Shown here one piece after another: positions 1-64,000 of a stretch of 64,000 bases of DNA. A model generated the notes under the pieces. The model saw only the letters and a list, made by a program, of their open reading frames with translations, had not been told where the DNA came from and made no database searches. The DNA is from Chryseobacterium turcicum (GTDB lineage: Bacteria; Bacteroidota; Bacteroidia; Flavobacteriales; Weeksellaceae). The DNA is taken from contig NZ_JAJNAY010000001.1 in assembly GCF_021010565.1 (NCBI RefSeq), positions 248,001 to 312,000 of the forward strand, written 5' to 3'. The position numbers and the translations under genes were made by a program. Each line of letters opens with the position of its first letter. The first letter of the stretch is position 1.

Positions 1-135
1 ATGAGTTACGGGCTTTTGAATGAAACCAATAATTTAAAAAAAGAAGGAAGTGGAAGACCGGGAAAATTGTTCACTTTCAATCAGGAAAAATATAAAGAAT
101 TGGAAGAACAGGGATTTTATTTTGAAATCAAATAG
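1..135 (+). CDS. C-terminal fragment of NrtR-like Nudix/winged-helix regulator
   Basis: The window opens inside an open frame that ends at a TAG at 133-135, giving 44 residues. The tail reads GSGRPGKLFTFNQEKY followed by a Gly-Phe-x-Phe-Glu-like ending. This GRPxKLYxF type of C-terminus is, from memory, typical of the winged-helix half of Nudix-domain regulators of the NrtR/AraR type in Bacteroidetes. NrtR proteins sense ADP-ribose or related ligands and repress NAD-metabolism genes. That would fit the ADP-ribose gene array immediately downstream and its operator-like repeats. The Nudix half lies outside the window, so the identification rests on this tail and on context. The ATG at position 1 is probably internal. 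Confidence 0.5.
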   Translation: MSYGLLNETNNLKKEGSGRPGKLFTFNQEKYKELEEQGFYFEIK

Positions 136-186
136 CTTTTTAAACACGAATGACACAAATATTTTTCACTAATGATTTTTGTGTTA

Positions 187-263
187 TTGTCATTCATAAT
201 GAAGCGAAACGGAATGAAAATATCAAAACATGAAAATAGATTCTTGCTTCGTCAGAATGACAA
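187..263. repeat. Inverted-repeat element with TTGTCATTC ends
   Basis: TTGTCATTC at 187-195 is exactly complementary to GAATGACAA at 255-263. Inside the arms, GAAGC (201-205) faces GCTTC (246-250). A second element with the same termini lies at 42053-42124 between murG and murC. It looks like a dispersed non-coding palindromic repeat. Confidence 0.7.
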
Positions 264-304
264 ATTTTGTGAATAATCTTAATACAATTCCGTATTTAAA
301 CATC

Positions 305-371
305 AATAGGAACGGACTTTAGTCCGTTTTTCAATTCAAAGTATATCAAATTGGCTTTAGCCAAAACTTAA
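305..371. repeat. Twin-palindrome repeat, copy 1
   Basis: ACGGACTTTAGTCCGT (312-327) is a perfect palindrome and TTGGCTTTAGCCAA (351-364) is another, about 25 bp apart. The leading AATAGGAA and the trailing AACTTAA are shared with a second copy at 2961-3026, where the first palindrome has become TGGGCTTCAGCCCA. Because the palindrome changes while staying symmetric, secondary structure seems to be what is kept. Confidence 0.75.
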
Positions 372-473
372 GTATAAAATAATCAAATGTGTCATTTGTG
401 AAAAACACTTGTGCTATTTGCATTTAAATAAAATAAATTTTAATTACTGAAAATCAATCAGTTGTCTTTATTC

Positions 474-490
474 GTGTAAAATTAACGCAA
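474..490 (+). promoter_or_regulatory. Operator-like 17-mer O1
   Basis: GTGTAAAATTAACGCAA is the first of three near-identical 17-mers, with consensus GTGTRAMAWWAACGCAA. The central 15 bases are imperfectly palindromic (11 of 15 positions). O1 ends 5 bp before the -33 element of the promoter at 496-528. Confidence 0.6.
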
Positions 491-495
491 ATAAA

Positions 496-528
496 TTTGG
501 TTAGTAAAATTATATTGTTTTACATTTG
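496..528 (+). promoter_or_regulatory. Bacteroidetes-type promoter of the ADP-ribose array
   Basis: TTTG at 496-499 and TACATTTG at 521-528 match the Bacteroidetes -33/-7 consensus TTTG and TAnnTTTG, with a 21-bp spacer. The predicted start is near 533, inside operator O2, leaving a leader of about 130 bases before the first gene at 661. Operator overlap with the start site points to repression. Confidence 0.6.
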
Positions 529-544
529 TGTAACAATAACGCAA
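528..544 (+). promoter_or_regulatory. Operator-like 17-mer O2
   Basis: GTGTAACAATAACGCAA begins on the last base of the -7 box and covers the predicted transcription start. It lies 54 bp downstream of O1. The extended ends TTGTGT and ACGCAA are complementary except at one position. Confidence 0.6.
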
Positions 545-628
545 TTATGAAATGCACTTTAGAAAAGTTTCAGAAAAAAGATTAATAATTCGAAAAGAAT
601 TAAGGCAAAACTATGCAGTTTTAAATTA

Positions 629-645
629 GTGTGAAATAAACGCAA
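629..645 (+). promoter_or_regulatory. Operator-like 17-mer O3
   Basis: GTGTGAAATAAACGCAA lies 101 bp downstream of O2 and ends 15 bp before the first start codon at 661. Its position in the transcribed leader suggests a roadblock or a looping site together with O1 and O2. Confidence 0.55.
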
Positions 646-660
646 ATAAGAAAATGAGCT

Positions 661-996
661 ATGGAAGAAGACTTAAAACCCAGATTCATCGAGTCATTAC
701 AAAGAAATAACGACAAGATAAGAGAAGATCGAGCCCGAACTATCGGAGAAGATTCAGAGTTGATATACAGGCGAAAAGTAGAAGACATCGAACTGAAAAT
801 AAAAAGACTGGAAAGAGAACAAGAAGGTCTTATCGACATTAGTCCGTTAGATAAAAACAGTTTAACATTCGCAGATTTTCAGCCGGAAACATTTGTTCAG
901 AGAGACATTGAATTATCATTAACAATAAGAAATTTAAATATTCAACTAGATGTTTCGGTAAAAAGGTTTGAGTATTTATTTGGCAAAAAATTTTAA
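661..996 (+). CDS. Hypothetical coiled-coil protein, 111 aa
   Basis: This is the first gene of the ADP-ribose array and I do not recognise its family. It is rich in Lys, Glu and Arg, with no signal peptide or membrane segment. Residues about 30-58 form a charged stretch (LKIKRLEREQ) that should be a coiled coil. The second half is mixed and ends in FEYLFGKKF. The ATG at 661 is chosen because the nearby ATG at 654 is in another frame. The VWA gene begins 3 bp after its stop, so the two products probably act together. An adaptor or assembly role for the VWA protein is a guess from spacing only. Confidence 0.75.
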   Translation: MEEDLKPRFIESLQRNNDKIREDRARTIGEDSELIYRRKVEDIELKIKRLEREQEGLIDISPLDKNSLTFADFQPETFVQRDIELSLTIRNLNIQLDVSVKRFEYLFGKKF

Positions 997-999
997 GTT

Positions 1000-1854
1000 A
1001 TGGGAAGTACAAGATATGACATAGACGCTCGTTTTGACAGAGCCAGAAAAGAAGGATATGCATCAAAATCTGCAAGTGAAATTTTTACGCAGAATGCAAA
1101 AAGAAGAGCACACGAATCTATGAATCCTAATGGAATTTCTTTTAGGGAATCAAGAGATTCTTCAGTACACCCGAATTCTGTTCCAATTATTTTGGGATTA
1201 GACGTTACCGGAAGTATGGGGCATATTCCCCATGAATTAATTAAAGAAGGTCTTCCAAAATTAATGGGTGGAATCATCCAAGGCGGTGTTCCCGATCCTG
1301 CACTTTTATTCTTGGGAATTGGCGATCATGAATGTGACGGTTATCCTTTGCAAGTTGGGCAATTTGAATCTGGAGACGAAGAACTGGATATGTGGTTGAC
1401 AAGAACTTATATAGAATCTGGAGGTGGCGGAAATGCCGGAGAAAGTTATCTGCTTGCTTGGTATTTTGCCGCTTTTCATACCAGAACTGATGCTTTTGAA
1501 AAAAGAAATCAAAAAGGATTATTGTTCACTGTGGGTGATGAACCTTGTTTGAAAACGCTTCCCGCTTCTGCAGTCAGAGAAATTATGGGAACGGGGCAGC
1601 AGACTTTCAAGCACACTGAATTATTGGTAGAAGCTCAAAAGAAATATGAGGTTTTTCACATCAGTGTTTTGCATTCCGGACAGGCAATAAATGCAGATAA
1701 AGGCTGGAAAGATCTTTTGGGGCAAAACTGTTTGTCTATTGAAGATTACAGAGATGTTCCGAATGTAATTAAAGAAGTAGTTTGTAACAGATTTAAAGAT
1801 CAATTTAGTAAAACTAAAGATTTAGGTGGTTTTAATAACATTCAAATGTTTTAA
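1000..1854 (+). CDS. VWA-fold protein with MIDAS motif, 284 aa
   Basis: A cytoplasmic von Willebrand factor A-like protein. A charged N-terminal region (1-60) leads into beta-strand PIILGLD and a MIDAS-type DVTGS at residues 68-72 (D-x-T-x-S), which would bind a divalent metal. A glycine-rich ESGGGGNAGES at about 139-148 supplies a conserved loop, and FTVGDEP may give a later MIDAS-associated acidic residue. No membrane segment or signal is present. VWA proteins usually mediate metal-dependent protein contacts, often with ATPase partners, but no AAA+ gene is nearby. It sits between the coiled-coil gene and the adenylosuccinate synthetase-like gene (3-bp gaps), so it may scaffold enzymes of this array. 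Confidence 0.8.
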   Translation: MGSTRYDIDARFDRARKEGYASKSASEIFTQNAKRRAHESMNPNGISFRESRDSSVHPNSVPIILGLDVTGSMGHIPHELIKEGLPKLMGGIIQGGVPDPALLFLGIGDHECDGYPLQVGQFESGDEELDMWLTRTYIESGGGGNAGESYLLAWYFAAFHTRTDAFEKRNQKGLLFTVGDEPCLKTLPASAVREIMGTGQQTFKHTELLVEAQKKYEVFHISVLHSGQAINADKGWKDLLGQNCLSIEDYRDVPNVIKEVVCNRFKDQFSKTKDLGGFNNIQMF

Positions 1855-1857
1855 AAA

Positions 1858-2928
1858 ATGAAAACAGCACAACTCATTATAGGCTTAGGTTTTGGTGATG
1901 AAGGGAAAGGAATCACTACAGATTTTCTGGCTCGGCAAAATCCTGAGTCTGTAGTTATTCGTTTTTCTGGCGGTCAGCAAGCGGCGCATACTGTGATGAT
2001 TGATGATAAAAAGCATGTTCATTCGAGTTTTGCGAGTGGTGCGTTGCGAGGTTTGCCATCTTATATTACAGAACACTGTACAATTCATCCTACTTTTTTA
2101 TTTAATGAAAGGGAAGAATTAATTCAAAAAAACGGAAATATTGAGTTGCATATTCATCCTTTGGCAAAAGTAACGACGCCTTTTGATGTTTTTAGCAATA
2201 GAAAAAATGTCAAAAATTTAGAACACGGAACCTGTGGAAAAGGAGTGGGCGCAACGATGAAAAGAAACGAAAGTCCATTTAAATTATTTGCCGCAGATTT
2301 AATCGCTCCTCAATCAATGTTGATTGAAAAGCTAAAAGGAATTGCCAATTATTACGGTTTTGAAGAAGGAGAAGAAATACAAAATGCATTACAAGATTTT
2401 TTAGAAGCAATTGATAAAATTGAATGGAAAATAGAAGGTTATGATTATTTAAAATCATTTAGCAATCTTATTTTTGAAGGCAGCCAGGGAGTTTTATTAG
2501 ATATGGATCATGGTGTTTTTCCGAATGTAACGTATGCGCATACAACTTCAAAAAATGCCTACGAAGTTTGTAAATTGTTGGAGATTAAAAATATTGAAAT
2601 GTTTTATGTGACAAGATCTTACTCAACCCGTCACGGAAGCGGTTGGATGAGCAATGAAAAGGAAATAGTATTAAACAACAATGAAGAGGAAACCTGTATT
2701 TTTAATGAATATCAAAAGGAATTGCGCTTCGGAGATATAGATTATGATTTGCTAAATTATGCGTTAAAATTGGATGAAGCTTATGTTTTTGCTCAAAAGA
2801 AAAATTTGGTGGTGACTTGTCTAGACCAACTGGATGAAGAATTTAAAATAGAAAATCTAAAGGTAAAATTTGATAAGGTTTTTGGATCTTATTCTCCATA
2901 TTCGAAGGATTTTAAAAGAATTAATTGA
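1858..2928 (+). CDS. Divergent short adenylosuccinate synthetase-like protein
   Basis: Clearly of the PurA fold, 356 aa against about 430 for housekeeping PurA. The GTP/IMP loop GFGDEGKG (11-18) keeps the catalytic Asp14, and GGQQAAHT keeps the catalytic His44, although the usual GGHNAGHT is altered. FEGSQGVLLDMDHG and TRSYSTRHGSG match PurA motifs. Two sites differ: the aspartate-binding TTGRxRR loop is not seen (the segment reads KELRFGDIDYDLL), and the guanine-recognition TKLD appears as TCLD. PurA joins aspartate to IMP using GTP; here the amino-acid substrate and perhaps the nucleotide may differ. It lies in an ADP-ribose gene array, not among purine genes, so I would not call it purA. 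Confidence 0.8.
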   Translation: MKTAQLIIGLGFGDEGKGITTDFLARQNPESVVIRFSGGQQAAHTVMIDDKKHVHSSFASGALRGLPSYITEHCTIHPTFLFNEREELIQKNGNIELHIHPLAKVTTPFDVFSNRKNVKNLEHGTCGKGVGATMKRNESPFKLFAADLIAPQSMLIEKLKGIANYYGFEEGEEIQNALQDFLEAIDKIEWKIEGYDYLKSFSNLIFEGSQGVLLDMDHGVFPNVTYAHTTSKNAYEVCKLLEIKNIEMFYVTRSYSTRHGSGWMSNEKEIVLNNNEEETCIFNEYQKELRFGDIDYDLLNYALKLDEAYVFAQKKNLVVTCLDQLDEEFKIENLKVKFDKVFGSYSPYSKDFKRIN

Positions 2929-2960
2929 TAAAGTTAAATAATTAAACGTAATAGCTAATT

Positions 2961-3026
2961 CAATAGGAATGGGCTTCAGCCCATTTTAAAATGAAAAAAA
3001 TAGGAAGGCTTTAGCCAAAACTTAAA
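2961..3026. repeat. Twin-palindrome repeat, copy 2
   Basis: AATAGGAA is followed by TGGGCTTCAGCCCA (2969-2982) and later by GGCTTTAGCC and AAAACTTAAATA. It matches the element at 305-371 in order and edges. The second palindrome here is shorter because its left flank has changed. It fills most of the 129-bp gap before the next gene and separates the first three genes of the array from the rest. Confidence 0.7.
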
Positions 3027-3057
3027 TAAAAAAAATAATAATAAAAAAAGCACAGGA

Positions 3058-3471
3058 ATGAAAACTATAACATTATTCAGACCAGTCGGCGAGAAAGAAA
3101 TGATTTTAATTATCGAAACTCATTACAAAAAATTTCCTCCGAGATTAGAATGGCAACCGATTTTCTATCCAGTTTTAAACGAAGAGTATGCGTCCGAAAT
3201 TGCAGAAAAATGGAACACGAGAGACGAAGCAGGAAACTATCTTGGTTTTGTAACCAAATTTGAAGTGCTGGAAGATGATGTGAAAAAATATCCTGCTCAA
3301 AATGTAGGAGCCAAAAATCATAATGAATTATGGGTTCCTTCAGAAGAATTAGAAGTTTTTAACCAAGCAATTATAGGGAATATTGAGGTTGTAAAAGTAT
3401 TTATAGGGAAAGATTTTAAAGAATCTGTAAATACTGATATAGAGAAATTATTAGTAAACATAAAAAACTAA
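3058..3471 (+). CDS. ADP-ribosylation/crystallin J1-type small protein
   Basis: A 137-aa soluble protein of a family that databases often name 'ADP-ribosylation/crystallin J1'. Features I recognise are the opening LFRPVGEKE, the central FPPRLEWQPIFYPVLN and the ending LWVPSEELEVFN. It is far too short for an ADP-ribosylglycohydrolase, so the inherited name is doubtful. The order of Arg, Tyr and Glu residues could suit a small ADP-ribosyltransferase-like or ADP-ribose-binding fold, but no motif proves this. It is followed 2 bp later by the PARG-like gene, so modification or binding of an ADP-ribosylated substrate is a reasonable inference. Confidence 0.6.
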   Translation: MKTITLFRPVGEKEMILIIETHYKKFPPRLEWQPIFYPVLNEEYASEIAEKWNTRDEAGNYLGFVTKFEVLEDDVKKYPAQNVGAKNHNELWVPSEELEVFNQAIIGNIEVVKVFIGKDFKESVNTDIEKLLVNIKN

Positions 3472-3473
3472 CG

Positions 3474-4289
3474 ATGACAAATAAAGGAATGGCAAAAGAT
3501 ACATTAGATATCTTAGCTAAGAAATATTATATAAACGAACACAACGAAAAAATAAATATAGAAAATGAACTAGAAACTTCCACAAAAGGAACAATTTTGT
3601 TTTCATCAGAAGAACTTTCTGAAATAGTGAAAAATGAATTTCCAGAAACTAATTTTGAAACACAGTTTGAAGTCTGGAAATGCAGTTCAGTAAAAGCAAT
3701 TTTACAATTAGCTGAAGAAGAAAATCAAGAAAAACTGATGTGTCTGAATTTTGCATCAGCAAAAAATCCGGGAGGCGGTTTCATCAATGGAGCAGAAGCT
3801 CAGGAAGAAAGCTTGGCGCGAACTTCTGGATTGTATGAAAGTTTACTTCAGGGCTGGAAATATTACGAAACTCATCGCGCTATGGAATCTTGTTTTTACA
3901 CCGATACGATGATTTATAGTCCGAAAGTTCCAGTTTTTAGAAAAGATAAAGGTGAATTGTTATTAAAACCTATTTTCTGTAATTTCATCACATCTCCGGC
4001 AGTGAACGCAGGTGTTGTTAAGAAACAAGAACCAGAAAAGGCTCATGAAATTTTCGGAGCAATGGATATGAGAACAGATAAAATGCTGGCTTTGGCTCTA
4101 CATCAAGGAAATGAAACCTTAATTTTAGGAGCTTGGGGATGTGGCGTTTTTAAGAATAATCCGAAAGAAATTGCAGAGTTATTTAAAAAGTGTCTTCAAG
4201 GAAAGTATAAAAATAAATTTAAGAGAGTGGTTTTTGCAATTCTCTCGAAAAAGGAGGAAATGATACAACCGTTTGAAGAAATAAAATGA
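3474..4289 (+). CDS. Bacterial-type poly(ADP-ribose) glycohydrolase (TIGR02452, macro fold)
   Basis: A 271-aa macrodomain-superfamily enzyme. The PARG signature GGG-x7-QEE is complete at residues 100-112 (NPGGG then QEES), where the second Glu is the catalytic acid in known PARGs. The preceding LNFASAKNPGGG is typical of the microbial TIGR02452/DUF2263 family. The C-terminal part has LILGAWGCGVFKN, which matches the phosphate-binding loop of this family. It would cut ribose-ribose bonds or terminal ADP-ribose from protein or nucleic acid. Its last four bases overlap the next start codon (ATGA), which suggests translational coupling with the ADP-ribosylglycohydrolase. Confidence 0.85.
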   Translation: MTNKGMAKDTLDILAKKYYINEHNEKINIENELETSTKGTILFSSEELSEIVKNEFPETNFETQFEVWKCSSVKAILQLAEEENQEKLMCLNFASAKNPGGGFINGAEAQEESLARTSGLYESLLQGWKYYETHRAMESCFYTDTMIYSPKVPVFRKDKGELLLKPIFCNFITSPAVNAGVVKKQEPEKAHEIFGAMDMRTDKMLALALHQGNETLILGAWGCGVFKNNPKEIAELFKKCLQGKYKNKFKRVVFAILSKKEEMIQPFEEIK

Positions 4290-5197
4290 AAACAGATAAA
4301 CTCTCACATGCTTCGAAATCACTTACAGGAATTTCCATAGGTGACGCTTTTGGTGAAAGTTTTTTCGGAGAAGAAAGCGTAATGAAGACTTATATCCATC
4401 AAAGAATTTTGCCTGAAACATCTCTTGATTTTACGGATGATACTATTATGTCAATTGCAATTTTTAAGTCTTTAGAAAAATATGGAGAAATTAATCAGAA
4501 TTTTCTAGCAGAAGAGTTTACAAAAAATTATTACTTAGATATAAACAGAGGATATGGACCTTCGATGCATCAATATTTCAGAGCTGTAAAAAGTGGAGAA
4601 AACTGGAAGAAAGTTTCTTATTCTAAATTTGAAGGACAAGGTTCGATGGGAAATGGTGGAGCAATGAGAGCTTCGGTAATAGGAGCTTATTTTTACGATG
4701 ATTTGAAATTATTAAAAATAAATGCGGAGCTTTCATGCGAAGTCACTCATGCAAACAAAGAAGCTATAGAAGGCACAAAAACAATTGCTTTGGCTGCTGC
4801 TTTTGCAGTTCAGGAAAAATTAGGAATCTCAATATTCACTCCAGAAAATTTCATTCAAAAAATTCAAAATGAATTGGAAGATTCTGATATGAAAAGCAAA
4901 TTGAATAAAGTTCTTCACTTGAATGGAAATCCAAGCGTTGAATTATTGGTAAAAACTCTAGGAAACGGAATAAAAATGACCGCTCAAGATACAGTTCCGC
5001 TTGTTGTTTGGATGCTTTCAAGATATCGACATAATTTTGAAGAATGTCTTTGGAAGACCGTTTCAGCATTGGGCGACAGAGATACAACCTGTGCCATGGT
5101 TGGAGGAGTAAGTATTTTATGTTGTGATGAAAATACGATTCCGGATTGGACAAAAAACATAGAAAACTGGCCAAAAAGCAAATATTATGAAAATTGA
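4286..5197 (+). CDS. ADP-ribosylglycohydrolase (ARH/DraG family), copy A
   Basis: A 303-aa all-alpha ARH/DraG-type hydrolase. The first metal site is FTDDTIM (Asp51, Asp52) and the second is [12 protein letters not shown] (Asp263, Asp265), where Arg replaces the usual Thr of [18 protein letters not shown] and the HANKEAIEG helix are also family features. Two Mg ions in this fold cleave ADP-ribose from Arg, Ser or other acceptors. It is only distantly similar to the second copy at 6497, so the two probably have different substrates. It overlaps the PARG gene by 4 bp and the macrodomain gene by 11 bp. Confidence 0.85.
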
Positions 5198-5699
5198 ATT
5201 AACAAAAGGCGACATCACCAAAATAAAAGCAGACGCTATCGTCAACGCTGCTAATTCATCCTTGCTTGGAGGAGGCGGAGTTGATGGAGCAATTCATCGT
5301 GCAGGCGGACCTCAAATTTTAGAAGAATGTAAAGAGATAAGAAATAGGCAAGGAAAATGTAAAACAGGAGAAGCTGTGGAGACAACAGCTGGAAATCTTT
5401 CTGCAAAATATGTCATTCACACAGTGGGGCCGATTTGGAATAATGATGAAGAGAAATGTTCGAAACTATTGGCAAACTGTTATAAAAATTCATTGAAATT
5501 AGCTGAAAGCCTTGATGTAAAAACGATTGTTTTTCCCAATATCAGCACAGGAGTTTATAGGTTTCCAAAAGAATTGGCTGCAAAAATTGCTATTGAAGAA
5601 ATTAGAAATTTTGAATCAAAGATTGTTGAGAAAGTTATTTTTGTATGCTTTGATGAAGAAAATGAAGAGATTTATAAAAAATTATTAGACAGTAATTAA
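5187..5699 (+). CDS. Macrodomain protein, MacroD/YmdB type
   Basis: A 170-aa single macrodomain. It shows [20 protein letters not shown] (8-27), the [10 protein letters not shown] loop (28-37), and ISTGVYRFP (about 119-127), which together form the ADP-ribose pocket of MacroD enzymes. Members hydrolyse O-acetyl-ADP-ribose and mono-ADP-ribosyl-aspartate or glutamate esters. O-acetyl-ADP-ribose is the product of sirtuins, and a sirtuin gene follows at 5811, as in several known macrodomain-sirtuin pairs. It starts inside the end of the upstream hydrolase gene. No signal or extra domain is present. Confidence 0.9.
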
Positions 5700-5711
5700 A
5701 TGTTCTGATTC

Positions 5712-5798
5712 AGAATTGTCTCGCAGATTAATTTGATTTAGTGTAATGTTAATATAAAAAATCTGCATAATTTGCTAAATCTGCGAGAGATTTAAATT
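5712..5798. repeat. Inverted repeat with a partial operator in the loop
   Basis: CTCGCAGATT near 5720-5729 is complementary to AATCTGCGAG near 5784-5793. The loop contains GTGTAATGTTAATATAA (5741-5757), which matches the operator-like 17-mer of the leader at 12 of 17 positions. It lies in the 111-bp gap before the sirtuin gene. It may be a weak internal operator or only a dispersed repeat. Confidence 0.45.
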
Positions 5799-5810
5799 AA
5801 GATTAAACAA

Positions 5811-6497
5811 ATGAAAAAACTAACCATATTAACTGGCGCCGGAATCAGTGCCGAAAGCGGAATAAAAACATTCAGAGACGGAGATGGTCTTTGGGAAAAT
5901 CATAGCATCACAGATGTGGCAAGTCCCGAAGGATGGCGTAAAGACAAAGCTTTGGTTTTGGAATTTTACAACCAGAGACGCCGCCAAATTCATGAAGTGG
6001 AGCCAAATGATGCACACAAACTAATAGCCGATTTAGAAAAACATTTTGATGTTCAGATTATCACGCAAAATATCGATGATTTGCACGAAAGAGCCGGTTC
6101 TACCAATATTCTTCACATTCACGGAGAATTGTTAAAATCTTGTTCTTGCAATAATAAAGGACTTATTTATGACCAAAAAGACGATATTAATATCGGAGAT
6201 AAGGCAGAAGACGGAGCTCAATTGCGACCTTTTATCGTTTGGTTTGGGGAAGATGTTCCCTTGATGAAGGAAGCGACAGAAAAAGCAAGTGAAGCAGATA
6301 TTTTCTTGGTTATCGGAACTTCATTGCAGGTGTATCCGGCTGCAGGATTGCTTCACGACATTAAAGATGATTGTTTGTTGATTGTTATCAATCCCAACGA
6401 AACAGGTTTCGGATACGGACAAAGAGCTGTTGTCATGAAAGAAACCGCCACAAAAGGAATGAAACTCTTGTTTGATAAGCTTGTAAATTTAGCATAA
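5811..6497 (+). CDS. cobB: Sirtuin NAD-dependent deacylase, CobB/SIRT5-like
   Basis: A 228-aa Sir2 enzyme. GAGISAESG binds NAD, QNIDDLHERAG follows, and His104 in HIHGE is the catalytic base. Tyr53 and Arg56 (YNQR) form the Y-x-x-R pair that in SIRT5 and CobB selects succinyl or malonyl groups. The zinc ribbon is degenerate: only Cys111 and Cys113 are present and the second Cys pair is absent (DKAEDGAQLRP), as I recall for several Bacteroidetes sirtuins. It consumes NAD and releases nicotinamide and O-acyl-ADP-ribose, which the upstream macrodomain could hydrolyse. The stop shares one base with the next start. Confidence 0.9.
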   Translation: MKKLTILTGAGISAESGIKTFRDGDGLWENHSITDVASPEGWRKDKALVLEFYNQRRRQIHEVEPNDAHKLIADLEKHFDVQIITQNIDDLHERAGSTNILHIHGELLKSCSCNNKGLIYDQKDDINIGDKAEDGAQLRPFIVWFGEDVPLMKEATEKASEADIFLVIGTSLQVYPAAGLLHDIKDDCLLIVINPNETGFGYGQRAVVMKETATKGMKLLFDKLVNLA

Positions 6498-7462
6498 TGG
6501 AAAATGTAGTAAAAGCGGGAATTTTCGGAGTTTGTATTGGTGATGCTTTGGGTGTTCCTGTGGAATTTAGAAGTAGAGAACAATTGAAACGTTCACCAGT
6601 TACAAAAATGAGAGCTTTAGGAACTCATCATCAACCTTTGGGAACTTGGAGTGATGATAGTTCTTTAGCCTTATGTCTTGCAGAAAGTCTTTGTAAAGAT
6701 TATGATTTGGAAGATATCGCGACAAAATTTTTGCAATGGTACAATGCGGAAATCTGGACTCCGCATGGAAGGGTTTTTGACATTGGGATTGCAACCTCGC
6801 AAGCTATTCATAGAATAAGCAAAGGTGTTTATCCCACTTTATGTGGTGGTACAGGTGATTTCGACAACGGTAATGGTTCTTTAATGAGAATTATGCCATT
6901 ATTATTCTACATTAAGGATTTTCCAATTGAAAAACGTTTTGATATTGTCAAAGATGTTTCTTCAATCACACATGGTCATATTCGTTCTGCGTTGGCATGT
7001 TTTATTTATTTGGAATTGGCTTTAGAAATTCTGAAAGGAAATGATAAGTGGGAAGCATACAAAACGATGCAGAAAACGGTTTGGAATTTTTTAAATGAAA
7101 ATCCTATTTGTTCTCAAAATGAAATGGATAAATTCCACAGAATTTTAGAACTAAAAGTTGGGGAATATGATGTAGCTCCTCTACATACTTTGCAAGAAGG
7201 TGAAATCAGTTCAAGCGGCTATGTTCTTCACAGTTTAGAAGCCTCATTATGGTGTTTTTTAAACTCAGAAACTTATTCAGAAGCGGTTTTGAAAGCGGTC
7301 AATTTAGGAGAAGATACCGATACAATCGGAGCAATTACGGGAGGTATTGCAGGAATTTATTATGGCTTTGAAAATATTCCTCTAGATTGGATTGAAGAAT
7401 TGGTGAGGAAAGATGATATTGAAAATGTATGTAACAAATTAGAAAACAAATTAATGAAATAA
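6497..7462 (+). CDS. ADP-ribosylglycohydrolase (ARH/DraG family), copy B
   Basis: A 321-aa ARH/DraG hydrolase with canonical motifs: GVCIGDALGVPVEF at the start, WSDDSS (Asp53, Asp54), the central NGNGSLMRIMPL, and GEDTDTIGAITGGIAG near 270-285. The last is closer to the textbook GDTDT metal motif than in copy A. It probably removes ADP-ribose from protein or nucleic-acid acceptors, or hydrolyses O-acetyl-ADP-ribose. The TAATG junction with the sirtuin gene and the 10-bp gap to kptA place it firmly in the operon. Confidence 0.9.
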   Translation: MENVVKAGIFGVCIGDALGVPVEFRSREQLKRSPVTKMRALGTHHQPLGTWSDDSSLALCLAESLCKDYDLEDIATKFLQWYNAEIWTPHGRVFDIGIATSQAIHRISKGVYPTLCGGTGDFDNGNGSLMRIMPLLFYIKDFPIEKRFDIVKDVSSITHGHIRSALACFIYLELALEILKGNDKWEAYKTMQKTVWNFLNENPICSQNEMDKFHRILELKVGEYDVAPLHTLQEGEISSSGYVLHSLEASLWCFLNSETYSEAVLKAVNLGEDTDTIGAITGGIAGIYYGFENIPLDWIEELVRKDDIENVCNKLENKLMK

Positions 7463-7472
7463 AAATACGATT

Positions 7473-8015
7473 ATGAACGAAAAACATAAGAAAAAAACAA
7501 GCAAATTTCTGAGCTACGTTCTCAGACATCATCCCGAATTGATTAATTTGAATTTAGACGAAAACGGATGGGCAAATGTTGATGAATTGATTGCAAAATC
7601 AACTAACGATTCTCAAGGTTTTACTTTCGAAGAATTGGATGAAATTGTAGAAACAAACGACAAAAAAAGGTTTATTTTTAATGAAGATAAAACCAGAATC
7701 AGAGCTAATCAAGGGCATTCAATTGATATTAATCTGGCTTTAATTTCTCAACAGCCTCCTGAATTTTTGTACCACGGAACGGCTCAATGTAATATTGATT
7801 CCATTTTAGAAAAAGGAATTGAAAAAAGAAGCCGACAACATGTTCATCTGAGTCAGGATAAAGAAACTGCAAACAAAGTTGGAATGCGCCACGGAAAACC
7901 CATTATTCTAACCATCAATACACAAAAAATGTTTGAAGATGGAATAAAATTTTATCTTTCTGAAAATAATGTATGGCTGACAGATTTTGTGGATGCAAAA
8001 TATATTTCGCAATGA
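7473..8015 (+). CDS. kptA: RNA 2'-phosphotransferase Tpt1/KptA
   Basis: A 180-aa Tpt1/KptA enzyme of usual length. The winged-helix part carries SKFLSYVLRHHPE with Arg18 and His19, and the ART-like part has YHGTAQCNIDSILEKGI, RSRQHVHLS and RHGKPIIL, supplying the later catalytic Arg residues. The family transfers an internal RNA 2'-phosphate to NAD, releasing ADP-ribose 1'',2''-cyclic phosphate and nicotinamide; some members also ADP-ribosylate RNA or DNA ends. It could therefore be the NAD-consuming step whose product the macro, PARG and phosphatase genes handle. Its TGA overlaps the next ATG. Confidence 0.93.
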   Translation: MNEKHKKKTSKFLSYVLRHHPELINLNLDENGWANVDELIAKSTNDSQGFTFEELDEIVETNDKKRFIFNEDKTRIRANQGHSIDINLALISQQPPEFLYHGTAQCNIDSILEKGIEKRSRQHVHLSQDKETANKVGMRHGKPIILTINTQKMFEDGIKFYLSENNVWLTDFVDAKYISQ

Positions 8016-8215
8016 CAAGTCAAGAATTTGAAGAAGAGGTAAAAGGCTTTTCTATTAAGAAAGATGATTTAAAAGAAAAAGTTGATGAGCTATTTGGTAA
8101 TGGGGCAGGAACAATACATATTTTATACTTCATTGTTGAGCATAAGAACTGTAAATTGATAGAAGCAATGGAAATTATTGAATATAGCCCAAATTATTAT
8201 AAAAGATTTAAATGA
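8012..8215 (+). CDS. Hypothetical 67-aa protein coupled to kptA
   Basis: The start at 8012 (MTSQEFEEEVKGF) is chosen because it makes an ATGA overlap with the kptA stop; a longer frame from 7973 would run 43 bases into kptA. The stop also makes an ATGA overlap with the phosphatase gene. The product is small, charged and soluble, with a helix-rich look (KKDDLKEKVDELFG) and a hydrophobic core (IHILYFIVEHKNCKLIEAMEIIE). I know no family for it. Being coupled on both sides suggests a partner or modulator of KptA or of the phosphatase. Confidence 0.75.
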   Translation: MTSQEFEEEVKGFSIKKDDLKEKVDELFGNGAGTIHILYFIVEHKNCKLIEAMEIIEYSPNYYKRFK

Positions 8216-8961
8216 AAAGAACATTAGTTATAGGTGACATTCACGGTGGATTCAAAGCTTTGAAACAGGTTTTGGAAAGAGCGAATGTCACGGAAGATGA
8301 CACATTGATTTTTCTTGGAGATTATGTAGATGGTTGGAGTGAATCGTCTCATATTATTCAGTTTTTAATAGAACTTTCAGAAAAACAAGAATGTATTTTT
8401 ATTAAAGGAAATCATGATGTTTGGACTGAAGATTGGCTGTCTTTAGGAAGTGCTCCCGATATTTGGCTTTTCAACGGAGGACAAAGTACGGTTGATAGCT
8501 ATTCTGAATATTCTCTGGAAGAATTAGAAATTCATTTGGCGTTTTTTGAAAAAATGAAAAATTTTTATACTGATGAAGACAACAGATTGTTTATTCATGC
8601 GGGATATTCATCTATGCATGGTCCGGAAAAAGAGGTGTATTCAAGCAATTATCGTTGGGATAGAACGCTTTGGGAAACCGCTGTTGGCATGGATAGAAAA
8701 TTAGAGAAAAACTCAAAATTGTATCCGAAAAGATTGCTTCTATATAAAGAAATTTTCATCGGTCATACTCCGACTTTACATTTAGGAATTGATAAACCCG
8801 TCAACAAAGCCAATGTATGGAACCTTGATACAGGCGCAGCTTTTACAGGAGCATTGTCGATTATGGATATCGATACCAAAGAATTCTGGCAAAGTGACAT
8901 TCTTCCATCTTTATATGCTAATGAAAAAGGAAGAAATAATTATATAGTCAAATTAAAATAA
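8212..8961 (+). CDS. PPP-type metallophosphoesterase
   Basis: A 249-aa calcineurin-like phosphatase. Metal-site motifs are GDIHGG (8-13), GDYVDG (36-41), GNHD (66-69), HAGYS and IGHTP, so both metal ions can bind. In the PPP family the second motif usually reads GDYVDRG; here Arg is absent (GDYVDGW). It has no signal peptide. Family members act on phosphoproteins, dinucleoside polyphosphates or RNA ends. As last gene of the array, next to kptA, a role in removing phosphates from RNA 2',3' ends or from ADP-ribose phosphates is plausible but unproven. A terminator follows at 8961-8991. Confidence 0.88.
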   Translation: MKRTLVIGDIHGGFKALKQVLERANVTEDDTLIFLGDYVDGWSESSHIIQFLIELSEKQECIFIKGNHDVWTEDWLSLGSAPDIWLFNGGQSTVDSYSEYSLEELEIHLAFFEKMKNFYTDEDNRLFIHAGYSSMHGPEKEVYSSNYRWDRTLWETAVGMDRKLEKNSKLYPKRLLLYKEIFIGHTPTLHLGIDKPVNKANVWNLDTGAAFTGALSIMDIDTKEFWQSDILPSLYANEKGRNNYIVKLK

Positions 8962-8991
8962 AAAATACGCTCCAATTTGAAGCGTATTTTT
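8961..8991. terminator. Bidirectional terminator
   Basis: AAAATACGCT and AGCGTATTTT form a stem with T-runs on both strands. It serves the convergent phosphatase (plus) and cupin (minus) genes. Confidence 0.85.
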
Positions 8992-9876
8992 CTATTTTTT
9001 AGGTAATCCTCTTTTTAGAGCATAGTGGGCTCTTTCAACCGCTTTTTTCTCTTTCCAATCCATATAGCGTTTTTTGTAACGCCCTTTCATAAAGTTGTCA
9101 AAATTTCTTTGAACGGTAAGATTCCACAAAGAATTAGCTTTTACGGCCCAAGATTTATCCCATGCACGAAGCGAAAGTGAGAAACTGCCATCCAGATATT
9201 TCATCCAGTGCCACCATCCGGTTGGCATGAATAGGGTGTCACCGTGCTCTAAGAAACATTCAATACCTTCTACACCGTCTAATGCAGGGAATTTTTCAAA
9301 ATCAGGATTTGAAATATCATAATCCTCCAAAGCATAAGTAGCGTAAGGTAATTTGTACAATCTGTCTTTCCATTTATATTCAAAAAGCAAAACATGTTTT
9401 CTTCCATTGAAATGGGTATGAAAAATGTGAGCTAAATCAATATCAAAATGTAAAAAAGTGACCGAACCTTTTCCTCCAAAAAACATAGAAGGATATTTAT
9501 CTAGAAAACCACCCATCAATTCTTTCGGCGGGATGTATTCATCAAGTAATTTCGAAGCATGTTTAATAGGGTCGAAAAAGAAAATTCGTAGATCGGTAGG
9601 CTCTCTTTGAATGAGGTCTATGTAATCTGCAAATTTCATCTCAGTAGTCGGTGTATTAATAGGAGCTGCAGGATCAGCTTTTTTGCTGTCATACAAAGGA
9701 ACTGTAATATCTCCTACCACTTCTTTCACATAATCCATCGTCCATTTTTGATAGGCTGGCCATTTTCTGGCCATATTTTTTATCACCACCGGCTTTCTTG
9801 GGATCAGATATTTCTCGCGGAACTCTTCTTGAGTAATATCGTCAACAATATCTATAGGCTTTAGAATAACCCCCAT
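8992..9876 (-). CDS. Cupin-like (JmjC/FIH-type) oxygenase
   Basis: A 294-aa Cupin_8/JmjC-like protein. The Fe(II) site is visible as HFDID (HxD, about residues 143-147) and a distal His in GWWHWMK near 222. PRKPVVIKNMARKWPA near the start is typical of the family. Such enzymes are 2-oxoglutarate oxygenases that hydroxylate protein side chains, often in ribosomal or repeat proteins; the substrate cannot be told here. A TAATTTTG -7-like box on the minus strand at 9896-9903 lies about 20 bp before the start. It is a single gene facing the ADP-ribose array. Confidence 0.85.
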   Translation of the reverse strand: MGVILKPIDIVDDITQEEFREKYLIPRKPVVIKNMARKWPAYQKWTMDYVKEVVGDITVPLYDSKKADPAAPINTPTTEMKFADYIDLIQREPTDLRIFFFDPIKHASKLLDEYIPPKELMGGFLDKYPSMFFGGKGSVTFLHFDIDLAHIFHTHFNGRKHVLLFEYKWKDRLYKLPYATYALEDYDISNPDFEKFPALDGVEGIECFLEHGDTLFMPTGWWHWMKYLDGSFSLSLRAWDKSWAVKANSLWNLTVQRNFDNFMKGRYKKRYMDWKEKKAVERAHYALKRGLPKK

Positions 9877-10328
9877 TTTTGTAAATTTTATATTACAAAA
9901 TTATTAAATATTTACTTACGGAAAATGATTTAAGATGTTTTTAATCTATGACCTTAATCACATTTTTATTAAGTCGAAATAAAAATTACATGAATTTGAA
10001 TTGTTTAAACTGTATTTTTTAAGCTAAATTCTTGTTTTTATTCATGTATTTGTGAATTTACAGTTGTTTTTTTGAAGGTACTGTCATAAAAATATGTTAA
10101 GATTTAAAAGAATGGAAAATCAATACAATTTATCACTATGTTTGTAGGTATAAAAATGAGATTTAAATATTTCAATAAAATTATATCTCTAAAAAGTGTA
10201 ACAAAAGACATTAATAAATAACTAATTACTTAAATAATAAATTTTGAAATCGCTGTGAATGCTAAATACCCTCATCAATTAATGTTCGGCGATTCCAAAT
10301 ACTCTTTAAAAAATATAAAAATATTGAT
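9877..10328. other. 452-bp divergent AT-rich spacer
   Basis: It separates the minus-strand cupin gene from the plus-strand beta-barrel gene. Apart from the candidate minus-strand -7 box at 9896-9903, I see no gene, clear repeat or terminator. Confidence 0.6.
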
Positions 10329-13085
10329 ATGAAAAGACAAATTTACCTTTTTCTGATGGTCTTTTTCTCGGTGATAACGTTTGCTCAAAAAACAGTTTCT
10401 GGGAAAATTACTGATGAAGATGGGGTGGCAATACCAAGCGCAAGTGTAACGATTGAAGAACCCGGAAAAGACGCAATTCTTGCCTACGGAATTACCAATT
10501 CTAAAGGAGAATATAAAGTTTCTTTTACCTCTTCAGAATCAAATGTAGATTTAAAAGTAAAAGCCTTTAACCAAAAGCCTTTAACCAAGCAAATTACGAA
10601 CAGCGATCAGACGCTTACATTCAAATTGCAGTCTGAAGCAACTGAAATAAAAGAAGTACAGCTAAAAACAAAGATGATTACATCGAGAGGTGATACTATT
10701 GCTTATGATTTGAAAGCTTTCGACCATAAGAACGATCGTACTTTGGCAGATGTAATGAGAAAAATTCCAGGAATTGAAGTGAAAACTGACGGAACAATTC
10801 TCTTCCAAGGGAATGCCATTAATAAATTTTATGTTGAAGGTAAAGATTTGATGGAAGGTGGCTATGGTACCATTACAAACTCATTACCAAAAGATGCAGT
10901 CGCAAAGCTTGAAGTTTTAGAAAATCACCAGCCTGTAAAAATGTTACAAGGGAAAATTCCTTCTGATGCTGCAGCAATTAACATTAAACTAAAAAAATCG
11001 GTTACAATGACCGGTCGAGGAGAAGTAGGCTCCGGATTTGGTGATCCATGGCTTTGGAATTTGAAATTAACCCCAATGTTTTTCAGTAAAAAGCAGCAAT
11101 GGGTTGTTAATTACAAGACCAATAATATGGGAGAGCAAGTAGAAAATGAAGGAAATATATTAGCTTTTGGAAGTTCTTGGGAAGGAAGAAGAGGAAATGC
11201 TTCACAAAATACATGGTTGAATGTAGAAACGGCAAATACACCTAATCTTCCAGTTAAAAGATATTTATTTAATAATGTACATTACCTTTCTGCAAATTAT
11301 TTAACGAATATTGATAATAAAAAAGAATGGGAACTGAAAGCAAATGCAAATTATACAAATAATTCTGTTGAAAGGGAAGATCAGGTGGAAACTATTTTTT
11401 CAAACGGTTTGTCTACAGTTAATACTTCTACCAGAAATAATTTTTATACAGATAAGTTGAAGGGAGAATTAATTTTTACTAAAAATGCTAAAAAAGGATT
11501 TTTTAAAAATACAACCACTTTTTCTCAATTTTGGAATGCTGACAGAGCTGTAGCGTTAAGGAATAACGGTATTGGAAATCAAGCTACAGAATCTCCTACA
11601 TCTTCATTTCAAAATTCATTGAGTACTATTATTCCATGGAAAGAAAAGATGGTTAATTTAAAATCTTATATTAATTATCAGGATGACAGACAGACTTTAG
11701 AGGTTTCACCTGCAAGTTACATGCAGTTTCCATATCTGAAGCCAAAGGCTAATGAGAATGATCCTGATGAATATGGATTCATCAATTTTGCACCTGGAAC
11801 AAGCGCTATTCAGAATTTCAGAATTAAGACTTTGGATACTTCACATTCTGCAAACATTAGTTTCACGACAAAAGGGTGGACTTTTACTCCACAAATTGGG
11901 GTAGACTTCTCAACAGATAAATTAAATACAAACTTTGATGGTTTGGCAGTACCGACTGGGCCAGGTGATGTTCAGCCTGATTTTTCAAGTTCTGTTTATG
12001 AAAATAACTTGACTTTTACGGAAACAGTTCCATCAGCTTCTGTGGGAATTAATTATAAATCAGACGCATGGAGCATATTTGCTAATGTACCAGTAAACCT
12101 AAATAATATTAAAGCGGAAGATGATTTAAGGAAAGTTTCAAAATCTTTAAATAAGACAACTTTTACACCGAATGCTTTTATTCAGTATTCATTTGCTTCT
12201 TTCTTTAAAGCAAGTTTAAGTGGAAATATAAGTAATAATTTTGGAGATATTCAAAGTGCTTACGCAGGATATATGTTGCTGAGCCCTTCTGGTTTCAATG
12301 TGATGGATGCTAATAACCCGATCCCAGAAATTAATACAAAATCTGCAGGTTCAAGATTAGAATACAGAAATCCGCTGAACAATTTATTTTTTAATGTAAA
12401 TTATAGACTCAGCGATACAAAAAGAAACTTATTATCTTCTCCAGTTTTAGATCCAACAACAGGATTTACTTTAATTCAATATAAAAATCAGGACAATAGC
12501 TCTACAAGCAATAGTTTTAGTGGTGAGATAGGAAAATACTTTCCAAAATTTAAATCGAATATTTCATTAAATTATAGAAATTCAAATACTGTTTCGGATG
12601 CATTTTTTAGTAATACTGAATATGAAAAACAATACGAAAGCAAAAACAATAGCCAATCTTATGGTCTTAAATTCAACAATACCTACTTCAGTTGGATGAG
12701 CATAGATTATAATGTAAGCATTTCTAGAACTAAACAAGAAAACATAGGGCTTCCTGAAGGAAGAAAGTTTGCTCCAAATAAAGGATTCAACCATAATCTA
12801 TCAGCTTTCATTTATCCGTTAGAGAATCATAGTATAGGCTTCAATTGGGATCAGGTAAACTCAAGTGATGGTACAAGAAAGTTTGATAATGCATTTTTTG
12901 ATCTTTCATATCAGTTTGCATGGTCTGCAAAGAAAATTGACTTTGAATTGAAATGGATGAATATTGCAAATCGAAGAGTATTCGAAACATATAATATTCA
13001 AGCTTCAAAAAATGCAGTAGAATATACAAGGATTCAACTTCGACCAAGCCAAGTAATGTTTACAGTAAAATTCAACTTTAAATAA
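10329..13085 (+). CDS. Outer-membrane beta-barrel receptor with CarboxypepD_reg-like domain
   Basis: A 918-aa outer-membrane protein. A signal peptide (1-20, ending FAQ) is followed by a CarboxypepD_reg-like domain (about 20-105: VSGKITDEDGVAIPSASVTI), a plug-like region (about 118-225: TLADVMRKIPGIEV, VLENHQPVKML), and then a long barrel with many alternating aromatic strands ending in FTVKFNFK. The closing Phe fits outer-membrane barrel assembly. No TonB box is obvious, so it belongs to the TonB-receptor-like 'outer membrane beta-barrel protein' group. Such proteins are often followed by a GLPGLI gene, which is found at 13781 beyond an inverted DinB gene. Its cargo is unknown. Confidence 0.85.
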   Translation: MKRQIYLFLMVFFSVITFAQKTVSGKITDEDGVAIPSASVTIEEPGKDAILAYGITNSKGEYKVSFTSSESNVDLKVKAFNQKPLTKQITNSDQTLTFKLQSEATEIKEVQLKTKMITSRGDTIAYDLKAFDHKNDRTLADVMRKIPGIEVKTDGTILFQGNAINKFYVEGKDLMEGGYGTITNSLPKDAVAKLEVLENHQPVKMLQGKIPSDAAAINIKLKKSVTMTGRGEVGSGFGDPWLWNLKLTPMFFSKKQQWVVNYKTNNMGEQVENEGNILAFGSSWEGRRGNASQNTWLNVETANTPNLPVKRYLFNNVHYLSANYLTNIDNKKEWELKANANYTNNSVEREDQVETIFSNGLSTVNTSTRNNFYTDKLKGELIFTKNAKKGFFKNTTTFSQFWNADRAVALRNNGIGNQATESPTSSFQNSLSTIIPWKEKMVNLKSYINYQDDRQTLEVSPASYMQFPYLKPKANENDPDEYGFINFAPGTSAIQNFRIKTLDTSHSANISFTTKGWTFTPQIGVDFSTDKLNTNFDGLAVPTGPGDVQPDFSSSVYENNLTFTETVPSASVGINYKSDAWSIFANVPVNLNNIKAEDDLRKVSKSLNKTTFTPNAFIQYSFASFFKASLSGNISNNFGDIQSAYAGYMLLSPSGFNVMDANNPIPEINTKSAGSRLEYRNPLNNLFFNVNYRLSDTKRNLLSSPVLDPTTGFTLIQYKNQDNSSTSNSFSGEIGKYFPKFKSNISLNYRNSNTVSDAFFSNTEYEKQYESKNNSQSYGLKFNNTYFSWMSIDYNVSISRTKQENIGLPEGRKFAPNKGFNHNLSAFIYPLENHSIGFNWDQVNSSDGTRKFDNAFFDLSYQFAWSAKKIDFELKWMNIANRRVFETYNIQASKNAVEYTRIQLRPSQVMFTVKFNFK

Positions 13086-13089
13086 ATGA

Positions 13090-13122
13090 TAAAAACCAAT
13101 CTCCTCGAGATTGGTTTTTTGT
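13090..13122. terminator. Terminator after the beta-barrel gene
   Basis: AAACCAATCTC, a 3-base loop and GAGATTGGTTTTTTG form a strong hairpin with a T-run. A-rich sequence on the other side lets it also serve the convergent DinB gene. Confidence 0.9.
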
Positions 13123-13151
13123 TTTAAAATCTTACAAAGATTTATTGTAAC

Positions 13152-13649
13152 CTAAAAATTAGGGTTATCCGCTGTAGGGCCATAACTTCCCGGTAGTTCA
13201 ATATCATTTAGTCTGTAATACACTCCCAGTTGTGCTCTGTGATGCGAAATCTGATTTAAACTGTGGCGAATGGCTTCATATTTTGTCCATGATGCCAGTT
13301 CATGACCATCGTTTTTCAAGGCCCATCTTGGTTCTAAATCATCTTCAGAAGCTTTATCCAGTGCTTCCATACTTGTTGTATGGTTTTCTTCTAAAACGTT
13401 TAAAAGTTCGTCTTTTGTGTTGAAGTGCTTAGGTTCCATACCGCTTTTGGCAAAATCAAGTTCGGAGGAATTGAGCATAAATCCCGGCCAGCCAAAAACT
13501 TCCGTAATATGGGTGGCAAGGTGCATCATTTTCATACTTTTAGGATGCGGTTTGTACTCATTTTTATCATTTGGAAAGATTTCTAAAAATCGTTTTGTCG
13601 TTTGATACTCAGCATTAAGCTCGTTTTTTAATTGTTTCAAAGTATCCAT
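13152..13649 (-). CDS. DinB-family metal-binding protein
   Basis: A 165-aa four-helix DinB/DfsB-type protein. The three His of the metal site fit HLATHI (about 46), the central region and HSLNQISHHRAQLGVYY (about 130-146). GSYGPTADNPNF closes the protein, as in other DinB members. Some members are bacillithiol- or mycothiol-dependent transferases; a bacilliredoxin gene at 50179 hints that bacillithiol exists in this organism. It is transcribed against the two flanking genes and may have been inserted between them. Confidence 0.85.
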   Translation of the reverse strand: MDTLKQLKNELNAEYQTTKRFLEIFPNDKNEYKPHPKSMKMMHLATHITEVFGWPGFMLNSSELDFAKSGMEPKHFNTKDELLNVLEENHTTSMEALDKASEDDLEPRWALKNDGHELASWTKYEAIRHSLNQISHHRAQLGVYYRLNDIELPGSYGPTADNPNF

Positions 13650-13780
13650 ATTTATTTTTGTTTAGGTAAGCTTAAATTTAAAACTTTTAAAAGAGCTAAA
13701 AACTTTTTTTTGATAAAAGATGAAAAAAATCTGTAACAAAAAACAACTAATGCGAACTAATTGAGTAAACCTTTTATATA

Positions 13781-14698
13781 ATGAAAAATATATTTTCAAT
13801 CCTATTTGTTGCCGTTTTTGCTTTTGCAAATGCTCAGGAAACAGCAAACCGATTTTTTTATGAATTGACTTTTAAGCCGAAAAAGGATTCTACAAAAATT
13901 GATAAAGTAATTGCTACTTTAGATATAACAAGTAAAAAATCAATCTATCAAGATTACACAGTGGCAGCTCAGGATTCTATTATTAAATTAGCTGTTGAGG
14001 AAATGGAAAAGACTAAATCTTTTAAAGATATGTCTAAGCTTATTAAAATGCCAAAATTTTCATACAAAATTGTGAAGACATATCCTGAAATGAAAGAGCA
14101 ATTTATAGATAGAATAAGTATGAACTTATTTGGTTATGACGATAATATAAAATTTAATTGGAATATTCTTCCTGAAAAAGAAAAAGTAGGAGAATATAAT
14201 ACCCAAAAGGCGACAACCGATTTTGCAGGAAGAAAGTGGACTGCTTGGTTCAGTACAGATATTCCTTTTCAGGATGGACCTTATAAGTTTTATGGATTGC
14301 CTGGATTAATTGTTAAGATTGAAGATGCAGAAAAAGATTATTCTTGGAAATTAAGTGGTAATAAGAAAATTGAAAATTACGAAGAATTATCTTATTCAGA
14401 AAAAATTAACGCAAAGTATGGAATGTCAAATTCGGTAACTCCTACAACTAAGGAAAAGTTTGAAAAAGCATATGCTACATTTAAAAAAGATCCAATGGGG
14501 GAGTTTCGCCAGAAAATTACTCCAGAAATGTCTAGCATGAAAATGCCAGGATCTGATATAACAATTGGAGAAATGATGAAAAAACAAGAGAAAATTGCAA
14601 AAGATTTCTTTAATTCTAATGATAATCCTATCGAGAAATCAAATTCTGTAAGTGTGGGTACTCTTGAAAAAGTAGGTAAAGAAAAAGATAAAAAATAA
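13781..14698 (+). CDS. GLPGLI family protein
   Basis: A 305-aa secreted protein with a signal peptide (1-18, ending ANAQ). It contains the family hallmark KFYGLPGLIVKIED at about 168-181, which matches TIGR01200. The C-terminal third is Lys- and Met-rich (MKMPGSDITIGEMMKKQEK). GLPGLI proteins usually lie beside outer-membrane beta-barrel receptors, and the receptor gene at 10329 is the likely partner even though a DinB gene on the other strand now lies between. The function of the family is not established. Confidence 0.9.
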   Translation: MKNIFSILFVAVFAFANAQETANRFFYELTFKPKKDSTKIDKVIATLDITSKKSIYQDYTVAAQDSIIKLAVEEMEKTKSFKDMSKLIKMPKFSYKIVKTYPEMKEQFIDRISMNLFGYDDNIKFNWNILPEKEKVGEYNTQKATTDFAGRKWTAWFSTDIPFQDGPYKFYGLPGLIVKIEDAEKDYSWKLSGNKKIENYEELSYSEKINAKYGMSNSVTPTTKEKFEKAYATFKKDPMGEFRQKITPEMSSMKMPGSDITIGEMMKKQEKIAKDFFNSNDNPIEKSNSVSVGTLEKVGKEKDKK

Positions 14699-14728
14699 CA
14701 TTCATTTCAACTTAATTATATTTAAAAT

Positions 14729-14763
14729 AATCCCAAATGCAGTGATGTGTTTGGGTTTATTTT
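14729..14763 (+). terminator. Terminator after the GLPGLI gene
   Basis: AATCCCAAA and TTTGGGTTTATTTTG pair around a 12-base loop, with T-rich sequence after the stem. Confidence 0.7.
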
Positions 14764-14842
14764 GCGAGATAATTGAAGAAACGATAATTCTAACTGCCTT
14801 TAAATATGAAAAGTAGCGTTATTTAGATTAAATTTAAATAGT

Positions 14843-14850
14843 TATATTTG
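14843..14850 (+). promoter_or_regulatory. -7 box upstream of feoA
   Basis: TATATTTG followed by CA matches TAnnTTTG exactly. It overlaps the TTG codon at 14848, which is therefore unlikely to be the feoA start. No good -33 TTTG is seen at 19-21 bp. Confidence 0.5.
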
Positions 14851-14871
14851 CAATCACAAAAAATAAAGGTC

Positions 14872-15138
14872 TTGAAGGATATTCAATTACATACATTAAG
14901 CAGTTTTCCAAAAAATAAAATTGGTAAAATTATAGGCTATGATAATGATAATCTGAGCATGCCAACCAAAATTATAGAAATGGGGCTTCTTCCGGAAACT
15001 CTGTTTAAAATCCTTTATCAGGCGCCGTTTAATGGGCCGCTTTACATAGAATTTGGCGACGAAAAAAGTCGTATTGCTCTGCGTAAAGAAGAAGGAGATT
15101 TCATCATTGTAGAAGATTTGATTAATGCAGGAAAATAA
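14872..15138 (+). CDS. feoA: Ferrous iron transport protein FeoA
   Basis: An SH3-like FeoA of about 88 aa. The recognisable part runs from LHTLSSFPKNKIGKII through KIIEMGLLPETLFKIL to an ending like GDFIIVEDLI. An open frame begins at a TTG at 14848, but that codon lies inside the -7 promoter box; the TTG at 14872 leaves a leader of about 17 bases and is preferred. The last 14 bases overlap feoB, so the two are translationally coupled. FeoA is a small cytoplasmic partner of the FeoB channel. Confidence 0.85.
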   Translation: MKDIQLHTLSSFPKNKIGKIIGYDNDNLSMPTKIIEMGLLPETLFKILYQAPFNGPLYIEFGDEKSRIALRKEEGDFIIVEDLINAGK

Positions 15139-17110
15139 CAAAAAACAGATACTTTTAGTAGGAAACCCGAATGTAGGAAAATCAACCGTTTTTAATGCGC
15201 TATCAAACAAAAAGCAGAAAACGGGAAACTATGCTGGTGTTACGGTATCAAGCCATTCAGGGAACTATTCTTATAAAAACGAAGAAGTTGAAATTGTAGA
15301 TCTTCCCGGATCTTACAGTATTTATCCGAGCTCTGAAGACGAGGCTATTTTCTCTGAATTTTTGATTGATGGGCAAAAAAAATATTCCGGAGTTGTTTAT
15401 ATTTTGGAGGCATTAAGCATCAAAAGAGGGCTTTTGTTATTCCAGCAGATTCAGGATTTAGGAATTCCAATGATTTTGGTTTTAAATCAGATTGATCAGG
15501 CTGAAAGAAGAGGAGTTCATATTGATGTTGACAAGCTTTCTCAGGCATTAAATATCAAAATTATTCAGACCAATGCAAAAGAACAGATAGGAATAGAAGC
15601 GATTAAAGAAGCCGTTTTTACCAATGATTTTGTAAAATCTGAAAAGTCAAGTTTTGAAATTCCTGCAGAGCATAAAAATATTTTAGATAAAAATGTAGAG
15701 AATGATTATCAGGCTTGGGTGAATCTTACACTTGCAAAAAAGTCAGATTCAGACTCAAAAAACATAGTTCCGAAAAGATTACAGGTTCAGGAAACGGTAA
15801 GACGTTACCAGAATATAGATAAGATTTTAGCGGATATTATTACTACAAAAGCTCAGTTTAAAGAACTTTTAACCGAGAAATTAGACAAAGTTCTTGTTCA
15901 TAAATTCTGGGGTTATGTCGTTTTCTTGTTTATTCTTTTAATTATATTCCAATGTGTTTATTTTTTGGCAGAATATCCAATGAACTGGATTGACGAAGCT
16001 TTTGCTTGGCTTTCTGGCTTTGCAGGAGAACATCTTCCGGAAGGGCCAATTAATTCGTTGGTTTCACAAGGAATTATTCCTGGTCTAGGTGGAATTATCA
16101 TCTTTGCTCCACAAATCGGAATTCTTCTGTATTTCCTTTATTTACTGGAAGATTCGGGCTACATGGCAAGAGTCGTTTTCCTGATGGACAGGCTTTTAAA
16201 ACCATTTGGCTTAAATGGAAAAAGTATTGTTCCTTTAGTTTCGGGAACGGCTTGTGCAATTCCGGCAGTAATTTCTACAAGAAATATTGAAAATTTAAAG
16301 GAAAGATTGCTCACCATTTTGGTAACTCCGTTTATGACTTGCTCTGCAAGACTTCCGGTGTACAGCATTATTATTGGGTTGATTATTTCAGATAAAACCA
16401 TTTTGGGAATTCAATATAAAGCTTTAGTGCTTTTAGGAATGTATCTATTAGGATTTTTCGTAGCTTTATTATCGGCTGCAATTCTTAAAAACTTTATTAA
16501 AGAAGATGGTAAAACATATCTTGTGATGGATTTGCCGACCTATAAAAAACCACTTTTTGGGTATGATTTTAAACTGGTTTTAGGAAAAGTCTGGGACTTT
16601 ATTACCGGAGCCGGAAAAATTATCTTTATTGTAAGTATCATTATTTGGGTCTTGAGTTATTTCGGACCGAAACAAGCTCCAGATGAGTTTGTTGCAAGCG
16701 ATGTTCATCTAGATCATTCTTATTTGGCTAAAATGGGGAAAGCTATTGAACCAGCAATTGCACCGCTTGGTTACGATTGGAAAATGGGAGTGGGAATCCT
16801 GACGAGTTTCGTAGCCAGAGAAGTTTTTGTGGGAACAATGTCTACTTTATACAGTTTGGATGACGATGCGCCGGAAGGAAAAGTAATTGACAAAATGAGA
16901 CACGATATAAAACCGAATGGCGAGAAAGTTTTCAATTTTGCAACGGGGGTTTCGGTGTTGTTGTTTTATGCATTTGCAATGCAGTGTGTTTCTACACTGG
17001 CAGTAGTCTACAGAGAAACCAAAAGCTGGAAATGGACTGGCTTTCAGGTGGCAATGATGACCGGTTTGGCATATTTTGTGTCGTTGATAGCTTATCAAAT
17101 ATTAAAATAA
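15125..17110 (+). CDS. feoB: Ferrous iron transporter FeoB
   Basis: A 661-aa inner-membrane Fe(II) transporter. The N-terminal G domain has GNPNVGKST (13-21), GVTV and VDLPGSYSIYPSS, and the NQID motif that reads guanine. The transmembrane part begins at about 255 and has the two Gate-like repeats, including SGTACAIPAVISTRN and MTCSARLPVYSII with the conserved Cys residues. It overlaps feoA by 14 bp and shares one base with the small Cys-rich gene after it. Length is slightly below that of E. coli FeoB. Confidence 0.95.
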   Translation: MQENNKKQILLVGNPNVGKSTVFNALSNKKQKTGNYAGVTVSSHSGNYSYKNEEVEIVDLPGSYSIYPSSEDEAIFSEFLIDGQKKYSGVVYILEALSIKRGLLLFQQIQDLGIPMILVLNQIDQAERRGVHIDVDKLSQALNIKIIQTNAKEQIGIEAIKEAVFTNDFVKSEKSSFEIPAEHKNILDKNVENDYQAWVNLTLAKKSDSDSKNIVPKRLQVQETVRRYQNIDKILADIITTKAQFKELLTEKLDKVLVHKFWGYVVFLFILLIIFQCVYFLAEYPMNWIDEAFAWLSGFAGEHLPEGPINSLVSQGIIPGLGGIIIFAPQIGILLYFLYLLEDSGYMARVVFLMDRLLKPFGLNGKSIVPLVSGTACAIPAVISTRNIENLKERLLTILVTPFMTCSARLPVYSIIIGLIISDKTILGIQYKALVLLGMYLLGFFVALLSAAILKNFIKEDGKTYLVMDLPTYKKPLFGYDFKLVLGKVWDFITGAGKIIFIVSIIIWVLSYFGPKQAPDEFVASDVHLDHSYLAKMGKAIEPAIAPLGYDWKMGVGILTSFVAREVFVGTMSTLYSLDDDAPEGKVIDKMRHDIKPNGEKVFNFATGVSVLLFYAFAMQCVSTLAVVYRETKSWKWTGFQVAMMTGLAYFVSLIAYQILK

Positions 17111-17262
17111 TGGATACTTCATTAATTTTTCAATATATCATAATCGCTCTTTTGGTGGCTTTTGCCTGTTATTCTTTATATAGATTTATCAGGAAGAATT
17201 TTTCACCTAAGAAATTCAGTTCCAAAAGATCGGGTTGCGATAAAGATTGCGGATGTTCGTAG
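17110..17262 (+). CDS. FeoB-associated Cys-rich membrane protein, 50 aa
   Basis: The ATG at 17110 shares its A with the feoB stop (TAATG). The 50-residue product has one membrane helix (about 6-24: IFQYIIIALLVAFACYSLY), then a basic stretch, and ends in a Cys-rich tail GCDKDCGCS. This matches the small FeoB-associated Cys-rich proteins of many Bacteroidetes, which probably hold iron or stabilise FeoB. The frame is open further upstream inside feoB, but the TAATG start is the most likely. Confidence 0.85.
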   Translation: MDTSLIFQYIIIALLVAFACYSLYRFIRKNFSPKKFSSKRSGCDKDCGCS

Positions 17263-17312
17263 AAAATGTGAATTATTTGTAGTAATTTCATATTCTAAAA
17301 GAAAACTTCAAT

Positions 17313-18335
17313 TTGAATTCAAAAGCAGTCTCTGTTTTTTTACTAAGTCTCTTGAGTTTTTATTTAAAAGCACAAACAGACAGTACAAAAATTAAGTCTT
17401 ACGCTGATCAGGTAATGATTCGTGTAAATCTTGATACGAATATAGAAAACTATACTTTTTCAGAAGGAGGCGAAGACAATTTAAAGCAAACTATACTTGC
17501 CATCAATAACAAAACAAAGGCTTCCTTCTCTGTTGATTATAAAATCATAAGTGCAACGCTATCTTTTGCTCCACGGTTTTTCCCAGGAAATAATGATAAT
17601 GAAAGAAAGGGAAACAGCTCTTATACCGATTTCAGATTTCGGTTTTTTCCTGAAAGATTTGTACAGACCGTTTATTATAAAAATGTAAAAGGTTTTTATA
17701 TTGAAAATATGCAGGACCTTCTTCCGGGTTGGCAAGAAGACAGAGATTCTTATATTCAATTTCCAGATTTGAGGGTTCAGACTTTTGGTGGTTCTACAGC
17801 TTACATTTTAAAGAAAGGTTTTTCGCTAAAAAGCCTTTACACACAAGGTGAATGGCAGAAAAATAGCATTGGTAGCTGGGTTCCGTTTTTAGATTATGAT
17901 TTTACGATTTTCAGGAATACCATTAATGGGCTAAAAAGTAAAGAGTATCAATATAATTTCGGTGCAAACATCGGATATTTTTACAATTGGGTGATTGCCG
18001 AAAAAGTGAGTGTTGCCCCATACTTAACCGTAGGCTTGGGTGGAAAATTGACAAGTTTTAAAGATACTTTAGAAAATGGATCAAAAGGGCCTAAGCAAAA
18101 TGAACAATATCTAACAGTAAAAGGATCCGGAGGTTTGCGTATAGGGTACAATTCAGATCGTTTTTTGTTTGGTGGAATGCTCAATTTTAATGCTACAGCA
18201 TATAATGAAAAAGAAAATTCTACCGTTGAAAATAACAATACCTATGGGCTTCTTTATATAGGATACCGCTTTCCGCCTCCGAAGGTTGTAAAAAGAAATT
18301 ACGATAAAATTAAGAAAAAGATTCCTATCTTATAA
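17313..18335 (+). CDS. DUF4421 family outer-membrane protein
   Basis: A 340-aa exported protein. The frame opens with TTG at 17313, giving a good signal peptide (VSVFLLSLLSFYLKAQ). The mature part begins DSTKIKSYADQVMIRV, a typical DUF4421 opening, and continues as alternating beta strands (FRFRFFPERFVQTVYYKNVKG; YGLLYIGYRF), consistent with a small beta-barrel. The last 20 residues are basic. It lies 50 bp after the iron operon and could be cotranscribed. No function is established for the family. Confidence 0.75.
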   Translation: MNSKAVSVFLLSLLSFYLKAQTDSTKIKSYADQVMIRVNLDTNIENYTFSEGGEDNLKQTILAINNKTKASFSVDYKIISATLSFAPRFFPGNNDNERKGNSSYTDFRFRFFPERFVQTVYYKNVKGFYIENMQDLLPGWQEDRDSYIQFPDLRVQTFGGSTAYILKKGFSLKSLYTQGEWQKNSIGSWVPFLDYDFTIFRNTINGLKSKEYQYNFGANIGYFYNWVIAEKVSVAPYLTVGLGGKLTSFKDTLENGSKGPKQNEQYLTVKGSGGLRIGYNSDRFLFGGMLNFNATAYNEKENSTVENNNTYGLLYIGYRFPPPKVVKRNYDKIKKKIPIL

Positions 18336-18352
18336 GTTAACTGTCTTTTGAG

Positions 18353-18360
18353 TATCTTTG
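18353..18360 (+). promoter_or_regulatory. -7 box upstream of glmM
   Basis: TATCTTTG followed by CAAAC matches TAnnTTTG, 108 bases before the glmM start. A TTTTG just upstream is too close to be the -33 element, so support is partial. Confidence 0.4.
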
Positions 18361-18468
18361 CAAACGCAAAAAATTAAAATATAGATAATCTTTTTTTTCT
18401 AAAGATTTAAAAATAAAAATGCATTTTGCGTACAAGTTAATCACTAGAAAAATAAAAATATTAATTAA

Positions 18469-19851
18469 ATGTCATTAATAAAAAGTATTTCAGGAATTCG
18501 CGGAACAATTGGCGGAAAAGTGGGCGATAATTTAACACCACTTGATGTTGTAAAGTTTGCTTCTGCTTTCGGAACCTGGCTTCAAAATCAAAAAAATAAA
18601 AAAGATTTAACACTAATCATCGGTCGTGATGCAAGAATTTCTGGCTCGATGGTCAACTCTTTAGTGACAGCAACGTTGCAAGGATTGGGAATTAATGTAA
18701 TAGATTTAGGACTTTCTACAACCCCAACGGTTGAGATAATGGTTCCTGAATTAAAAGCAGACGGTGGAATTATCCTTACCGCTTCTCACAACCCAAAACA
18801 ATGGAATGCGCTGAAATTATTAAATGATAAAGGTGAATTCATCAACGGAGAAAATGGTGCTGAAGTGTTAGCTTTGGCTGAAAATGAAGATTTTAACTAT
18901 GCAGAAGTTGATGATTTGGGTTCTTACGAAACAAGAGACGATGCTTTTGATATTCATATTCAGCAGATTTTAGATTTACCAATGGTAGATGTTGAAGCGA
19001 TTAAAGCTAAGAAATATAAAATCGTTTTAGATGCTGTAAATTCTACAGGTGGAATTGCCATTCCAATGCTTTTAGATAAATTGGGTTGCGAAACCGTAAA
19101 ATTATATTGCGAACCAAACGGACAGTTTCCTCACAATCCTGAACCGTTAAAAGAGCATTTAGGAGATATTTGTGAGCTTGTAAAGAAAGAAAATGCAGAT
19201 TTTGGTGTTGTTGTAGATCCAGATGTTGACAGATTGGCTTTGGTTGACGAATTGGGTGAGATGTTTGGCGAAGAATATACTTTGGTAGCCATTGCAGATT
19301 ATTTGTTGAAAAACAAAAACGGGGTAGCGATTTCAAATCTTTCTTCTAGCCGCGCTTTGAGAGATGTAGCGCAAACTCACAACTCAGAATACTTCGCAAG
19401 TGCAGTAGGAGAGGTGAATGTGGTAAACTTAATGAAAGAAAAGAATGCGGTAATCGGTGGCGAAGGAAACGGTGGAATTATCTATCCAGAACTTCATTAC
19501 GGAAGAGATTCTTTGGTTGGTGTTGCTTTGTTTTTGACGCATTTGGCAAAAGAAAACAAAACAGTATCAGAATTAAGAGCGGGCTATCCAAGCTATTTTA
19601 TGGGTAAAAAGAAAATTGAGCTTACTCCGGAAATTAATGTAGATGATCTTTTAACTAAAATGGAAAAAGAGTATCAAAATGAAGAGATTTCTACCATTGA
19701 TGGTGTAAAAATAGATTTTGAAAACAATTGGGTTCACCTTCGTAAGTCGAATACAGAACCAATTATAAGAATCTACACAGAGGCCAAATCTCAGGAAGAA
19801 GCCGATAAACTGGGTGATGATATGATCGCAAAGATCAAAAGTTTGATTTAA
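18469..19851 (+). CDS. glmM: Phosphoglucosamine mutase
   Basis: A 460-aa alpha-D-phosphohexomutase. The phosphoserine loop is ILTASHNPKQWNALK with Ser106; the Mg site is DPDVDRLAL (about 246-254); the sugar-binding loop is GGEGNGG; and the phosphate-binding C-terminal site is RKSNTEPIIRIY. The WNALKLL wording is common in Bacteroidetes enzymes annotated as GlmM, which convert glucosamine 6-phosphate to the 1-phosphate for UDP-GlcNAc synthesis. A general phosphoglucomutase/phosphomannomutase activity cannot be excluded from sequence alone. Confidence 0.85.
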   Translation: MSLIKSISGIRGTIGGKVGDNLTPLDVVKFASAFGTWLQNQKNKKDLTLIIGRDARISGSMVNSLVTATLQGLGINVIDLGLSTTPTVEIMVPELKADGGIILTASHNPKQWNALKLLNDKGEFINGENGAEVLALAENEDFNYAEVDDLGSYETRDDAFDIHIQQILDLPMVDVEAIKAKKYKIVLDAVNSTGGIAIPMLLDKLGCETVKLYCEPNGQFPHNPEPLKEHLGDICELVKKENADFGVVVDPDVDRLALVDELGEMFGEEYTLVAIADYLLKNKNGVAISNLSSSRALRDVAQTHNSEYFASAVGEVNVVNLMKEKNAVIGGEGNGGIIYPELHYGRDSLVGVALFLTHLAKENKTVSELRAGYPSYFMGKKKIELTPEINVDDLLTKMEKEYQNEEISTIDGVKIDFENNWVHLRKSNTEPIIRIYTEAKSQEEADKLGDDMIAKIKSLI

Positions 19852-19971
19852 TTTTTAAATTAAATTCATCATTCTAAAAAAATTATTTATTAACTTTATA
19901 GTAATAAGATTTTCAGAAGCGAGTATTTGTACATCTCATATCTCTGGTCTTAAATCTTAAACTCGTTTATA

Positions 19972-21354
19972 TTGGAAGAATATTTTGGAAATGAACTGGT
20001 AAAAAAGTTCGAAGAAATGATGGAAAATAATGATGAATTCTACTTCGATACAGAAGAGTTAGAAGACATCATTGTTTATTACTTGGAGCTTGGAGATTTT
20101 AATTATGCCGATATGGCGGTTAGTTTTGGTCTTAAACTCCATCCCAACTCTTTAGAAATCAAGATTAAAAAATTGGAGGTTCTACTAGAGTGGGAAGATT
20201 ATAATATGGCGAAAGAATTAATCGACGAGTTAAAAGGCTCTTCTATGGAGCACACAGACTTTTTGGTTTGCTACGCCAAATATTATTCGAATTTGGGAAA
20301 TCCTAAAAGGTCCATCGAAATCTGTAAAAAAGCCCTAGAATTGGGGGAAGAAGAAAATTTCCTCAACAATTTTATTGCAGATGAATATGTGAATCTTGGA
20401 GATCCCTTTAACGCACTTAAACATTATCAGCAAGCACTCAAAGAAGATCCAATTGATGAATATTCATTGGAGAATGCGATGGTCTGCTTTAATGATTTGA
20501 ATAAGGGTGAGGAAGCAATTGCTTTTCTGAACGGTTATCTTGATGATTTCCCGTATTCAGAAGTGGCATGGAGCGAGTATGGGCAATATTATTTCAATAG
20601 AAAAAACTACGAAGAGGCCATTAAAGGTTTCGATTATATGTTGGCAATCAACTCCAGCGCAGTTGGAGTGTATGCGAGCAAAGCAGCCTGTTATGAAGCT
20701 TTAAATCAATATCAGAAAGCAATCGAGGTGTATGAAGAAATGTTGGAGTTGGAATATACAAAAGCATTTACTTTTTATAAAATCGGATTGTGCCAAAAAG
20801 CTTTAAAACAGCCGATAGTTGCTTTAAATTCTTTCCAGAAATCATTAAGAGAAGACCCTCAGTTTTATCTTGCGATGATGGAACAGTCTTACCTTTACGA
20901 AGAAATGGGTGGGATGCCGGAAGCGTTACACTATGCAAAAGAAGCAACATTATTGAATGACAGTAATCTAGATTATCAGAAAAGATTAGCATTTTTATTC
21001 ATCGATTCTGGTAAATTTGAAGAAAGTCTTTCTTGTTTAAAAAAATTGATAGATGCAGAGCCTTCAAGGTTTTACAACTGGTATGCATATTCTGAAGTTT
21101 TGATGTTGGTAGGTGAGTATGAAGAGGCCGTAACGGTGCTTAATGCCGCTTTAAAACATCATTACAGAGCAGAATTGTTTTATCAATTAAGCAACTGTCA
21201 ATTTATTCTTAAAAATAATGAGCTAGGTAGTGAAGCGCTAGAAAAAGCGTTAGAACTTGATGCTTCATTGATTACAGATATGCAGAAAAAATATCCGTAC
21301 ATCAAAGATGAGGTGAAAAAAGCAAAAGCGAAAGTTAAAAAGAAGAATTTATAG
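19972..21354 (+). CDS. Tetratricopeptide-repeat protein
   Basis: A 460-aa soluble protein made almost entirely of TPR helices, with at least nine repeat-like units (for example DPFNALKHYQQALKEDP, NYEEAIKGFDYMLAIN, QYQKAIEVYEEMLELE). The start is TTG at 19972 (EEYFGNELVKKFEEMM); there is no in-frame ATG close by. The first 60 residues are acidic, and the end is Lys-rich (KKAKAKVKKKNL). No signal peptide is seen, so it is a cytoplasmic scaffold. It is transcribed alone, ending at the terminator at 21430. Confidence 0.85.
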   Translation: MEEYFGNELVKKFEEMMENNDEFYFDTEELEDIIVYYLELGDFNYADMAVSFGLKLHPNSLEIKIKKLEVLLEWEDYNMAKELIDELKGSSMEHTDFLVCYAKYYSNLGNPKRSIEICKKALELGEEENFLNNFIADEYVNLGDPFNALKHYQQALKEDPIDEYSLENAMVCFNDLNKGEEAIAFLNGYLDDFPYSEVAWSEYGQYYFNRKNYEEAIKGFDYMLAINSSAVGVYASKAACYEALNQYQKAIEVYEEMLELEYTKAFTFYKIGLCQKALKQPIVALNSFQKSLREDPQFYLAMMEQSYLYEEMGGMPEALHYAKEATLLNDSNLDYQKRLAFLFIDSGKFEESLSCLKKLIDAEPSRFYNWYAYSEVLMLVGEYEEAVTVLNAALKHHYRAELFYQLSNCQFILKNNELGSEALEKALELDASLITDMQKKYPYIKDEVKKAKAKVKKKNL

Positions 21355-21429
21355 CCTGAAAGTTGGATAATGGAAGCTTTATATTTTAAATCTTCCTAAA
21401 ATCGATTTTCAACATTTAATTTACATAAT

Positions 21430-21457
21430 AAAATCCCGCATCACTGCGGGATTTTTA
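21430..21457. terminator. Bidirectional terminator
   Basis: AAAATCCCGCA, a short loop and TGCGGGATTTTT form a strong stem with T-runs on both strands, between the convergent TPR and transporter genes. Confidence 0.9.
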
Positions 21458-21496
21458 TGTTTAGAATAATATTCGTGCATTCGTGGCAATTCTAAT

Positions 21497-22381
21497 CTAT
21501 TTTTTCACCCCTGTTTTAGCTCTTAAAAAGATTAATCCAGCAATTATGACACCTGTTCCTGAAAATTGTAAATAAGTGAGTTTTTCACCGTCTAAAATAC
21601 CCCAGATAATAGCCACAATCGGCATTAGCAACGTAACAGTAGATGCAAAAAGTGGAGAGGATACTTTTAGTAATCTATAATTCATCATCATGGCCAATCC
21701 GGTTCCGAAAACAGAAAGTAAGCTTACAAACCCTAATCCAATCATATTTTGTTTGGTAAATGTAAATTCAGAAACAAAACCTGTAGAAAGTAAAGCGATG
21801 GCTGAAGGTATAAATAGGATGAAAGAAAATACAAAAGCCGATAAAACGGTAGAAGATACCTCCATTAATTTTGATTTTACAGTCGTTGTGCTCATTGCGT
21901 AACACAATGTAGCTAATAAAAGTAAGAGAATAGGAAATAATTTAAACTGAGCATTGTCGCCACCACCAAATGCGAGCAGGCAAACTCCGGTAAAGCTTAT
22001 AAAAATTCCTGTCATCTGTCTTCTTGTTGTTTCAAATTTCCAAACTAAAGCTCCAACGATAATGACGAAAATAGGCATCATCGAATTGATAATTCCTGCA
22101 ATACTGCTGCTGATTTCTGTTTCGGCAATAGGAAATAAGAACATGGGAATGAAATTACCTGTAAAAGCTGCTAAAATAAGCCATTTCAAATGTTTTTTAG
22201 GGAAAAGTTTATATTTTGAAATAGCAATAGGCATTAAGATAATTCCAGCAATTAAAACTCTTAAAGCTCCCACCTGATAAGGGCTGAAATGGTCTAAGGA
22301 TTTTTTAATTAAAATAAATGAAGAGCCCCAGATGATGCTTAGTAAAATCAGAAGAAGCCATTTTTCTTTATCTGCGTTCAT
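21497..22381 (-). CDS. EamA/DMT-family transporter
   Basis: A 294-aa inner-membrane protein with about ten membrane helices arranged as two EamA repeats. The opening LLLILLSIIWGSSFILIKKSL is typical of the drug/metabolite transporter family, as is the inner GALRVLIAGIIL segment. Substrate is unknown; relatives export amino acids or metabolites. Its start overlaps the end of aat by 14 bp, so the two are cotranscribed. Confidence 0.88.
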   Translation of the reverse strand: MNADKEKWLLLILLSIIWGSSFILIKKSLDHFSPYQVGALRVLIAGIILMPIAISKYKLFPKKHLKWLILAAFTGNFIPMFLFPIAETEISSSIAGIINSMMPIFVIIVGALVWKFETTRRQMTGIFISFTGVCLLAFGGGDNAQFKLFPILLLLLATLCYAMSTTTVKSKLMEVSSTVLSAFVFSFILFIPSAIALLSTGFVSEFTFTKQNMIGLGFVSLLSVFGTGLAMMMNYRLLKVSSPLFASTVTLLMPIVAIIWGILDGEKLTYLQFSGTGVIIAGLIFLRAKTGVKK

Positions 22382-23021
22382 TGTTTTTGTGTAAAATTTT
22401 CAAAAAATCTTTTTTAGGAATCATTCTCGCTCCCAAACTTTCCAGATGGTCGGTGTGAGACTGACAGTCAATGAGTTCGAAGTTATTTTTATGGGTTTCT
22501 ATAAAATGAATAAACCCTGCTTTGGAAGCGTTGCTCACCTTTGCAAACATACTTTCGCCACAAAATACTTTTCCTATTTGTATGCCGTAAAGTCCACCAA
22601 CGAGCTCGTTATTTTGCCATACTTCTACACTTCGGGCAAGCCCATAACGGTGAAGAGTGTTAAATGTTTCCATCAGTTCATCAGAAAGCCAGGTTCCTTC
22701 CTGCCCTTTACGGCTGATTTCCTGACAATTTTTTATCACCTCTTCGAAGTTTTGATTTTCGGTAATGGTAAAAACTTTTTTGTCTAAAATTTTTCTCATC
22801 GACTTCGAAACCTTCAATTCTTCTGGAAATAACACAAATCTCGGGTCGGGGCACCACCAAAGAATTTCCTCTCCCGGATTAAACCAAGGAAAAATTCCGT
22901 TCTGATAAGCAAACCAAACCCTTTCTATAGACAAATCGCCACCAAAAGCAATAATGCCTTCGTGGCCGTCATATTGTTCCGGGTCGGGAAATGAAATTGT
23001 GTTTTCGTCTAATCGTACCAT
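22368..23021 (-). CDS. aat: Leucyl/phenylalanyl-tRNA-protein transferase
   Basis: A 217-aa Aat enzyme, which adds Leu or Phe to proteins with N-terminal Arg or Lys to mark them for ClpAP. Family motifs are ISFPDP, GGDLSIERVWFAYQNGIFPWF, WWCPDPR, GGLYGIQIGKVFCGESMF and IDCQSHTDHLESLG. The ATG at 23021 is chosen; a GTG at 23042 in the same frame falls inside the terminator hairpin of the upstream gene. Its end overlaps the transporter start. Confidence 0.93.
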   Translation of the reverse strand: MVRLDENTISFPDPEQYDGHEGIIAFGGDLSIERVWFAYQNGIFPWFNPGEEILWWCPDPRFVLFPEELKVSKSMRKILDKKVFTITENQNFEEVIKNCQEISRKGQEGTWLSDELMETFNTLHRYGLARSVEVWQNNELVGGLYGIQIGKVFCGESMFAKVSNASKAGFIHFIETHKNNFELIDCQSHTDHLESLGARMIPKKDFLKILHKNNERR

Positions 23022-23029
23022 TATGATGA

Positions 23030-23064
23030 AAAAAAATCCCACTTTTCAAAAAGCGGGATTGGTA
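23030..23064 (-). terminator. Terminator of the DUF3127 gene
   Basis: On the minus strand AATCCCGCTTTT and AAAAGTGGGATTTTTTTT form a stem followed by eight T. It lies directly before the aat start. Confidence 0.85.
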
Positions 23065-23081
23065 TTTGATTTTATTTCTTA

Positions 23082-23459
23082 TTAAAAAGGTAAATCATCG
23101 TCATCGTCACTTGCAAAAGGATTTTCGTTAGAAACCGGAGTTGCAGAATGAGAAGGCGCAGCTTGTGTAGGTTCTGAACCATTATCTAAAACTTTTTCTA
23201 CTCTCCATCCTGTAATAGAGTTGAAATATTTAGTTTCTCCTTGTGGCGAAACCCATTCTCTACCTCTGATGTTGATTCCTACTTTTACATTTTCTCCTTC
23301 TTTCAATGTGTCCAACAAATTTATTTTATCTTGTAAAAATTCGATGTTGATTGGCTGCGGATATTGTTCTTGTGTAAGAATAACCATTTCTCTTTTTTGA
23401 AAACCACTTGCAAATGTTTGAACTTCAGTGATTTTCTTTACCGTTCCTTGTAATTCCAT
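23082..23459 (-). CDS. DUF3127 OB-fold protein with SSB-like acidic tail
   Basis: A 125-aa DUF3127 protein. Residues 1-90 look like an OB-fold (MELQGTVKKITEVQTF; EGENVKVGINIRGREWV). A flexible Ser/Pro/Asn-rich linker (about 95-115) leads to the tip DDDDDLPF. That tip closely resembles the DDDIPF C-terminus of bacterial single-stranded DNA-binding protein, which recruits DNA-repair and replication proteins. It is likely to bind nucleic acid and share SSB partners. It has its own terminator and faces away from the tRNA operon. Confidence 0.85.
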   Translation of the reverse strand: MELQGTVKKITEVQTFASGFQKREMVILTQEQYPQPINIEFLQDKINLLDTLKEGENVKVGINIRGREWVSPQGETKYFNSITGWRVEKVLDNGSEPTQAAPSHSATPVSNENPFASDDDDDLPF

Positions 23460-23555
23460 ATCGTAAATATTAACGGTGTAAAAGTAATAAAATGAAATTT
23501 AAAAAGAAGGGTTTCAAATAAATTTCACAAAAATTTAATTTTTTTTTCAAAAAGA

Positions 23556-23586
23556 TTTGGAGGTAAAGAAAAATGTCCTATATTTG
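23556..23586 (+). promoter_or_regulatory. Promoter of the tRNA operon
   Basis: TTTG at 23556-23559, a 19-bp spacer and TATATTTG at 23579-23586 give the clearest Bacteroidetes promoter in the window. Transcription should begin near 23592, about 40 bases before the first tRNA. Confidence 0.85.
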
Positions 23587-23632
23587 CACTCAGAAAAACG
23601 AAAGAAGTTCTTTAAAATAACTCAATAATAAT

Positions 23633-23714
23633 GCGGATGTGGTGTAATTGGTAGCCATGCCAGACTTAGGATCTGGTGCCGTGAGGCGTGGGGGTTCGAG
23701 TCCCTTCATCCGCA
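23633..23714 (+). tRNA. tRNA-Leu (TAG)
   Basis: The acceptor GCGGATG pairs with CATCCGC at the 3' end, with A as discriminator. The anticodon loop in CAGACTTAGGATCTG shows TAG, reading CUA. A long variable arm (GTGCCGTGAGGCGTG region) marks a class II tRNA. CCA is not encoded. Confidence 0.95.
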
Positions 23715-23724
23715 CTACTTTATT

Positions 23725-23797
23725 GCGAAAATAGCTCAGCTGGTAGAGCACAACCTTGCCAAGGTTGGGGTCGCGGGTTCGAGTCCCGTTTTTCGCT
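23725..23797 (+). tRNA. tRNA-Gly (GCC)
   Basis: The acceptor GCGAAAA pairs with TTTTCGC, discriminator T. The anticodon stem CAACC/GGTTG encloses TTGCCAA with anticodon GCC. It lies 10 bp after the first tRNA. Confidence 0.95.
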
Positions 23798-23805
23798 CAC
23801 ATCAC

Positions 23806-23887
23806 GCCCTGGTGGTGGAATTGGTAGACACGCAGGACTTAAAATCCTGTGCCTTCGGGTGTACGGGTTCAAGTCCCGTCTGGGGTA
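23806..23887 (+). tRNA. tRNA-Leu (TAA)
   Basis: The acceptor GCCCTGG pairs with CTGGGGT through wobble pairs, discriminator A. The anticodon loop ACTTAAAA shows TAA, reading UUA. The variable arm TGCCTTCGGGTGTA is of the long leucine type. Confidence 0.93.
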
Positions 23888-23892
23888 CATAG

Positions 23893-23926
23893 AAAGACTG
23901 TTAATCATTGATTAACAGTCTTTTTT
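23893..23926 (+). terminator. Terminator of the tRNA operon
   Basis: AAGACTGTTAATC, a 3-base loop and GATTAACAGTCTTTTTTG form a perfect 13-bp stem followed by T. Confidence 0.95.
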
Positions 23927-23941
23927 GTTTTTAAGAATAAC

Positions 23942-24417
23942 CAACAAGGGGGTTAAATTAAAGTTTCTATTATATAATTTCCAAGTTTTCTCAATTTCAT
24001 TCAACACACTAATTCACTTTTCTTTTACAATATTGCGTCTTAAAGTTAAGAATTGTACAATTTTTTTGATAATCTAAACAGCTTTGGTTTTTGAAAGTTC
24101 CTTTTAAAATTGAATACAAGACTCCAATTACATCAAATGGATGAGTTTCTTATTTTTTTCCTTGACTTTTTAATACAATTCTTAAAAAAGCTTAATCCTT
24201 AAATTTTAAACTTTTTTCTTTTGAAAATCTACAGGTGTGTGGTAAGTGTGTGGTGCTTTAATATGGCTGTGTTACTTGTGTGTGGTCTTCTGTTTTAAAA
24301 TTTTCGCTTTATTGTGTTCCTTTATATAGTTTTTCTATAATTCATGGATTTACTTGATATTGATTCGGTATTTCTTAAGATTAATTGAAAAATTTATGGT
24401 AAGTAAAACACAATTGG
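23942..24417. other. 476-bp spacer with GTGTGTGGT repeats
   Basis: Mostly AT-rich without a gene. The notable part is a G/T-rich patch at 24234-24288 that holds three identical 9-mers, GTGTGTGGT, at 24235, 24246 and 24278. These could be sites for a regulator of the AraC-type gene that follows. No clear promoter was found. Confidence 0.5.
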
Positions 24418-25998
24418 ATGATGAAAATATTAAAATTTGCAACTTTTTTGTATGCATTGATTTGCTTTGGGCAGAATAGGGTGAGTGAGGAAGTCTATCA
24501 ATCAACAATTGATAGATATCAAAAGCCGTTTAAAATTTCTGATGAAAATAAAGGTCAAGGAAAATTAAGTCTTTCTAAAACTGAAGATGAGATTTCTAAG
24601 AGTTGTATGCATTTTTTCATAGGCTATTACTTTAATGGAAAATTTAGTAATAGTATTTTTTACGCCAAAAAAGCAGATGTATTATTTTTAAAAAGTAATA
24701 AAGTGGAAGAACATTTTATTGCCTCTTATTATTTATCTCTTTCTTATCAAAAATCAGGGTTTATTCAAAAAGCGGCGCAATATCTAAATGAAGCTGAGAA
24801 AACGGCTAAAAAACTTGGCAATCCTTATTATATTGCCATGGCTTTGAAGCTGAGGGCTACCTTTTTAGAAAACGAAAAAAAATTTAAAGAGGCAATACCT
24901 TATCATATATCTTACAATGCTTCTTTTCAGGAGAGTTTGAAAAAAGATTCTCACCATTCAATTTCTGAATTTACATTTTCAAAATGCTATTTGGCTTTCG
25001 ATTACCTTATGATGGGTAATCTAGAAGGTGCAAAAAAGCAAATTTTACTTTTTGAATCGAGTAACGATATTTCGCAAATTTCCAATGAATTAAACTGGAG
25101 GTCTGAAATATATTATGTTTGTAAGGCTGTTATTGCGGCTAAAGAAAATGATAAAATAAGCGCGGCAAATTATTTTGATAAAGCAATTGATATTACTAGG
25201 AACAATGGAATGGATGACCGACTAACAGCCATATTAGAGCAGCGTTTAAAGCTCAATATTGATGCTTCTGAAACAAGAGAAAAGCTGTTTGCTGAATTTA
25301 TAAAATGTAGAGACAATTCCAGAAAAGAAATCTTTAAAGTGGTTAATCAGGAGATGAATGGGCAAGGCGTCATTTTGGAACGGCAAAAAGAATATAAATA
25401 CATTTTCATTGGTGTTGCGCTCTTTTTATCAATGGGTGTTTTACTATTTAAAAGAAGAAAAAGGAAAAAACAGAAAATATACTTTGAAGAAATTATAAAA
25501 GAGCTTGAAAGTAATAGAGAAAAGGCGAGCTCCATTGTAATAAAGGAAGAAATAAATAATGATATTGCTTCAGATTATTCCGATTCTAAATCACAAATTA
25601 TACCTGAAACAACAAAAACAGATTTATTAAAAAAATTGGAACGCTTCGAGAAAGGAAATGCTTTTACGACTAAAAACTTTACCGTAAGCTGTTTGGTCAG
25701 TATTTTAGATACGAACCCGAAATACATCGTCAGTATTATAAAAGAACATTATGGGAAAACGTTTAATGAATATATTAATGATTTAAGGATTAAATATATT
25801 TTAGAATATTTACACGACAACCCAGAAAGTCTCAAATACAAGCTTACTTACCTTTCAGAGTTGGGAGGATTTTCTTCCCACAGTTATTTTACAAAAGTAT
25901 TTACCAAGAAAAATAAAATTTCACCCTCAAAATTTATATTGGCTTTAAATGAAAAAAATATAAATGAAGAAAAAATAGACCGGAAAAAGGATGCTTAA
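24418..25998 (+). CDS. TPR-AraC membrane regulator
   Basis: A 526-aa protein of a plan common in Bacteroidetes: a signal peptide (to about 17, CFGQ), a TPR-type sensor region in the periplasm (about 50-300), a membrane helix (about 327-345, YIFIGVALFLSMGVLLF), a basic charged linker, and an AraC-type HTH at the C-terminus (about 400-515; LRIKYILEYLHD, LSELGGFSSHSYFTKVF, SPSKF). It should sense an extracytoplasmic signal and act directly on DNA. Two start codons are adjacent (24418 and 24421). The likely target is the large secreted protein gene downstream. Confidence 0.88.
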   Translation: MMKILKFATFLYALICFGQNRVSEEVYQSTIDRYQKPFKISDENKGQGKLSLSKTEDEISKSCMHFFIGYYFNGKFSNSIFYAKKADVLFLKSNKVEEHFIASYYLSLSYQKSGFIQKAAQYLNEAEKTAKKLGNPYYIAMALKLRATFLENEKKFKEAIPYHISYNASFQESLKKDSHHSISEFTFSKCYLAFDYLMMGNLEGAKKQILLFESSNDISQISNELNWRSEIYYVCKAVIAAKENDKISAANYFDKAIDITRNNGMDDRLTAILEQRLKLNIDASETREKLFAEFIKCRDNSRKEIFKVVNQEMNGQGVILERQKEYKYIFIGVALFLSMGVLLFKRRKRKKQKIYFEEIIKELESNREKASSIVIKEEINNDIASDYSDSKSQIIPETTKTDLLKKLERFEKGNAFTTKNFTVSCLVSILDTNPKYIVSIIKEHYGKTFNEYINDLRIKYILEYLHDNPESLKYKLTYLSELGGFSSHSYFTKVFTKKNKISPSKFILALNEKNINEEKIDRKKDA

Positions 25999-26551
25999 AA
26001 AGTGAAGATTTATAGTTTTTTTACTAAAAAAAATCTGATTATCACAAATAAATAATCAAATTCATTAAAAGTGAATTTTGTTTAAAAATAATTTCAACTA
26101 TTTGATTTTTAGCTAGTTGTTTGTTTTGTTGTCTTGTAAAATTCCAGAATTGTACCAGCTATTGTTTAGGAATGTAGGCGTTTATGCTCTTATGTTTGCA
26201 GTCTCAATGTTTGAACACAAAGAAAAATAATTTTAAAAATTCCCATTGTTATTTCTCTAAACATTGTACGATTCTAAAAACACCGTTTTATTATCCGGAG
26301 ATAAAATAGTTTTAAAAATGAAAAATTTATTAAAAAAAACAGAAATGCTGAAAAAAAATATTTCGAACAAAAAAGCATGATTATTTAACTAAATGCTTAT
26401 CACGATGAGTTTTATAAAAAACTTATTCTAAAACTAGACTGCCTACATTTTTGCAACTTTATTTCCTTCTTGTACTAGTTGGCGGCTAAACCATGAGACT
26501 CAAAGCTTGAGAAATATGTCTTTTGAGTAAAATTTTTTAAACACAGAAAAA
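25999..26551. other. 553-bp AT-rich spacer
   Basis: It separates the TPR-AraC gene from the secreted repeat protein. I see no coding frame, no strong hairpin terminator and no consensus TAnnTTTG promoter. The final 25 bases before 26552 are A/T-rich as usual for translation starts here. Confidence 0.55.
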
Positions 26552-28672
26552 ATGAAAAAGCAAATATTTACAATATTGTTATTTTCTTCTGTACTTGCTT
26601 ATTCGCAAGTCGGAATAAATACAGAAACTCCAAAAGCTACTTTGGATGTAACAGGTAAGCCTTCGGATATTTCTAAAATTGATGGTCTTATTGCCCCTAG
26701 ACTTACTGGCTTAGAGCTTAAAGCTAAAGATGCTCTCTATGGTGCTGAGCAAAATGCAACTCTAATATATGTAACGGAGGCTTTAGTTGCTTCTGATACG
26801 AGTTCTAAAACAGCAAATGTGACGAGTATTGGATATTTTTATTTTGATGGAAATATCTGGCAAAAATTAACGGCAGCGAGTACGGGCAATGCCGGGAATG
26901 ATTGGTCTCTTTTGGGTAACAGTGGTACAAACACCGATGTGTCTTCAGGTGTTCCAAATTTTATAGGAACCACCGATGCTGTAGATTTTGTGGTAAAAAC
27001 AGACAATACAGAAAGAGAACGGATTTATAAAGCTGTTAATGCTGACAATTCTATCAAAAAAATTACAGGAGGAGACTTGAATGTGAACGGAATTACTGTA
27101 GGAAGAGGAAAGGGTAATAATTCTAATAATACAGTTGTCGGTTTACAGGGATTATCAGCAAATACAACGGGAGGTTTCAATACAGGCTTGGGTAGTTATG
27201 TATTGAGTGGTACTACTACGGGAACATCTAATGTTGCAATAGGTCATAGTTCTTTGTATGAAAATACAACAGGAGGAAGTAATGTATCTTTAGGAGCAAG
27301 CAGTTTGGTTTATAATACTACAGGAGGATCTAATGTCGCTATAGGTAAAAGTGCTTTGTCGAATCCACTTAATAAAACAGGAAGTCATAACATTGCAATT
27401 GGTACAACAACGGCAAATGCTCTAGAAGATGGTACAACGAATAATATAGCAATTGGTTCTCGCCAGCAATTAGCTAATGCAACAGGGAGTAATCAGCTTA
27501 ATATTGGAGGTGTGATTTTTGGAACTGGACTTACGGGGAATGAAATAAACCCTGCCGGAAATATAGGAATTGGAACGAGTACTTTGAATCCCTATGCAAA
27601 ACTGGACATTTCATCAAACAATCAAGGGATATTAACACCAAAGGTTAATCTTACAAGTATTACAATGGATTTGAATCCGGATGGGGATAATAATATAAGT
27701 AACCAGCCGGCAGGGCTATTGGTTTATAATAATGGAACAGCTTTGTCAAAGGGATATTATTTCTGGAACGGAACTGAATGGAGGGCTATTGATAGTAGTT
27801 CTGCAATATCTCCGTCAATTACTCAACTGCTTTGTTCGTCTGCCATTTTATCACCTTCTTCCTATACGGTGGGACAAGAATATACAGGAAACCTAAAAAT
27901 TACCTATAGCGGAGGAAATGGAGGTTATTACTCTTCAGGAACTTCTGTTACTGTAAACGGTCTGGTTTTTACTTTGCGACCGGGTAAATTAGAATATGGT
28001 TCAGGGGAATTGGTATTCTCGGTTACATCTGCAGCTCCCACAGGACCTGTTTCAAATGATACAATGAATTTACCATTGAATTCAAGTCTTATTCCTTTTC
28101 TTACAGCGACTCAATCTTGTGCAGCTACAATCTTCAATCAAACTACGGCAGAAATAAAAACTATTGCAGCAGTGGGGTATGCAAGTCTTACTACTGATGC
28201 TAATGGAGCTATAGGACATACGTTTAGGCTAGCTACGCCAGATGGTCTTTATGCTATACGGGTATGGTTTAGAACAGCTACTCCTACAACATCGGCAAGA
28301 CCACATGTACAGGTTTATAATAACTCTGGGCAATCAAAAACTTTGTACTGGAATTATAATACAACTTATGGGGGAAACATAGCTCAAACCGGAATATTAC
28401 CGGTTCCTAGTGGAGTATGGGGTGGAGAAGAGGATCAAGGTAACAATTGGTATACACAAACGACAGGAAACGATATTAACTGGGGAAATGAAGGAATTAT
28501 GGATGGTAATAATAATGGTCCTGAGTATAGAAGATATTCTTGGATTGATAACTCTGCAAATACCAAAGTGCAATATTCTGCTTACATTTATGCAGGGGCG
28601 CCTAACGGAGGGTCTACACGCCCTGATCAAACTAAGATATATATCAAAATTGAGCAGGTTACAGCACCATAA
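26552..28672 (+). CDS. Secreted protein with YadA-head-like repeats
   Basis: A 706-aa exported protein. A signal peptide (1-19, LAYSQ) precedes VGINTETPKATLDV, a motif frequent in Bacteroidetes surface and fibre-like proteins and echoed later as GIGTSTLNPYAKLDI near 340. Residues about 193-310 hold short repeats such as NTTGGSNVAIGKSAL and NTTGGSNVSLGASSL, close to the left-handed beta-roll repeats of trimeric autotransporter heads. The C-terminal 270 residues (from TQLLCSSAILSPSSYTV) are unrecognised and may form a carbohydrate- or partner-binding module. There is no membrane anchor or clear type 9 sorting domain. It may trimerise as an adhesin or fibre. Confidence 0.8.
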   Translation: MKKQIFTILLFSSVLAYSQVGINTETPKATLDVTGKPSDISKIDGLIAPRLTGLELKAKDALYGAEQNATLIYVTEALVASDTSSKTANVTSIGYFYFDGNIWQKLTAASTGNAGNDWSLLGNSGTNTDVSSGVPNFIGTTDAVDFVVKTDNTERERIYKAVNADNSIKKITGGDLNVNGITVGRGKGNNSNNTVVGLQGLSANTTGGFNTGLGSYVLSGTTTGTSNVAIGHSSLYENTTGGSNVSLGASSLVYNTTGGSNVAIGKSALSNPLNKTGSHNIAIGTTTANALEDGTTNNIAIGSRQQLANATGSNQLNIGGVIFGTGLTGNEINPAGNIGIGTSTLNPYAKLDISSNNQGILTPKVNLTSITMDLNPDGDNNISNQPAGLLVYNNGTALSKGYYFWNGTEWRAIDSSSAISPSITQLLCSSAILSPSSYTVGQEYTGNLKITYSGGNGGYYSSGTSVTVNGLVFTLRPGKLEYGSGELVFSVTSAAPTGPVSNDTMNLPLNSSLIPFLTATQSCAATIFNQTTAEIKTIAAVGYASLTTDANGAIGHTFRLATPDGLYAIRVWFRTATPTTSARPHVQVYNNSGQSKTLYWNYNTTYGGNIAQTGILPVPSGVWGGEEDQGNNWYTQTTGNDINWGNEGIMDGNNNGPEYRRYSWIDNSANTKVQYSAYIYAGAPNGGSTRPDQTKIYIKIEQVTAP

Positions 28673-28770
28673 ATAGATTAATTTCAAGTTTGAATTATTC
28701 CGAAAATTTAGAAACCATCTTCTTGGTTTTAAGCATAGTTTTTTTTCCATTAAAATTTGTGTTTTTCTGT

Positions 28771-28807
28771 GCCATAGGTATTGGTTTGCCTATGGCGCTT
28801 TTTTTAA
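28771..28807 (+). terminator. Terminator after the secreted repeat protein
   Basis: GCCATAGG, a 10-base loop and CCTATGGC are followed by GCTTTTTTT. Confidence 0.85.
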
Positions 28808-28869
28808 AAAGACTGTTTTAATACGAATTAAAGCAAAACTAATCATCATTTTTTAAGTTTTTTATAATG

Positions 28870-28900
28870 AAAGCCAGAGTTTCTAAAACCCTGGCTTTTT
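28870..28900 (-). terminator. Terminator of the elaA-engB transcript
   Basis: AAAGCCAG and CTGGCTTT pair around an imperfect inner stem, with A- and T-runs on both sides, so it can act for either strand. Confidence 0.8.
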
Positions 28901-28920
28901 ATATGATGATGTAATCAGAT

Positions 28921-29373
28921 TTATTTTCTAAACATTTCCGTATGCGGAATATTATCTTCCAAATATTTCTTGTCGGTTTCTTGAAATCCAAAACCAGAAT
29001 AAAATCGCAAAAGATAGTCTTGTGCAGAAATTCTTACTTCAGAAGTTTTAAAGCGGTTTTCTATCGTTTCAACGGCATATTGTATCAATTGTTTGCCTAA
29101 GTTTTTTCCTCTTCCGTTTTCGGAGGTTAAAACTCTTCCTATAGAAGTTTCTTCGTATTTTATTCCTTTGTCAAAAATCCTGCAGTACGCCAATACGGTA
29201 TGGTCTTCACGTTCTGCCCAAAGATGAAGTGCTTTTTGGTCGTATCCATCCAAGTCAGGATAAGGAGTGTCTTGCTCAACAACAAAAACATCTACTCTTG
29301 CTTTGATAATTTCATAAAGCTCAGGAGTAGTTAGTTCTTCAAAGCTTTTTATTTTCCAAACAATATTATTCAT
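28921..29373 (-). CDS. elaA: ElaA-type GNAT acetyltransferase
   Basis: A 150-aa GNAT-fold protein of the ElaA group. Family wording is LTTPELYEIIKARVDVFVVEQ near the start, then SIGRVLTSENGRGKNLGKQLI, which includes the acetyl-CoA loop R-G-K-N-L-G, and LRFYSGFGFQ. Its substrate is unknown. The first 8 bases overlap the end of engB, so they form one transcript. Confidence 0.88.
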   Translation of the reverse strand: MNNIVWKIKSFEELTTPELYEIIKARVDVFVVEQDTPYPDLDGYDQKALHLWAEREDHTVLAYCRIFDKGIKYEETSIGRVLTSENGRGKNLGKQLIQYAVETIENRFKTSEVRISAQDYLLRFYSGFGFQETDKKYLEDNIPHTEMFRK

Positions 29374-29989
29374 TAAAATTAACGCTATTATTTTCTAGAA
29401 ACTCATTGGTGGTCTGTATGAAATTTAATATTTCATTACATCCAGCTTTCTTTTCGGCCGATGTAATATACAGTTCAGGTAGGTCTTCCCAGGTTTTATG
29501 CAACTCGATTTTATAATCTTCAACATTTTTTATGGCAATGTTGGGTTTCAATTTATCAGCTTTTGTGAAAACAATTGAAAACGGAACACCACTTTCACCA
29601 CACCACTCGATAAATTCTAAATCAATTTTCTGTGGGCTGTGACGTGAATCTACCAAAACAAACAGATTTACAAGATTGTTTCTGTTTAAAATATAATTGT
29701 TGATTAGTTTTTCAAAATCTCTTCTCTGAACTTTTGATACTTTTGCGTATCCATAACCCGGTAAATCGGTAAGATACCAGTTTTCATTGATCAAAAAATG
29801 ATTGATAAGCTGGGTTTTCCCTGGCGTACCTGATGTTTTTGCTAAATCTTTTCTGTTCATCATCGCATTGATTAATGATGATTTTCCTACATTTGATCTT
29901 CCTATGAAAGCATATTCCGGCAAATTGGGTTCTGGGCATTCCTGCCATTTTCCGCTGCTTTTTACAAAATCTGCTGTTTTTATAACCAT
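29366..29989 (-). CDS. engB: Ribosome-biogenesis GTPase EngB/YsxC
   Basis: A 207-aa TRAFAC GTPase. G1 is GRSNVGKSS, G2 follows in TSGTPGKTQ, G3 is DLPGYG, G4 is TKAD and G5 is near ITSAEKK. It helps assemble the large ribosomal subunit. Length is typical. It lies upstream of elaA on the minus strand. Confidence 0.95.
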   Translation of the reverse strand: MVIKTADFVKSSGKWQECPEPNLPEYAFIGRSNVGKSSLINAMMNRKDLAKTSGTPGKTQLINHFLINENWYLTDLPGYGYAKVSKVQRRDFEKLINNYILNRNNLVNLFVLVDSRHSPQKIDLEFIEWCGESGVPFSIVFTKADKLKPNIAIKNVEDYKIELHKTWEDLPELYITSAEKKAGCNEILNFIQTTNEFLENNSVNFNE

Positions 29990-30013
29990 TTTCTTGATTT
30001 TTTATTTAGAAAA

Positions 30014-30045
30014 ATAAACCATTAAGAAAAGTCTTAATGGTTTAT
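30014..30045 (-). terminator. Terminator of the alpha/beta hydrolase gene
   Basis: AAACCATTAAGA and TCTTAATGGTTT pair around a short loop, with T-rich sequence on the minus strand. Confidence 0.8.
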
Positions 30046-30049
30046 CGTT

Positions 30050-30811
30050 TTATACTTTGTCTTTTACCCAGTCGTAAAGAATTTCATTAAACTCATCGGG
30101 TTTTTCCATCATTGCTGCGTGCCCACATTTATCAATCCAGAATAAATCAGAATTTGGAATAAATTTGTGCATATCAATAGCTACTTCTGGCGGAGTTACA
30201 TTGTCCTGTTTTCCCCAAATCAGACATGTTGGTCTTGAGATTTTAGGGAGGTCGTTGAGCATGTTGTGTTTGATGGCGCTCCTTGCTAGCATCACCGTTT
30301 TAATTCCTTTCATTCGGTCATTTACTACGCTGAAAACTTCATCTACCAACTCTTCAGTAGCTACCGAGGGATCATAGAAAACTTCTTCTGCCTTCTTTCT
30401 GATGTATGAACGGTCGTTTTTTCTTGGGAAACTGTCACCGAAAGCTCTTTCATATAAGCCCGAACTTCCTGTCAGTACAAGATTTTGTACAAGGTCTGGA
30501 CGTGCTAAAGTTAAAATTAAACCTACATGGCCTCCCATAGAATTGCCTACAATGGTAACTGGTTTTCCAATATTGGTTTCTATAAATTTGATTACATATT
30601 TTGCAATCGTGGTGAGATTGGTATTGAGTACCGGCAAATCATAAATAGGTAATTGAGGAACGTAAACCTTAAATCCTTTTTCTGAAAAAAAATTCACCAT
30701 TTTATCAAAATTACTCAATCCTCCCATCAGCCCATGCAAAAGCACAAGCGGGTGACCTTCTCCAGCCTCTATAAACGTATATTTCTTTTCTTTTTTTGTA
30801 ATAAATCTCAT
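30050..30811 (-). CDS. Alpha/beta hydrolase
   Basis: A 253-aa alpha/beta hydrolase. The oxyanion loop is HGLMGG (26-31), the nucleophile is Ser91 in GNSMGG, and the catalytic His is in DKCGHAAMMEKPDEF near the end; an Asp in WGKQDNVTP completes the triad. It has no signal peptide. The substrate cannot be told; relatives are esterases or C-C hydrolases. It reads away from mraZ, so the 30812-31080 spacer holds two divergent promoters. Confidence 0.85.
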   Translation of the reverse strand: MRFITKKEKKYTFIEAGEGHPLVLLHGLMGGLSNFDKMVNFFSEKGFKVYVPQLPIYDLPVLNTNLTTIAKYVIKFIETNIGKPVTIVGNSMGGHVGLILTLARPDLVQNLVLTGSSGLYERAFGDSFPRKNDRSYIRKKAEEVFYDPSVATEELVDEVFSVVNDRMKGIKTVMLARSAIKHNMLNDLPKISRPTCLIWGKQDNVTPPEVAIDMHKFIPNSDLFWIDKCGHAAMMEKPDEFNEILYDWVKDKV

Positions 30812-31031
30812 AATGCCTCTCTAAGCCTTGCAAAAATACAAATTAAACACCAAAAAAATTTTGATATAACTAATATAAACTAAAAATAATATATGAAGAC
30901 TATTGTTATGGTGTTTTTTACAATTCTTTTTGCTATGCCCTGAATACAATAGGACTTGCGCTAAATGGGGTAGGCTATTTTATCTCTCTGATATTCAATA
31001 TTTAGTAAACTTATTAACATTAAGTCAAAAA

Positions 31032-31046
31032 GTGGGAAAAAGTGGG
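31032..31046 (+). promoter_or_regulatory. MraZ operator repeats
   Basis: Two GTGGG boxes (31032-31036 and 31042-31046), 10 bp apart and each in a GTGGGA setting, lie 35-49 bp before the mraZ start. Tandem GTGG[A/G] repeats are known MraZ binding sites, so mraZ probably represses its own operon. Confidence 0.75.
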
Positions 31047-31066
31047 AGGATTTGGAAAAATATTTA

Positions 31067-31074
31067 TAATTTTG
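31067..31074 (+). promoter_or_regulatory. -7 box of the dcw operon
   Basis: TAATTTTG matches TAnnTTTG exactly and ends 6 bp before the mraZ ATG at 31081. A start of transcription at or just before the ATG would make the mRNA nearly leaderless. The GTGGG boxes lie where the -33 region would be. Confidence 0.55.
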
Positions 31075-31080
31075 TCCCAA

Positions 31081-31539
31081 ATGAGGAATTTCATTGGAAC
31101 ATATGAATGCAAAATAGACGACAAGGGTCGCTTAAAAGTTCCTTCATCTCTTATAAAGCAGATGGAAGACTTTGAGGATAAAACCTTTGTGGTAAAGCGT
31201 TCTGTGTTTCAACCATGTCTTGAGGTTTACCCAATGAAAATGTGGGATAAGCTGATGGATAAGATAAATAAGCTGAATAAATTCATCAAAAAAAATGCTG
31301 ATTTTATCAGAATGTTTACCGCCGGAGTGAAAACTGTGGAGCTGGATAGTGCTGGTAGACTGCAGATTTCGAAAGATCTTACCCTCTTTGCCGGTCTTCA
31401 GAAAGATATTGTGGTGACGAGTGCGGGAGAACTTTTTGAAATTTGGGATAAAGAAGCATATGAAAAGGTAATTGCAACCAATGAAGATGATTTTGCAAGC
31501 CTTGCAGAAGGAGTGATGGGAGCTTTTGATGAAGAATAA
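31081..31539 (+). CDS. mraZ: Division/cell-wall cluster regulator MraZ
   Basis: A 152-aa protein with two SpoVT/AbrB-like halves (GTYECKIDDKGRLKVPSSL and VELDSAGRLQISKDL, each with the D-x-x-G-R-L core). The start at 31081 (MRNFIGTYE) is chosen; an earlier GTG at 31042 is inside the operator. MraZ forms ring-shaped DNA-binding oligomers that control the dcw cluster. Confidence 0.93.
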   Translation: MRNFIGTYECKIDDKGRLKVPSSLIKQMEDFEDKTFVVKRSVFQPCLEVYPMKMWDKLMDKINKLNKFIKKNADFIRMFTAGVKTVELDSAGRLQISKDLTLFAGLQKDIVVTSAGELFEIWDKEAYEKVIATNEDDFASLAEGVMGAFDEE

Positions 31540-31560
31540 TTAATTAAACACAAATATAAC

Positions 31561-32454
31561 ATGTATCATAACCCCGTTTTATTGAAGCAAAGTGTGGATG
31601 ATTTGGTGACGAATCCTGACGGTATTTATGTTGACTGTACATTTGGTGGCGGTGGACATTCACGCGAAATTGTAAGCAGGCTTTCTGAAAAAGGAAAGCT
31701 ATACGGTTTTGACCAAGATTTAGATGCGCTCAAAAATAATATCGATGATCCGAAATTTACATTAATCAATCAGAATTTCAGATTTCTTGAAAACTCTCTT
31801 TTAATGTATGGAGTGTCTAAAGTTGATGGTGTTTTAGCAGATCTTGGAGTTTCGTCTCATCAATTTGATGCAGGCGAAAGAGGCTTTTCTACGAGAAGCA
31901 ATGCGCCGCTTGATATGAGAATGAATGTCATGCAGAGTCTTGATGCCAAAAAAGTAATCAATGATTATGAAGAAGAGGCTTTAGCGGATATTTTTTATTA
32001 TTATGGTGAGTTGAGGGAAGCGAGAAAATTAGCTCGTGACATTGTTCATCACAGAAAAATTAAGACAATTGCAACCACTGAAGACCTGAAGAAACTGTTC
32101 AGTTACCTTCCGCCACATAAAGTGAATAAATTTTATGCGCAATTGTTTCAGGCAATAAGAATTGAGGTTAATCAGGAGCTTGATGTATTGAAGGAAATGC
32201 TGGTGCAGTCTTATAATGTTTTAAAACCGGGAGGTCGATTGGTGGTGATTTCTTATCATTCTCTGGAGGATCGTTTGGTGAAAAGGTTCTTGAAAAACGG
32301 AATGTTTGAAGGCGAGCCGCAACGTGATATCTATGGGAATTACGAAAAAACATTCGAGTTGGTAAAAACCAAAGCGATTATTCCTGATGATAAAGAAATT
32401 GAAGAAAACTCAAGAGCGAGAAGTGCTAAAATGAGAACAGGAATTAAATTATAA
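31561..32454 (+). CDS. rsmH: 16S rRNA m4C1402 methyltransferase
   Basis: A 297-aa RsmH (MraW). The SAM-binding motif is VDCTFGGGGHSREI, followed by GFDQDLDAL; VDGVLADLGVSSHQFD and FSTRSNAPLDMRM are signature segments; VISYHSLEDRLVKRF and the RARSAKMR tail are conserved. It lies 21 bp after mraZ, as in most bacteria. Confidence 0.95.
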   Translation: MYHNPVLLKQSVDDLVTNPDGIYVDCTFGGGGHSREIVSRLSEKGKLYGFDQDLDALKNNIDDPKFTLINQNFRFLENSLLMYGVSKVDGVLADLGVSSHQFDAGERGFSTRSNAPLDMRMNVMQSLDAKKVINDYEEEALADIFYYYGELREARKLARDIVHHRKIKTIATTEDLKKLFSYLPPHKVNKFYAQLFQAIRIEVNQELDVLKEMLVQSYNVLKPGGRLVVISYHSLEDRLVKRFLKNGMFEGEPQRDIYGNYEKTFELVKTKAIIPDDKEIEENSRARSAKMRTGIKL

Positions 32455-32458
32455 ATAA

Positions 32459-32520
32459 TGAGCAATGGGTAATAAGTAATTTATTAATAATTACACATTA
32501 CTAATTACCTATTACTAAAT
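32459..32520. repeat. Inverted repeat between rsmH and ftsL
   Basis: The segment is an imperfect palindrome built from GGTAATAAGTAATT and its complements (AATTACCTATTACT). It spans almost the whole gap. Confidence 0.55.
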
Positions 32521-32526
32521 AAACAA

Positions 32527-32892
32527 GTGGAAAAAAGAACAACAAATCGCCCTCAGAAAAGACTCACTTTTATAGATATTATAAAAGGAAACTTTCTGAA
32601 TCGTGATGAAATAAAAATTCATTACAAATTTTTCTTGTTGTTGTTTATTTTAATGATGGCGATGATTTATAGCAATCATTTAGTCAATAAAAAAATAAAA
32701 ATTGTTAACGCTTTAAAAGAAGAAACAGAAGAGTATAAATCGAGAAATGCTTACGCACAAAGCAAGCTCATAAAAGTAAAAATGGAATCTCAATTGGGCA
32801 AAGAAGTCGCCGCAGATTCGCTAATGACTTTAGAAAGTCACCCTCACAAATTGTTAATAAAATTAGACAGTAGTGATGCAAAAACAAAATGA
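32527..32892 (+). CDS. ftsL: FtsL-like division protein
   Basis: A 121-aa bitopic membrane protein in the position of ftsL. A basic cytoplasmic part (1-38) is followed by one membrane helix (about 39-56, FFLLLFILMMAMIYSNHL) and a periplasmic coiled-coil-like stretch (KIVNALKEETEEYKSRNAYAQ). The start is GTG at 32527, after a short A-rich stretch. The gene overlaps ftsI by 17 bp. Sequence conservation of FtsL is low, so the call rests on topology and position. Confidence 0.85.
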   Translation: MEKRTTNRPQKRLTFIDIIKGNFLNRDEIKIHYKFFLLLFILMMAMIYSNHLVNKKIKIVNALKEETEEYKSRNAYAQSKLIKVKMESQLGKEVAADSLMTLESHPHKLLIKLDSSDAKTK

Positions 32893-34867
32893 TTACGATA
32901 ACAAAAGAAAAAAAACACTGCGATGGGGTTACCTCTTCGCAACTGTTGCTTTATGTGTATTCGTGATGTTTTTGGCTAGAATAGTTGTTCTTCAAAATAC
33001 CAACGTTCAGGAAATTAAAGACGATTATATCAACAGCAATTACCGTACAGCAACTTTAAAGGCAGCTCGCGGAAATCTATTTGCTTCAGATGGATCTATT
33101 TTGGCAACTACGGTGATGCGTTATGATATTTTTCTTGATTTTAAAACGATAAAAGATACAGTTTACAGCAATAATATTGGTGCGTTGACAGATTCTTTAA
33201 GTAAAATGTTCGGAAAACCGAGAGCTGATTTCAGAAAAAGATTCGACGAACAGAAGAAAAAGAAAAATCAATATTACTCTTTAGTGAAGGGGTTAGATTT
33301 TGACCAATACGATAGAATTAGGAATTTTCCGATTTTTAAAAGAGGAAAAAATAAAGGCGGATTTATTGTTGACAGAAACTATAAAAGAGAACTTGCAACT
33401 TCAGAAATTGGTTCCGGAACAATAGGAATCGACAATGGGGTAGTAAAAGCTGGTCTTGAAGGTGCTTTCTCAAAATATCTTACCGGAACTGATGGAAGCA
33501 GATTAGAGCAAAGAGTTAACTCTTCTCAATGGAAACCAATTGATTTTTGGAAAGTAAATGAACCTACTGACGGAAAGGATGTTTACACAACTTTAGATCT
33601 TAGAATTCAGGATATTGCACATTCGGCATTAGAAAAACAGCTGATCAACTTTGAAGCAAAACACGGTACGGTAATCGTGATGGAGGTTGAAACAGGTAAA
33701 GTGAAAGCTTTGGTAAATTTAAGACAAACCGAACCGGGAGTTTACGAAGATGCTTACAATTATGCTTTAAAAGATAATATCGAGCCGGGTTCTACTTTTA
33801 AAACCATCTCACTTTTGGCAGCAATGGATGATGGTTTTATTGATGAAAATACAACGGTAGATGTTGGAAATGGAGTTTGGACCTATGCAAAACAGAGGAT
33901 TTCTGATGGTCATGGTGGTGGAACTTACGATATCAGTGATGTTTTGGCAAAATCTAGTAACGTAGGAACTGCAAAGCTAATCACAAAATATTACGCAGAA
34001 AAGCCTCAAATTTTTCTTGATCATTTAAGAAGATGGAAACTATTTGATAAAATGGAAATTGAGCTACCGGGAATTACAAAGCCAAAAATAGTAACTCCGG
34101 AAAATAAAAGATGGAATGCAGCAACGTTGGCATCAATTGCTTACGGATACTCATCAAATATTAATCTTTTACAGTTAACAACTTTCTATAATGGGGTTGC
34201 CAATAAAGGGAAAATGGTAAAACCTCTTTTCATTGATAAAATAATGAAAGATGGGAAAACAATTTTTCAGGCGAAAGAAGAAGTAATTGTAAAGAAAATG
34301 GCATCAGATAAAGCAATTCAGATGATGACCAGTGCTTTAACAAAAGCGGTAGAAAAGGGAACAGGTAGAAGTATTTTTACTCCAAACCTAAAAATGGCAG
34401 GAAAAACAGGAACAGCAAGATTTGAATATTGGCTTCCTGGTCCAATGAAATATAGAGCTTCATTTGCTGGGTTTTATCCGGCAGATAATCCTAAGTATAC
34501 TTGTTATGTGATGATTAGCGAGCCTAATACCGCAAAAAGTTTTTATGGGGGAACGGTTTCAGCACCGGTTTTTAAAGAAATTGCCGGAAAAACTTTCTTA
34601 AAAACACCTCAGAATATTGAGAAAGAAATGCTTGTCGACAGAAAGGTAAACCTTAATAAAATGGTGGAGCCTAATGTAAAAGTTACCGTTAGCAATAAGA
34701 AAATGCCAAGCATCGTTGGTTTAATCGGTAAAAACGTAATTCCACAATTAGAAAATTTGGGATATCGTGTAGACTTTAAAGGAGTGGGAAAAATTAAAGA
34801 ACAATTCCCATTAGAAGGTACAACGATAAGCAAAAATCAGAGAATATATTTGTCTCTGCAGAATTAA
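32876..34867 (+). CDS. ftsI: Septal transpeptidase PBP (FtsI)
   Basis: A 663-aa class B penicillin-binding protein. A short basic N-terminus and one membrane helix (about 14-36) precede the dimerisation domain (LKAARGNLFASDGSILA). The transpeptidase motifs are GSTFKT with Ser306, SSN (KSSNVGT), and KTGTAR near 509. A C-terminal PASTA domain follows (MPSIVGLIGKNVIPQLENLG). The ATG at 32876 is preferred to the GTG three bases earlier. It crosslinks septal peptidoglycan with FtsW. Confidence 0.94.
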   Translation: MQKQNDYDNKRKKTLRWGYLFATVALCVFVMFLARIVVLQNTNVQEIKDDYINSNYRTATLKAARGNLFASDGSILATTVMRYDIFLDFKTIKDTVYSNNIGALTDSLSKMFGKPRADFRKRFDEQKKKKNQYYSLVKGLDFDQYDRIRNFPIFKRGKNKGGFIVDRNYKRELATSEIGSGTIGIDNGVVKAGLEGAFSKYLTGTDGSRLEQRVNSSQWKPIDFWKVNEPTDGKDVYTTLDLRIQDIAHSALEKQLINFEAKHGTVIVMEVETGKVKALVNLRQTEPGVYEDAYNYALKDNIEPGSTFKTISLLAAMDDGFIDENTTVDVGNGVWTYAKQRISDGHGGGTYDISDVLAKSSNVGTAKLITKYYAEKPQIFLDHLRRWKLFDKMEIELPGITKPKIVTPENKRWNAATLASIAYGYSSNINLLQLTTFYNGVANKGKMVKPLFIDKIMKDGKTIFQAKEEVIVKKMASDKAIQMMTSALTKAVEKGTGRSIFTPNLKMAGKTGTARFEYWLPGPMKYRASFAGFYPADNPKYTCYVMISEPNTAKSFYGGTVSAPVFKEIAGKTFLKTPQNIEKEMLVDRKVNLNKMVEPNVKVTVSNKKMPSIVGLIGKNVIPQLENLGYRVDFKGVGKIKEQFPLEGTTISKNQRIYLSLQN

Positions 34868-34880
34868 AATAAAAAAAAAG

Positions 34881-34929
34881 AGTCCTGAAAGGACGATTTA
34901 ATAAAGGATAGGTAATCCTATCAAATAAA
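34881..34929. repeat. Double-hairpin repeat, copy 1 (ftsI-murE)
   Basis: AGTCCTGAAAGGAC forms a small hairpin and GGATAGGTAATCCTATC a second one, joined by GATTTAATAAA. Copies 2 and 3 are at 40811 and 45593. Confidence 0.8.
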
Positions 34930-34939
34930 AAACAAAGCA

Positions 34940-36400
34940 ATGCAATTAGTTGAATTATTAAACAGAATTCCAGTTTTAGAAAGTCACGGTAATAATGATC
35001 GTGAGGTTTCTGCATTGGTTTTCGATAGTAGAAAAGTTTCCGAAGACTCATTGTATATTGCAGTAAAAGGAACAATTGCAGACGGACATTCATTTATTGC
35101 ATCTTCTATTGAGAAAGGAGCAAAAACGATTGTTTGTGAAGAATTACCGAAAGATTTAGATGAAAATGTTACTTACATTAAAGTAAAAGACTCGTCTAAA
35201 ACTTTAGGCCATCTGGCTTCCAATTTTTATGGAAACCCATCTCAAAATCTAAAACTAATTGGCGTTACAGGAACTAATGGAAAAACGTCTGTTTCTACTT
35301 TGCTTTTTGATGTATTTAAAAACTTAGGGTATACTTCAGCTTTATTGTCAACGGTAGAAATTAGAATTGGAGAAGAAATTATTCCTGCGACACACACAAC
35401 GCCGGATGTGATTACCATCAATCAGATTTTAGCTAAAGCGGTGGAAGCAGGATGCGAGTTTGCTTTCATGGAAGTAAGCTCACACGGAATTTCTCAGAAC
35501 AGAACGGAAGGTTTACATTTCAAAATTGCAGGATTTACCAATTTGACACACGACCATTTAGATTATCATAAAACGTTTGACGAATATTTGAAAACGAAAA
35601 AACGATTTTTTGATGAATTAAACGACGGAGCTATTGCCATCACCAATGTTGATGATAAAAACGGAAATGTGATGTTGCAAAATACCAAAGCAAAGAAAAA
35701 ATCTTATGCTTTGAAAACAATTGCAGATTATCACGGAAGAACCTTGGAAGTTGATTTTAACGGAATGCTGTTAAACTTCAACGGAAAAGAATTCTGGACA
35801 ACTTTGACTGGAAAGTTCAATGTTTACAATTTGCTTCTGGTTTTCGGAATTGCTTCAGAATTAGGCTTTCAGCAGGATGAGGTTCTTCAGGCAATTAGTG
35901 TTTTGAAAAGAGTTTCCGGAAGATTTGAAACCTTCAAGTCTGATGGTGGAATCTTCTTCATCGTAGATTACGCACACACACCAGATGCACTTGAAAATGT
36001 TTTAGACAGTATCAACGATATCAGAACTAAAAACGAAAGATTAATCACTGTTTTCGGTTGTGGAGGCGACAGAGATCACTCAAAAAGACCTGAAATGGGA
36101 AATATTGCTTCAAAGAAATCTACGTTGGCAATCATCACTTCAGACAATCCACGAACGGAAAATCCTACTGTCATTATTAAAGAAATTGAAGCAGGTGTTG
36201 AGCCTCAAAACTTCAGCAAATACACTTCAATTCCCGACAGAAGAGAAGCGATAAAAATGGCAATAAAATTTGCCGAGCCGAAAGATATTATTCTCGTAGC
36301 CGGAAAAGGTCACGAAAATTATCAGGAAATCAATGGTGTAAAGCATCATTTTGATGACAAAGAAGTAATCAGTGAGCTCTGGAAGCTTATGAGTAAATAA
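34940..36400 (+). CDS. murE: UDP-MurNAc-tripeptide synthetase (DAP-adding)
   Basis: A 486-aa Mur ligase. The ATP loop is GVTGTNGKTS (about 110-119), with HTTPD and SSHGISQNR in the substrate site. The amino-acid selecting loop is SDNPRTENP, and DNPR in this position indicates meso-diaminopimelate. It adds the third residue to the peptide stem in the cytoplasm. Confidence 0.95.
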   Translation: MQLVELLNRIPVLESHGNNDREVSALVFDSRKVSEDSLYIAVKGTIADGHSFIASSIEKGAKTIVCEELPKDLDENVTYIKVKDSSKTLGHLASNFYGNPSQNLKLIGVTGTNGKTSVSTLLFDVFKNLGYTSALLSTVEIRIGEEIIPATHTTPDVITINQILAKAVEAGCEFAFMEVSSHGISQNRTEGLHFKIAGFTNLTHDHLDYHKTFDEYLKTKKRFFDELNDGAIAITNVDDKNGNVMLQNTKAKKKSYALKTIADYHGRTLEVDFNGMLLNFNGKEFWTTLTGKFNVYNLLLVFGIASELGFQQDEVLQAISVLKRVSGRFETFKSDGGIFFIVDYAHTPDALENVLDSINDIRTKNERLITVFGCGGDRDHSKRPEMGNIASKKSTLAIITSDNPRTENPTVIIKEIEAGVEPQNFSKYTSIPDRREAIKMAIKFAEPKDIILVAGKGHENYQEINGVKHHFDDKEVISELWKLMSK

Positions 36401-36450
36401 GATGAAGGATTGAAAGATTTAATTCATTTAAGAATTTAAAAAATTAAAAG

Positions 36451-36828
36451 ATGACAAAAAATTTCGAAGATTTTCCTGTTTATCTGAAAAGTTTAGAATT
36501 AATTGAAAAAGTCTATCAATTTCTAAAATCTAAGGGTTTAGAAAAAGAATTTGAATTTAATAATCAAATTAAAAGAGCAAGTTTTTCAGTATCAAATAAT
36601 ATTGCAGAAGGCTCAGAATATAATAATAACAAGCAGTTTATTAAATATTTGAAAATTGCAAAGGGCAGTTGTGCCGAAGTTAGGAGTATGATGATTGTAA
36701 GTAAGAAATTGAAATTGGGAGAAGAAATTTTAGCAGATGAAATAATTAATCTGTCAAGAGAAGTATCATCTAATATTTCAAATTTTATTAAATATTTAAG
36801 TGTAAATATTGAAAAACCACAATCTTAA
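36451..36828 (+). CDS. Four-helix bundle protein (23S rRNA intervening-sequence type)
   Basis: A 125-aa S23/IVP-type four-helix bundle protein. Diagnostic parts are FPVYLKSLELIEKVYQFL, QIKRASFSVSNNIAEG, KQFIKYLKIAKGSCAEVRSMM and the last helix. These proteins were first seen in intervening sequences of 23S rRNA and are common as accessory genes in Bacteroidetes; their role is not settled. The gene lies between murE and mraY, where the dcw order normally has none. AT-rich imperfect repeats (TTGAAAGATTTAA; TAAAATCTTTAAA) flank it on both sides, which suggests insertion. Confidence 0.88.
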   Translation: MTKNFEDFPVYLKSLELIEKVYQFLKSKGLEKEFEFNNQIKRASFSVSNNIAEGSEYNNNKQFIKYLKIAKGSCAEVRSMMIVSKKLKLGEEILADEIINLSREVSSNISNFIKYLSVNIEKPQS

Positions 36829-36864
36829 AATCTTTAAATAAATTAAATTTTTAAATCCAAAAGA

Positions 36865-38106
36865 ATGCTATACTATCTATACGAATATCTAACAAGTCAA
36901 GGCATCCACATCCCCGGAATGGGAATGTTGAGGTACATTTCGTTTCGTGCAGGGATGGCAGTTTTGCTTTCACTAACGATTGCTTTGGTTTATGGGAAAA
37001 GTATCATCAATTATCTGCGAGGAAAACAGATGGGCGAGCTGGTGCGTGATCTTGGGTTAGACGGGCAAAAGCAAAAAGAAGGAACACCTACAATGGGAGG
37101 TTTCATTATTATTATTGCGACATTAATTCCGGTTTTACTGTTTACAAGAATTACCAATATCTACATCGTTCTTTTGATTATTACGGTAATTTGGATGGGA
37201 GCGATTGGTTTTATAGATGATTATTTAAAGAAAATAAAGAAGAATAAAGACGGATTAAGCGGGAAATTTAAAATTGTAGGTCAGGTTGGTTTAGGGCTAA
37301 TTATCGGAGTTACAATGTATTTTCATCCCGATATTACGGTTAAAAGAAAATATGCAGATGCAAAAGTAGTCAACAGAAACAATGTTGAACAAAACTTTTC
37401 TCCTACAGAAAAAATTACGGTTTCTACCGTTCCTTTTACCAAAAATAATGAGTTCGATTACAGCGGAATATTATTTTGGATGAACGATAAAGATGCTCAC
37501 GAATGGGCTTGGATTGTTTTTATTCCTATCGTTATTTTTATCGTTACAGCAGTATCAAACGGAGCTAATATTACTGATGGAATTGATGGGCTTGCCGCAG
37601 GAACGAGTACGATAATTCTGTTGGCACTTGCCTTTTTTGCATACGTCTCCGGAAACATCATTTTCGCAGATTATCTCAATATTATGTTCCTTCCGAATAT
37701 GGGAGAAACCACCATTTTTGCCGTCGCCATGGTAGGTGCGGTAATTGGGTTTTTCTGGTATAATACCTATCCGGCTCAGGTTTTTATGGGCGACACGGGA
37801 AGTTTAATGCTGGGTGGTGTGATTGCTGTTTTAGCAGTTATTTTAAGAAAAGAATTGATGATTCCTGTATTGTGTGGGATTTTCTTAATTGAAAATGTCT
37901 CGGTAATGCTTCAGGTGGTTGTCTTTAAGTATAGAAAAAGAAAATTTGGGTTAGAATATGCCCAAAATAATAGATTATTTAAAATGTCTCCTTTACATCA
38001 TCATTATCAGAAAGAAGGTTTTCACGAAAGTAAAATCGTTAACAGGATGATTATTATTGGTGTTATGTTGGCAATTGTGTGTCTCATTACATTGAAGATG
38101 AGATAA
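36865..38106 (+). CDS. mraY: Phospho-MurNAc-pentapeptide transferase
   Basis: A 413-aa polytopic membrane enzyme that makes lipid I. Conserved segments are [35 protein letters not shown] and [12 protein letters not shown] (catalytic Asp residues in the last three), and [12 protein letters not shown] periplasmic or cytoplasmic insert of about 50 residues (about 155-205) is longer than in E. coli MraY, as is common in Bacteroidetes. Confidence 0.95.
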
Positions 38107-38112
38107 AAAATT

Positions 38113-38155
38113 AATTTAAAAATTGAAAGATTTAAGCATTAAATCTTTCAATCTC
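38113..38155. repeat. Palindrome between mraY and murD
   Basis: TTGAAAGATTTAA and TTAAATCTTTCAA are perfect complements around GCA, about 38123-38152. It lacks a T-run on the plus strand, so it is not a typical terminator. Confidence 0.7.
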
Positions 38156-38170
38156 TAAATATAAAATTAT

Positions 38171-39499
38171 ATGAAAATAGTTGTTTTAGGAGGTGGCGAA
38201 AGCGGTTGTGGAGCTGCTTATTTGGCGAAGAAAAAAGGTCTGGAAGTATTTCTTTCAGATAAAAGTGCCATTAAAGAGCATTACAAACAATTTTTGACAG
38301 AAAATAATATTGAGTTTGAAGAGGGAAATCACAATGAAGAAAGAATTCTTAATGCAGATTGGATTGTAAAAAGCCCCGGAATTCCGAAAAAGACAGAAAT
38401 AATCAATAAAATTCACCAGAAAGGTATTAGACTTTCTTCTGAAATAGAGTTTGCTTCAGAATTTACAGATGCCAAAATTATTGCCATCACAGGAAGCAAC
38501 GGAAAAACGACAACGACGTCTTTAATTTACCATATCCTGAAAAACGACGGATTAAACGTAGGTCTAGGCGGAAACATTGGTCACAGCTTTGCAAAGCAGG
38601 TTGCCGATGAAAATCATGAATATTATGTTTTGGAAGTAAGTTCTTTCCAGCTAGATGATATTCAGAATTTCAGACCTTATATTTCTTTATTGCTGAATTT
38701 GTCTAAAGATCACCTCGATCAGTACAATTACGACTATGAAGAATATGCTTTGGCGAAATTCAGAATAACTGAAAATCAGGAGAATGATAATTTTTTCATC
38801 TACAATAAAGATGATGAAATGAGCAAAAATATTCTTGAGAAACTTGAAATTAAAGCGAAAATGATTCCTTTTTCAATGAATGAAAAATTGACTGAAGGAG
38901 GTTTTGTTGACGAAAATCAATTAGTAATCAAGCTAAAAGACGAGTTCTCTATGAAAGTTGACGAATTATCTTTATTGGGAAACCACAACGTAGCCAATAG
39001 TTTAGCCGCTTCAATTGCAGGTAAAATATTGGAAATCAATAATGAAAGTATCAGAAATTCTCTGATGACTTTTCAGGCAGTAGAGCATAGATTGGAATTT
39101 GTAGCTGAAATTGAGGGAGTAAAATATATCAATGACAGCAAAGCAACCAACGTAAATGCAGCATATTATGCTTTAGAAAGTATGAAAAATCCTACCGTTT
39201 GGATTGTTGGAGGCGTAGATAAAGGAAATGACTATGCCGAAATTGAAGATTTAGTTAAAAGAAAAGTAAAAGCAATTGTTTGCTTAGGTCTTGATAATGA
39301 AAAAATTATCGATTTCTTCAAAAACAAAAAAGAATTGATTTACAGTACTTCAAGTATGGAAGAAGCAGTAAAAGTATCAAAGTCATTATCAAAAAGCGGA
39401 GATACGGTTTTACTTTCACCTTGTTGTGCAAGTTTTGATCTTTTCAAAAGCTATGAAGACAGAGGCAATCAGTTTAAAGAGCAAGTGCTAAAAAATTAA
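38171..39499 (+). CDS. murD: UDP-MurNAc-L-alanine:D-glutamate ligase
   Basis: A 442-aa Mur ligase. The N-terminal nucleotide-binding segment is VVLGGGESGCGAA; the ATP loop is ITGSNGKTTTTS (about 110); LEVSSFQLDDI and NLSKDHLDQYNYD follow; the C-terminal domain has NDSKATNVNAA and VWIVGGVDKGNDY. Length is normal. Confidence 0.95.
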   Translation: MKIVVLGGGESGCGAAYLAKKKGLEVFLSDKSAIKEHYKQFLTENNIEFEEGNHNEERILNADWIVKSPGIPKKTEIINKIHQKGIRLSSEIEFASEFTDAKIIAITGSNGKTTTTSLIYHILKNDGLNVGLGGNIGHSFAKQVADENHEYYVLEVSSFQLDDIQNFRPYISLLLNLSKDHLDQYNYDYEEYALAKFRITENQENDNFFIYNKDDEMSKNILEKLEIKAKMIPFSMNEKLTEGGFVDENQLVIKLKDEFSMKVDELSLLGNHNVANSLAASIAGKILEINNESIRNSLMTFQAVEHRLEFVAEIEGVKYINDSKATNVNAAYYALESMKNPTVWIVGGVDKGNDYAEIEDLVKRKVKAIVCLGLDNEKIIDFFKNKKELIYSTSSMEEAVKVSKSLSKSGDTVLLSPCCASFDLFKSYEDRGNQFKEQVLKN

Positions 39500-39502
39500 G
39501 AA

Positions 39503-39565
39503 TTAACAATGAATAGTTAAAAGTGAAAAGAAAAATTTTCATTATTAATTTTTCATTATTCATTT
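39503..39565. repeat. Imperfect palindrome between murD and ftsW
   Basis: AACAATGAATAGTTAAAAGTGAAAAG and TTTTTCATTATTCATT form an imperfect inverted repeat over most of the gap. Confidence 0.5.
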
Positions 39566-39571
39566 AATAAC

Positions 39572-40810
39572 ATGAACGAACAGAATATAGAAAACAGATT
39601 TGAATTTCTAAAGGGCGATAAAGTACTTTGGATGGTCATTCTTATGATCTCCATCTTCTCTATTTTCCCGGTATATTCTGCAAGTTCAAACCTTGAATAT
39701 ATTGTGAATAATGGGACCACCACTGGTCACGTGATGAAGCATATGTTCTTTGTGGTTTTAGGTTTGGCCATCATGCGATTGGTAGGAACGGTGAAGTACG
39801 AATACATGGGTAAGCTCAGCAGTATTATGTTGGGTTTAATGATTGTTTTGTTGATTGTAACAATGTTTACAGGGCAAACCATTGACGGAGCGAGTGCTTC
39901 AAGATGGCTGAAAATCCCGGGAACACCGATTTCATTTCAACCGTCGTCTTTTGCTTTTTTAATGTTGATTATTTATCTGTGTCGATATTTAACCAAGAAA
40001 ATTACCCGAGAAAGACTTCCTATTGAGAATGTAATGTACATTTTTGGGCCTATTTTACTGGTTTTTGTGCTGGTCGCAAAAGATAATGGTTCTACGGCAT
40101 TGATGATTTTAATGGTTTCGGTAATCGTTTTAGTAATCGGACAGCTGCACTGGAAATATATTGCAGGATTTATTTCGGCATCATTTATAGCGATTGCATT
40201 ATTTTTATTAATTGCCTTAAATACCAATATGATTGGCGGAAACCGTGTTCATACATGGATGAGCCGTATCGAAACTTTCACATCAAGCAAAGCAAAATCT
40301 GCTGATGTAGATGATGAGAGTATAAAAGCAAAAAACTACCAGGTTATGCAGGCGAAAGCCGCCATCGTTCATGGTGGAATTACTGGAATGGGACCCGGGA
40401 AATCTGCTTTAAAACAAATGCTTCCGCAATCTGCATCCGATTTTATTTTTGCAGTAATTGTAGAAGAATATGGTTTAATAGGAGCCGGATTTCTCATCTG
40501 TATGTATCTGATTATGATTGTCCGGATTGTAATGATTGCGAGTAAAATGCCCGCATTTTTCGGCTCATTGCTCGTGCTCAGTCTCGGGGTGATGATTTTT
40601 ATTCAGTTAGCCGTAAATATTGCCGTTGCTGTGAATTTGATTCCGGTTACAGGGCAGCCATTGCCGCTGATTAGTTACGGAGGAACATCGATGCTGGTAA
40701 CCTACATTCAGCTTGGAATTATTTTAAATATAAGCTCAAGAATTCAGATATATGATGAAGAAGGAATGGGCAAAAAACAAAGCATTGTCGAAATAAACGA
40801 CATTGCTTAA
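39572..40810 (+). CDS. ftsW: SEDS glycosyltransferase FtsW
   Basis: A 412-aa SEDS protein with about ten membrane helices. Signature parts are DGASASRWLKIPG, FQPSSFAFLML, KDNGSTALM and LPVTGQPLPLISYGGTSML. It polymerises lipid II at the septum with FtsI. Position between murD and murG marks it as FtsW and not RodA. Confidence 0.94.
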   Translation: MNEQNIENRFEFLKGDKVLWMVILMISIFSIFPVYSASSNLEYIVNNGTTTGHVMKHMFFVVLGLAIMRLVGTVKYEYMGKLSSIMLGLMIVLLIVTMFTGQTIDGASASRWLKIPGTPISFQPSSFAFLMLIIYLCRYLTKKITRERLPIENVMYIFGPILLVFVLVAKDNGSTALMILMVSVIVLVIGQLHWKYIAGFISASFIAIALFLLIALNTNMIGGNRVHTWMSRIETFTSSKAKSADVDDESIKAKNYQVMQAKAAIVHGGITGMGPGKSALKQMLPQSASDFIFAVIVEEYGLIGAGFLICMYLIMIVRIVMIASKMPAFFGSLLVLSLGVMIFIQLAVNIAVAVNLIPVTGQPLPLISYGGTSMLVTYIQLGIILNISSRIQIYDEEGMGKKQSIVEINDIA

Positions 40811-40858
40811 AGTCCTGAAAGGAAGATTTAACAAAGGATAGGATGCAATCCTATCAAA
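40811..40858. repeat. Double-hairpin repeat, copy 2 (ftsW-murG)
   Basis: AGTCCTGAAAGGAAGATTTA is followed by GGATAGGATGCAATCCTATC. It begins on the base after the ftsW stop. It differs from copy 1 mainly in the loop and in one base of the first stem. Confidence 0.8.
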
Positions 40859-40883
40859 ATAGAATCAATTAATTGATAATAAA

Positions 40884-42044
40884 ATGAACAATCAATCAGC
40901 AAACAGCCAAAAGCCAAAAGCCATCCGCGTATTATTATCTGGAGGCGGAACGGGAGGACACATCTTCCCGGCAATTGCTATTGCAGATGAAATCAAAAGA
41001 AGATTTCCAGATGCTGAGTTTTTATTCATTGGAGCCAACGGAAAAATGGAAATGGAAAAAGTTCCACAAGCTGGTTATAAAATTGAGGGAATTGATATCG
41101 CAGGAATCGACAGAGGAAATATGCTATCTAATTTAGGTTTGCCTTTCAAAATTTTGAAAAGTTTATCTAAATCGAAAAGAATTATAAAAAGTTTTGCTCC
41201 CGATTTTGCAGTAGGAACAGGTGGCTTTGCAAGTGGACCAGCTTTGTATGAAGCAAGCAAAATGGGAATTCCGATTTTTATTCAGGAGCAGAATGCACAT
41301 GCAGGAGTAACGAATAAAATTTTAAGTAAAAAGGCAAAAGCTGTTTTTACAGCTTATCCTAAAGTGGAAGGTTTTCCGGCTGAAAAAATAAAATTTTTGG
41401 GGAATCCGATTCGTGAGAATATTATTTCAGGAATGCAGGAAACATCTTCAGCTAAAGAAAAATTAGGTTTAGATAAAAATAAATTGACTATTCTCTCCGT
41501 GGGTGGTTCTTTAGGCTCAAGAACATTAAACAACGGTTGGAAAGAAAACCTTGAAAACCTGAAAGAAAAAGGCTATCAGTTAATCTGGCAAACCGGAAAA
41601 TTAGATTATAAAGATATTGTTGATAGTTGTCAGTTGTCGGTTGATGGAAAATCTGACAACCAACAACCAACAACTGACAACCAAATTCAAATCAAAGAAT
41701 TTATCAAGGATATGGAAACGGCTTATTCTGCAGCAGATGTCATTGTTTCCCGAGCAGGAGCGATTGCAATTTCAGAATTAGCGGTTGCACAGAAACCTGT
41801 TGTTTTGGTGCCTTTCCCTTTTGCGGCGGAAGACCATCAAACAAAAAATGCGATGAATCTGGTTGAAAAAAATGCAGCCAAAATGGTAAAAGATTCTGAA
41901 ATGCAGGAGAAATTCTGGAATACATTATCAGAAATCTGCGAAAATGAAAACGTAAGAAAAGAAATGTCTGAAAATCTGAAATATTTTGCCAAACCCAATG
42001 CGGCAAAAGAGATTGTAGATGAGATTTTTAAAGAGATTAAGTAA
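40884..42044 (+). CDS. murG: UDP-GlcNAc:lipid I transferase MurG with in-frame insert
   Basis: A 386-aa GT28-family enzyme that makes lipid II. It shows SGGGTGGHIFPAIAIADE (donor and acceptor loops), GTGGFASGPALYEA, QEQNAHAGVTNK, SVGGSLGSRTLN and the UDP-GlcNAc site SRAGAIAISELA. It is about 20 residues longer than usual because residues about 246-268 (CQLSVDGKSDNQQPTTDN) are encoded by an inverted repeat inserted in frame (41626-41681). This lies in a loop between IWQTGKLDYKDI and the conserved IKEFIKDME, so the enzyme is probably functional. Confidence 0.95.
   Translation: MNNQSANSQKPKAIRVLLSGGGTGGHIFPAIAIADEIKRRFPDAEFLFIGANGKMEMEKVPQAGYKIEGIDIAGIDRGNMLSNLGLPFKILKSLSKSKRIIKSFAPDFAVGTGGFASGPALYEASKMGIPIFIQEQNAHAGVTNKILSKKAKAVFTAYPKVEGFPAEKIKFLGNPIRENIISGMQETSSAKEKLGLDKNKLTILSVGGSLGSRTLNNGWKENLENLKEKGYQLIWQTGKLDYKDIVDSCQLSVDGKSDNQQPTTDNQIQIKEFIKDMETAYSAADVIVSRAGAIAISELAVAQKPVVLVPFPFAAEDHQTKNAMNLVEKNAAKMVKDSEMQEKFWNTLSEICENENVRKEMSENLKYFAKPNAAKEIVDEIFKEIK
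41626..41681. repeat. Inverted repeat inside murG
   Basis: GTTGTCAGTTGTCGGTTG (41626-41643) and CAACCAACAACTGACAAC (41664-41681) are complementary at 17 of 18 positions around a 20-base loop. It is read through as coding sequence. GTTGTCAGTTG-type palindromes are common intergenic repeats in Flavobacteria. Confidence 0.88.
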
Positions 42045-42052
42045 TATTAATG

Positions 42053-42124
42053 TTTGTCATTCTGAATGTAGTGCAGCGAAATGAAGAATCTAAATTGAGA
42101 TTCCTCGTTCCTCGGAATGACAAA
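42053..42124. repeat. TTTGTCATTC inverted-repeat element between murG and murC
   Basis: TTTGTCATTC and GAATGACAAA are the exact complementary ends. AGAATC and GATTC form an inner stem. Its ends match the element at 187-263. A further pair of tandem 14-mers (TCAAATCTCAAACT, then TCAAATCTCAAATA) is found at about 42179-42205. Confidence 0.75.
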
Positions 42125-42213
42125 ATGATGTTTAAAATAATAAAATAGAGATAAAAACGAATGAGAGGTTGTTAAATTTCAAATCTCAAACTTCAAATCT
42201 CAAATAAAACAGA

Positions 42214-43572
42214 ATGAACAATTTAAAAACATATCAAAATTTTTACTTCGTGGGAATCGGAGGTATCGGGATGAGTGCTTTGGCGCGTTATTTTCATGCT
42301 TCGGGCAAAACAGTTTTGGGCTATGATAAAACCAATACAAAATTGACAACTGCTTTGATGAGCGAGGGAATTGATATTGTTTTTGAAGATGGTATTGACG
42401 AAAAAATTACGTCGCTTCAGAAAGAAGATACATTGGTGATTTATACTCCGGCAATTAAAAAGCTGGATATTTTAGATTATTTTAATGAACATCAATTTGA
42501 AGTTTTAAAGCGTGCTAAAGTTTTAGGTTTAATTACTCAAAACACAGATTGTATTGCAGTGGCAGGAACTCATGGAAAAACCACTACTTCAACTTTAGTA
42601 GCGCATTTGTGTAAAGAAGCAAACTTGCCTTTTTCATGTTTTTTAGGCGGAATTTCTGAGAATTTTAAATCTAATTTTCTATATAATGGTTCGCAGTATT
42701 CTGTGGTTGAAGCCGATGAATATGACAGAAGTTTCCTTAGCCTTTCTCCGGATTGGGCAGTGATTACTTCTACAGATGCCGATCATTTGGATATTTACGG
42801 TGATAAAAATACAATTGAAGAGGGTTTTAGACAGTTTGCAGCTTTAGTTCTGGAAGATAAGCAGCTTTTTGTAAGAAAAGGGATTGAAATAGGAAGAGCG
42901 CATAAAACGTATGCAGTTAATGAAGAAGCTGATTATTACTCAGATAATCTTCGTATGGATTATGATAAAATCTATTTCGATTTTCATACGCCAACAGAAA
43001 CGATAAAAGATTTTGTTTGGGACGTTCCTGGAATTCACAATGTAGAAAATGCAACGGTTGCCTTGGCTATTCTTCATAATTTAGGAGTTGACTTCGACAC
43101 TTTAAAAAAAGCAATTGCCAATTTTAAAGGAATTAAAAGAAGATATACAAAGCATATTTATCCAAGTGGTAAGATTTATATTGACGATTATGCACATCAT
43201 CCGACTGAAATCAATGCAGTGATGGGTTCAATTAAAACGTTTTATCCGGATAAAAAATTATTGGTGGTTTTTCAGCCGCATTTGTTTAGCAGAACACGTG
43301 ATTTTGCAGATGGTTTTGCAGAGAGTTTAGATAAGTCTGATGAATTGATTTTATTGGATATTTATCCGGCAAGAGAACTTCAGGAAAATTTTGAAGGCAT
43401 TACTTCAAAATGGCTTTTAGAGAAAGTGAGTTTAGATAAAAAAGAGGTTTCTGATTTAGCAGAAGCTTTCAATAAAATAAAAGAAAAAGAATTTGATATT
43501 TTGCTTACCGTAGGTGCCGGAAATATAGATACGCTGTATGACCCGATTTGCGAGTGGCTGAGCGGGAAATAA
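42214..43572 (+). CDS. murC: UDP-MurNAc:L-alanine ligase
   Basis: A 452-aa Mur ligase. It opens with FVGIGGIGMSALARYF, has the ATP loop VAGTHGKTTT (about 113), then EADEYDRSFL, the TDADHLDIY segment, and DDYAHHPTEI in the C-terminal domain. It adds the first L-Ala to UDP-MurNAc. Normal length. Confidence 0.95.
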   Translation: MNNLKTYQNFYFVGIGGIGMSALARYFHASGKTVLGYDKTNTKLTTALMSEGIDIVFEDGIDEKITSLQKEDTLVIYTPAIKKLDILDYFNEHQFEVLKRAKVLGLITQNTDCIAVAGTHGKTTTSTLVAHLCKEANLPFSCFLGGISENFKSNFLYNGSQYSVVEADEYDRSFLSLSPDWAVITSTDADHLDIYGDKNTIEEGFRQFAALVLEDKQLFVRKGIEIGRAHKTYAVNEEADYYSDNLRMDYDKIYFDFHTPTETIKDFVWDVPGIHNVENATVALAILHNLGVDFDTLKKAIANFKGIKRRYTKHIYPSGKIYIDDYAHHPTEINAVMGSIKTFYPDKKLLVVFQPHLFSRTRDFADGFAESLDKSDELILLDIYPARELQENFEGITSKWLLEKVSLDKKEVSDLAEAFNKIKEKEFDILLTVGAGNIDTLYDPICEWLSGK

Positions 43573-43576
43573 TTAG

Positions 43577-43755
43577 TTGAACACAGAGAACACAGAGGTA
43601 TTTTTTATAATGCGAAAGAGGTTTCACAGAGCCGCTTCGCTTATAAAAGCATGAAAGTGACAGTTTTTACTATTTTATTCCTCTTACAAGCGAAGCGGCT
43701 TTGTGAGACTAATTAATAGGGTAAATTATAAAAACTTTGTGAACTTAGTGTTCAA
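43577..43755. repeat. Large nested inverted repeat before the GxxExxY gene
   Basis: TTGAACACAGAGAACACAGA (43577-) opposes CTTTGTGAACTTAGTGTTCAA (43735-43755), and the inner GAGCCGCTTCGCTT (about 43629) opposes AAGCGAAGCGGCT (about 43689). The right half of this hairpin recurs as a direct repeat after the gene at about 44168-44247 and in both later repeat units. Confidence 0.75.
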
Positions 43756-43772
43756 AAAATAAAAACACCCAA

Positions 43773-44156
43773 ATGAATGAAAATGAAATTTCCGCAATAG
43801 TAGTTGATTCAGGATTGAAAATTAACAAAGCACTAGGAGCCGGTTTATATGAAACGGTATATGAGCAGTGTCTTGAATATGAGTTGAAAAATAGAGGATT
43901 ATTGGTTGAAAGACAAAAATTTCTTTCAATACAATATGAAAATTTAGAGGTTAAGAATGCTTTTAAAATTGATTTGCTAATTGAAAATAAGGTTGTTATC
44001 GAGATTAAAGCTCAGGAAGCTTTAGATAATTTTCACAATGCTCAATTATTAAATTATTTAAAATTGGGAAATTACAGATTAGGCTTATTATTAAATTTTA
44101 ATTCTAAACTGTTTAAAACGGGAATTCAAAGAGTAATAAACGGATTTATAATATGA
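43773..44156 (+). CDS. GxxExxY family protein
   Basis: A 127-aa member of the GxxExxY family, with the naming motif GLYETVY at about 24-30 and the downstream GLLVERQKFLSIQY, FKIDLLIENKVVIEIKA, LLNYLKLGNYRLGLLLNF and GIQRVING. The D-x(n)-E-x-K arrangement (IDLLIENKVVIEIKA) resembles a PD-(D/E)xK nuclease core. Its cellular role is unknown; such genes often appear as accessory insertions. Here it splits murC from ftsQ, with hairpin repeats on both sides and two truncated copies of its own 3' end after it. Confidence 0.9.
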   Translation: MNENEISAIVVDSGLKINKALGAGLYETVYEQCLEYELKNRGLLVERQKFLSIQYENLEVKNAFKIDLLIENKVVIEIKAQEALDNFHNAQLLNYLKLGNYRLGLLLNFNSKLFKTGIQRVINGFII

Positions 44157-44254
44157 TTGTTCAGCTTCTACAAGCGAAGCGGCTTAGTGAAACAAAAAAA
44201 AGAGATTAATAGAAAGAACTTTGTGAACTCTGTGTTCAAAAACAAAAAACAAGT

Positions 44255-44365
44255 TTATTAAATTATTTAAAATTAGGAAATTACAGATTAGGCTTATTAT
44301 TAAATATTAATTCTAAACTGTTTAAAACGGGAATTCAAAGAGTAATAAACGGATATATAATATGA
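44255..44365 (+). pseudogene. Truncated GxxExxY gene copy 1
   Basis: It encodes only the 3' end of the gene at 43773 (LLNYLKLGNYRLGLLL then NSKLF, KTGIQRVING), with I for F at one codon and Y for F near the stop (TGA at 44363-44365). No start codon is available, so it should not be translated. Confidence 0.85.
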
Positions 44366-44463
44366 TTGTTCAGCTTCTACAAGCGAAGCGGCTTAGTGAA
44401 ACTAAAAAAGGAGATTAATAGAAAGAACTTTGTGAACTCTGTGTTCAAAAACAAAAAACAAGT

Positions 44464-44574
44464 TTATTAAATTATTTAAAATTGGGAAATTACAGATTAG
44501 GCTTATTATTAAATATTAATTCTAAACTGTTTAAAACGGGAATTCAAAGAGTAATAAACGGATATATAATATGA
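44464..44574 (+). pseudogene. Truncated GxxExxY gene copy 2
   Basis: The same 3' fragment repeated 209 bp later. It shares the GYII ending with copy 1, so copy 1 and copy 2 are closer to each other than to the full gene. Stop at 44572-44574. Confidence 0.85.
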
Positions 44575-44667
44575 TTGTTTAGCTTCTACAAGCGAAGCGG
44601 CTTAGTGAAACAAAAAAAAGGAGGTTAATAGAAAGAACTTTGTGAACTCTGTGTTCAAAAAAATAAA

Positions 44668-45588
44668 ATGAAAAACAAGTACAGAATTTTAAAAATTGCC
44701 ATCACAGTAATCATTCTTGGGTTCCTGCTGAGTTTCTCTTTGAAGAAATTTGGGGGTCAGAAGATTACGGACAATAAAATTTCTGTAAAAATGAATGAGA
44801 AAACTCCCGTATATTTTATTGATGAAAAAGATATTCGTGAGATTGTCAATAAAGAAAATCCATCAAGGAAAGTCGGAGATTTAAATATTCCGGAGCTGGA
44901 AAAGAAAATAAATGCTCTTCCTTCGGTTGACAGTGCGAATGTGTATTTAAATTTAAATGGAAAACTGAATTTAGATATCAAACAACGAGTTCCGGTTTTT
45001 AGGCTTAATTATAATGGAAAAGATTTTTATGTGGATGAAAAAGGCGTAGAATTTCCTATTTCCAGAACTTATTCTCATCCATGCATGCTGGTGACGGGTG
45101 ATGTGAAAAAAGAGGAGTATGAAAAACTGGCTGAGTTGGTTGATAAAATTGACAAAGATGATTTCAGTAAAAAATATTTCATTGGAATCTCAAAATATAA
45201 AGACAGTTATAATCTTCTGACCAGTGAAGGAATTTATCGAGTGGAGATAGGAGATTTAGATAATATTGAATTAAAAGTAAAAGGTTTTAAAACTTTTGTA
45301 GAAAAATATCTGGTGTTTCAGGACCCGCAAAAATATAAGATGATTTCGGTAAAATATCAAAATCAGATTGTAACAACGCTGAATCCTTATTTTAAAGAAA
45401 ATGATAGTATTTTAAAGGCGAGTCATAAAGATTTGGTAAAAGCTCCGGTTGCAGTTTCTTCCGTTAAAAAAGCAGAAATCAATCTAAAGCCGACAGTGAA
45501 AAAAGCGAGTTCGACTTCTTTAAAACCGAAAGAAAACACAAAACCAAAAGCGGTCGTCAAACCGAAAGCTAAGGTTAAAATAGAATAA
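44668..45588 (+). CDS. ftsQ: Division protein FtsQ
   Basis: A 306-aa bitopic protein. A short basic N-terminus precedes a membrane helix (about 7-25, ILKIAITVIILGFLLSFSL), followed by a POTRA-like domain (VYFIDEKDIREIV, SVDSANVYLNLNGKLNLDI) and an FtsQ-type beta domain (YVDEKGVEFP). The last 60 residues are a Lys/Pro/Ala-rich tail (KPKAVVKPKAKVKIE) not found in E. coli FtsQ. The start has been preserved despite the adjacent tandem duplication. Confidence 0.9.
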   Translation: MKNKYRILKIAITVIILGFLLSFSLKKFGGQKITDNKISVKMNEKTPVYFIDEKDIREIVNKENPSRKVGDLNIPELEKKINALPSVDSANVYLNLNGKLNLDIKQRVPVFRLNYNGKDFYVDEKGVEFPISRTYSHPCMLVTGDVKKEEYEKLAELVDKIDKDDFSKKYFIGISKYKDSYNLLTSEGIYRVEIGDLDNIELKVKGFKTFVEKYLVFQDPQKYKMISVKYQNQIVTTLNPYFKENDSILKASHKDLVKAPVAVSSVKKAEINLKPTVKKASSTSLKPKENTKPKAVVKPKAKVKIE

Positions 45589-45592
45589 AAAA

Positions 45593-45643
45593 AAGTCCTG
45601 AAGGGACGGATTAACAAAGAATAGGATAAAATCCTATCAAAAT
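45593..45643. repeat. Double-hairpin repeat, copy 3 (ftsQ-ftsA)
   Basis: AGTCCTGAAGGGAC, then GGATTAACAAAGA, then ATAGGATAAAATCCTAT. It begins 5 bp after the ftsQ stop. Confidence 0.8.
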
Positions 45644-45706
45644 AAAATAGCAATTAAAATTGCCAAATATTAAAAAAAGTTGAATTAAATCAAATCAATA
45701 TATACA

Positions 45707-47092
45707 ATGGAAAATCAAGAGTATTCAGTAGGTCTTGACATCGGGACAACCAAGATTGTCGCCATTGTCGGAAGGAGGAATGCACACGGCAAGATAGAAA
45801 TTCTCGGTGTCGGGAAGGCAAAGAGTCTAGGAGTTCATAAAGGTATTGTGAATAATATTTCGCAAACCATCAACTCTATTAAGGCAGCTGTGGCAGAAGC
45901 ACAATCCAGTTCCGGAGTTCCTATTCATAAGGTCACTGTGGGGATTGCAGGGAAGCACATTCGCTCATTGCAGCACTCAGATTATATTATGCGCGAGAAG
46001 CCGGATAAATTTATCACAGACGACGACATCGAGGCATTAAAAGACCAGGTAAAAAAATTGGTAATGTTACCGGGAGAAGAGATTATTCATGTTCTTCCGC
46101 AAGAATATAAAGTAGATTCTGAAGGTGAAATTCAGGAGCCTGTTGGAATGCACGGAAAACGTCTGGAAGCCAACTTCCACGTTGTTGTAGGACAAATGGG
46201 AAGCATCAGAAACATTGCAAGATGCGTAAGAGAAGCTGGTTTAGAGATGGAGGCGCTTACTTTAGAGCCTTTAGCATCTTCTGAAGCTGTTTTGACTAAA
46301 GAAGAAAAAGAAGCAGGAGTAGCGATTGTAGACATCGGTGGTGGTACTACAGATATTGCTATTTTTAAAGATAATATTATTCGTCACACTTGTGTTATTC
46401 CTTACGGTGGTGGTATCATTACTGAAGATATTAAGGAAGGATGTTCCATTATAGAAAAGCACGCCGAGCAATTAAAGGTTAAGTTTGGTTCTGCAGTTCC
46501 TGAGTTGGAAAAAGACAGCACATTTGTAACGATTCCGGGACTACACGGTAGACCCGATAAAGAGATTTCTCTTAAAACTTTAGCACAGATTATCAATGCG
46601 AGAGTGGAAGAAATTTTGGAAATGGTCAATACAGAATTGAAAGCTTATGGAGCTTTCGAACAAAAGAAAAAACTGATTGCAGGAATTGTTTTGACAGGGG
46701 GTGGTTCAAATTTGAAGCATCTTCGTCAGCTGGCAAATTATACGACAGGTTTTGATAGTAGAATTGGTTTTGCAAATGAATACGTTGCGAATGATAAAAA
46801 TCAGTATCTTAAAGGCCCGGAATTTGCAACTTCTATCGGTTTATTGATGGAAAGTTTAAAGATTAGAGATAAGAAAACAATTGCTGTAGAAGAAGAGGTT
46901 GAAGCTGAAGTTGAGAACAAAATTGAGCAAAATGTAGAGGAAATTAATAATAATGCTGAATCTCAAACTCTTGTAACACCTCAAGTAGAGGAAGAGGTTA
47001 AAGTTCCTGTACAAACATCAAGATCTTCGAAACCAACATTCGGACAGTCGCTGATGGAGAAAGTTAAAAAATTCTTTGAAGAAGTAGAATAA
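45707..47092 (+). CDS. ftsA: Division protein FtsA
   Basis: A 461-aa actin-like membrane tether for FtsZ. Phosphate loops are VGLDIGTTKIVAIVG and VDIGGGTTDIAIF, and the adenosine part is GIVLTGGGSNLKHL. The 1C domain lies between. The end (LMEKVKKFFEEVE) is the amphipathic membrane-targeting helix after an acidic linker (EEEVEAEVENKIEQ). Confidence 0.95.
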   Translation: MENQEYSVGLDIGTTKIVAIVGRRNAHGKIEILGVGKAKSLGVHKGIVNNISQTINSIKAAVAEAQSSSGVPIHKVTVGIAGKHIRSLQHSDYIMREKPDKFITDDDIEALKDQVKKLVMLPGEEIIHVLPQEYKVDSEGEIQEPVGMHGKRLEANFHVVVGQMGSIRNIARCVREAGLEMEALTLEPLASSEAVLTKEEKEAGVAIVDIGGGTTDIAIFKDNIIRHTCVIPYGGGIITEDIKEGCSIIEKHAEQLKVKFGSAVPELEKDSTFVTIPGLHGRPDKEISLKTLAQIINARVEEILEMVNTELKAYGAFEQKKKLIAGIVLTGGGSNLKHLRQLANYTTGFDSRIGFANEYVANDKNQYLKGPEFATSIGLLMESLKIRDKKTIAVEEEVEAEVENKIEQNVEEINNNAESQTLVTPQVEEEVKVPVQTSRSSKPTFGQSLMEKVKKFFEEVE

Positions 47093-47094
47093 AA

Positions 47095-47160
47095 ACTATA
47101 AATGATGCATGATAAGCGATGAATGATATTTTCATCAACGATCATAATCGATTATCAATT
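47095..47160. repeat. Imperfect palindrome between ftsA and ftsZ
   Basis: ATGATGCATGATAAGCGATG and ATAATCGATTATCA-type sequence form an imperfect inverted repeat over most of the gap. Confidence 0.45.
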
Positions 47161-47174
47161 AGAAAAAATTAAAT

Positions 47175-49085
47175 ATGGAAAATATAGGCACACAAGGATT
47201 TTCATTTGATCTGCCAAAAGGAAATTCTTCGATCATCAAGGTTATCGGTGTAGGGGGCGGTGGAAATAACGCCCTAAAACACATGTACGAGAAAGGTATT
47301 CACGGGGTAGATTTCGTGATTTGTAATACCGATGCACAGACTTTAGATAATAATCCGGTTTCAAACAAAGTTCAGTTAGGAATTACCATTACTGAAGGTC
47401 TTGGAGCGGGTGCAGATCCTGAAGTAGGAGAAAAAGCGGCTATCGAAAGTATCGAAGAGATTAAAGCAGCAATGGGCCAAAATACCAAAATGGTATTCAT
47501 CACTGCAGGAATGGGTGGTGGTACCGGTACCGGTGCAGCGCCAGTTATTGCTAAAGTGGCCAAAGATATGGGAATTCTTACGGTAGGTATTGTTACTGTA
47601 CCTTTCAGTTTTGAAGGGAAAAGAAGACTTGATCAGGCTGAATTAGGACTTGATAAATTAAGAAATAATGTTGATTCATTAATTGTAATCAACAACGATA
47701 AATTAAGACAACAATTTGGTAACCTTGGGTTCAAACAAGGGTTCTCAAAAGCCGATGAAGTTTTAACTAATGCCGCAAAAGGAATGGCTGAGGTTATTAC
47801 AGGTTATTTTGATGTAAACATTGACTTTAGAGATGCTAAATCTGTGCTTCAAAATTCTGGTACGGCATTGATGTCTACTGGTACAGCTTCAGGTGAAAAT
47901 AAAGCCGAAGAAGCTGTAAGAAAAGCATTAGATTCTCCATTATTGAATGACAACAAAATTACAGGCGCAAGAAATGTACTATTGTTGATCAGAAGTGGTG
48001 TAGAAGAAGCTACCATGGACGAAATCGGAATCATCATGGATTATATCCAGAAAGAAGCAGGTCACACCGCTGATATTATCTTCGGGGTTGGTGCTGATGA
48101 AGAATTAGGTGATGCGGTAAGTGTATTGGTGATTGCTACAGGTTTTTCAAATGATAACCAAAAGTTTTCGGGTCCTACAGAGAAAATCAGAATTAGTTTA
48201 AATGATGCTTTGGAGGCTCCAAAATCTTCTCCTTTCAAAACAAGAGATGAGAGAGAGGTTGCACCAGAGCAAGGATATGACTTTGGAGGGAAAAATCTTT
48301 TCAGATTAGATGACGAAGATCATGACGGGCCACGTTTTAAAATGTCGTCATCTGAAAAAAAAATGATTATTGAGGATGAAAATGTAAAAACTGAAAGAAA
48401 GTTCTCTGATAGAGAGGAAGATACGTCAGAAAGCCATACTCAGGTTTGGAAAAATGAAGAATTAGACAATAATAACGATTCTCATTTGTTTTCTTTTGAT
48501 GATGACCCTAATGATTTAGAAATTCAGTCTTTCTCTTTTGATTTTGAAAATAAGAGAGAAGAACCTACTGATAATTCTTTCAGCAATAGCTATTCTGACG
48601 AAAAAAAAGTTGAGTTTAACTTTACTGTTAATGAACCTCTTGTTGAGTCTAACTATGATTTTGGCCAGCCAAAAAACGAACTTGAATCTTCAGTAGTAAT
48701 CGAGAGAAAAATAGAAGAAACCTTTCAGACAATGGAAACCTTCTATCAGACTCCTGAGCAGCCAAAAGTAGAAGAAAGATCACCCTTCCAGACTAGAGCA
48801 GAAATAGAAACACAGAAACAAGCCGATTCTGAATTTACTTTCGTCAATAAACCTGCAGAACAGGAAAGAGTGGTAGAGAGAAGAAATAAATTAAAAGAAT
48901 TTAATTCTCGTTACCAGAATTTCGATATTGTGAATGAATTTGAATCTGTACCAGCCTTTAAAAGAAAAAATATTTCGATTGACGGTTCCAATGCGTCAGA
49001 TCAAAATATCAACACGTATTTGTCTGATAACAACGGAAACATGCAGATCAGAGAAAATAGATTTTTAAATAAAGATGTAGACTAA
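47175..49085 (+). CDS. ftsZ: Division GTPase FtsZ with long C-terminal linker
   Basis: A 636-aa FtsZ. The tubulin-like core ends near residue 335 and has VGGGGNNALKHM, the signature GGGTGTGAAPVIA, VPFSFEGKRR and the synergy-loop region (DFRDAKSVLQNSGTA). The linker that follows is about 270 residues, acidic and Ser/Glu/Phe-rich, several times longer than in E. coli. A basic stretch (VVERRNKLKEFNSRY, about 575-590) and the end ENRFLNKDVD may stand in for the FtsA-binding peptide. Confidence 0.96.
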   Translation: MENIGTQGFSFDLPKGNSSIIKVIGVGGGGNNALKHMYEKGIHGVDFVICNTDAQTLDNNPVSNKVQLGITITEGLGAGADPEVGEKAAIESIEEIKAAMGQNTKMVFITAGMGGGTGTGAAPVIAKVAKDMGILTVGIVTVPFSFEGKRRLDQAELGLDKLRNNVDSLIVINNDKLRQQFGNLGFKQGFSKADEVLTNAAKGMAEVITGYFDVNIDFRDAKSVLQNSGTALMSTGTASGENKAEEAVRKALDSPLLNDNKITGARNVLLLIRSGVEEATMDEIGIIMDYIQKEAGHTADIIFGVGADEELGDAVSVLVIATGFSNDNQKFSGPTEKIRISLNDALEAPKSSPFKTRDEREVAPEQGYDFGGKNLFRLDDEDHDGPRFKMSSSEKKMIIEDENVKTERKFSDREEDTSESHTQVWKNEELDNNNDSHLFSFDDDPNDLEIQSFSFDFENKREEPTDNSFSNSYSDEKKVEFNFTVNEPLVESNYDFGQPKNELESSVVIERKIEETFQTMETFYQTPEQPKVEERSPFQTRAEIETQKQADSEFTFVNKPAEQERVVERRNKLKEFNSRYQNFDIVNEFESVPAFKRKNISIDGSNASDQNINTYLSDNNGNMQIRENRFLNKDVD

Positions 49086-49261
49086 TTCAATTTGAAAATG
49101 GGCTAATTTGAGAATTTTAAAATTAGCGAGTTGTTAAAATAAAACAATTTTGTTGAGCTAAGCGAGTTTGTAATATGTTGATAATCATTTTTTAATTAAA
49201 TGTTATCAAAGCATCAAGCATTTTCAAATTAATCCATTTTCAAATTTTCAAATTAATAATA

Positions 49262-49708
49262 ATGAGTTTAGAATTAATAATAAGCGAAGCAATAAAAACA
49301 GCAATGAGAGCTAAAGACAGAGTGGCTTTAGATTCTTTGCGTGCTGTAAAATCTCAGATATTATTGCTGAAAACGGAAGCTTTAGGAGCTGAGGTTTCAC
49401 CTGAACAGGAAATTGCAATTTTGCAGAGAATGATCAAACAACGTAAAGATTCTTACGAGCAGTTTACCGCTCAGGGAAGAAATGATTTGGCAGAAGTAGA
49501 AGAAGCTCAGATGAAAGTCATTGAGAAATTTTTACCTGCACAGTTATCTTCTGAAGAATTGGAAGCTGAAATTAAGCAGATAATTTCTGAAACAGGAGCT
49601 GAATCTATTAAAGATTTAGGAAAAGTAATGGGAATTGCTTCAAAAAATTTAGCCGGAAAATCTGATGGAAAAAGTATTTCCGAGATGGCTAAGAAGCTAC
49701 TTTCATAA
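49262..49708 (+). CDS. yqeY: GatB/YqeY domain protein
   Basis: A 148-aa protein of the YqeY family, related to the tRNA-binding tail of GatB. It has AIKTAMRAKDRVALDSLRAVKSQ at the start, MIKQRKDSYEQF, and ending GKVMGIASKNLAGKSDGKSI. It may bind tRNA, but its role is not known. The gene often follows ftsZ in Bacteroidetes. Confidence 0.92.
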   Translation: MSLELIISEAIKTAMRAKDRVALDSLRAVKSQILLLKTEALGAEVSPEQEIAILQRMIKQRKDSYEQFTAQGRNDLAEVEEAQMKVIEKFLPAQLSSEELEAEIKQIISETGAESIKDLGKVMGIASKNLAGKSDGKSISEMAKKLLS

Positions 49709-50178
49709 AGTTTCGGGGTTCGGGTTTTCAGTTTCGAGTTAAATTCTCGTACCACGTATCTCGCAACAATTAGGATATTCAACCTTTGCATATCGATTTG
49801 ATTAACGAAGCCCGGAACTTTATGTTTCGGGCTTCATTTATTGTAAATACTTTATCGATGTTTTGTTATAAATTCTAAAAACTGAAGAGCAAACAAAGAT
49901 AAAGGTGAGGGAATTAGATTGACAGTAGATCTTCTCTAATGTCTTGAACTATAAATTCAATAAGTTTTTTTTCATGGAAATAGCTTTTAGAACCATTGCA
50001 AATCTATCAAAAAAATAACAATATGTGTGTAATAAATTTAATTAATATTAAAAATTATTATTTTATTCTTATATGTTAATCGGGATTTATTTTGTTTATT
50101 AAATACTTAGATAGTTTTTATGAATTGTAAACACATTAGAAATGTTGTAAATTTGTAAACACTTAAAAAAAATAAGAA
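49709..50178. other. 470-bp spacer after the dcw cluster
   Basis: It contains the terminator at 49808-49841. The rest to 50178 is AT-rich with no gene, strong repeat or clear promoter that I can support. Confidence 0.6.
49808..49841 (+). terminator. Terminator at the end of the dcw cluster
   Basis: GAAGCCCGGAAC and GTTTCGGGCTTC form a 12-bp stem with one wobble/mismatch, followed by a T-rich tail. Confidence 0.85.
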
Positions 50179-50589
50179 ATGTATCCAACAGATTTAGTTA
50201 TGCCTATGAAGGCTGAGCTTACAGATAAAGGTTTCGCAGATTTAGCAACTCCTGCACAGGTAGAAGATGCTTTAAAGCAATCAGGAACTACTCTTTTAGT
50301 AATCAATTCTGTATGCGGTTGTGCAGCTGGAGCTGCAAGACCAGGAGTTGTTTATTCTTTAACAGGAGAAAAAAAACCTGATCATTTAACGACTGTTTTT
50401 GCAGGTTTTGATAAAGAAGCGGTAGAAGCTGCAAGAAAGCACTTAGCTCCTTTCCCTCCAAGTTCACCATGTGTGGCGCTTTTCAAAGACGGAGAGTTGG
50501 TTCATATGCTTGAGAGACATCATATCGAAGGTAATCCTGCAGGAGCAATTGCTGCTAACTTACAGGCTGCATACGACGAGTATTGTTAA
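50179..50589 (+). CDS. BrxA/BrxB family bacilliredoxin
   Basis: A 136-aa thioredoxin-fold protein of the YphP/YqiW family. The active site is SVCGCAAGAARPG with a C-G-C pair (Cys53, Cys55), and PPSSPCVALFKDGELVHM follows. Family members remove bacillithiol from mixed disulfides, which fits the presence of a DinB-family gene at 13152. Monocistronic, with a terminator at 50615. Confidence 0.92.
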   Translation: MYPTDLVMPMKAELTDKGFADLATPAQVEDALKQSGTTLLVINSVCGCAAGAARPGVVYSLTGEKKPDHLTTVFAGFDKEAVEAARKHLAPFPPSSPCVALFKDGELVHMLERHHIEGNPAGAIAANLQAAYDEYC

Positions 50590-50614
50590 TCTAACAATAA
50601 TAAAGTTTATAGAG

Positions 50615-50644
50615 AAACCATTGCAATTTTGTGATGGTTTTTTA
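50615..50644 (+). terminator. Terminator of the bacilliredoxin gene
   Basis: AAACCAT and ATGGTTT with an inner CAA/TTG pair, followed by a T-run. Confidence 0.75.
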
Positions 50645-50905
50645 TTTTATAATAATATCACTTCCGGAGTTGATGATTAAAAATACGAATGGCTAAACAT
50701 TGGGTTGAGGTATTAATGATCATATTACACGGTAAAAATTAGGGAACCTTATCGTGGAATATGCTTTTATAAAAATTGATACTACTAATTTTCTTTAAAA
50801 CTGTGTTTTATTTTGATAATGAGGTTTTTATGTTCTATTTTGTTGTTTTTTAATGTTTTAAATAAGATATAAGGGTTAAAAATTCTGATGGAATATAAAA
50901 TTTAT

Positions 50906-50913
50906 TATATTTG
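50906..50913 (+). promoter_or_regulatory. -7 box 5 bp before the GH3 start
   Basis: TATATTTG matches TAnnTTTG. The ATG at 50919 would then be at or within a few bases of the transcription start, giving a leaderless mRNA. The -33 region (TTCTG near 50883) is poor. Confidence 0.5.
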
Positions 50914-50918
50914 TCTTA

Positions 50919-52442
50919 ATGGCAACGAAAGCACTTTTCAATACGGTAGTTAATTGGTTTATCAAGCAAAGGATAGATCAGATTCAGAATTTTATGGATT
51001 ATCCTATCGATACCCAGAAAGGAATTCTGTTTTCTCAATTATTCCATGCAGAAGACACCGAATATGGCAAGAAATATGGGTTTAATTCGATATCAAGTTA
51101 TCAGGATTTTAAAAATAAAGTTCCTATCGTTTCTTATGAAGAATTTGAGCCGTATGTAGAACGTGCAAGACAAGGGCATAAAGATGTAAGCTGGCCGGGC
51201 TACATCAAGCATTTTGCTAAATCTTCGGGCACAACTAATGCCAAAAGTAAATTTATTCCTATCTCTGCTGAAAGTCTGGAATACTGCCACCTGAAAGCAG
51301 GAAAAGATATGGTGTCAATCTATGCCAATAACCATCCTGAAAATCAGCTTTTCACCAATAAAAATTTGCGTCTTGGCGGTAGTTCTGAATTGTATGCCGA
51401 TTTTAATACAAAATTTGGTGACCTTTCGGCCATTTTAATTGATAACCTTCCTTTTTGGGTAGAAATTACCACAACTCCGAGTAAAAAAGTTTCGTTGATG
51501 GGAGAGTGGGAAAGCAAGCTTAAAGCCATTGTTTCTGAAGTTAAAAATGAAGATGTAGGAAGTATTTTAGGCGTTCCCAGCTGGATGATGGTCCTTTTAC
51601 AAAGAGTTTTAAAAGAAACGGATGTAAAAAGCGTTTCTGAACTTTGGCCAAACCTGGAAGTTTTCTTTCACGGCGGAATTAGCTTTAAACCCTATAAAGA
51701 GCAGTATAAACCGATTATCGGAAAAGATATCAATTACTATGAAATCTACAATGCTTCTGAAGGCTTTTTTGGAATTCAGGACAGATCAAATAGTGATGAA
51801 ATGCTTCTAATGCTCGATTATGGAATTTTCTATGAGTTTATTCCTATGGATGAGTTTTACCATTCTAATCGTAAGGTAGTGAGTCTTGAAGGGGTAGAAG
51901 TAGGAAAAAACTACGCAATGGTAATTACCACCAATGGCGGACTTTGGAGGTATTTAATTGGAGATACGGTGGTTTTCACTTCAATCAGTCCTTTTAGAAT
52001 AAAAATTACGGGTCGTACAAAACATTACATCAATGCCTTTGGGGAAGAGCTGATGATTACTAATGTAGAATCTGCGTTATCTAAAGCTTGTTCGGAAACT
52101 AAATCTTCAGTTACTGATTTTACCGGAGCTCCGATTTTTATGAAAGAAAATGAGGGGGGTGCCCACGAATGGATTTTTGAATTTAGTGAGCATCCTGAAA
52201 ATTTAGAAGTGTTTACTGATATTTTTGACCGTCATCTTAAAACCATTAATTCAGATTACGAAGCCAAAAGATACAATAATATTACATTGAGAAAACCGGT
52301 GGTTCACATCGCTAGACCCAATCTTTTCTATTCCTGGCTTGAATCTAAGGGCAAACTGGGCGGACAAAACAAAGTTCCGAGATTGAGTAACGACAGAGAG
52401 TATATTGATCCTTTATTGGAGCTTAATAGAGTAAGAGTATAA
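50919..52442 (+). CDS. GH3-family acyl-adenylate synthetase
   Basis: A 507-aa protein of the GH3 auxin-responsive family, which belongs to the ANL adenylating enzymes. ATP motifs include FAKSSGTTNAKSKFIPIS (about 105), YEIYNASEGFFGIQ (about 275) and NGGLWRYLIGDTV with FRIKITGRTKHYINAFGEE (about 340-385). Plant members join amino acids to acyl acids; the bacterial substrate is unknown. It stands alone, ending in a shared terminator. Confidence 0.9.
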   Translation: MATKALFNTVVNWFIKQRIDQIQNFMDYPIDTQKGILFSQLFHAEDTEYGKKYGFNSISSYQDFKNKVPIVSYEEFEPYVERARQGHKDVSWPGYIKHFAKSSGTTNAKSKFIPISAESLEYCHLKAGKDMVSIYANNHPENQLFTNKNLRLGGSSELYADFNTKFGDLSAILIDNLPFWVEITTTPSKKVSLMGEWESKLKAIVSEVKNEDVGSILGVPSWMMVLLQRVLKETDVKSVSELWPNLEVFFHGGISFKPYKEQYKPIIGKDINYYEIYNASEGFFGIQDRSNSDEMLLMLDYGIFYEFIPMDEFYHSNRKVVSLEGVEVGKNYAMVITTNGGLWRYLIGDTVVFTSISPFRIKITGRTKHYINAFGEELMITNVESALSKACSETKSSVTDFTGAPIFMKENEGGAHEWIFEFSEHPENLEVFTDIFDRHLKTINSDYEAKRYNNITLRKPVVHIARPNLFYSWLESKGKLGGQNKVPRLSNDREYIDPLLELNRVRV

Positions 52443-52471
52443 AAAAACCGCAGAATTTCTGCGGTTTTTAT
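52441..52471. terminator. Bidirectional terminator
   Basis: AAAAACCGCAGAA and TTCTGCGGTTTTT form a perfect stem with T-runs on both strands, between the convergent GH3 gene and the minus-strand lipoprotein genes. Confidence 0.92.
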
Positions 52472-52474
52472 GTT

Positions 52475-52879
52475 TTATTTCTTTAAATCTTCTTTCAGCT
52501 TTTTCGCACCGTCTTCTACTTTCTGAGCGCCTTTTGAAGCAGCATCTTTTACACCTTTGCTCACATCTTGAGCTCCCGATTTTAAGTCTTTTCCTACTTT
52601 ATGGGCTTCGTCTTTAATATCTTTACCGGCTTTACTGATGTCTTCTTTTGCTTTTTGAGCCGTATTGTCTATTTTGTTACCTGCTTCATCTACGGTATTT
52701 TTAATATCGCTTTTCGCTTTATCTATTTTTGAAGTATCTACCAATCCGGTACCGACTTCTGTAGTCGTTGTAGTCGTTACAGATCCGTCAGGATTTTCAG
52801 TTTTTTCAGTTGTTGATGATTTTGTGCATGCAACAAATAGTGTAGACACAGCTACTGCTGCTAAAATGTGCTTTTTCAT
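52475..52879 (-). CDS. Lipoprotein with LEA-like Lys/Asp repeats
   Basis: A 134-aa lipoprotein. The signal peptide ends in the lipobox LFVAC (Cys18). A Thr/Ser-rich stretch (25-45) leads into repeated amphipathic segments such as KAKEDISKAGKDIKDEAHKV and KSGAQDVSKGVKDAASKGAQ, with an 11-residue-like rhythm of Lys, Asp and Ala as in late-embryogenesis-abundant-type proteins. It is likely to be periplasmic and disordered until bound. No enzyme motif is seen. Confidence 0.8.
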   Translation of the reverse strand: MKKHILAAVAVSTLFVACTKSSTTEKTENPDGSVTTTTTTEVGTGLVDTSKIDKAKSDIKNTVDEAGNKIDNTAQKAKEDISKAGKDIKDEAHKVGKDLKSGAQDVSKGVKDAASKGAQKVEDGAKKLKEDLKK

Positions 52880-52895
52880 AGTGTATATTTTTTAA

Positions 52896-53234
52896 TTATT
52901 CTGTTGTTTTTGTTTCAATTGATTTATTTTCAGCTGCTTTTAGTTTTTTCTCAGCTTCTGCTTTCTTTTTATTCTCTTTTTCAAGTTCTAGGGTAATTCT
53001 TTTTTCTTCCTGTTGCAATTTTAATACCTCTTTTAAAGAATCCTGATATTTCTGCGAAGACATTCGTATTTGTCTTGCAATATCTACAGAAGTAGCCCCT
53101 GGCGAAAAAGAATCTATTGCGGTCGTATCGTATTTAATTTTTAATTCCTGAGTGGTATCTACAACTGGTTCGCGTTTAGAACAGGCAAGTGTTAATAAAG
53201 ATAAAATTAGACTGGCAAAAACTACATTTTTCAT
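52896..53234 (-). CDS. Hypothetical lipoprotein, 112 aa
   Basis: A signal peptide with lipobox LTLAC (Cys18) is followed by SKREP and a charged region. The second half is a long coiled coil (SLKEVLKLQQEEKRITLELEKE) and ends in Lys/Glu/Ala. I do not recognise a family. It begins 4 bp after the upstream phosphatase-like gene, so it belongs to the mutL-led minus-strand block. Confidence 0.75.
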   Translation of the reverse strand: MKNVVFASLILSLLTLACSKREPVVDTTQELKIKYDTTAIDSFSPGATSVDIARQIRMSSQKYQDSLKEVLKLQQEEKRITLELEKENKKKAEAEKKLKAAENKSIETKTTE

Positions 53235-53238
53235 GCAA

Positions 53239-54234
53239 CTAATTTAATAGAAATTCGGCAATTACAGGATAGTGATCCGATAATTTTACAGAATAATCTA
53301 CCTTATAGCTTTTAGGAATAATGCTGCTCGATGCAAAAATATAATCTATTCTCAAAGGAAATTTATAATCATGGAAACTTGTAGAGCTGCCATTTCCGGC
53401 TTTTACAAATACATCATCTAAGTTTTTAACCAAATTATAATATTCCCAAGAATTAGGAACCGAATTAAAATCTCCCGCAAGAATCACAGGATAAGGGGAA
53501 TGATCAACCGCTTTTCTGATTTTTCTTACCTGATCTTCGTGTGTTTTGAAAGTAGGAATCAGTCTTGAAAGTAAGGCTTCAATTTTATTTTTTTCTTGCT
53601 TCTCAGAGTTTTTGTCCTCCATTCCAAGCATATTTTTATTGAGTCTGAAAGGTTCCAGATAAACATTGATAACCCTTACTATTTTACCATTAATATCAAT
53701 GTCTGCATAAAAAGAATTGCCTTTAGAATCGTCATTGATTAAATCTCCCTGTCTAATAATTTTATGTTTGGTTTTTAATATCACCGAAGGATATTTTATC
53801 AAATCACTTCTTACCGCTCTGTTGGTATCTTTTTCCTGAACCAAAATAATATCGGCATTTTGATCCGTAATATATTTTTTTACCTTACTCCAACCTGAGC
53901 TTCCATATTTTACATTAAATGTTAAAACTTTTAGGTCTGTTTTTGCGGAATCGATTTCGTTGTTTTTCGGTGAAAAGTTGACCCATCGTCTTACAGGATT
54001 ATAAAAAATAAATGTTGAAAGAATAAAAACGAGTGCTATTTTCTTCTTTTTAATAATCCAAATTAGGGTAAATATCAGATGGGCAAAAATTAAATAAGGA
54101 AAACCGAGCGAAAGAAGATTGAGCTTGCTGAAATAATTGGGTGGTATCCAGGCATTCGCAAATGTACTAAGTAATAATATTAAAACTCCTAGATGGATGA
54201 AAAGTAAAAAAGGAAACCGCTTCATGAAACTCAA
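53239..54234 (-). CDS. Membrane-anchored EEP-family protein B
   Basis: A 331-aa endonuclease/exonuclease/phosphatase (EEP) domain protein with about three N-terminal membrane helices (1-90). Catalytic motifs are LTFNVKYG, DIILVQEKD, ILAGDFNSVPNSWEYY and LSDHYPVIAEF, all needed for a DNase I-like site. Substrate could be a nucleic acid or a phospholipid/phosphoester; the membrane helices favour the latter. It is a tandem paralogue of the next gene upstream. Confidence 0.88.
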   Translation of the reverse strand: MSFMKRFPFLLFIHLGVLILLLSTFANAWIPPNYFSKLNLLSLGFPYLIFAHLIFTLIWIIKKKKIALVFILSTFIFYNPVRRWVNFSPKNNEIDSAKTDLKVLTFNVKYGSSGWSKVKKYITDQNADIILVQEKDTNRAVRSDLIKYPSVILKTKHKIIRQGDLINDDSKGNSFYADIDINGKIVRVINVYLEPFRLNKNMLGMEDKNSEKQEKNKIEALLSRLIPTFKTHEDQVRKIRKAVDHSPYPVILAGDFNSVPNSWEYYNLVKNLDDVFVKAGNGSSTSFHDYKFPLRIDYIFASSSIIPKSYKVDYSVKLSDHYPVIAEFLLN

Positions 54235-54295
54235 AATATCTGTTGAGTAACAAAAATTCTGCCAATCAGTGATTTATGAAATTTGAATAGCGATT

Positions 54296-55288
54296 TTAAT
54301 CTATTTTGAAAGTAGCTATCACCGGAAAATGATCAGAAAGATTGACCGAATGGTCAACAGTATAGCTCACTGGTTTTATAGATTCTGAAGTGAAAATATA
54401 ATCTATTCTTAAAGGATATTTATAATCGTGAAAGCTTGTTCCGCTGCCTCTTCCTACTTCATAGAAAGCATCTTTAAGGCCAGTTCCCAAGTGATAATAT
54501 TCATAAGAGTTGGGAACAGAGTTTAAATCTCCTACTAAAATTACAGGATAGGGAGAATCTTCAATATTTTGGCGTATGGTTGCTATTTGTTCCTGATGTT
54601 TTTTAAACGTAGGAATTAATCGCTTTACAATACTTTTTACTTTTTGCTCGTCTTGCTCACTATTTCCGTTGAGTTTGACCATGCTTTTTTCAAATTTGAA
54701 AGGTTGAAGATAGGTATTGATGATGCGGTAGGTTTTTCCTTTGATTTCTATATCGGTTAATTCTACAGAAGCATTGAAGTCTTCATTGTACATGCCTGCA
54801 AATAACTCTTTATGAAATACTTGTTTGTATTTTGAGTAGGTCCCAACGATTGGGTTTTTATATTTTTTTTCTAAATTATTAAACTGATACTCGTAATCTG
54901 CATCTTCCTGAATTAATACAATATCAGCATTTTGTTCATTAATAAATTTCTCAATGTTTTCTGGACCAAATTTCCCCCCTTTTACATTGAAAGTAACAAT
55001 TTTAAGATTTGCTGTTTCTTTACTTTCAGAAGAATAATTAACCCATCTTTTGACAGGATTCAAGAAAAATAAACCTAAAAACATAAAGACAAATGCTCTT
55101 TTTTTCCAGCTAAAAATCCAGAAAAAAGTGAGTAAAATATATCCGACTACCAAAATTGGAAAACCTAAAGGCAATAAATTAAACCAAGGGAAAATTTTTG
55201 GTGGAATATAAGCATTCAGTAAAACTCCTGTTAGCAGCAGTAATAATCCTAAATGTAGAATGAGAAATATTAGTCGGAAAATTTTCAC
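54296..55288 (-). CDS. Membrane-anchored EEP-family protein A
   Basis: A 330-aa paralogue of the gene at 53239 with the same plan: about three membrane helices, then the EEP domain with VTFNVKGGKFG, DIVLIQEDAD, ILVGDLNSVPNSYEYYHLG and LSDHFPVIATF. Shared segments such as SFHDYKYPLRIDYIF show recent duplication. It starts 7 bp after the rhomboid gene and a 61-bp gap separates it from copy B. Confidence 0.88.
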   Translation of the reverse strand: MKIFRLIFLILHLGLLLLLTGVLLNAYIPPKIFPWFNLLPLGFPILVVGYILLTFFWIFSWKKRAFVFMFLGLFFLNPVKRWVNYSSESKETANLKIVTFNVKGGKFGPENIEKFINEQNADIVLIQEDADYEYQFNNLEKKYKNPIVGTYSKYKQVFHKELFAGMYNEDFNASVELTDIEIKGKTYRIINTYLQPFKFEKSMVKLNGNSEQDEQKVKSIVKRLIPTFKKHQEQIATIRQNIEDSPYPVILVGDLNSVPNSYEYYHLGTGLKDAFYEVGRGSGTSFHDYKYPLRIDYIFTSESIKPVSYTVDHSVNLSDHFPVIATFKID

Positions 55289-55294
55289 AATCTG

Positions 55295-56026
55295 TTATTT
55301 GAATCGGTATAAATGTCTTTTCCAAATAAGAGCTAAAATAAATCCAACGATTGCACCTCCTACGTGAGCTAAATGCGCAATTCCCCCAACATTTCCGGTA
55401 ACACCTAATGCTATAGAAACAACAATGACTACTGGTAGTACATATTTTACTTTTACTGGAACGGGAATAAACATGATGCCGATTTTTGCTTCCGGATATA
55501 AGGTAGCAAAAGCTGCGATAACCCCGAAGATTGCTCCGGATGCACCTACCATTGGTACTGAAATAATATCTTTTAAATTTTCTATTAATCCTTGTTGAAC
55601 TAAAACAGCTTCTGGGTTTCCTCTAAATTGAACAGATTCTCCAGCTAGATAACTATTAATATCAAACCCAAAACTCTCTAAACTTCCTTTTATTTGTTCG
55701 ACTTCAACAAAATTCCATAAATTGAATAAGAAAAAGGCACCCAGCCCACTTAAAAAATACAGAATTAAAAACTTTTTGTCACCCAAACTTTGTTCTAGTA
55801 TGGGGCCAAAGCTAAACAGTGTCAACATATTGAATAAAATATGCATAAAACTTCCATGCATAAACATGTGAGTGATGATTTGCCAAGAGTGAAAAAAGGG
55901 CGAGAATGGATAGAACGCCGCTAAATATGCATTTACTTGATTGTTATTTAGAAGAGTCACTACAATAAATACAATAACATTTATTATAATCAAACCTCTG
56001 GTAAGTGGGGGTATATTATTAAACAT
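55295..56026 (-). CDS. Rhomboid intramembrane serine protease
   Basis: A 243-aa rhomboid with six membrane helices. The active site Ser163 is in GASGAIFG, and the catalytic His is in LAHVGGAIVG near 222; HGSFMHILFNM carries the conserved His-rich loop. A 50-residue insertion (about 107-157) lies before the active-site helix, longer than in GlpG. It starts 4 bp after the mutL stop. Confidence 0.92.
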   Translation of the reverse strand: MFNNIPPLTRGLIIINVIVFIVVTLLNNNQVNAYLAAFYPFSPFFHSWQIITHMFMHGSFMHILFNMLTLFSFGPILEQSLGDKKFLILYFLSGLGAFFLFNLWNFVEVEQIKGSLESFGFDINSYLAGESVQFRGNPEAVLVQQGLIENLKDIISVPMVGASGAIFGVIAAFATLYPEAKIGIMFIPVPVKVKYVLPVVIVVSIALGVTGNVGGIAHLAHVGGAIVGFILALIWKRHLYRFK

Positions 56027-56030
56027 CTAT

Positions 56031-57812
56031 TTAAAATTTATTTTTAAAATCATTAAACGGAATTTCATAAAAACATCTTTTCCCGTTGGGTAAAAACTCA
56101 GGGAAACCAAGTGCTGTAAAATCTTTAATTAGCTGTTCGGCATCAATTTTATAGATAAAATCAAAACGTGATTTCGAATGCATTTTGTTCCATTTGTTTT
56201 GGTAAAACTGCATAAATTCTTTTTCGTTTTTATATTCTAAAATCTCAAAAAGACTTTCTAAAAACGTCATCACCTGAGATTCTTTCAAACCTTCAGGCAC
56301 CGCTTCAATTCTTAACACATTTTCGTGAGCAATGTGCATATCAAAACCAATTTCGGGAAGATATTTATTAATTGATTTATACTTGGCCTTCTCGGTTTCA
56401 TTCATGTGGTATTCCAACGAAAACAAAAGAGATTGACTGTTGTTTGTAGCTTTTTTAGATTTTTTATTATTTTCTGTTACCAAAAGACGGTGCATTCTGC
56501 CTAAATCAAGCATTAATGTGCGGTCTCCTTTATTGAAAAGCCAATATCCATTAGGAAGGCGCATTAAATCTTCGTCAAAGTCTTCATCTTCAAAAAGATT
56601 GATTTTTGAAGGTTCCGCAGAGATATTCTGATGGTACATTTCTGTAAGGTTCTGAATTTCTGCTTTTATAGACTGTCTTTCTTCTAAAAAAGGATTGTAA
56701 TTGCGGTCAACAATAATTTCCGGCATTTTAAGGGTTCCGATATTATTGCTTTTGCTCGGAAAACTTTGATGCATTATCGCATCAAGTTTTGGGTCTCTTT
56801 CAAAATCAAGACTTGGTGCTACATTGTAAATTCCTAAAGAACGTTTGATGGTAGAGCGGAGTAGGGCGAAAATAAGATGCTCATCTTCAAATTTTACTTC
56901 CGTTTTTTGTGGATGAATATTAACATCAATCTTTTCAGGGTCTAATTCCAGGAAAAGAAAAAACGTAGGAATATATCCAGGTAAAAGCAATCCTTCAAAA
57001 GCTTCTTGAACGGCTTTGTTGAAATACGGACTTTTAAAAAATCTTCCATTTACAAAAAGGAATTGTTCGCCACGTGTTTTTTTAGATCCTTCAGGTTTTG
57101 CTACAAAACCATGAAGTTGGCACCATAAAATATCTTCTTTAATAGGAATCAGTTGTGGATGTAGCTTTCTGCCGAAAATATCGACAATTCGCTGCATCTG
57201 AGTTCCTTTTCTTAATTTAAAAATCGGTTCGTCATCATGAAAAAGAGAAAACTCTAAACCTTCATGAGCGAGTGCAACACGCTGAAATTCATCAATAACG
57301 TGTCGGAATTCAATATTATTATTTTTAAGAAACTTTCTTCTTGCAGGAACATTATAGAAAAGATTTTTAACTAAAAAATTAGAACCTTCCGAGGTTTGCA
57401 CCGGCTCCTGAAACTGGAAAACTCCGCCTTCAATGTAAATATTGGTTCCTAAAGCTGCGTCTTTAAGTTTAGTTTTTAATTCTACCTGAGAAACAGCAGC
57501 AATAGAAGCCAAAGCTTCACCACGGAATCCCTTAGTTGCTATTTTAAAAATATCTTCAGTTCCTCTTATTTTTGATGTAGCGTGTCTTTCAAAAGACATT
57601 CTTGCATCGGTCTCAGACATTCCTTTTCCATCATCAACTACCTGAATAAGGTTTTTCCCCGCATCTCTTACAATCAGCTCTATTTTTGTTGCTCCCGCAT
57701 CAATAGAATTTTCCAAAAGTTCTTTTACAATAGATGCAGGACGCTGCACCACCTCACCGGCTGCGATTTGGTTGGCTACATGATCGGGTAAAAGTTGAAT
57801 AATATCTGACAT
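56031..57812 (-). CDS. mutL: DNA mismatch repair protein MutL
   Basis: A 593-aa MutL. The start at 57812 (MSDIIQLLPDHV) is chosen; a longer frame from 57851 adds a hydrophobic 13-residue run not expected in MutL. The GHKL ATPase part is complete: ELLENSIDAGATKIEL, VDDGKGMSETDA, and FRGEALASIAAV. The C-terminal dimer domain is less usual: DQHA(x)2E(x)4E appears as LDLGRMHRLLV and CPHGRP as LPNGKR. That suggests loss of the latent nuclease. It leads a transcript with rhomboid and EEP genes. Confidence 0.94.
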   Translation of the reverse strand: MSDIIQLLPDHVANQIAAGEVVQRPASIVKELLENSIDAGATKIELIVRDAGKNLIQVVDDGKGMSETDARMSFERHATSKIRGTEDIFKIATKGFRGEALASIAAVSQVELKTKLKDAALGTNIYIEGGVFQFQEPVQTSEGSNFLVKNLFYNVPARRKFLKNNNIEFRHVIDEFQRVALAHEGLEFSLFHDDEPIFKLRKGTQMQRIVDIFGRKLHPQLIPIKEDILWCQLHGFVAKPEGSKKTRGEQFLFVNGRFFKSPYFNKAVQEAFEGLLLPGYIPTFFLFLELDPEKIDVNIHPQKTEVKFEDEHLIFALLRSTIKRSLGIYNVAPSLDFERDPKLDAIMHQSFPSKSNNIGTLKMPEIIVDRNYNPFLEERQSIKAEIQNLTEMYHQNISAEPSKINLFEDEDFDEDLMRLPNGYWLFNKGDRTLMLDLGRMHRLLVTENNKKSKKATNNSQSLLFSLEYHMNETEKAKYKSINKYLPEIGFDMHIAHENVLRIEAVPEGLKESQVMTFLESLFEILEYKNEKEFMQFYQNKWNKMHSKSRFDFIYKIDAEQLIKDFTALGFPEFLPNGKRCFYEIPFNDFKNKF

Positions 57813-57918
57813 AAATGAGTATGAACTTACAAAAATAAGCAAAGCAAACAAGATTTAAAATAATAAAACCCTGAATTAAGATTAAGTTATCCCGAACTTT
57901 TGCACAATTTTATTAACA

Positions 57919-57952
57919 AAAAGCCTCTGTTTGAAAAAACAAACAAAGGCTC
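57919..57952 (-). terminator. Terminator of the DUF1275 gene
   Basis: AGCCTTTGTTTG and CAAACAGAGGCT with a T-run on the minus strand. Confidence 0.75.
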
Positions 57953-57996
57953 CAAACTAAGTATATGCAATTTGTGCTGCTACTTTAAAATAATTG

Positions 57997-58851
57997 CTAC
58001 ATCATTTTTTCTTCTAAAATCAATTTAGATTTTTCCGGTCGTTTTTGTTTTACGACGACTTCGGCGCTTCCGTGTATTCTGTCGTATAAATAAGCCATCA
58101 GATTAGGCTTTTTATAAATCTTTGAATATCGGTAGTTGGTGTAGAAATGTCTTAGGTGAATTTTGTAAAGATCATACCCGATAACGACCACCAAACAACT
58201 ACTGATGACATAAAATACACTGAATTCAAGATAATAATACGTTAAACCCGAAAATACAGCGCCCATCACATAAGCAAGCATTACGCTTGATAAAAGCTTT
58301 GCTCTTGCAATCAACTCAGGGTCTTTTCTGTATTTTTTGTGCGTAAACATAGACATTAGAATCCCCAAGTCGGTGGTTGTTCCGGTAAGATGGGTAGTTT
58401 TTACCAAAAAGTTTGAGATACTCGCCGTTAAACCATTCTGCAAACCCGTTGCAAAAAGCATTAAAGCGACTAGGTATTCTGCTTCTTCCAGCGTTTTCTG
58501 ATAATAAAACTGACCGTAAATTCCTACTGCTAAAAGACATAAAATCTCAATAACAATAGGCATTGCGTGAGCAAAATACTTACTTTTTTTATTGAAGTTG
58601 ATAACGAAAAAGTTGGCGGTAAAACTTCCGAAAAAGAATAAGAAGATCCAGGCTCCGACAACCGCAACCTGATTCCAGTTTCCTTTGCTTATTTCTGCTG
58701 CAAAAACAGCATAATGCCCTGTTACGTTTGAGGTAAATGAGAGAAATATTAATAGAGATGCAATATTTATAGTTCCTGCCGTAAAAGCAGTCAGCGTCCC
58801 CAGTTTTATGTTGTCTCCCAACGTCCTGCTGTTACTATAATTTCTTAACAT
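57997..58851 (-). CDS. DUF1275 (YoaK-type) membrane protein
   Basis: A 284-aa DUF1275 protein with six or so membrane helices. It opens with LGTLTAFTAGTINIASLLIFL and has SNVTGHYA, the GLQNGLTASISNFLVKTTHLTGTTTDLGI stretch and MGAVFSGLTYYYL. The charged C-terminal 50 residues are cytoplasmic. The function of the family is unknown. It shares a short gap with the next upstream gene. Confidence 0.88.
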   Translation of the reverse strand: MLRNYSNSRTLGDNIKLGTLTAFTAGTINIASLLIFLSFTSNVTGHYAVFAAEISKGNWNQVAVVGAWIFLFFFGSFTANFFVINFNKKSKYFAHAMPIVIEILCLLAVGIYGQFYYQKTLEEAEYLVALMLFATGLQNGLTASISNFLVKTTHLTGTTTDLGILMSMFTHKKYRKDPELIARAKLLSSVMLAYVMGAVFSGLTYYYLEFSVFYVISSCLVVVIGYDLYKIHLRHFYTNYRYSKIYKKPNLMAYLYDRIHGSAEVVVKQKRPEKSKLILEEKMM

Positions 58852-58887
58852 TTTAATTAAATTTTAAATAGTGATACATTGAGAGTA

Positions 58888-59385
58888 TTAAACTTCTACA
58901 AAGACTTCTGCAAGTCTGCCTCTTTCAGGCATAAACTCCGGAGTTCCCAATACCATTTCATGAGAAACCAATTCTTTACACTTTTTGAGGTAAGGATTTA
59001 AATCAAATTTTCCTTTGGTATTTTTATTTTTAAGCGAAGGCGAATAGTAGGCTTCTGTAATTTCTTCAGCTTCTACATAATTGTTGAATGCTCTCTGGAA
59101 GCTTCCTGAAAAAACATCGCAAACAACCTTGTGTACTAATTGCGGATACTTGTTAACAATAATTCCGTAGGCATCACAAAATTCCTGCGTTCTTATTTTG
59201 CTGAAAATGTTAGATTTTGTGGTGAAGAGAAGATCTCTGATAGAATCTCCCATGTCGTAACCCGATACCAGTAAAATTTTGTACTGAGTGTCATTTTCCT
59301 CTGCGTTTTTCTCTTTTAAAACTCTTTTTAAAATATTTAAAGATTCAAGAGAATAATCTGTTGCTATTAAAATGGTTTTGATCAT
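58888..59385 (-). CDS. Universal-stress-like protein, 165 aa
   Basis: The N-terminal 60 residues (KTILIATDYSLESLNILKRV) look like the first strand and helix of a UspA fold. The remainder (IRTQEFCDAYGIIVNKYPQL, TPEFMPERGRLAEVFVEV) does not show the usual ATP-binding G-x2-G-x9-G-S. I would call it only Usp-like. A minus-strand -7-like TAGTTTTG lies at 59424-59431, upstream of its start. It precedes the DUF1275 gene by 37 bp. Confidence 0.65.
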   Translation of the reverse strand: MIKTILIATDYSLESLNILKRVLKEKNAEENDTQYKILLVSGYDMGDSIRDLLFTTKSNIFSKIRTQEFCDAYGIIVNKYPQLVHKVVCDVFSGSFQRAFNNYVEAEEITEAYYSPSLKNKNTKGKFDLNPYLKKCKELVSHEMVLGTPEFMPERGRLAEVFVEV

Positions 59386-59531
59386 ATCTTTAGATTTAGT
59401 TATGTACTGTCTTTTTGATAATACAAAACTATATCTGTAAGATTAGAAGCTCTTTGGAACGAAATTAAAATGTAATTAAAGAGATTAAAATGAGATTAGA
59501 ATTTCATTTAAAGAAAAGCTTCTTTTTGAAG

Positions 59532-60941
59532 CTAAGATGGGTTTTCTTCCTTCTGAGTACCGTAAATAGTAGGAAAACGCATTTGTACCGTAGTTCCCTG
59601 ATTTTCGTGTGAGCTCACCAACAATTCTCCGTTGTGCATTCTCACAATATTTCTGGCAAGAGGAAGACCGATGCCATAACCTTCGTAATTTCGGGTATTG
59701 GAAGCCCGGAAAAAAGGATCATAGATTTTATTCATTTCAGATTCTGGAATACCGATTCCATTGTCTTTTATAATGATGTAAAGGTCTGTATCTGTAGCTC
59801 CCAACGACACTTTTACCTGTTGATGATTAGAATATTTGCAGCCGTTATTGATAATATTTGCAACTGCAAGATGAAGAAGCTGTTCATTCCCCTGCACTTT
59901 CAGTTTTTTAGGGTTATCAGGAAGCATACTGATGTCTAAGAAAATATTGTTTCGGGAATCTATTTTTTTTAAAGTCTCGATAACATCCCATAAAAGTTGG
60001 TCAATTCTTACTTTATCGATTTTTTGAATTCTACCGTCAAATCCGGTTTGGGCGATTAATAAAAGTGCTTTTATTTTTTTATCAAGCTTTTCGGCTTCGT
60101 CTAAAATAATCTCGAGCGTTTCTTTATACTCTTCTGCAGTTCGGTTGATAGAAAGTGCCACATCAGCTTCACCCATAATCGATGTAAGCGGCGTTCTGAG
60201 CTCGTGTGAAACGTTTCCAATCAAATGGTTTTGAGTTTCAAAAGAAGTCTCAATTCTGGTCAACATCGTATTGAATGTTTCAACCAATTCATTAAGTTCT
60301 TTGTTGCCTGGTTGAGGTTCTAGTCTTAAATGCAGGTTTTCAGAGCTGATTTCTTTTACTTTTCCAGTGATTTTTAAAATCGGTCTGAATAAGGTTTTAG
60401 ACAAATAAAAAGAGAAAATCATGCTGAAAAATATCGAAAGAATCATACATGTGATCAGTGTTCTTTTTAAAAAACCAAGATAATGTACGACGTAGTGGTT
60501 TTTGGCTGAAGCAATGGCGATGTAATCTTTGTTTTGATATTTGAAAGTCTGACCGATATAATAAAATTCAGAATCGTTGTAATTGGCTTCACCAGATCTG
60601 ATTATATTTTTAAAAAATGTGTCCGGAATATGTACTTCGTGGGAGATTTTTTTGAAATTTGAATCTGCCGGAATGGCAAAAACATAGTCTCTTTCCATCG
60701 GAAGTTCTTCGTCATTCCTGCTATTGAGAATGTAGTTTTCAGGAAGATCGAGATGTTCTTTGCTTTTCTCAATCTGTACAATTGTGGTTGTACGTATTTT
60801 TAACAATTCATAAAACCTTTGATGCGAAAAATTAACAATAGAAAAGTACACCGATCCCCCAAAAATCAAAATAACGGTTGTAAAAACAGCCATCAAAAGG
60901 ATCATTGTTTTAGTTTGATTGGTAACGACTCTATTAAACAT
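59532..60941 (-). CDS. Sensor histidine kinase
   Basis: A 469-aa membrane kinase with two membrane helices (about 14-35 and 155-175) around a periplasmic sensor. HAMP (ISSENLHLRLEPQPG) is followed by HisKA with GNVSHELRTPLTSIMGEA (His about 247) and HATPase_c with NIINNGCKYS, DNGIGIPESEM and GYGIGLPLARNIV. It starts 3 bp after the response regulator, with which it forms a classical pair. Confidence 0.95.
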   Translation of the reverse strand: MFNRVVTNQTKTMILLMAVFTTVILIFGGSVYFSIVNFSHQRFYELLKIRTTTIVQIEKSKEHLDLPENYILNSRNDEELPMERDYVFAIPADSNFKKISHEVHIPDTFFKNIIRSGEANYNDSEFYYIGQTFKYQNKDYIAIASAKNHYVVHYLGFLKRTLITCMILSIFFSMIFSFYLSKTLFRPILKITGKVKEISSENLHLRLEPQPGNKELNELVETFNTMLTRIETSFETQNHLIGNVSHELRTPLTSIMGEADVALSINRTAEEYKETLEIILDEAEKLDKKIKALLLIAQTGFDGRIQKIDKVRIDQLLWDVIETLKKIDSRNNIFLDISMLPDNPKKLKVQGNEQLLHLAVANIINNGCKYSNHQQVKVSLGATDTDLYIIIKDNGIGIPESEMNKIYDPFFRASNTRNYEGYGIGLPLARNIVRMHNGELLVSSHENQGTTVQMRFPTIYGTQKEENPS

Positions 60942-60944
60942 TTT

Positions 60945-61652
60945 CTAAGGTTTTTTTAAAACATATCCCATTCCTATTACGGTGTGGATGAGTTTGCTAT
61001 CTTCTTGGTTATCTATTTTTTTTCGTAAATAATTGACATAAACATCCACAACATTAGTTCCCAGTTCGTAATTAACTCCCCAAACGGCATCTAAAATTTC
61101 GGCTCTTGAAATTACTTTTTCGGGATTATTGAGGAAATACATCAGAAGTTTATATTCTGTAGATGTTAAAGAAACCTCTTCATTGGCACGAATTACTTTT
61201 TTGGTGTAATCATTCACTATTAAATCTGAAGCCTGAAAAACATGCTCGTTATCAATTTCGTTTTCGGCAGCGTTTGGGGTATTAATTGGGCTGCTTCTTC
61301 TAAGCAGAGATTTTACACGGGCTACCAATTCGATAAACTTAAAAGGCTTTACGAGATAATCGTCGCCGCCATTTTCTAAGCCCAAGACAATGTTTTCTGA
61401 AGTTCCCAATGCGGTTAAAAAAAGAATAGGAACACTTTTGTTGGTTTTTCTGATTTCTTTGCAGACATCCAGTCCGTTCATTTCGGGCAACATAATATCG
61501 AGAATGACCAAATCGAAATCATTTTCCTGCACCAAACTGACGCCAGTGCGACCGTCAAATGCTACAGAAATTTCATATCCTTTTTCCTGAAGTCCTTTTT
61601 TAATAAAAGAGACTACGCTGGTTTCATCCTCAATCAGAACAATTTTTTTCAT
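60945..61652 (-). CDS. OmpR-family response regulator
   Basis: A 235-aa regulator. The start at 61652 (MKKIVLIEDE) is used; an earlier codon at 61670 lies inside the promoter. The receiver domain has EDE, the phospho-acceptor Asp in LVILDIMLPEMNG and Lys in DYLVKPF. The winged-helix DNA-binding domain ends with VYVNYLRKKID and GMGYVLKK. A minus-strand TATTTTTG at 61670-61677 is a likely -7 box. Confidence 0.95.
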   Translation of the reverse strand: MKKIVLIEDETSVVSFIKKGLQEKGYEISVAFDGRTGVSLVQENDFDLVILDIMLPEMNGLDVCKEIRKTNKSVPILFLTALGTSENIVLGLENGGDDYLVKPFKFIELVARVKSLLRRSSPINTPNAAENEIDNEHVFQASDLIVNDYTKKVIRANEEVSLTSTEYKLLMYFLNNPEKVISRAEILDAVWGVNYELGTNVVDVYVNYLRKKIDNQEDSKLIHTVIGMGYVLKKP

Positions 61653-61723
61653 AAAAATAGTGAACTTCACAAAAATAGGAAAAAGATTATAAACGGGAAA
61701 TTCTGTTTTTTGATTTTAGCTCA

Positions 61724-61755
61724 ACAAAAAAGACGAATGTAAAATTCGCCTTTCG
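61724..61755 (-). terminator. Terminator of the small basic secreted protein gene
   Basis: AAAGGCGAAT and ATTCGTCTTTTTT on the minus strand form a stem with a T-run. Confidence 0.75.
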
Positions 61756-61799
61756 CTATATATGGAATGTGTTTTTAGTTTTTATTTGAAAATAGGATA

Positions 61800-62081
61800 T
61801 TAATTACAGCCTGAGCAATATGATCTGTCTACATATTGTTTGCTGCTTCCGGTGTAATAATAGCAGCCGCCTCTTTTTCCAACATATAAAGTACGACCGT
61901 TATAAGTACAATCTTTGCTTGTAGAAGCAGTTGTAGTTCTTTTCTTTTTACTTTTTTTGCTATTCTTTTTAGGTTTTGTATTTGAAAATTCTGTTTTAGC
62001 AGTTGAATTTTCTTTGGCTAAAAAGTTAGCAGGTAATAATAATCCTAAACCTAAAAGGCTTGTAAATAGTAGCTTTATCAT
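61800..62081 (-). CDS. Small secreted basic protein with adaptor-like domain
   Basis: A 93-aa exported protein. The signal peptide (1-22, LLLPANFLA) is followed by a Lys/Ser/Thr-rich region (KPKKNSKKSKKKRTTTAST). The end, YNGRTLYVGKRGGCYYYTG, resembles the short 'basic adaptor' domain first seen in chlorovirus proteins (YTGPRGGxYY), with four Cys that may form disulfides. It follows the nuclease-like gene by 11 bp. Confidence 0.78.
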   Translation of the reverse strand: MIKLLFTSLLGLGLLLPANFLAKENSTAKTEFSNTKPKKNSKKSKKKRTTTASTSKDCTYNGRTLYVGKRGGCYYYTGSSKQYVDRSYCSGCN

Positions 62082-62092
62082 GGTTCTTAGTT

Positions 62093-63163
62093 TTATGAAT
62101 AATTTTCTAATGTCTGATGTAGCTGCTCCCTGTAATTATATATTTCATCCAGGTTATTTAGCAACACTTTTTCTCCGGCATCTTTTCCGTTATGGAATGT
62201 TTCCAGATATTTATTTGCGGTATTAAAATGCAATCTGCAAAGAGGTTTTCGATTATTGTCATCCAGTAAAATCCCGAAATAGGACAAGGTATCTCTGTAA
62301 GCAATTCTTACAGAAGGAATTTTTTCTCTCAAAATAGCTTTTACAATCTGAAATCCTTCCAGTTCTTCTTCGGTAGTTACAATTTTAGAATCATTATTTT
62401 CATCGATTGATGGTGATGTTTTTATATCATCATCCTGCTTTTCAATTTGCTCATTAATGCTCAGTGCAGATTTTAGTCTGAAACTAATAGATTCGTTAAT
62501 AGAAGTTGTTAATGCTTTTTTTGCATATTCTTTAAACGAAATCATTCGGTTTGCAGTTAAAGGTTTTTCAAAAAATCGGTTAACTAATAGTTTCACTAAT
62601 TCATCAGACGGATTTTCTATTTCTTTTTCAAATTCTTTTCTGATGGCCTTGATGTATTTTAATGCTTCTGCAGAATCCAGAATACTTTCGAGGTTGTAAT
62701 CTTTCTTGGTAAAGCTTTCCAGAATTTTAATCGAACTGTCTTTTAAGTCTTCAATATTGATGGTGAAAAACGGCTTTTCATCCATAATATTAGGCTTTTC
62801 AAGATCTGTATAAAAGTTGTAGACAATTCCGTTGGTGAGAACGCCGAATCTTGTTTTTGAAACATGATAATATCTGTGAAGTTGAGAATTGTGTGCATCA
62901 ACATTTTCCTTCCAATGTTTGCATTCAATAATAAATATAGGTTCATCGTTGTTTTTGATAACGTAATCTACTTTTTCACCTTTTTTGGTACCAATATCAC
63001 AAACATGCTCGGGAACAACTTCTGTAGGATTGAAAATATCATACCCCAAAATCTGTATAAAAGGCATTACAAAAGCGTTTTTTGTAGCTTCTTCTGTGCT
63101 GATTAGCTCTTTTAGGCCGACCACTTTTTGGTGTAGTTGTTCTAATTTAATTTTAAGATCCAT
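62093..63163 (-). CDS. Orphan HsdR N-terminal domain (nuclease-like) protein
   Basis: A 356-aa protein. The start at 63163 (MDLKIKLEQLHQK) is chosen; the frame is open 17 codons further but would overlap the upstream gene. The HSDR_N domain has EATKNAFVMPFIQILGYDIFNP, VDYVIKNNDEPIFIIECKHW, which supply the PD-(D/E)xK acidic and Lys residues, and LTNGIVYNFY. The second half (about 180-356) is charged and unrecognised. No hsdM, hsdS or helicase domain is present, so it is not a complete type I restriction system. Confidence 0.85.
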   Translation of the reverse strand: MDLKIKLEQLHQKVVGLKELISTEEATKNAFVMPFIQILGYDIFNPTEVVPEHVCDIGTKKGEKVDYVIKNNDEPIFIIECKHWKENVDAHNSQLHRYYHVSKTRFGVLTNGIVYNFYTDLEKPNIMDEKPFFTINIEDLKDSSIKILESFTKKDYNLESILDSAEALKYIKAIRKEFEKEIENPSDELVKLLVNRFFEKPLTANRMISFKEYAKKALTTSINESISFRLKSALSINEQIEKQDDDIKTSPSIDENNDSKIVTTEEELEGFQIVKAILREKIPSVRIAYRDTLSYFGILLDDNNRKPLCRLHFNTANKYLETFHNGKDAGEKVLLNNLDEIYNYREQLHQTLENYS

Positions 63164-63176
63164 AGTGTTATTATTT

Positions 63177-63509
63177 TTAAAGAGTTTCATCAACAATCTC
63201 TGCAGTTGGAGCATTCGTTTTTACAGAAGAAATTCCGATTTCCATGCTCGATTTTGAACTGTAATATTGGCTTTTTCCAATGATTTCACCGTTTCTTGCT
63301 TTCAGAACGAAATAGCTTTTATCATTTACAGCAACTCTTCTATCATACCTTGAATCATCTTGTGAATTGATTTTTACAGATTCAATTCCTTTATGACAGT
63401 TTGCTTTTATAGTGTAACCTTCACTGGTTAGTATAATTTCACCGTTTTCGGCTTTCAGATTAAATTGATATTCATCGTTTTTTCTTTTGCTGATCGTAAA
63501 TTTTCCCAT
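63177..63509 (-). CDS. YegP-type protein with two DUF1508 repeats
   Basis: A 110-aa protein with two DUF1508 repeats: KFTISKRKNDEYQFNLKAEN with GEIILTSEGY, and SYFVLKARNGEIIGKSQYY. Family members are of unknown role and are often small stand-alone genes. It lies 13 bp before the HSDR_N gene. A minus-strand TACTTTTG at 63531-63538 is a likely -7 box. Confidence 0.9.
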   Translation of the reverse strand: MGKFTISKRKNDEYQFNLKAENGEIILTSEGYTIKANCHKGIESVKINSQDDSRYDRRVAVNDKSYFVLKARNGEIIGKSQYYSSKSSMEIGISSVKTNAPTAEIVDETL

Positions 63510-63579
63510 AATTGATTTTGTTTAATACCCCAAAAGTATAAACCTTTCAAAACCAATCCTTACGGGAAACCGTAAAACA

Positions 63580-63608
63580 AAAAACCTTTCAAAATATTGA
63601 AAGGTTTA
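63580..63608 (-). terminator. Terminator of the truncated response regulator
   Basis: AAACCTTTCAATA and TTGAAAGGTTTTTTG on the minus strand form a stem with a T-run. Confidence 0.85.
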
Positions 63609-63628
63609 GAATGGCTAATTAAGATGGG

Positions 63629-64000
63629 TTATATAATTCCTAAATCTTTGCAGAATGCAACCAATTGTTCATTATTGCTTATTCCCAAATCTTCTTTCAG
63701 GGTATTGAGCTTCTTTTCAATACTGCTCAAACTGTTGGGTTTTATATTATTGTTTTGTAGAAATACCGGAATGTTTTTTTGTAAAACCCCTTGAGAAAGT
63801 AGTGAGACTAAAGTAATATCGTAGTTGGTGAACTCATAATTATTTAATGTCTTTACGTCTTGTTTAAGGTCTAGGGAAAGATAATTTTCATTGTTATAAA
63901 CGGAAGCAATTGCTTTTTTTAATTCTTTAGAATCGTGTCTTGCTTTTCGCACATAGCCGTTTATGCCATAATCATTAAAAAGCGAGTCGATTATTCCGGA
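63629..64000 (-). CDS. Response regulator, C-terminal part (runs off the window)
   Basis: The frame is open from 64000 to a stop at 63629, giving 123 residues. The start lies outside the window. The segment LFNDYGINGYVRKARHDSKE is the alpha-4/beta-5 end of a receiver domain, with the conserved Lys in place (YVRKA). The C-terminal part (ITLVSLLSQGVLQKNIPVFL, SSIEKKLNTLKEDLG) fits a LuxR/FixJ-type helix-turn-helix. The GTG at 63952 is internal. Confidence 0.8.
   Translation of the reverse strand, partial: SGIIDSLFNDYGINGYVRKARHDSKELKKAIASVYNNENYLSLDLKQDVKTLNNYEFTNYDITLVSLLSQGVLQKNIPVFLQNNNIKPNSLSSIEKKLNTLKEDLGISNNEQLVAFCKDLGII

Follow-up and report, generated by a model that had tools for sequence, protein, structure and literature searches.

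A twelve-gene array in Chryseobacterium turcicum is a putative regulated ADP-ribose reversal and recycling cluster, a variant on the predicted ARG-centred systems of PMC9503650. It occupies positions 661–8961 of the window, by which we mean the whole stretch of 64,000 nucleotides that was analysed. We consider it fairly probable that these genes belong to a reversal-and-recycling regulon that NrtR controls and ADP-ribose induces.

Results

All twelve open reading frames proposed in an earlier, sequence-only reading were present, head to tail on the plus strand. The close packing was also borne out, with neighbouring genes overlapping or lying no more than 3 bp apart at 8 of 11 junctions (from gene 1 to gene 12: 3, 3, 129, 2, -4, -11, 111, -1, 10, -43 and -4 bp). 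The 129-bp and 111-bp gaps leave room for internal promoters. The features of the region are listed below, with a strand where one applies.

1–135, plus strand: 3′ end of nrtR (whole gene L002:7440-8135); Pfam NUDIX and NrtR_WHD
472–490: operator-like palindrome TCGTGTAAAATTAACGCAA, one mismatch; genome-wide pattern search
526–544: operator-like palindrome TTGTGTAACAATAACGCAA, no mismatch; genome-wide pattern search
541–582 (about), plus strand: short remnant resembling a NADAR start, AIMKCTLEKFQKKD and then stops; three-frame translation compared by eye with relatives' starts
628–645: weaker operator-like site AGTGTGAAATAAACGCAA, 2 mismatches, ~34 bp 5′ of gene 1; pattern search
661–996, plus strand: gene 1, coiled-coil-like protein, 111 aa (coil judged by eye)
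1000–1854, plus strand: gene 2, VWA-like, phrog_2971 (a phrog with no assigned function); DxTGSM metal-site motif and model
1858–2928, plus strand: gene 3, PurA-like ligase (PurA*), paralogue of the housekeeping PurA; Pfam and alignment
3058–3471, plus strand: gene 4, 137 aa; homologues often named "ADP-ribosylation/crystallin J1" in NCBI records
3474–4289, plus strand: gene 5, microbial PARG (TIGR02452) with GGG...QEE motif; Pfam/NCBIfam
4286–5197, plus strand: gene 6, ADP-ribosylglycohydrolase; Pfam ADP_ribosyl_GH
5187–5699, plus strand: gene 7, Macro domain protein; Pfam/NCBIfam
5811–6497, plus strand: gene 8, Sir2 deacylase-like, with an FY..RR motif that we take to be class III-like; Pfam/NCBIfam
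6497–7462, plus strand: gene 9, ADP-ribosylglycohydrolase; Pfam ADP_ribosyl_GH
7473–8015, plus strand: gene 10, KptA/Tpt1 RNA 2′-phosphotransferase; Pfam PF01885
7973–8215, plus strand: gene 11, no known family (ORF list, Pfam/NCBIfam), 80 aa; the start may instead be 8012 (67 aa)
8212–8961, plus strand: gene 12, calcineurin-like metallophosphoesterase; Metallophos
8964–8995: terminator-like stem AATACGCT...AGCGTATT followed by a T-run, found by eye

Family searches (Pfam/NCBIfam) upheld the six products said to make or process ADP-ribose (the TIGR02452 PARG, two ADP_ribosyl_GH proteins, Macro, SIR2 and KptA), the PurA-like ligase and the terminal phosphatase (Metallophos), all above Pfam cut-offs; genes 1, 2, 4 and 11 had no above-cut-off Pfam match. 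Gene 10 is the sole PF01885 match in the genome. Among the twelve products, Pfam gave no RNA ligase, 2H or RtcB partner, unlike KptA RNA-repair operons with a ligase or 2H enzyme, and no coupled, mark-writing ADP-ribosyltransferase besides KptA, unlike the DraT-DraG and DarT-DarG pairs. Rfam at the gathering threshold returned no match in window positions 1–10000, and hence no known RNA family in the leader, and the 18-kb neighbourhood of the cluster (L002) holds no tRNA gene.

Upstream of the array lies a gene that had been overlooked, encoding an NrtR-family regulator (NUDIX 4e-21, NrtR_WHD 3e-22, Pfam). It starts 561 bp to the left of window base 1 and stops at position 135. A search of the 4.48-Mb genome for the candidate palindrome with at most one mismatch gave four sites: one at nrtR, two upstream of gene 1 and one at pncB, whose identity was confirmed by family search. 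Only this 0–1 mismatch class stands out from background; with up to 2 mismatches, the first operator pattern was not enriched over control (48/45 vs 50/44). The 526–544 palindrome is run into by TACATTTG, a -7-like box that we liken to the Bacteroidota -7 box consensus. At least two operator-like palindromes were present in 77 of 80 related loci, often leading into a promoter-like TAnnTTTG box. As in the NrtR regulons of NAD metabolism, a Nudix domain is joined to an NrtR winged helix, and palindromes occur at the regulator's own promoter and at others, including that of a NAD salvage gene, pncB. Unlike in those regulons, ADP-ribose hydrolases, KptA and a triad of coil, VWA-like and PurA* genes are among the candidate targets.

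The regulator is not confined to loci with the cluster. Four of the five same-genus genomes listed as lacking the VWA-like gene keep an NrtR orthologue; the adjoining 13–14 kb hold little or none of the cluster, and NrtR may therefore have its main target elsewhere. Two more genomes (G010 and G009) have a 41% NrtR-like gene with no cluster beside it. At the position of the NADAR remnant, many relatives carry an intact NADAR gene, confirmed by family search in one such locus (L048).

The block turns up, in one version or another, in 80 related loci, which are named records found via the VWA-like gene, and the arrangement is therefore not due to chance. A gene order peculiar to this strain would have told against a dedicated system, and is excluded: Chryseobacterium aahli (L088) keeps all twelve genes in order, with one recognised insertion and two recognised genes upstream. 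The idea of a gene set dedicated to ADP-ribose/NAD/RNA repair that also recycles ADP-ribose gained from the regulator, the operator-like sites, the recurrence across genera and the NADAR, Namat-like and PRPP-synthetase-like genes added in relatives. That the whole array is one system was not sustained; gene content differs strongly among loci, and we rejected a fixed twelve-gene unit. The PurA-like gene follows the VWA-like gene in 80/80 loci, and the gene 1 coil directly precedes the VWA-like gene in 76/80; the remaining genes are variable. ADP-ribose genes with matching operator-like sites also occur without VWA/PurA. In same-genus loci the variable content lies between nrtR on the left and a cupin-type gene on the right (cupin present in 12/15). 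The VWA-like gene was found in 16 of 148 family genomes, and profile A3 found it in 15 of 395 phylum genomes, a set identical to that from the single-sequence search and lying wholly within the window's order.

The naming of gene 2 as a VWA protein was supported by the DxTGSM motif and a confident model, but not by any Pfam match. When 52 members of this VWA-like family were compared with Pfam, one matched DUF444 at 2e-5 and two matched VWA_CoxE weakly; a sequence search of the PDB found no relative. Phage contigs and plasmids carry the VWA-like/PurA-like pair as well, accompanied by a coil or J-kinase gene and sometimes adjoining NrtR-like regulators; the pair is a portable unit common to bacteria and phages. 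VWA genes are paired with NrtR-like regulators in Alphaproteobacteria too, and weakly in actinobacteria. Because the flanks (up to 10 kb) of 80 viral loci seldom hold NAMPT-like (4), PRPS-like (4) or NrtR-like (2) genes, the tie of this unit to NAD is mainly bacterial.

Flavobacterium-type relatives carry Namat-like and PRPP-synthetase-like genes in one operon, and could therefore rebuild freed ADP-ribose into NAD+. According to the accessible part of PMC12774641, NARP1 reconstitutes NAD+ with Adps and Namat. The Namat clamp GSX-phi-X-phi-X-phi-TRD (aromatic X) was found in 34/34 NAMPT-like ORFs of the 80 loci, or 35/38 when four viral ones are included, and the Flavobacterium-type clamp, GSFTYQYNTRD, is identical to that of SPbetaL1. 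The PRPS-like proteins share 32–34% identity with SPbetaL1 Adps, and their blast scores put neither SPbetaL1 Adps (97 bits) nor E. coli Prs (93 bits) clearly ahead. In the reverse comparison, SPbetaL1 Adps scored 98 bits against the PRPS-like group versus 61 and 55 against two canonical Prs. In a small tree the PRPS-like proteins grouped with phage genes adjoining Namat-motif genes (0.87), and this group joined canonical Prs before SPbetaL1 Adps (0.84). Like NARP1 as far as that source describes it, the relatives thus pair a Namat-type clamp with a PRPP-synthetase homologue in a single operon; unlike it, their pair comes with NrtR-type sites and ADP-ribose hydrolases, and the second enzyme is only a candidate Adps. 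The pathway was not found in the window's own genome: Pfam gave no Namat or Adps among the twelve products, and a NAMPT-like search of the genome was empty, an answer that by itself shows little; the search had no positive control.

PurA* keeps the full PurA fold and the catalytic residues Asp13, His41 and Lys16, and the genome also holds a canonical PurA (600 vs 152 bits). Asp13 is kept in 80/80 bacterial and 72/74 viral copies (2 gaps). In PurA, Arg143 and Thr129 presumably contact the IMP phosphate, and Thr301 and Arg303 the aspartate; by title, structures of R143L and R303L mutants are listed. Among PurA* proteins, Arg143 is kept in 0/80 bacterial and 2/74 viral copies, Arg303 in 1/80 and 3/74, and Arg305 in 0/154, while the family has its own His at 273 (154/154) and Cys at 331 (150/154). 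At the Arg143/Thr129 and Thr301/Arg303 columns the window's protein has Pro, Cys, Gln and Glu, although a profile alignment shifts the Gln one column later and the alignment is weakest at the aspartate loop. The phiKT1024 copy retains Asn38 and Thr129. Since the aspartate- and IMP-phosphate-binding residues that set PurA and PurZ apart from PurA* are nearly always replaced, its product is probably something other than adenylosuccinate. We think it unlikely that PurA* serves purine supply as an ordinary adenylosuccinate synthetase or as a PurZ of the Z-DNA type: the complete fold and the PHROGs family name (2-aminooxy adenylosuccinate synthetase) would fit, but a canonical PurA is already at hand, the three arginines are almost never kept, and PurZ has Ser at the Asp13 position that PurA* retains.

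Discussion

ARG-centred systems were predicted to counter viral ADP-ribosylation, with a section (3.8) on ARG, a Nudix transcription factor, a phosphatase and vWA (PMC9503650). The published systems have a Nudix- or WYL-type HTH regulator in more than 42% of cases and a coupled phosphatase in a little over 55%, go with a peptide-binding chaperone such as vWA, and were selected for the absence of coupled ARTs and sirtuins. The present cluster resembles them in its ARG domains (two ADP_ribosyl_GH), Nudix-HTH regulator, calcineurin-like phosphatase, candidate vWA-type partner (here VWA-like by motif and model), Macro/NADAR accessories and modular content; it differs in its coupled Sir2 (gene 8) and KptA (gene 10). 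The text of PMC9503650 has no match for adenylosuccinate, PurA, Nampt or PRPP, and treats NadV-type synthesis of phages in a separate section.

Could the cluster be a conflict system, undoing ADP-ribosylation and RNA cutting by phage or rival toxins and staying off until an attack frees ADP-ribose? This is possible, though we lean against it. The variable content between nrtR and the cupin-type gene, the absence of the cluster from some near relatives, the phage relatives of several parts and the prediction in PMC9503650 all speak for such a role, as does a PARG that guards against an RNA-targeting ART toxin, as described in the available part of PMC11833690. However, no effector gene was seen in the cluster, its own Sir2 and KptA would use up NAD+, unlike the PMC9503650 template, and PADLOC, run on 10 of the 12 products, yielded no more than weak, partial matches (best 1.3e-5), on which we rejected assignment to a known defence system. 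It seems rather improbable that we are looking at plain NAD housekeeping, in which NrtR tunes salvage, the ADP-ribose enzymes clear metabolic by-products and the VWA-like and PurA* genes are passengers. The palindrome at pncB, the Namat-like and PRPS-like genes of relatives and the retention of nrtR where the cluster is all or largely missing agree with it, but the patchiness of the VWA-like gene and its pairing with NrtR-like regulators outside the phylum are not what one expects of a passenger.

In the regulon that we favor, NrtR would sit on the palindromes observed at the nrtR, gene 1 and pncB promoters and hold them off, until ADP-ribose or a derivative, bound by its Nudix domain as the NrtR family suggests, released it. 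Going by their families, the ARHs, Macro and PARG proteins (with NADAR in relatives) would strip ADP-ribose from protein side chains, RNA 2′-OH or phosphate ends and bases; KptA would remove RNA 2′-phosphates at the cost of NAD+; and Macro and the phosphoesterase would clear Appr>p and O-acyl-ADP-ribose. Recycling would proceed here by pncB salvage, and in Flavobacterium-type relatives through NAD+ rebuilding by the Namat-like and Adps-like enzymes. The coil/VWA-like/PurA* unit would be semi-independent under the same switch. Most uncertain is its chemistry: judging from its residues, PurA* may use GTP to activate a 6-oxopurine and join a non-aspartate amine to it, on a substrate that it would not hold as a plain 5′-monophosphate, with the VWA-like protein as a metal-dependent scaffold.

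We put forward only tentatively a wider proposal for this triad, namely that coil (or J-domain kinase), VWA-like protein and PurA* form an undescribed module found in bacteria, in large phages and on plasmids. PurA* would act as a GTP-dependent ligase of a new kind, placing a non-aspartate amine on the hypoxanthine 6-position of a larger-than-IMP substrate, repairing or re-marking deaminated adenine. Candidate substrates would be a deaminated NAD or ADP-ribose-type dinucleotide, a di- or triphosphate, or an RNA end. In Flavobacteriales, ADP-ribose would control the module, which would act alongside the enzymes for releasing ADP-ribose and restoring NAD+; phages would use it to weaken nucleotide-based immunity. 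The literature searched, mostly without subscription papers, gave no description of the VWA/PurA module, nor of an ADP-ribose operon with KptA, NARP1 or NrtR.

Bacterial NARP1 was already known, and the accessible part of PMC12774641 describes its physiological role as open; it now gains a candidate context, in which NAD+ would be rebuilt from the ADP-ribose of macromolecule repair under a single ADP-ribose switch. The analysis also singles out a gene unit, widespread in phages and bacteria, that carries a ligase fold with rebuilt substrate pockets.

Results

The twelve open reading frames that the sequence-only reading had placed on the plus strand at 661–8961 of the window are real and, as claimed, at 8 of their 11 junctions the neighbours either overlap or are separated by no more than 3 bp. 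Family searches matched gene 3 to the PurA-like ligases (PurA*; 1.3e-44) and gene 5 to PARG/TIGR02452 (9e-89), and also assigned two ADP-ribosylglycohydrolases (ARH), Macro, Sir2, KptA and a calcineurin-like phosphoesterase. A Pfam search returned nothing above cut-off for genes 1 (coil), 2 (VWA-like), 4 and 11; many gene 4 homologues bear the NCBI record name ‘ADP-ribosylation/crystallin J1’, and the top named relatives of gene 2 are from Chryseobacterium (94% identity). A terminator-like stem, read from the sequence, follows the last stop codon of the array.

The left window edge cuts through a gene whose product combines a Nudix domain with an NrtR winged helix. A palindrome 5′ of gene 1 was spotted by eye and then searched through the 4.48 Mb genome. 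With at most one mismatch, four copies of TTGYGTNANNNTNACRCAA were found: one precedes nrtR, two precede gene 1, and the fourth is at pncB, the nicotinate phosphoribosyltransferase gene (TIGR01514), where a perfect copy (G000:C2:902794-902812, in the window's own genome; L085) ends one base 5′ of the first ATG. The reversed-pattern control gave two places. pncB gives this palindrome a second NAD-linked location. A related 18-base pattern, with at most two mismatches, was found in 24 of 26 loci (the window's own and 25 relatives) and was missing from L030 and L039; at least two palindromes lie within or shortly 5′ of the run in 77 of 80 loci of named records. TANNTTTG runs into the putative operator at 105 of 174 distinct sites, which share phylogeny and are not independent, and TA stands at that offset in 109 of the 174 (runner-up count, 64). 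Because TANNTTTG resembles the Bacteroidota −7 box, binding of the regulator at the operator is predicted to block transcription. Two further features lie in the window:

314–325: hairpin GGACTTTAGTCC in the spacer between nrtR and gene 1; one copy in the window
541–582: short remnant resembling the start of a NADAR gene (AIMKCTLEKFQKKD, then stops), immediately 3′ of a perfect operator-like site

Many relatives carry an intact NADAR gene at the position of the remnant.

Of 148 family genomes, 16 carry the VWA-like gene, as do 15 of 395 phylum genomes (own genome counted in both), and a scan of GTDB species confirmed at least 564 relatives. The best 80 of these, all found through VWA, are titled Chryseobacterium, Flavobacterium, Tenacibaculum, Cellulophaga, unclassified Flavobacteriaceae and, once, ‘[Flexibacter]’.

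Gene families in the same-strand run (genes less than 2.5 kb apart) of the best 80 loci. Names are from Pfam on one representative per family; families under 15 are not listed. Counts are lower bounds (“at least”), contig ends having cut some loci (e.g., L089, L112, L115).
PurA*: at least 80/80
coil: at least 76/80
KptA: at least 70/80
NrtR: at least 69/80
ARHb: at least 63/80
NADAR: at least 61/80
phosphoesterase: at least 61/80
Macro: at least 54/80
Sir2: at least 47/80
gene 4: at least 45/80
DUF4291: at least 42/80 (e.g., L035:9691-10338)
PARG: at least 40/80
second Macro type: at least 40/80
2OG oxygenase: at least 38/80
NAMPT-like: at least 34/80
PRPS-like: at least 29/80

PurA* is the first recognised gene 3′ of VWA in all 80 loci (gap 4–271 bp), and coil lies immediately 5′ of VWA in 76 (gap up to 14 bp); in a smaller locus set, a DUF2971-type gene separates VWA from PurA* at L049. 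Locus L088 retains the full set of twelve in the window's order apart from one recognised insertion, and has NADAR and 2OG 5′ of coil. DUF4291 recurs in these ADP-ribose operons, and none of the papers searched carries this name.

The ADP-ribose block and the VWA/PurA* unit are separable. VWA is missing from five listed same-genus genomes: in four, NrtR has at most a small cluster beside it, and the remaining one has NADAR-gene 4-Macro-Sir2 with operators present. G008, a genome of another genus, has DUF4291-Macro-ARH-KptA-phosphoesterase, again with operators and without VWA.

Sir2 and NAMPT-like genes seldom share one of the 80 bacterial loci (43 have Sir2 alone, 30 a NAMPT-like gene alone, 4 have both and 3 have neither), and this near-exclusion tracks genus. 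GSFTYQYNTRD or GSYTYQYNTRD is found in all 34 NAMPT-like ORFs of these loci and in 1 of 4 viral ones; a section of PMC12774641 describes this clamp as the feature telling Namat from Nampt. One NAMPT-like protein, compared with the Namat of phage SPbetaL1, showed 58% identity and an identical clamp. The identity of the PRPS-like partner is less clear: in a small tree it clusters with phage genes adjoining Namat-motif genes (0.87), and this group joins canonical Prs (0.84) ahead of SPbetaL1 Adps, which scores 98 bits against the PRPS-like protein versus 61 and 55 bits against two canonical Prs. From the clamp and the PRPS-like partner, we infer that operons of the Flavobacterium type may regenerate NAD+ using ADP-ribose and nicotinamide as starting materials. 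A search of the window's genome for NAMPT-like proteins gave no match; the pncB operator points to a different salvage route there.

A PurA gene is annotated after VWA in four of six plasmid neighbourhoods (Allorhizobium, Acetobacter, Tsukamurella and Rhodococcus); the record of another, Rhizobium leguminosarum, carries no annotation. A Nudix gene adjoins the unit in Allorhizobium (NrtR_WHD, 2e-15), Rhodococcus (0.0018) and Tsukamurella (0.049), and one lies near VWA in Rhodovulum (4e-23), where PurA is not annotated; none was seen in the Acetobacter neighbourhood. Therefore, pairing with an NrtR-like gene is seen repeatedly, in Alphaproteobacteria as well as Bacteroidota and, weakly, in actinobacteria. 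Immediately 5′ of the kinase-like/VWA/PurA*/Nudix units on the Tsukamurella and Rhodococcus plasmids (L290:4791-4815, L291:5785-5809) are similar palindromes, CTAGTC/GACTAG and TTAGTC/GACTAA.

IMG/VR contigs yielded 348 confirmed VWA-like relatives. In the best 80 of these, a PurA-like gene lies within 3 kb of VWA on the same strand in 75 loci (in the five without one, the contig ends less than 1.5 kb downstream in two), and the partner is coil in 55, a J-domain/kinase-like gene in 18, both in none and neither in 7. J-domain-like plus kinase-like proteins also take the place of coil as partner of VWA/PurA* at L048:11412-12302, L252:10817-11890 and L253:10983-12008, with Pfam support among these three for L252 only. 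L048 also encodes a NADAR protein (18190-18744), placed between nrtR and sir2, with a weak, below-cut-off NCBIfam match to the ‘NADAR family anti-phage protein’ model (4.6e-13). Ten of the 80 viral loci have a member of a TROVE-like family close to VWA and PurA*, the match being confirmed for one representative and for a gene of Vibrio phage phiKT1024; TROVE/Ro60-type genes near the pair include:

L187:9818-11407: TROVE/Ro60-type gene
L250:16530-18038: TROVE/Ro60-type gene

These neighbours hint at RNA quality control. Separate searches of named phages, unpaired by record, gave 207 records for VWA (Mycobacterium 188, Rhizobium 10, Vibrio 6) and 226 for PurA* (189, 10 and 6), the latter possibly including ordinary PurA. 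Among annotated examples, NADAR is near in phiKT1024, a Nudix-type gene in Rhizobium phage Y65, and a kinase lies immediately upstream in Mycobacterium phage Shrimp; neither coil nor kinase was recognised in the phiKT1024 and Y65 neighbourhoods.

Discussion

Section 3.8 of PMC9503650 predicts systems centred on ADP-ribosylglycohydrolase (ARG) with Nudix regulators, phosphatases and vWA, picked for the absence of coupled ARTs or sirtuins. In contrast, the window has Sir2 and KptA, and we therefore do not class it as a member of those systems; it looks like an array that would work in a similar way. The texts of PMC9503650 and PMC7824862 mention neither PurA, adenylosuccinate nor Nampt. Part of PMC11833690 describes ADP-ribosylation of RNA 2′-OH and phosphate ends that is reversed by PARGs. 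The array may be a variant of an already predicted kind, in which the chemistry of PurA* with its partners may be new.
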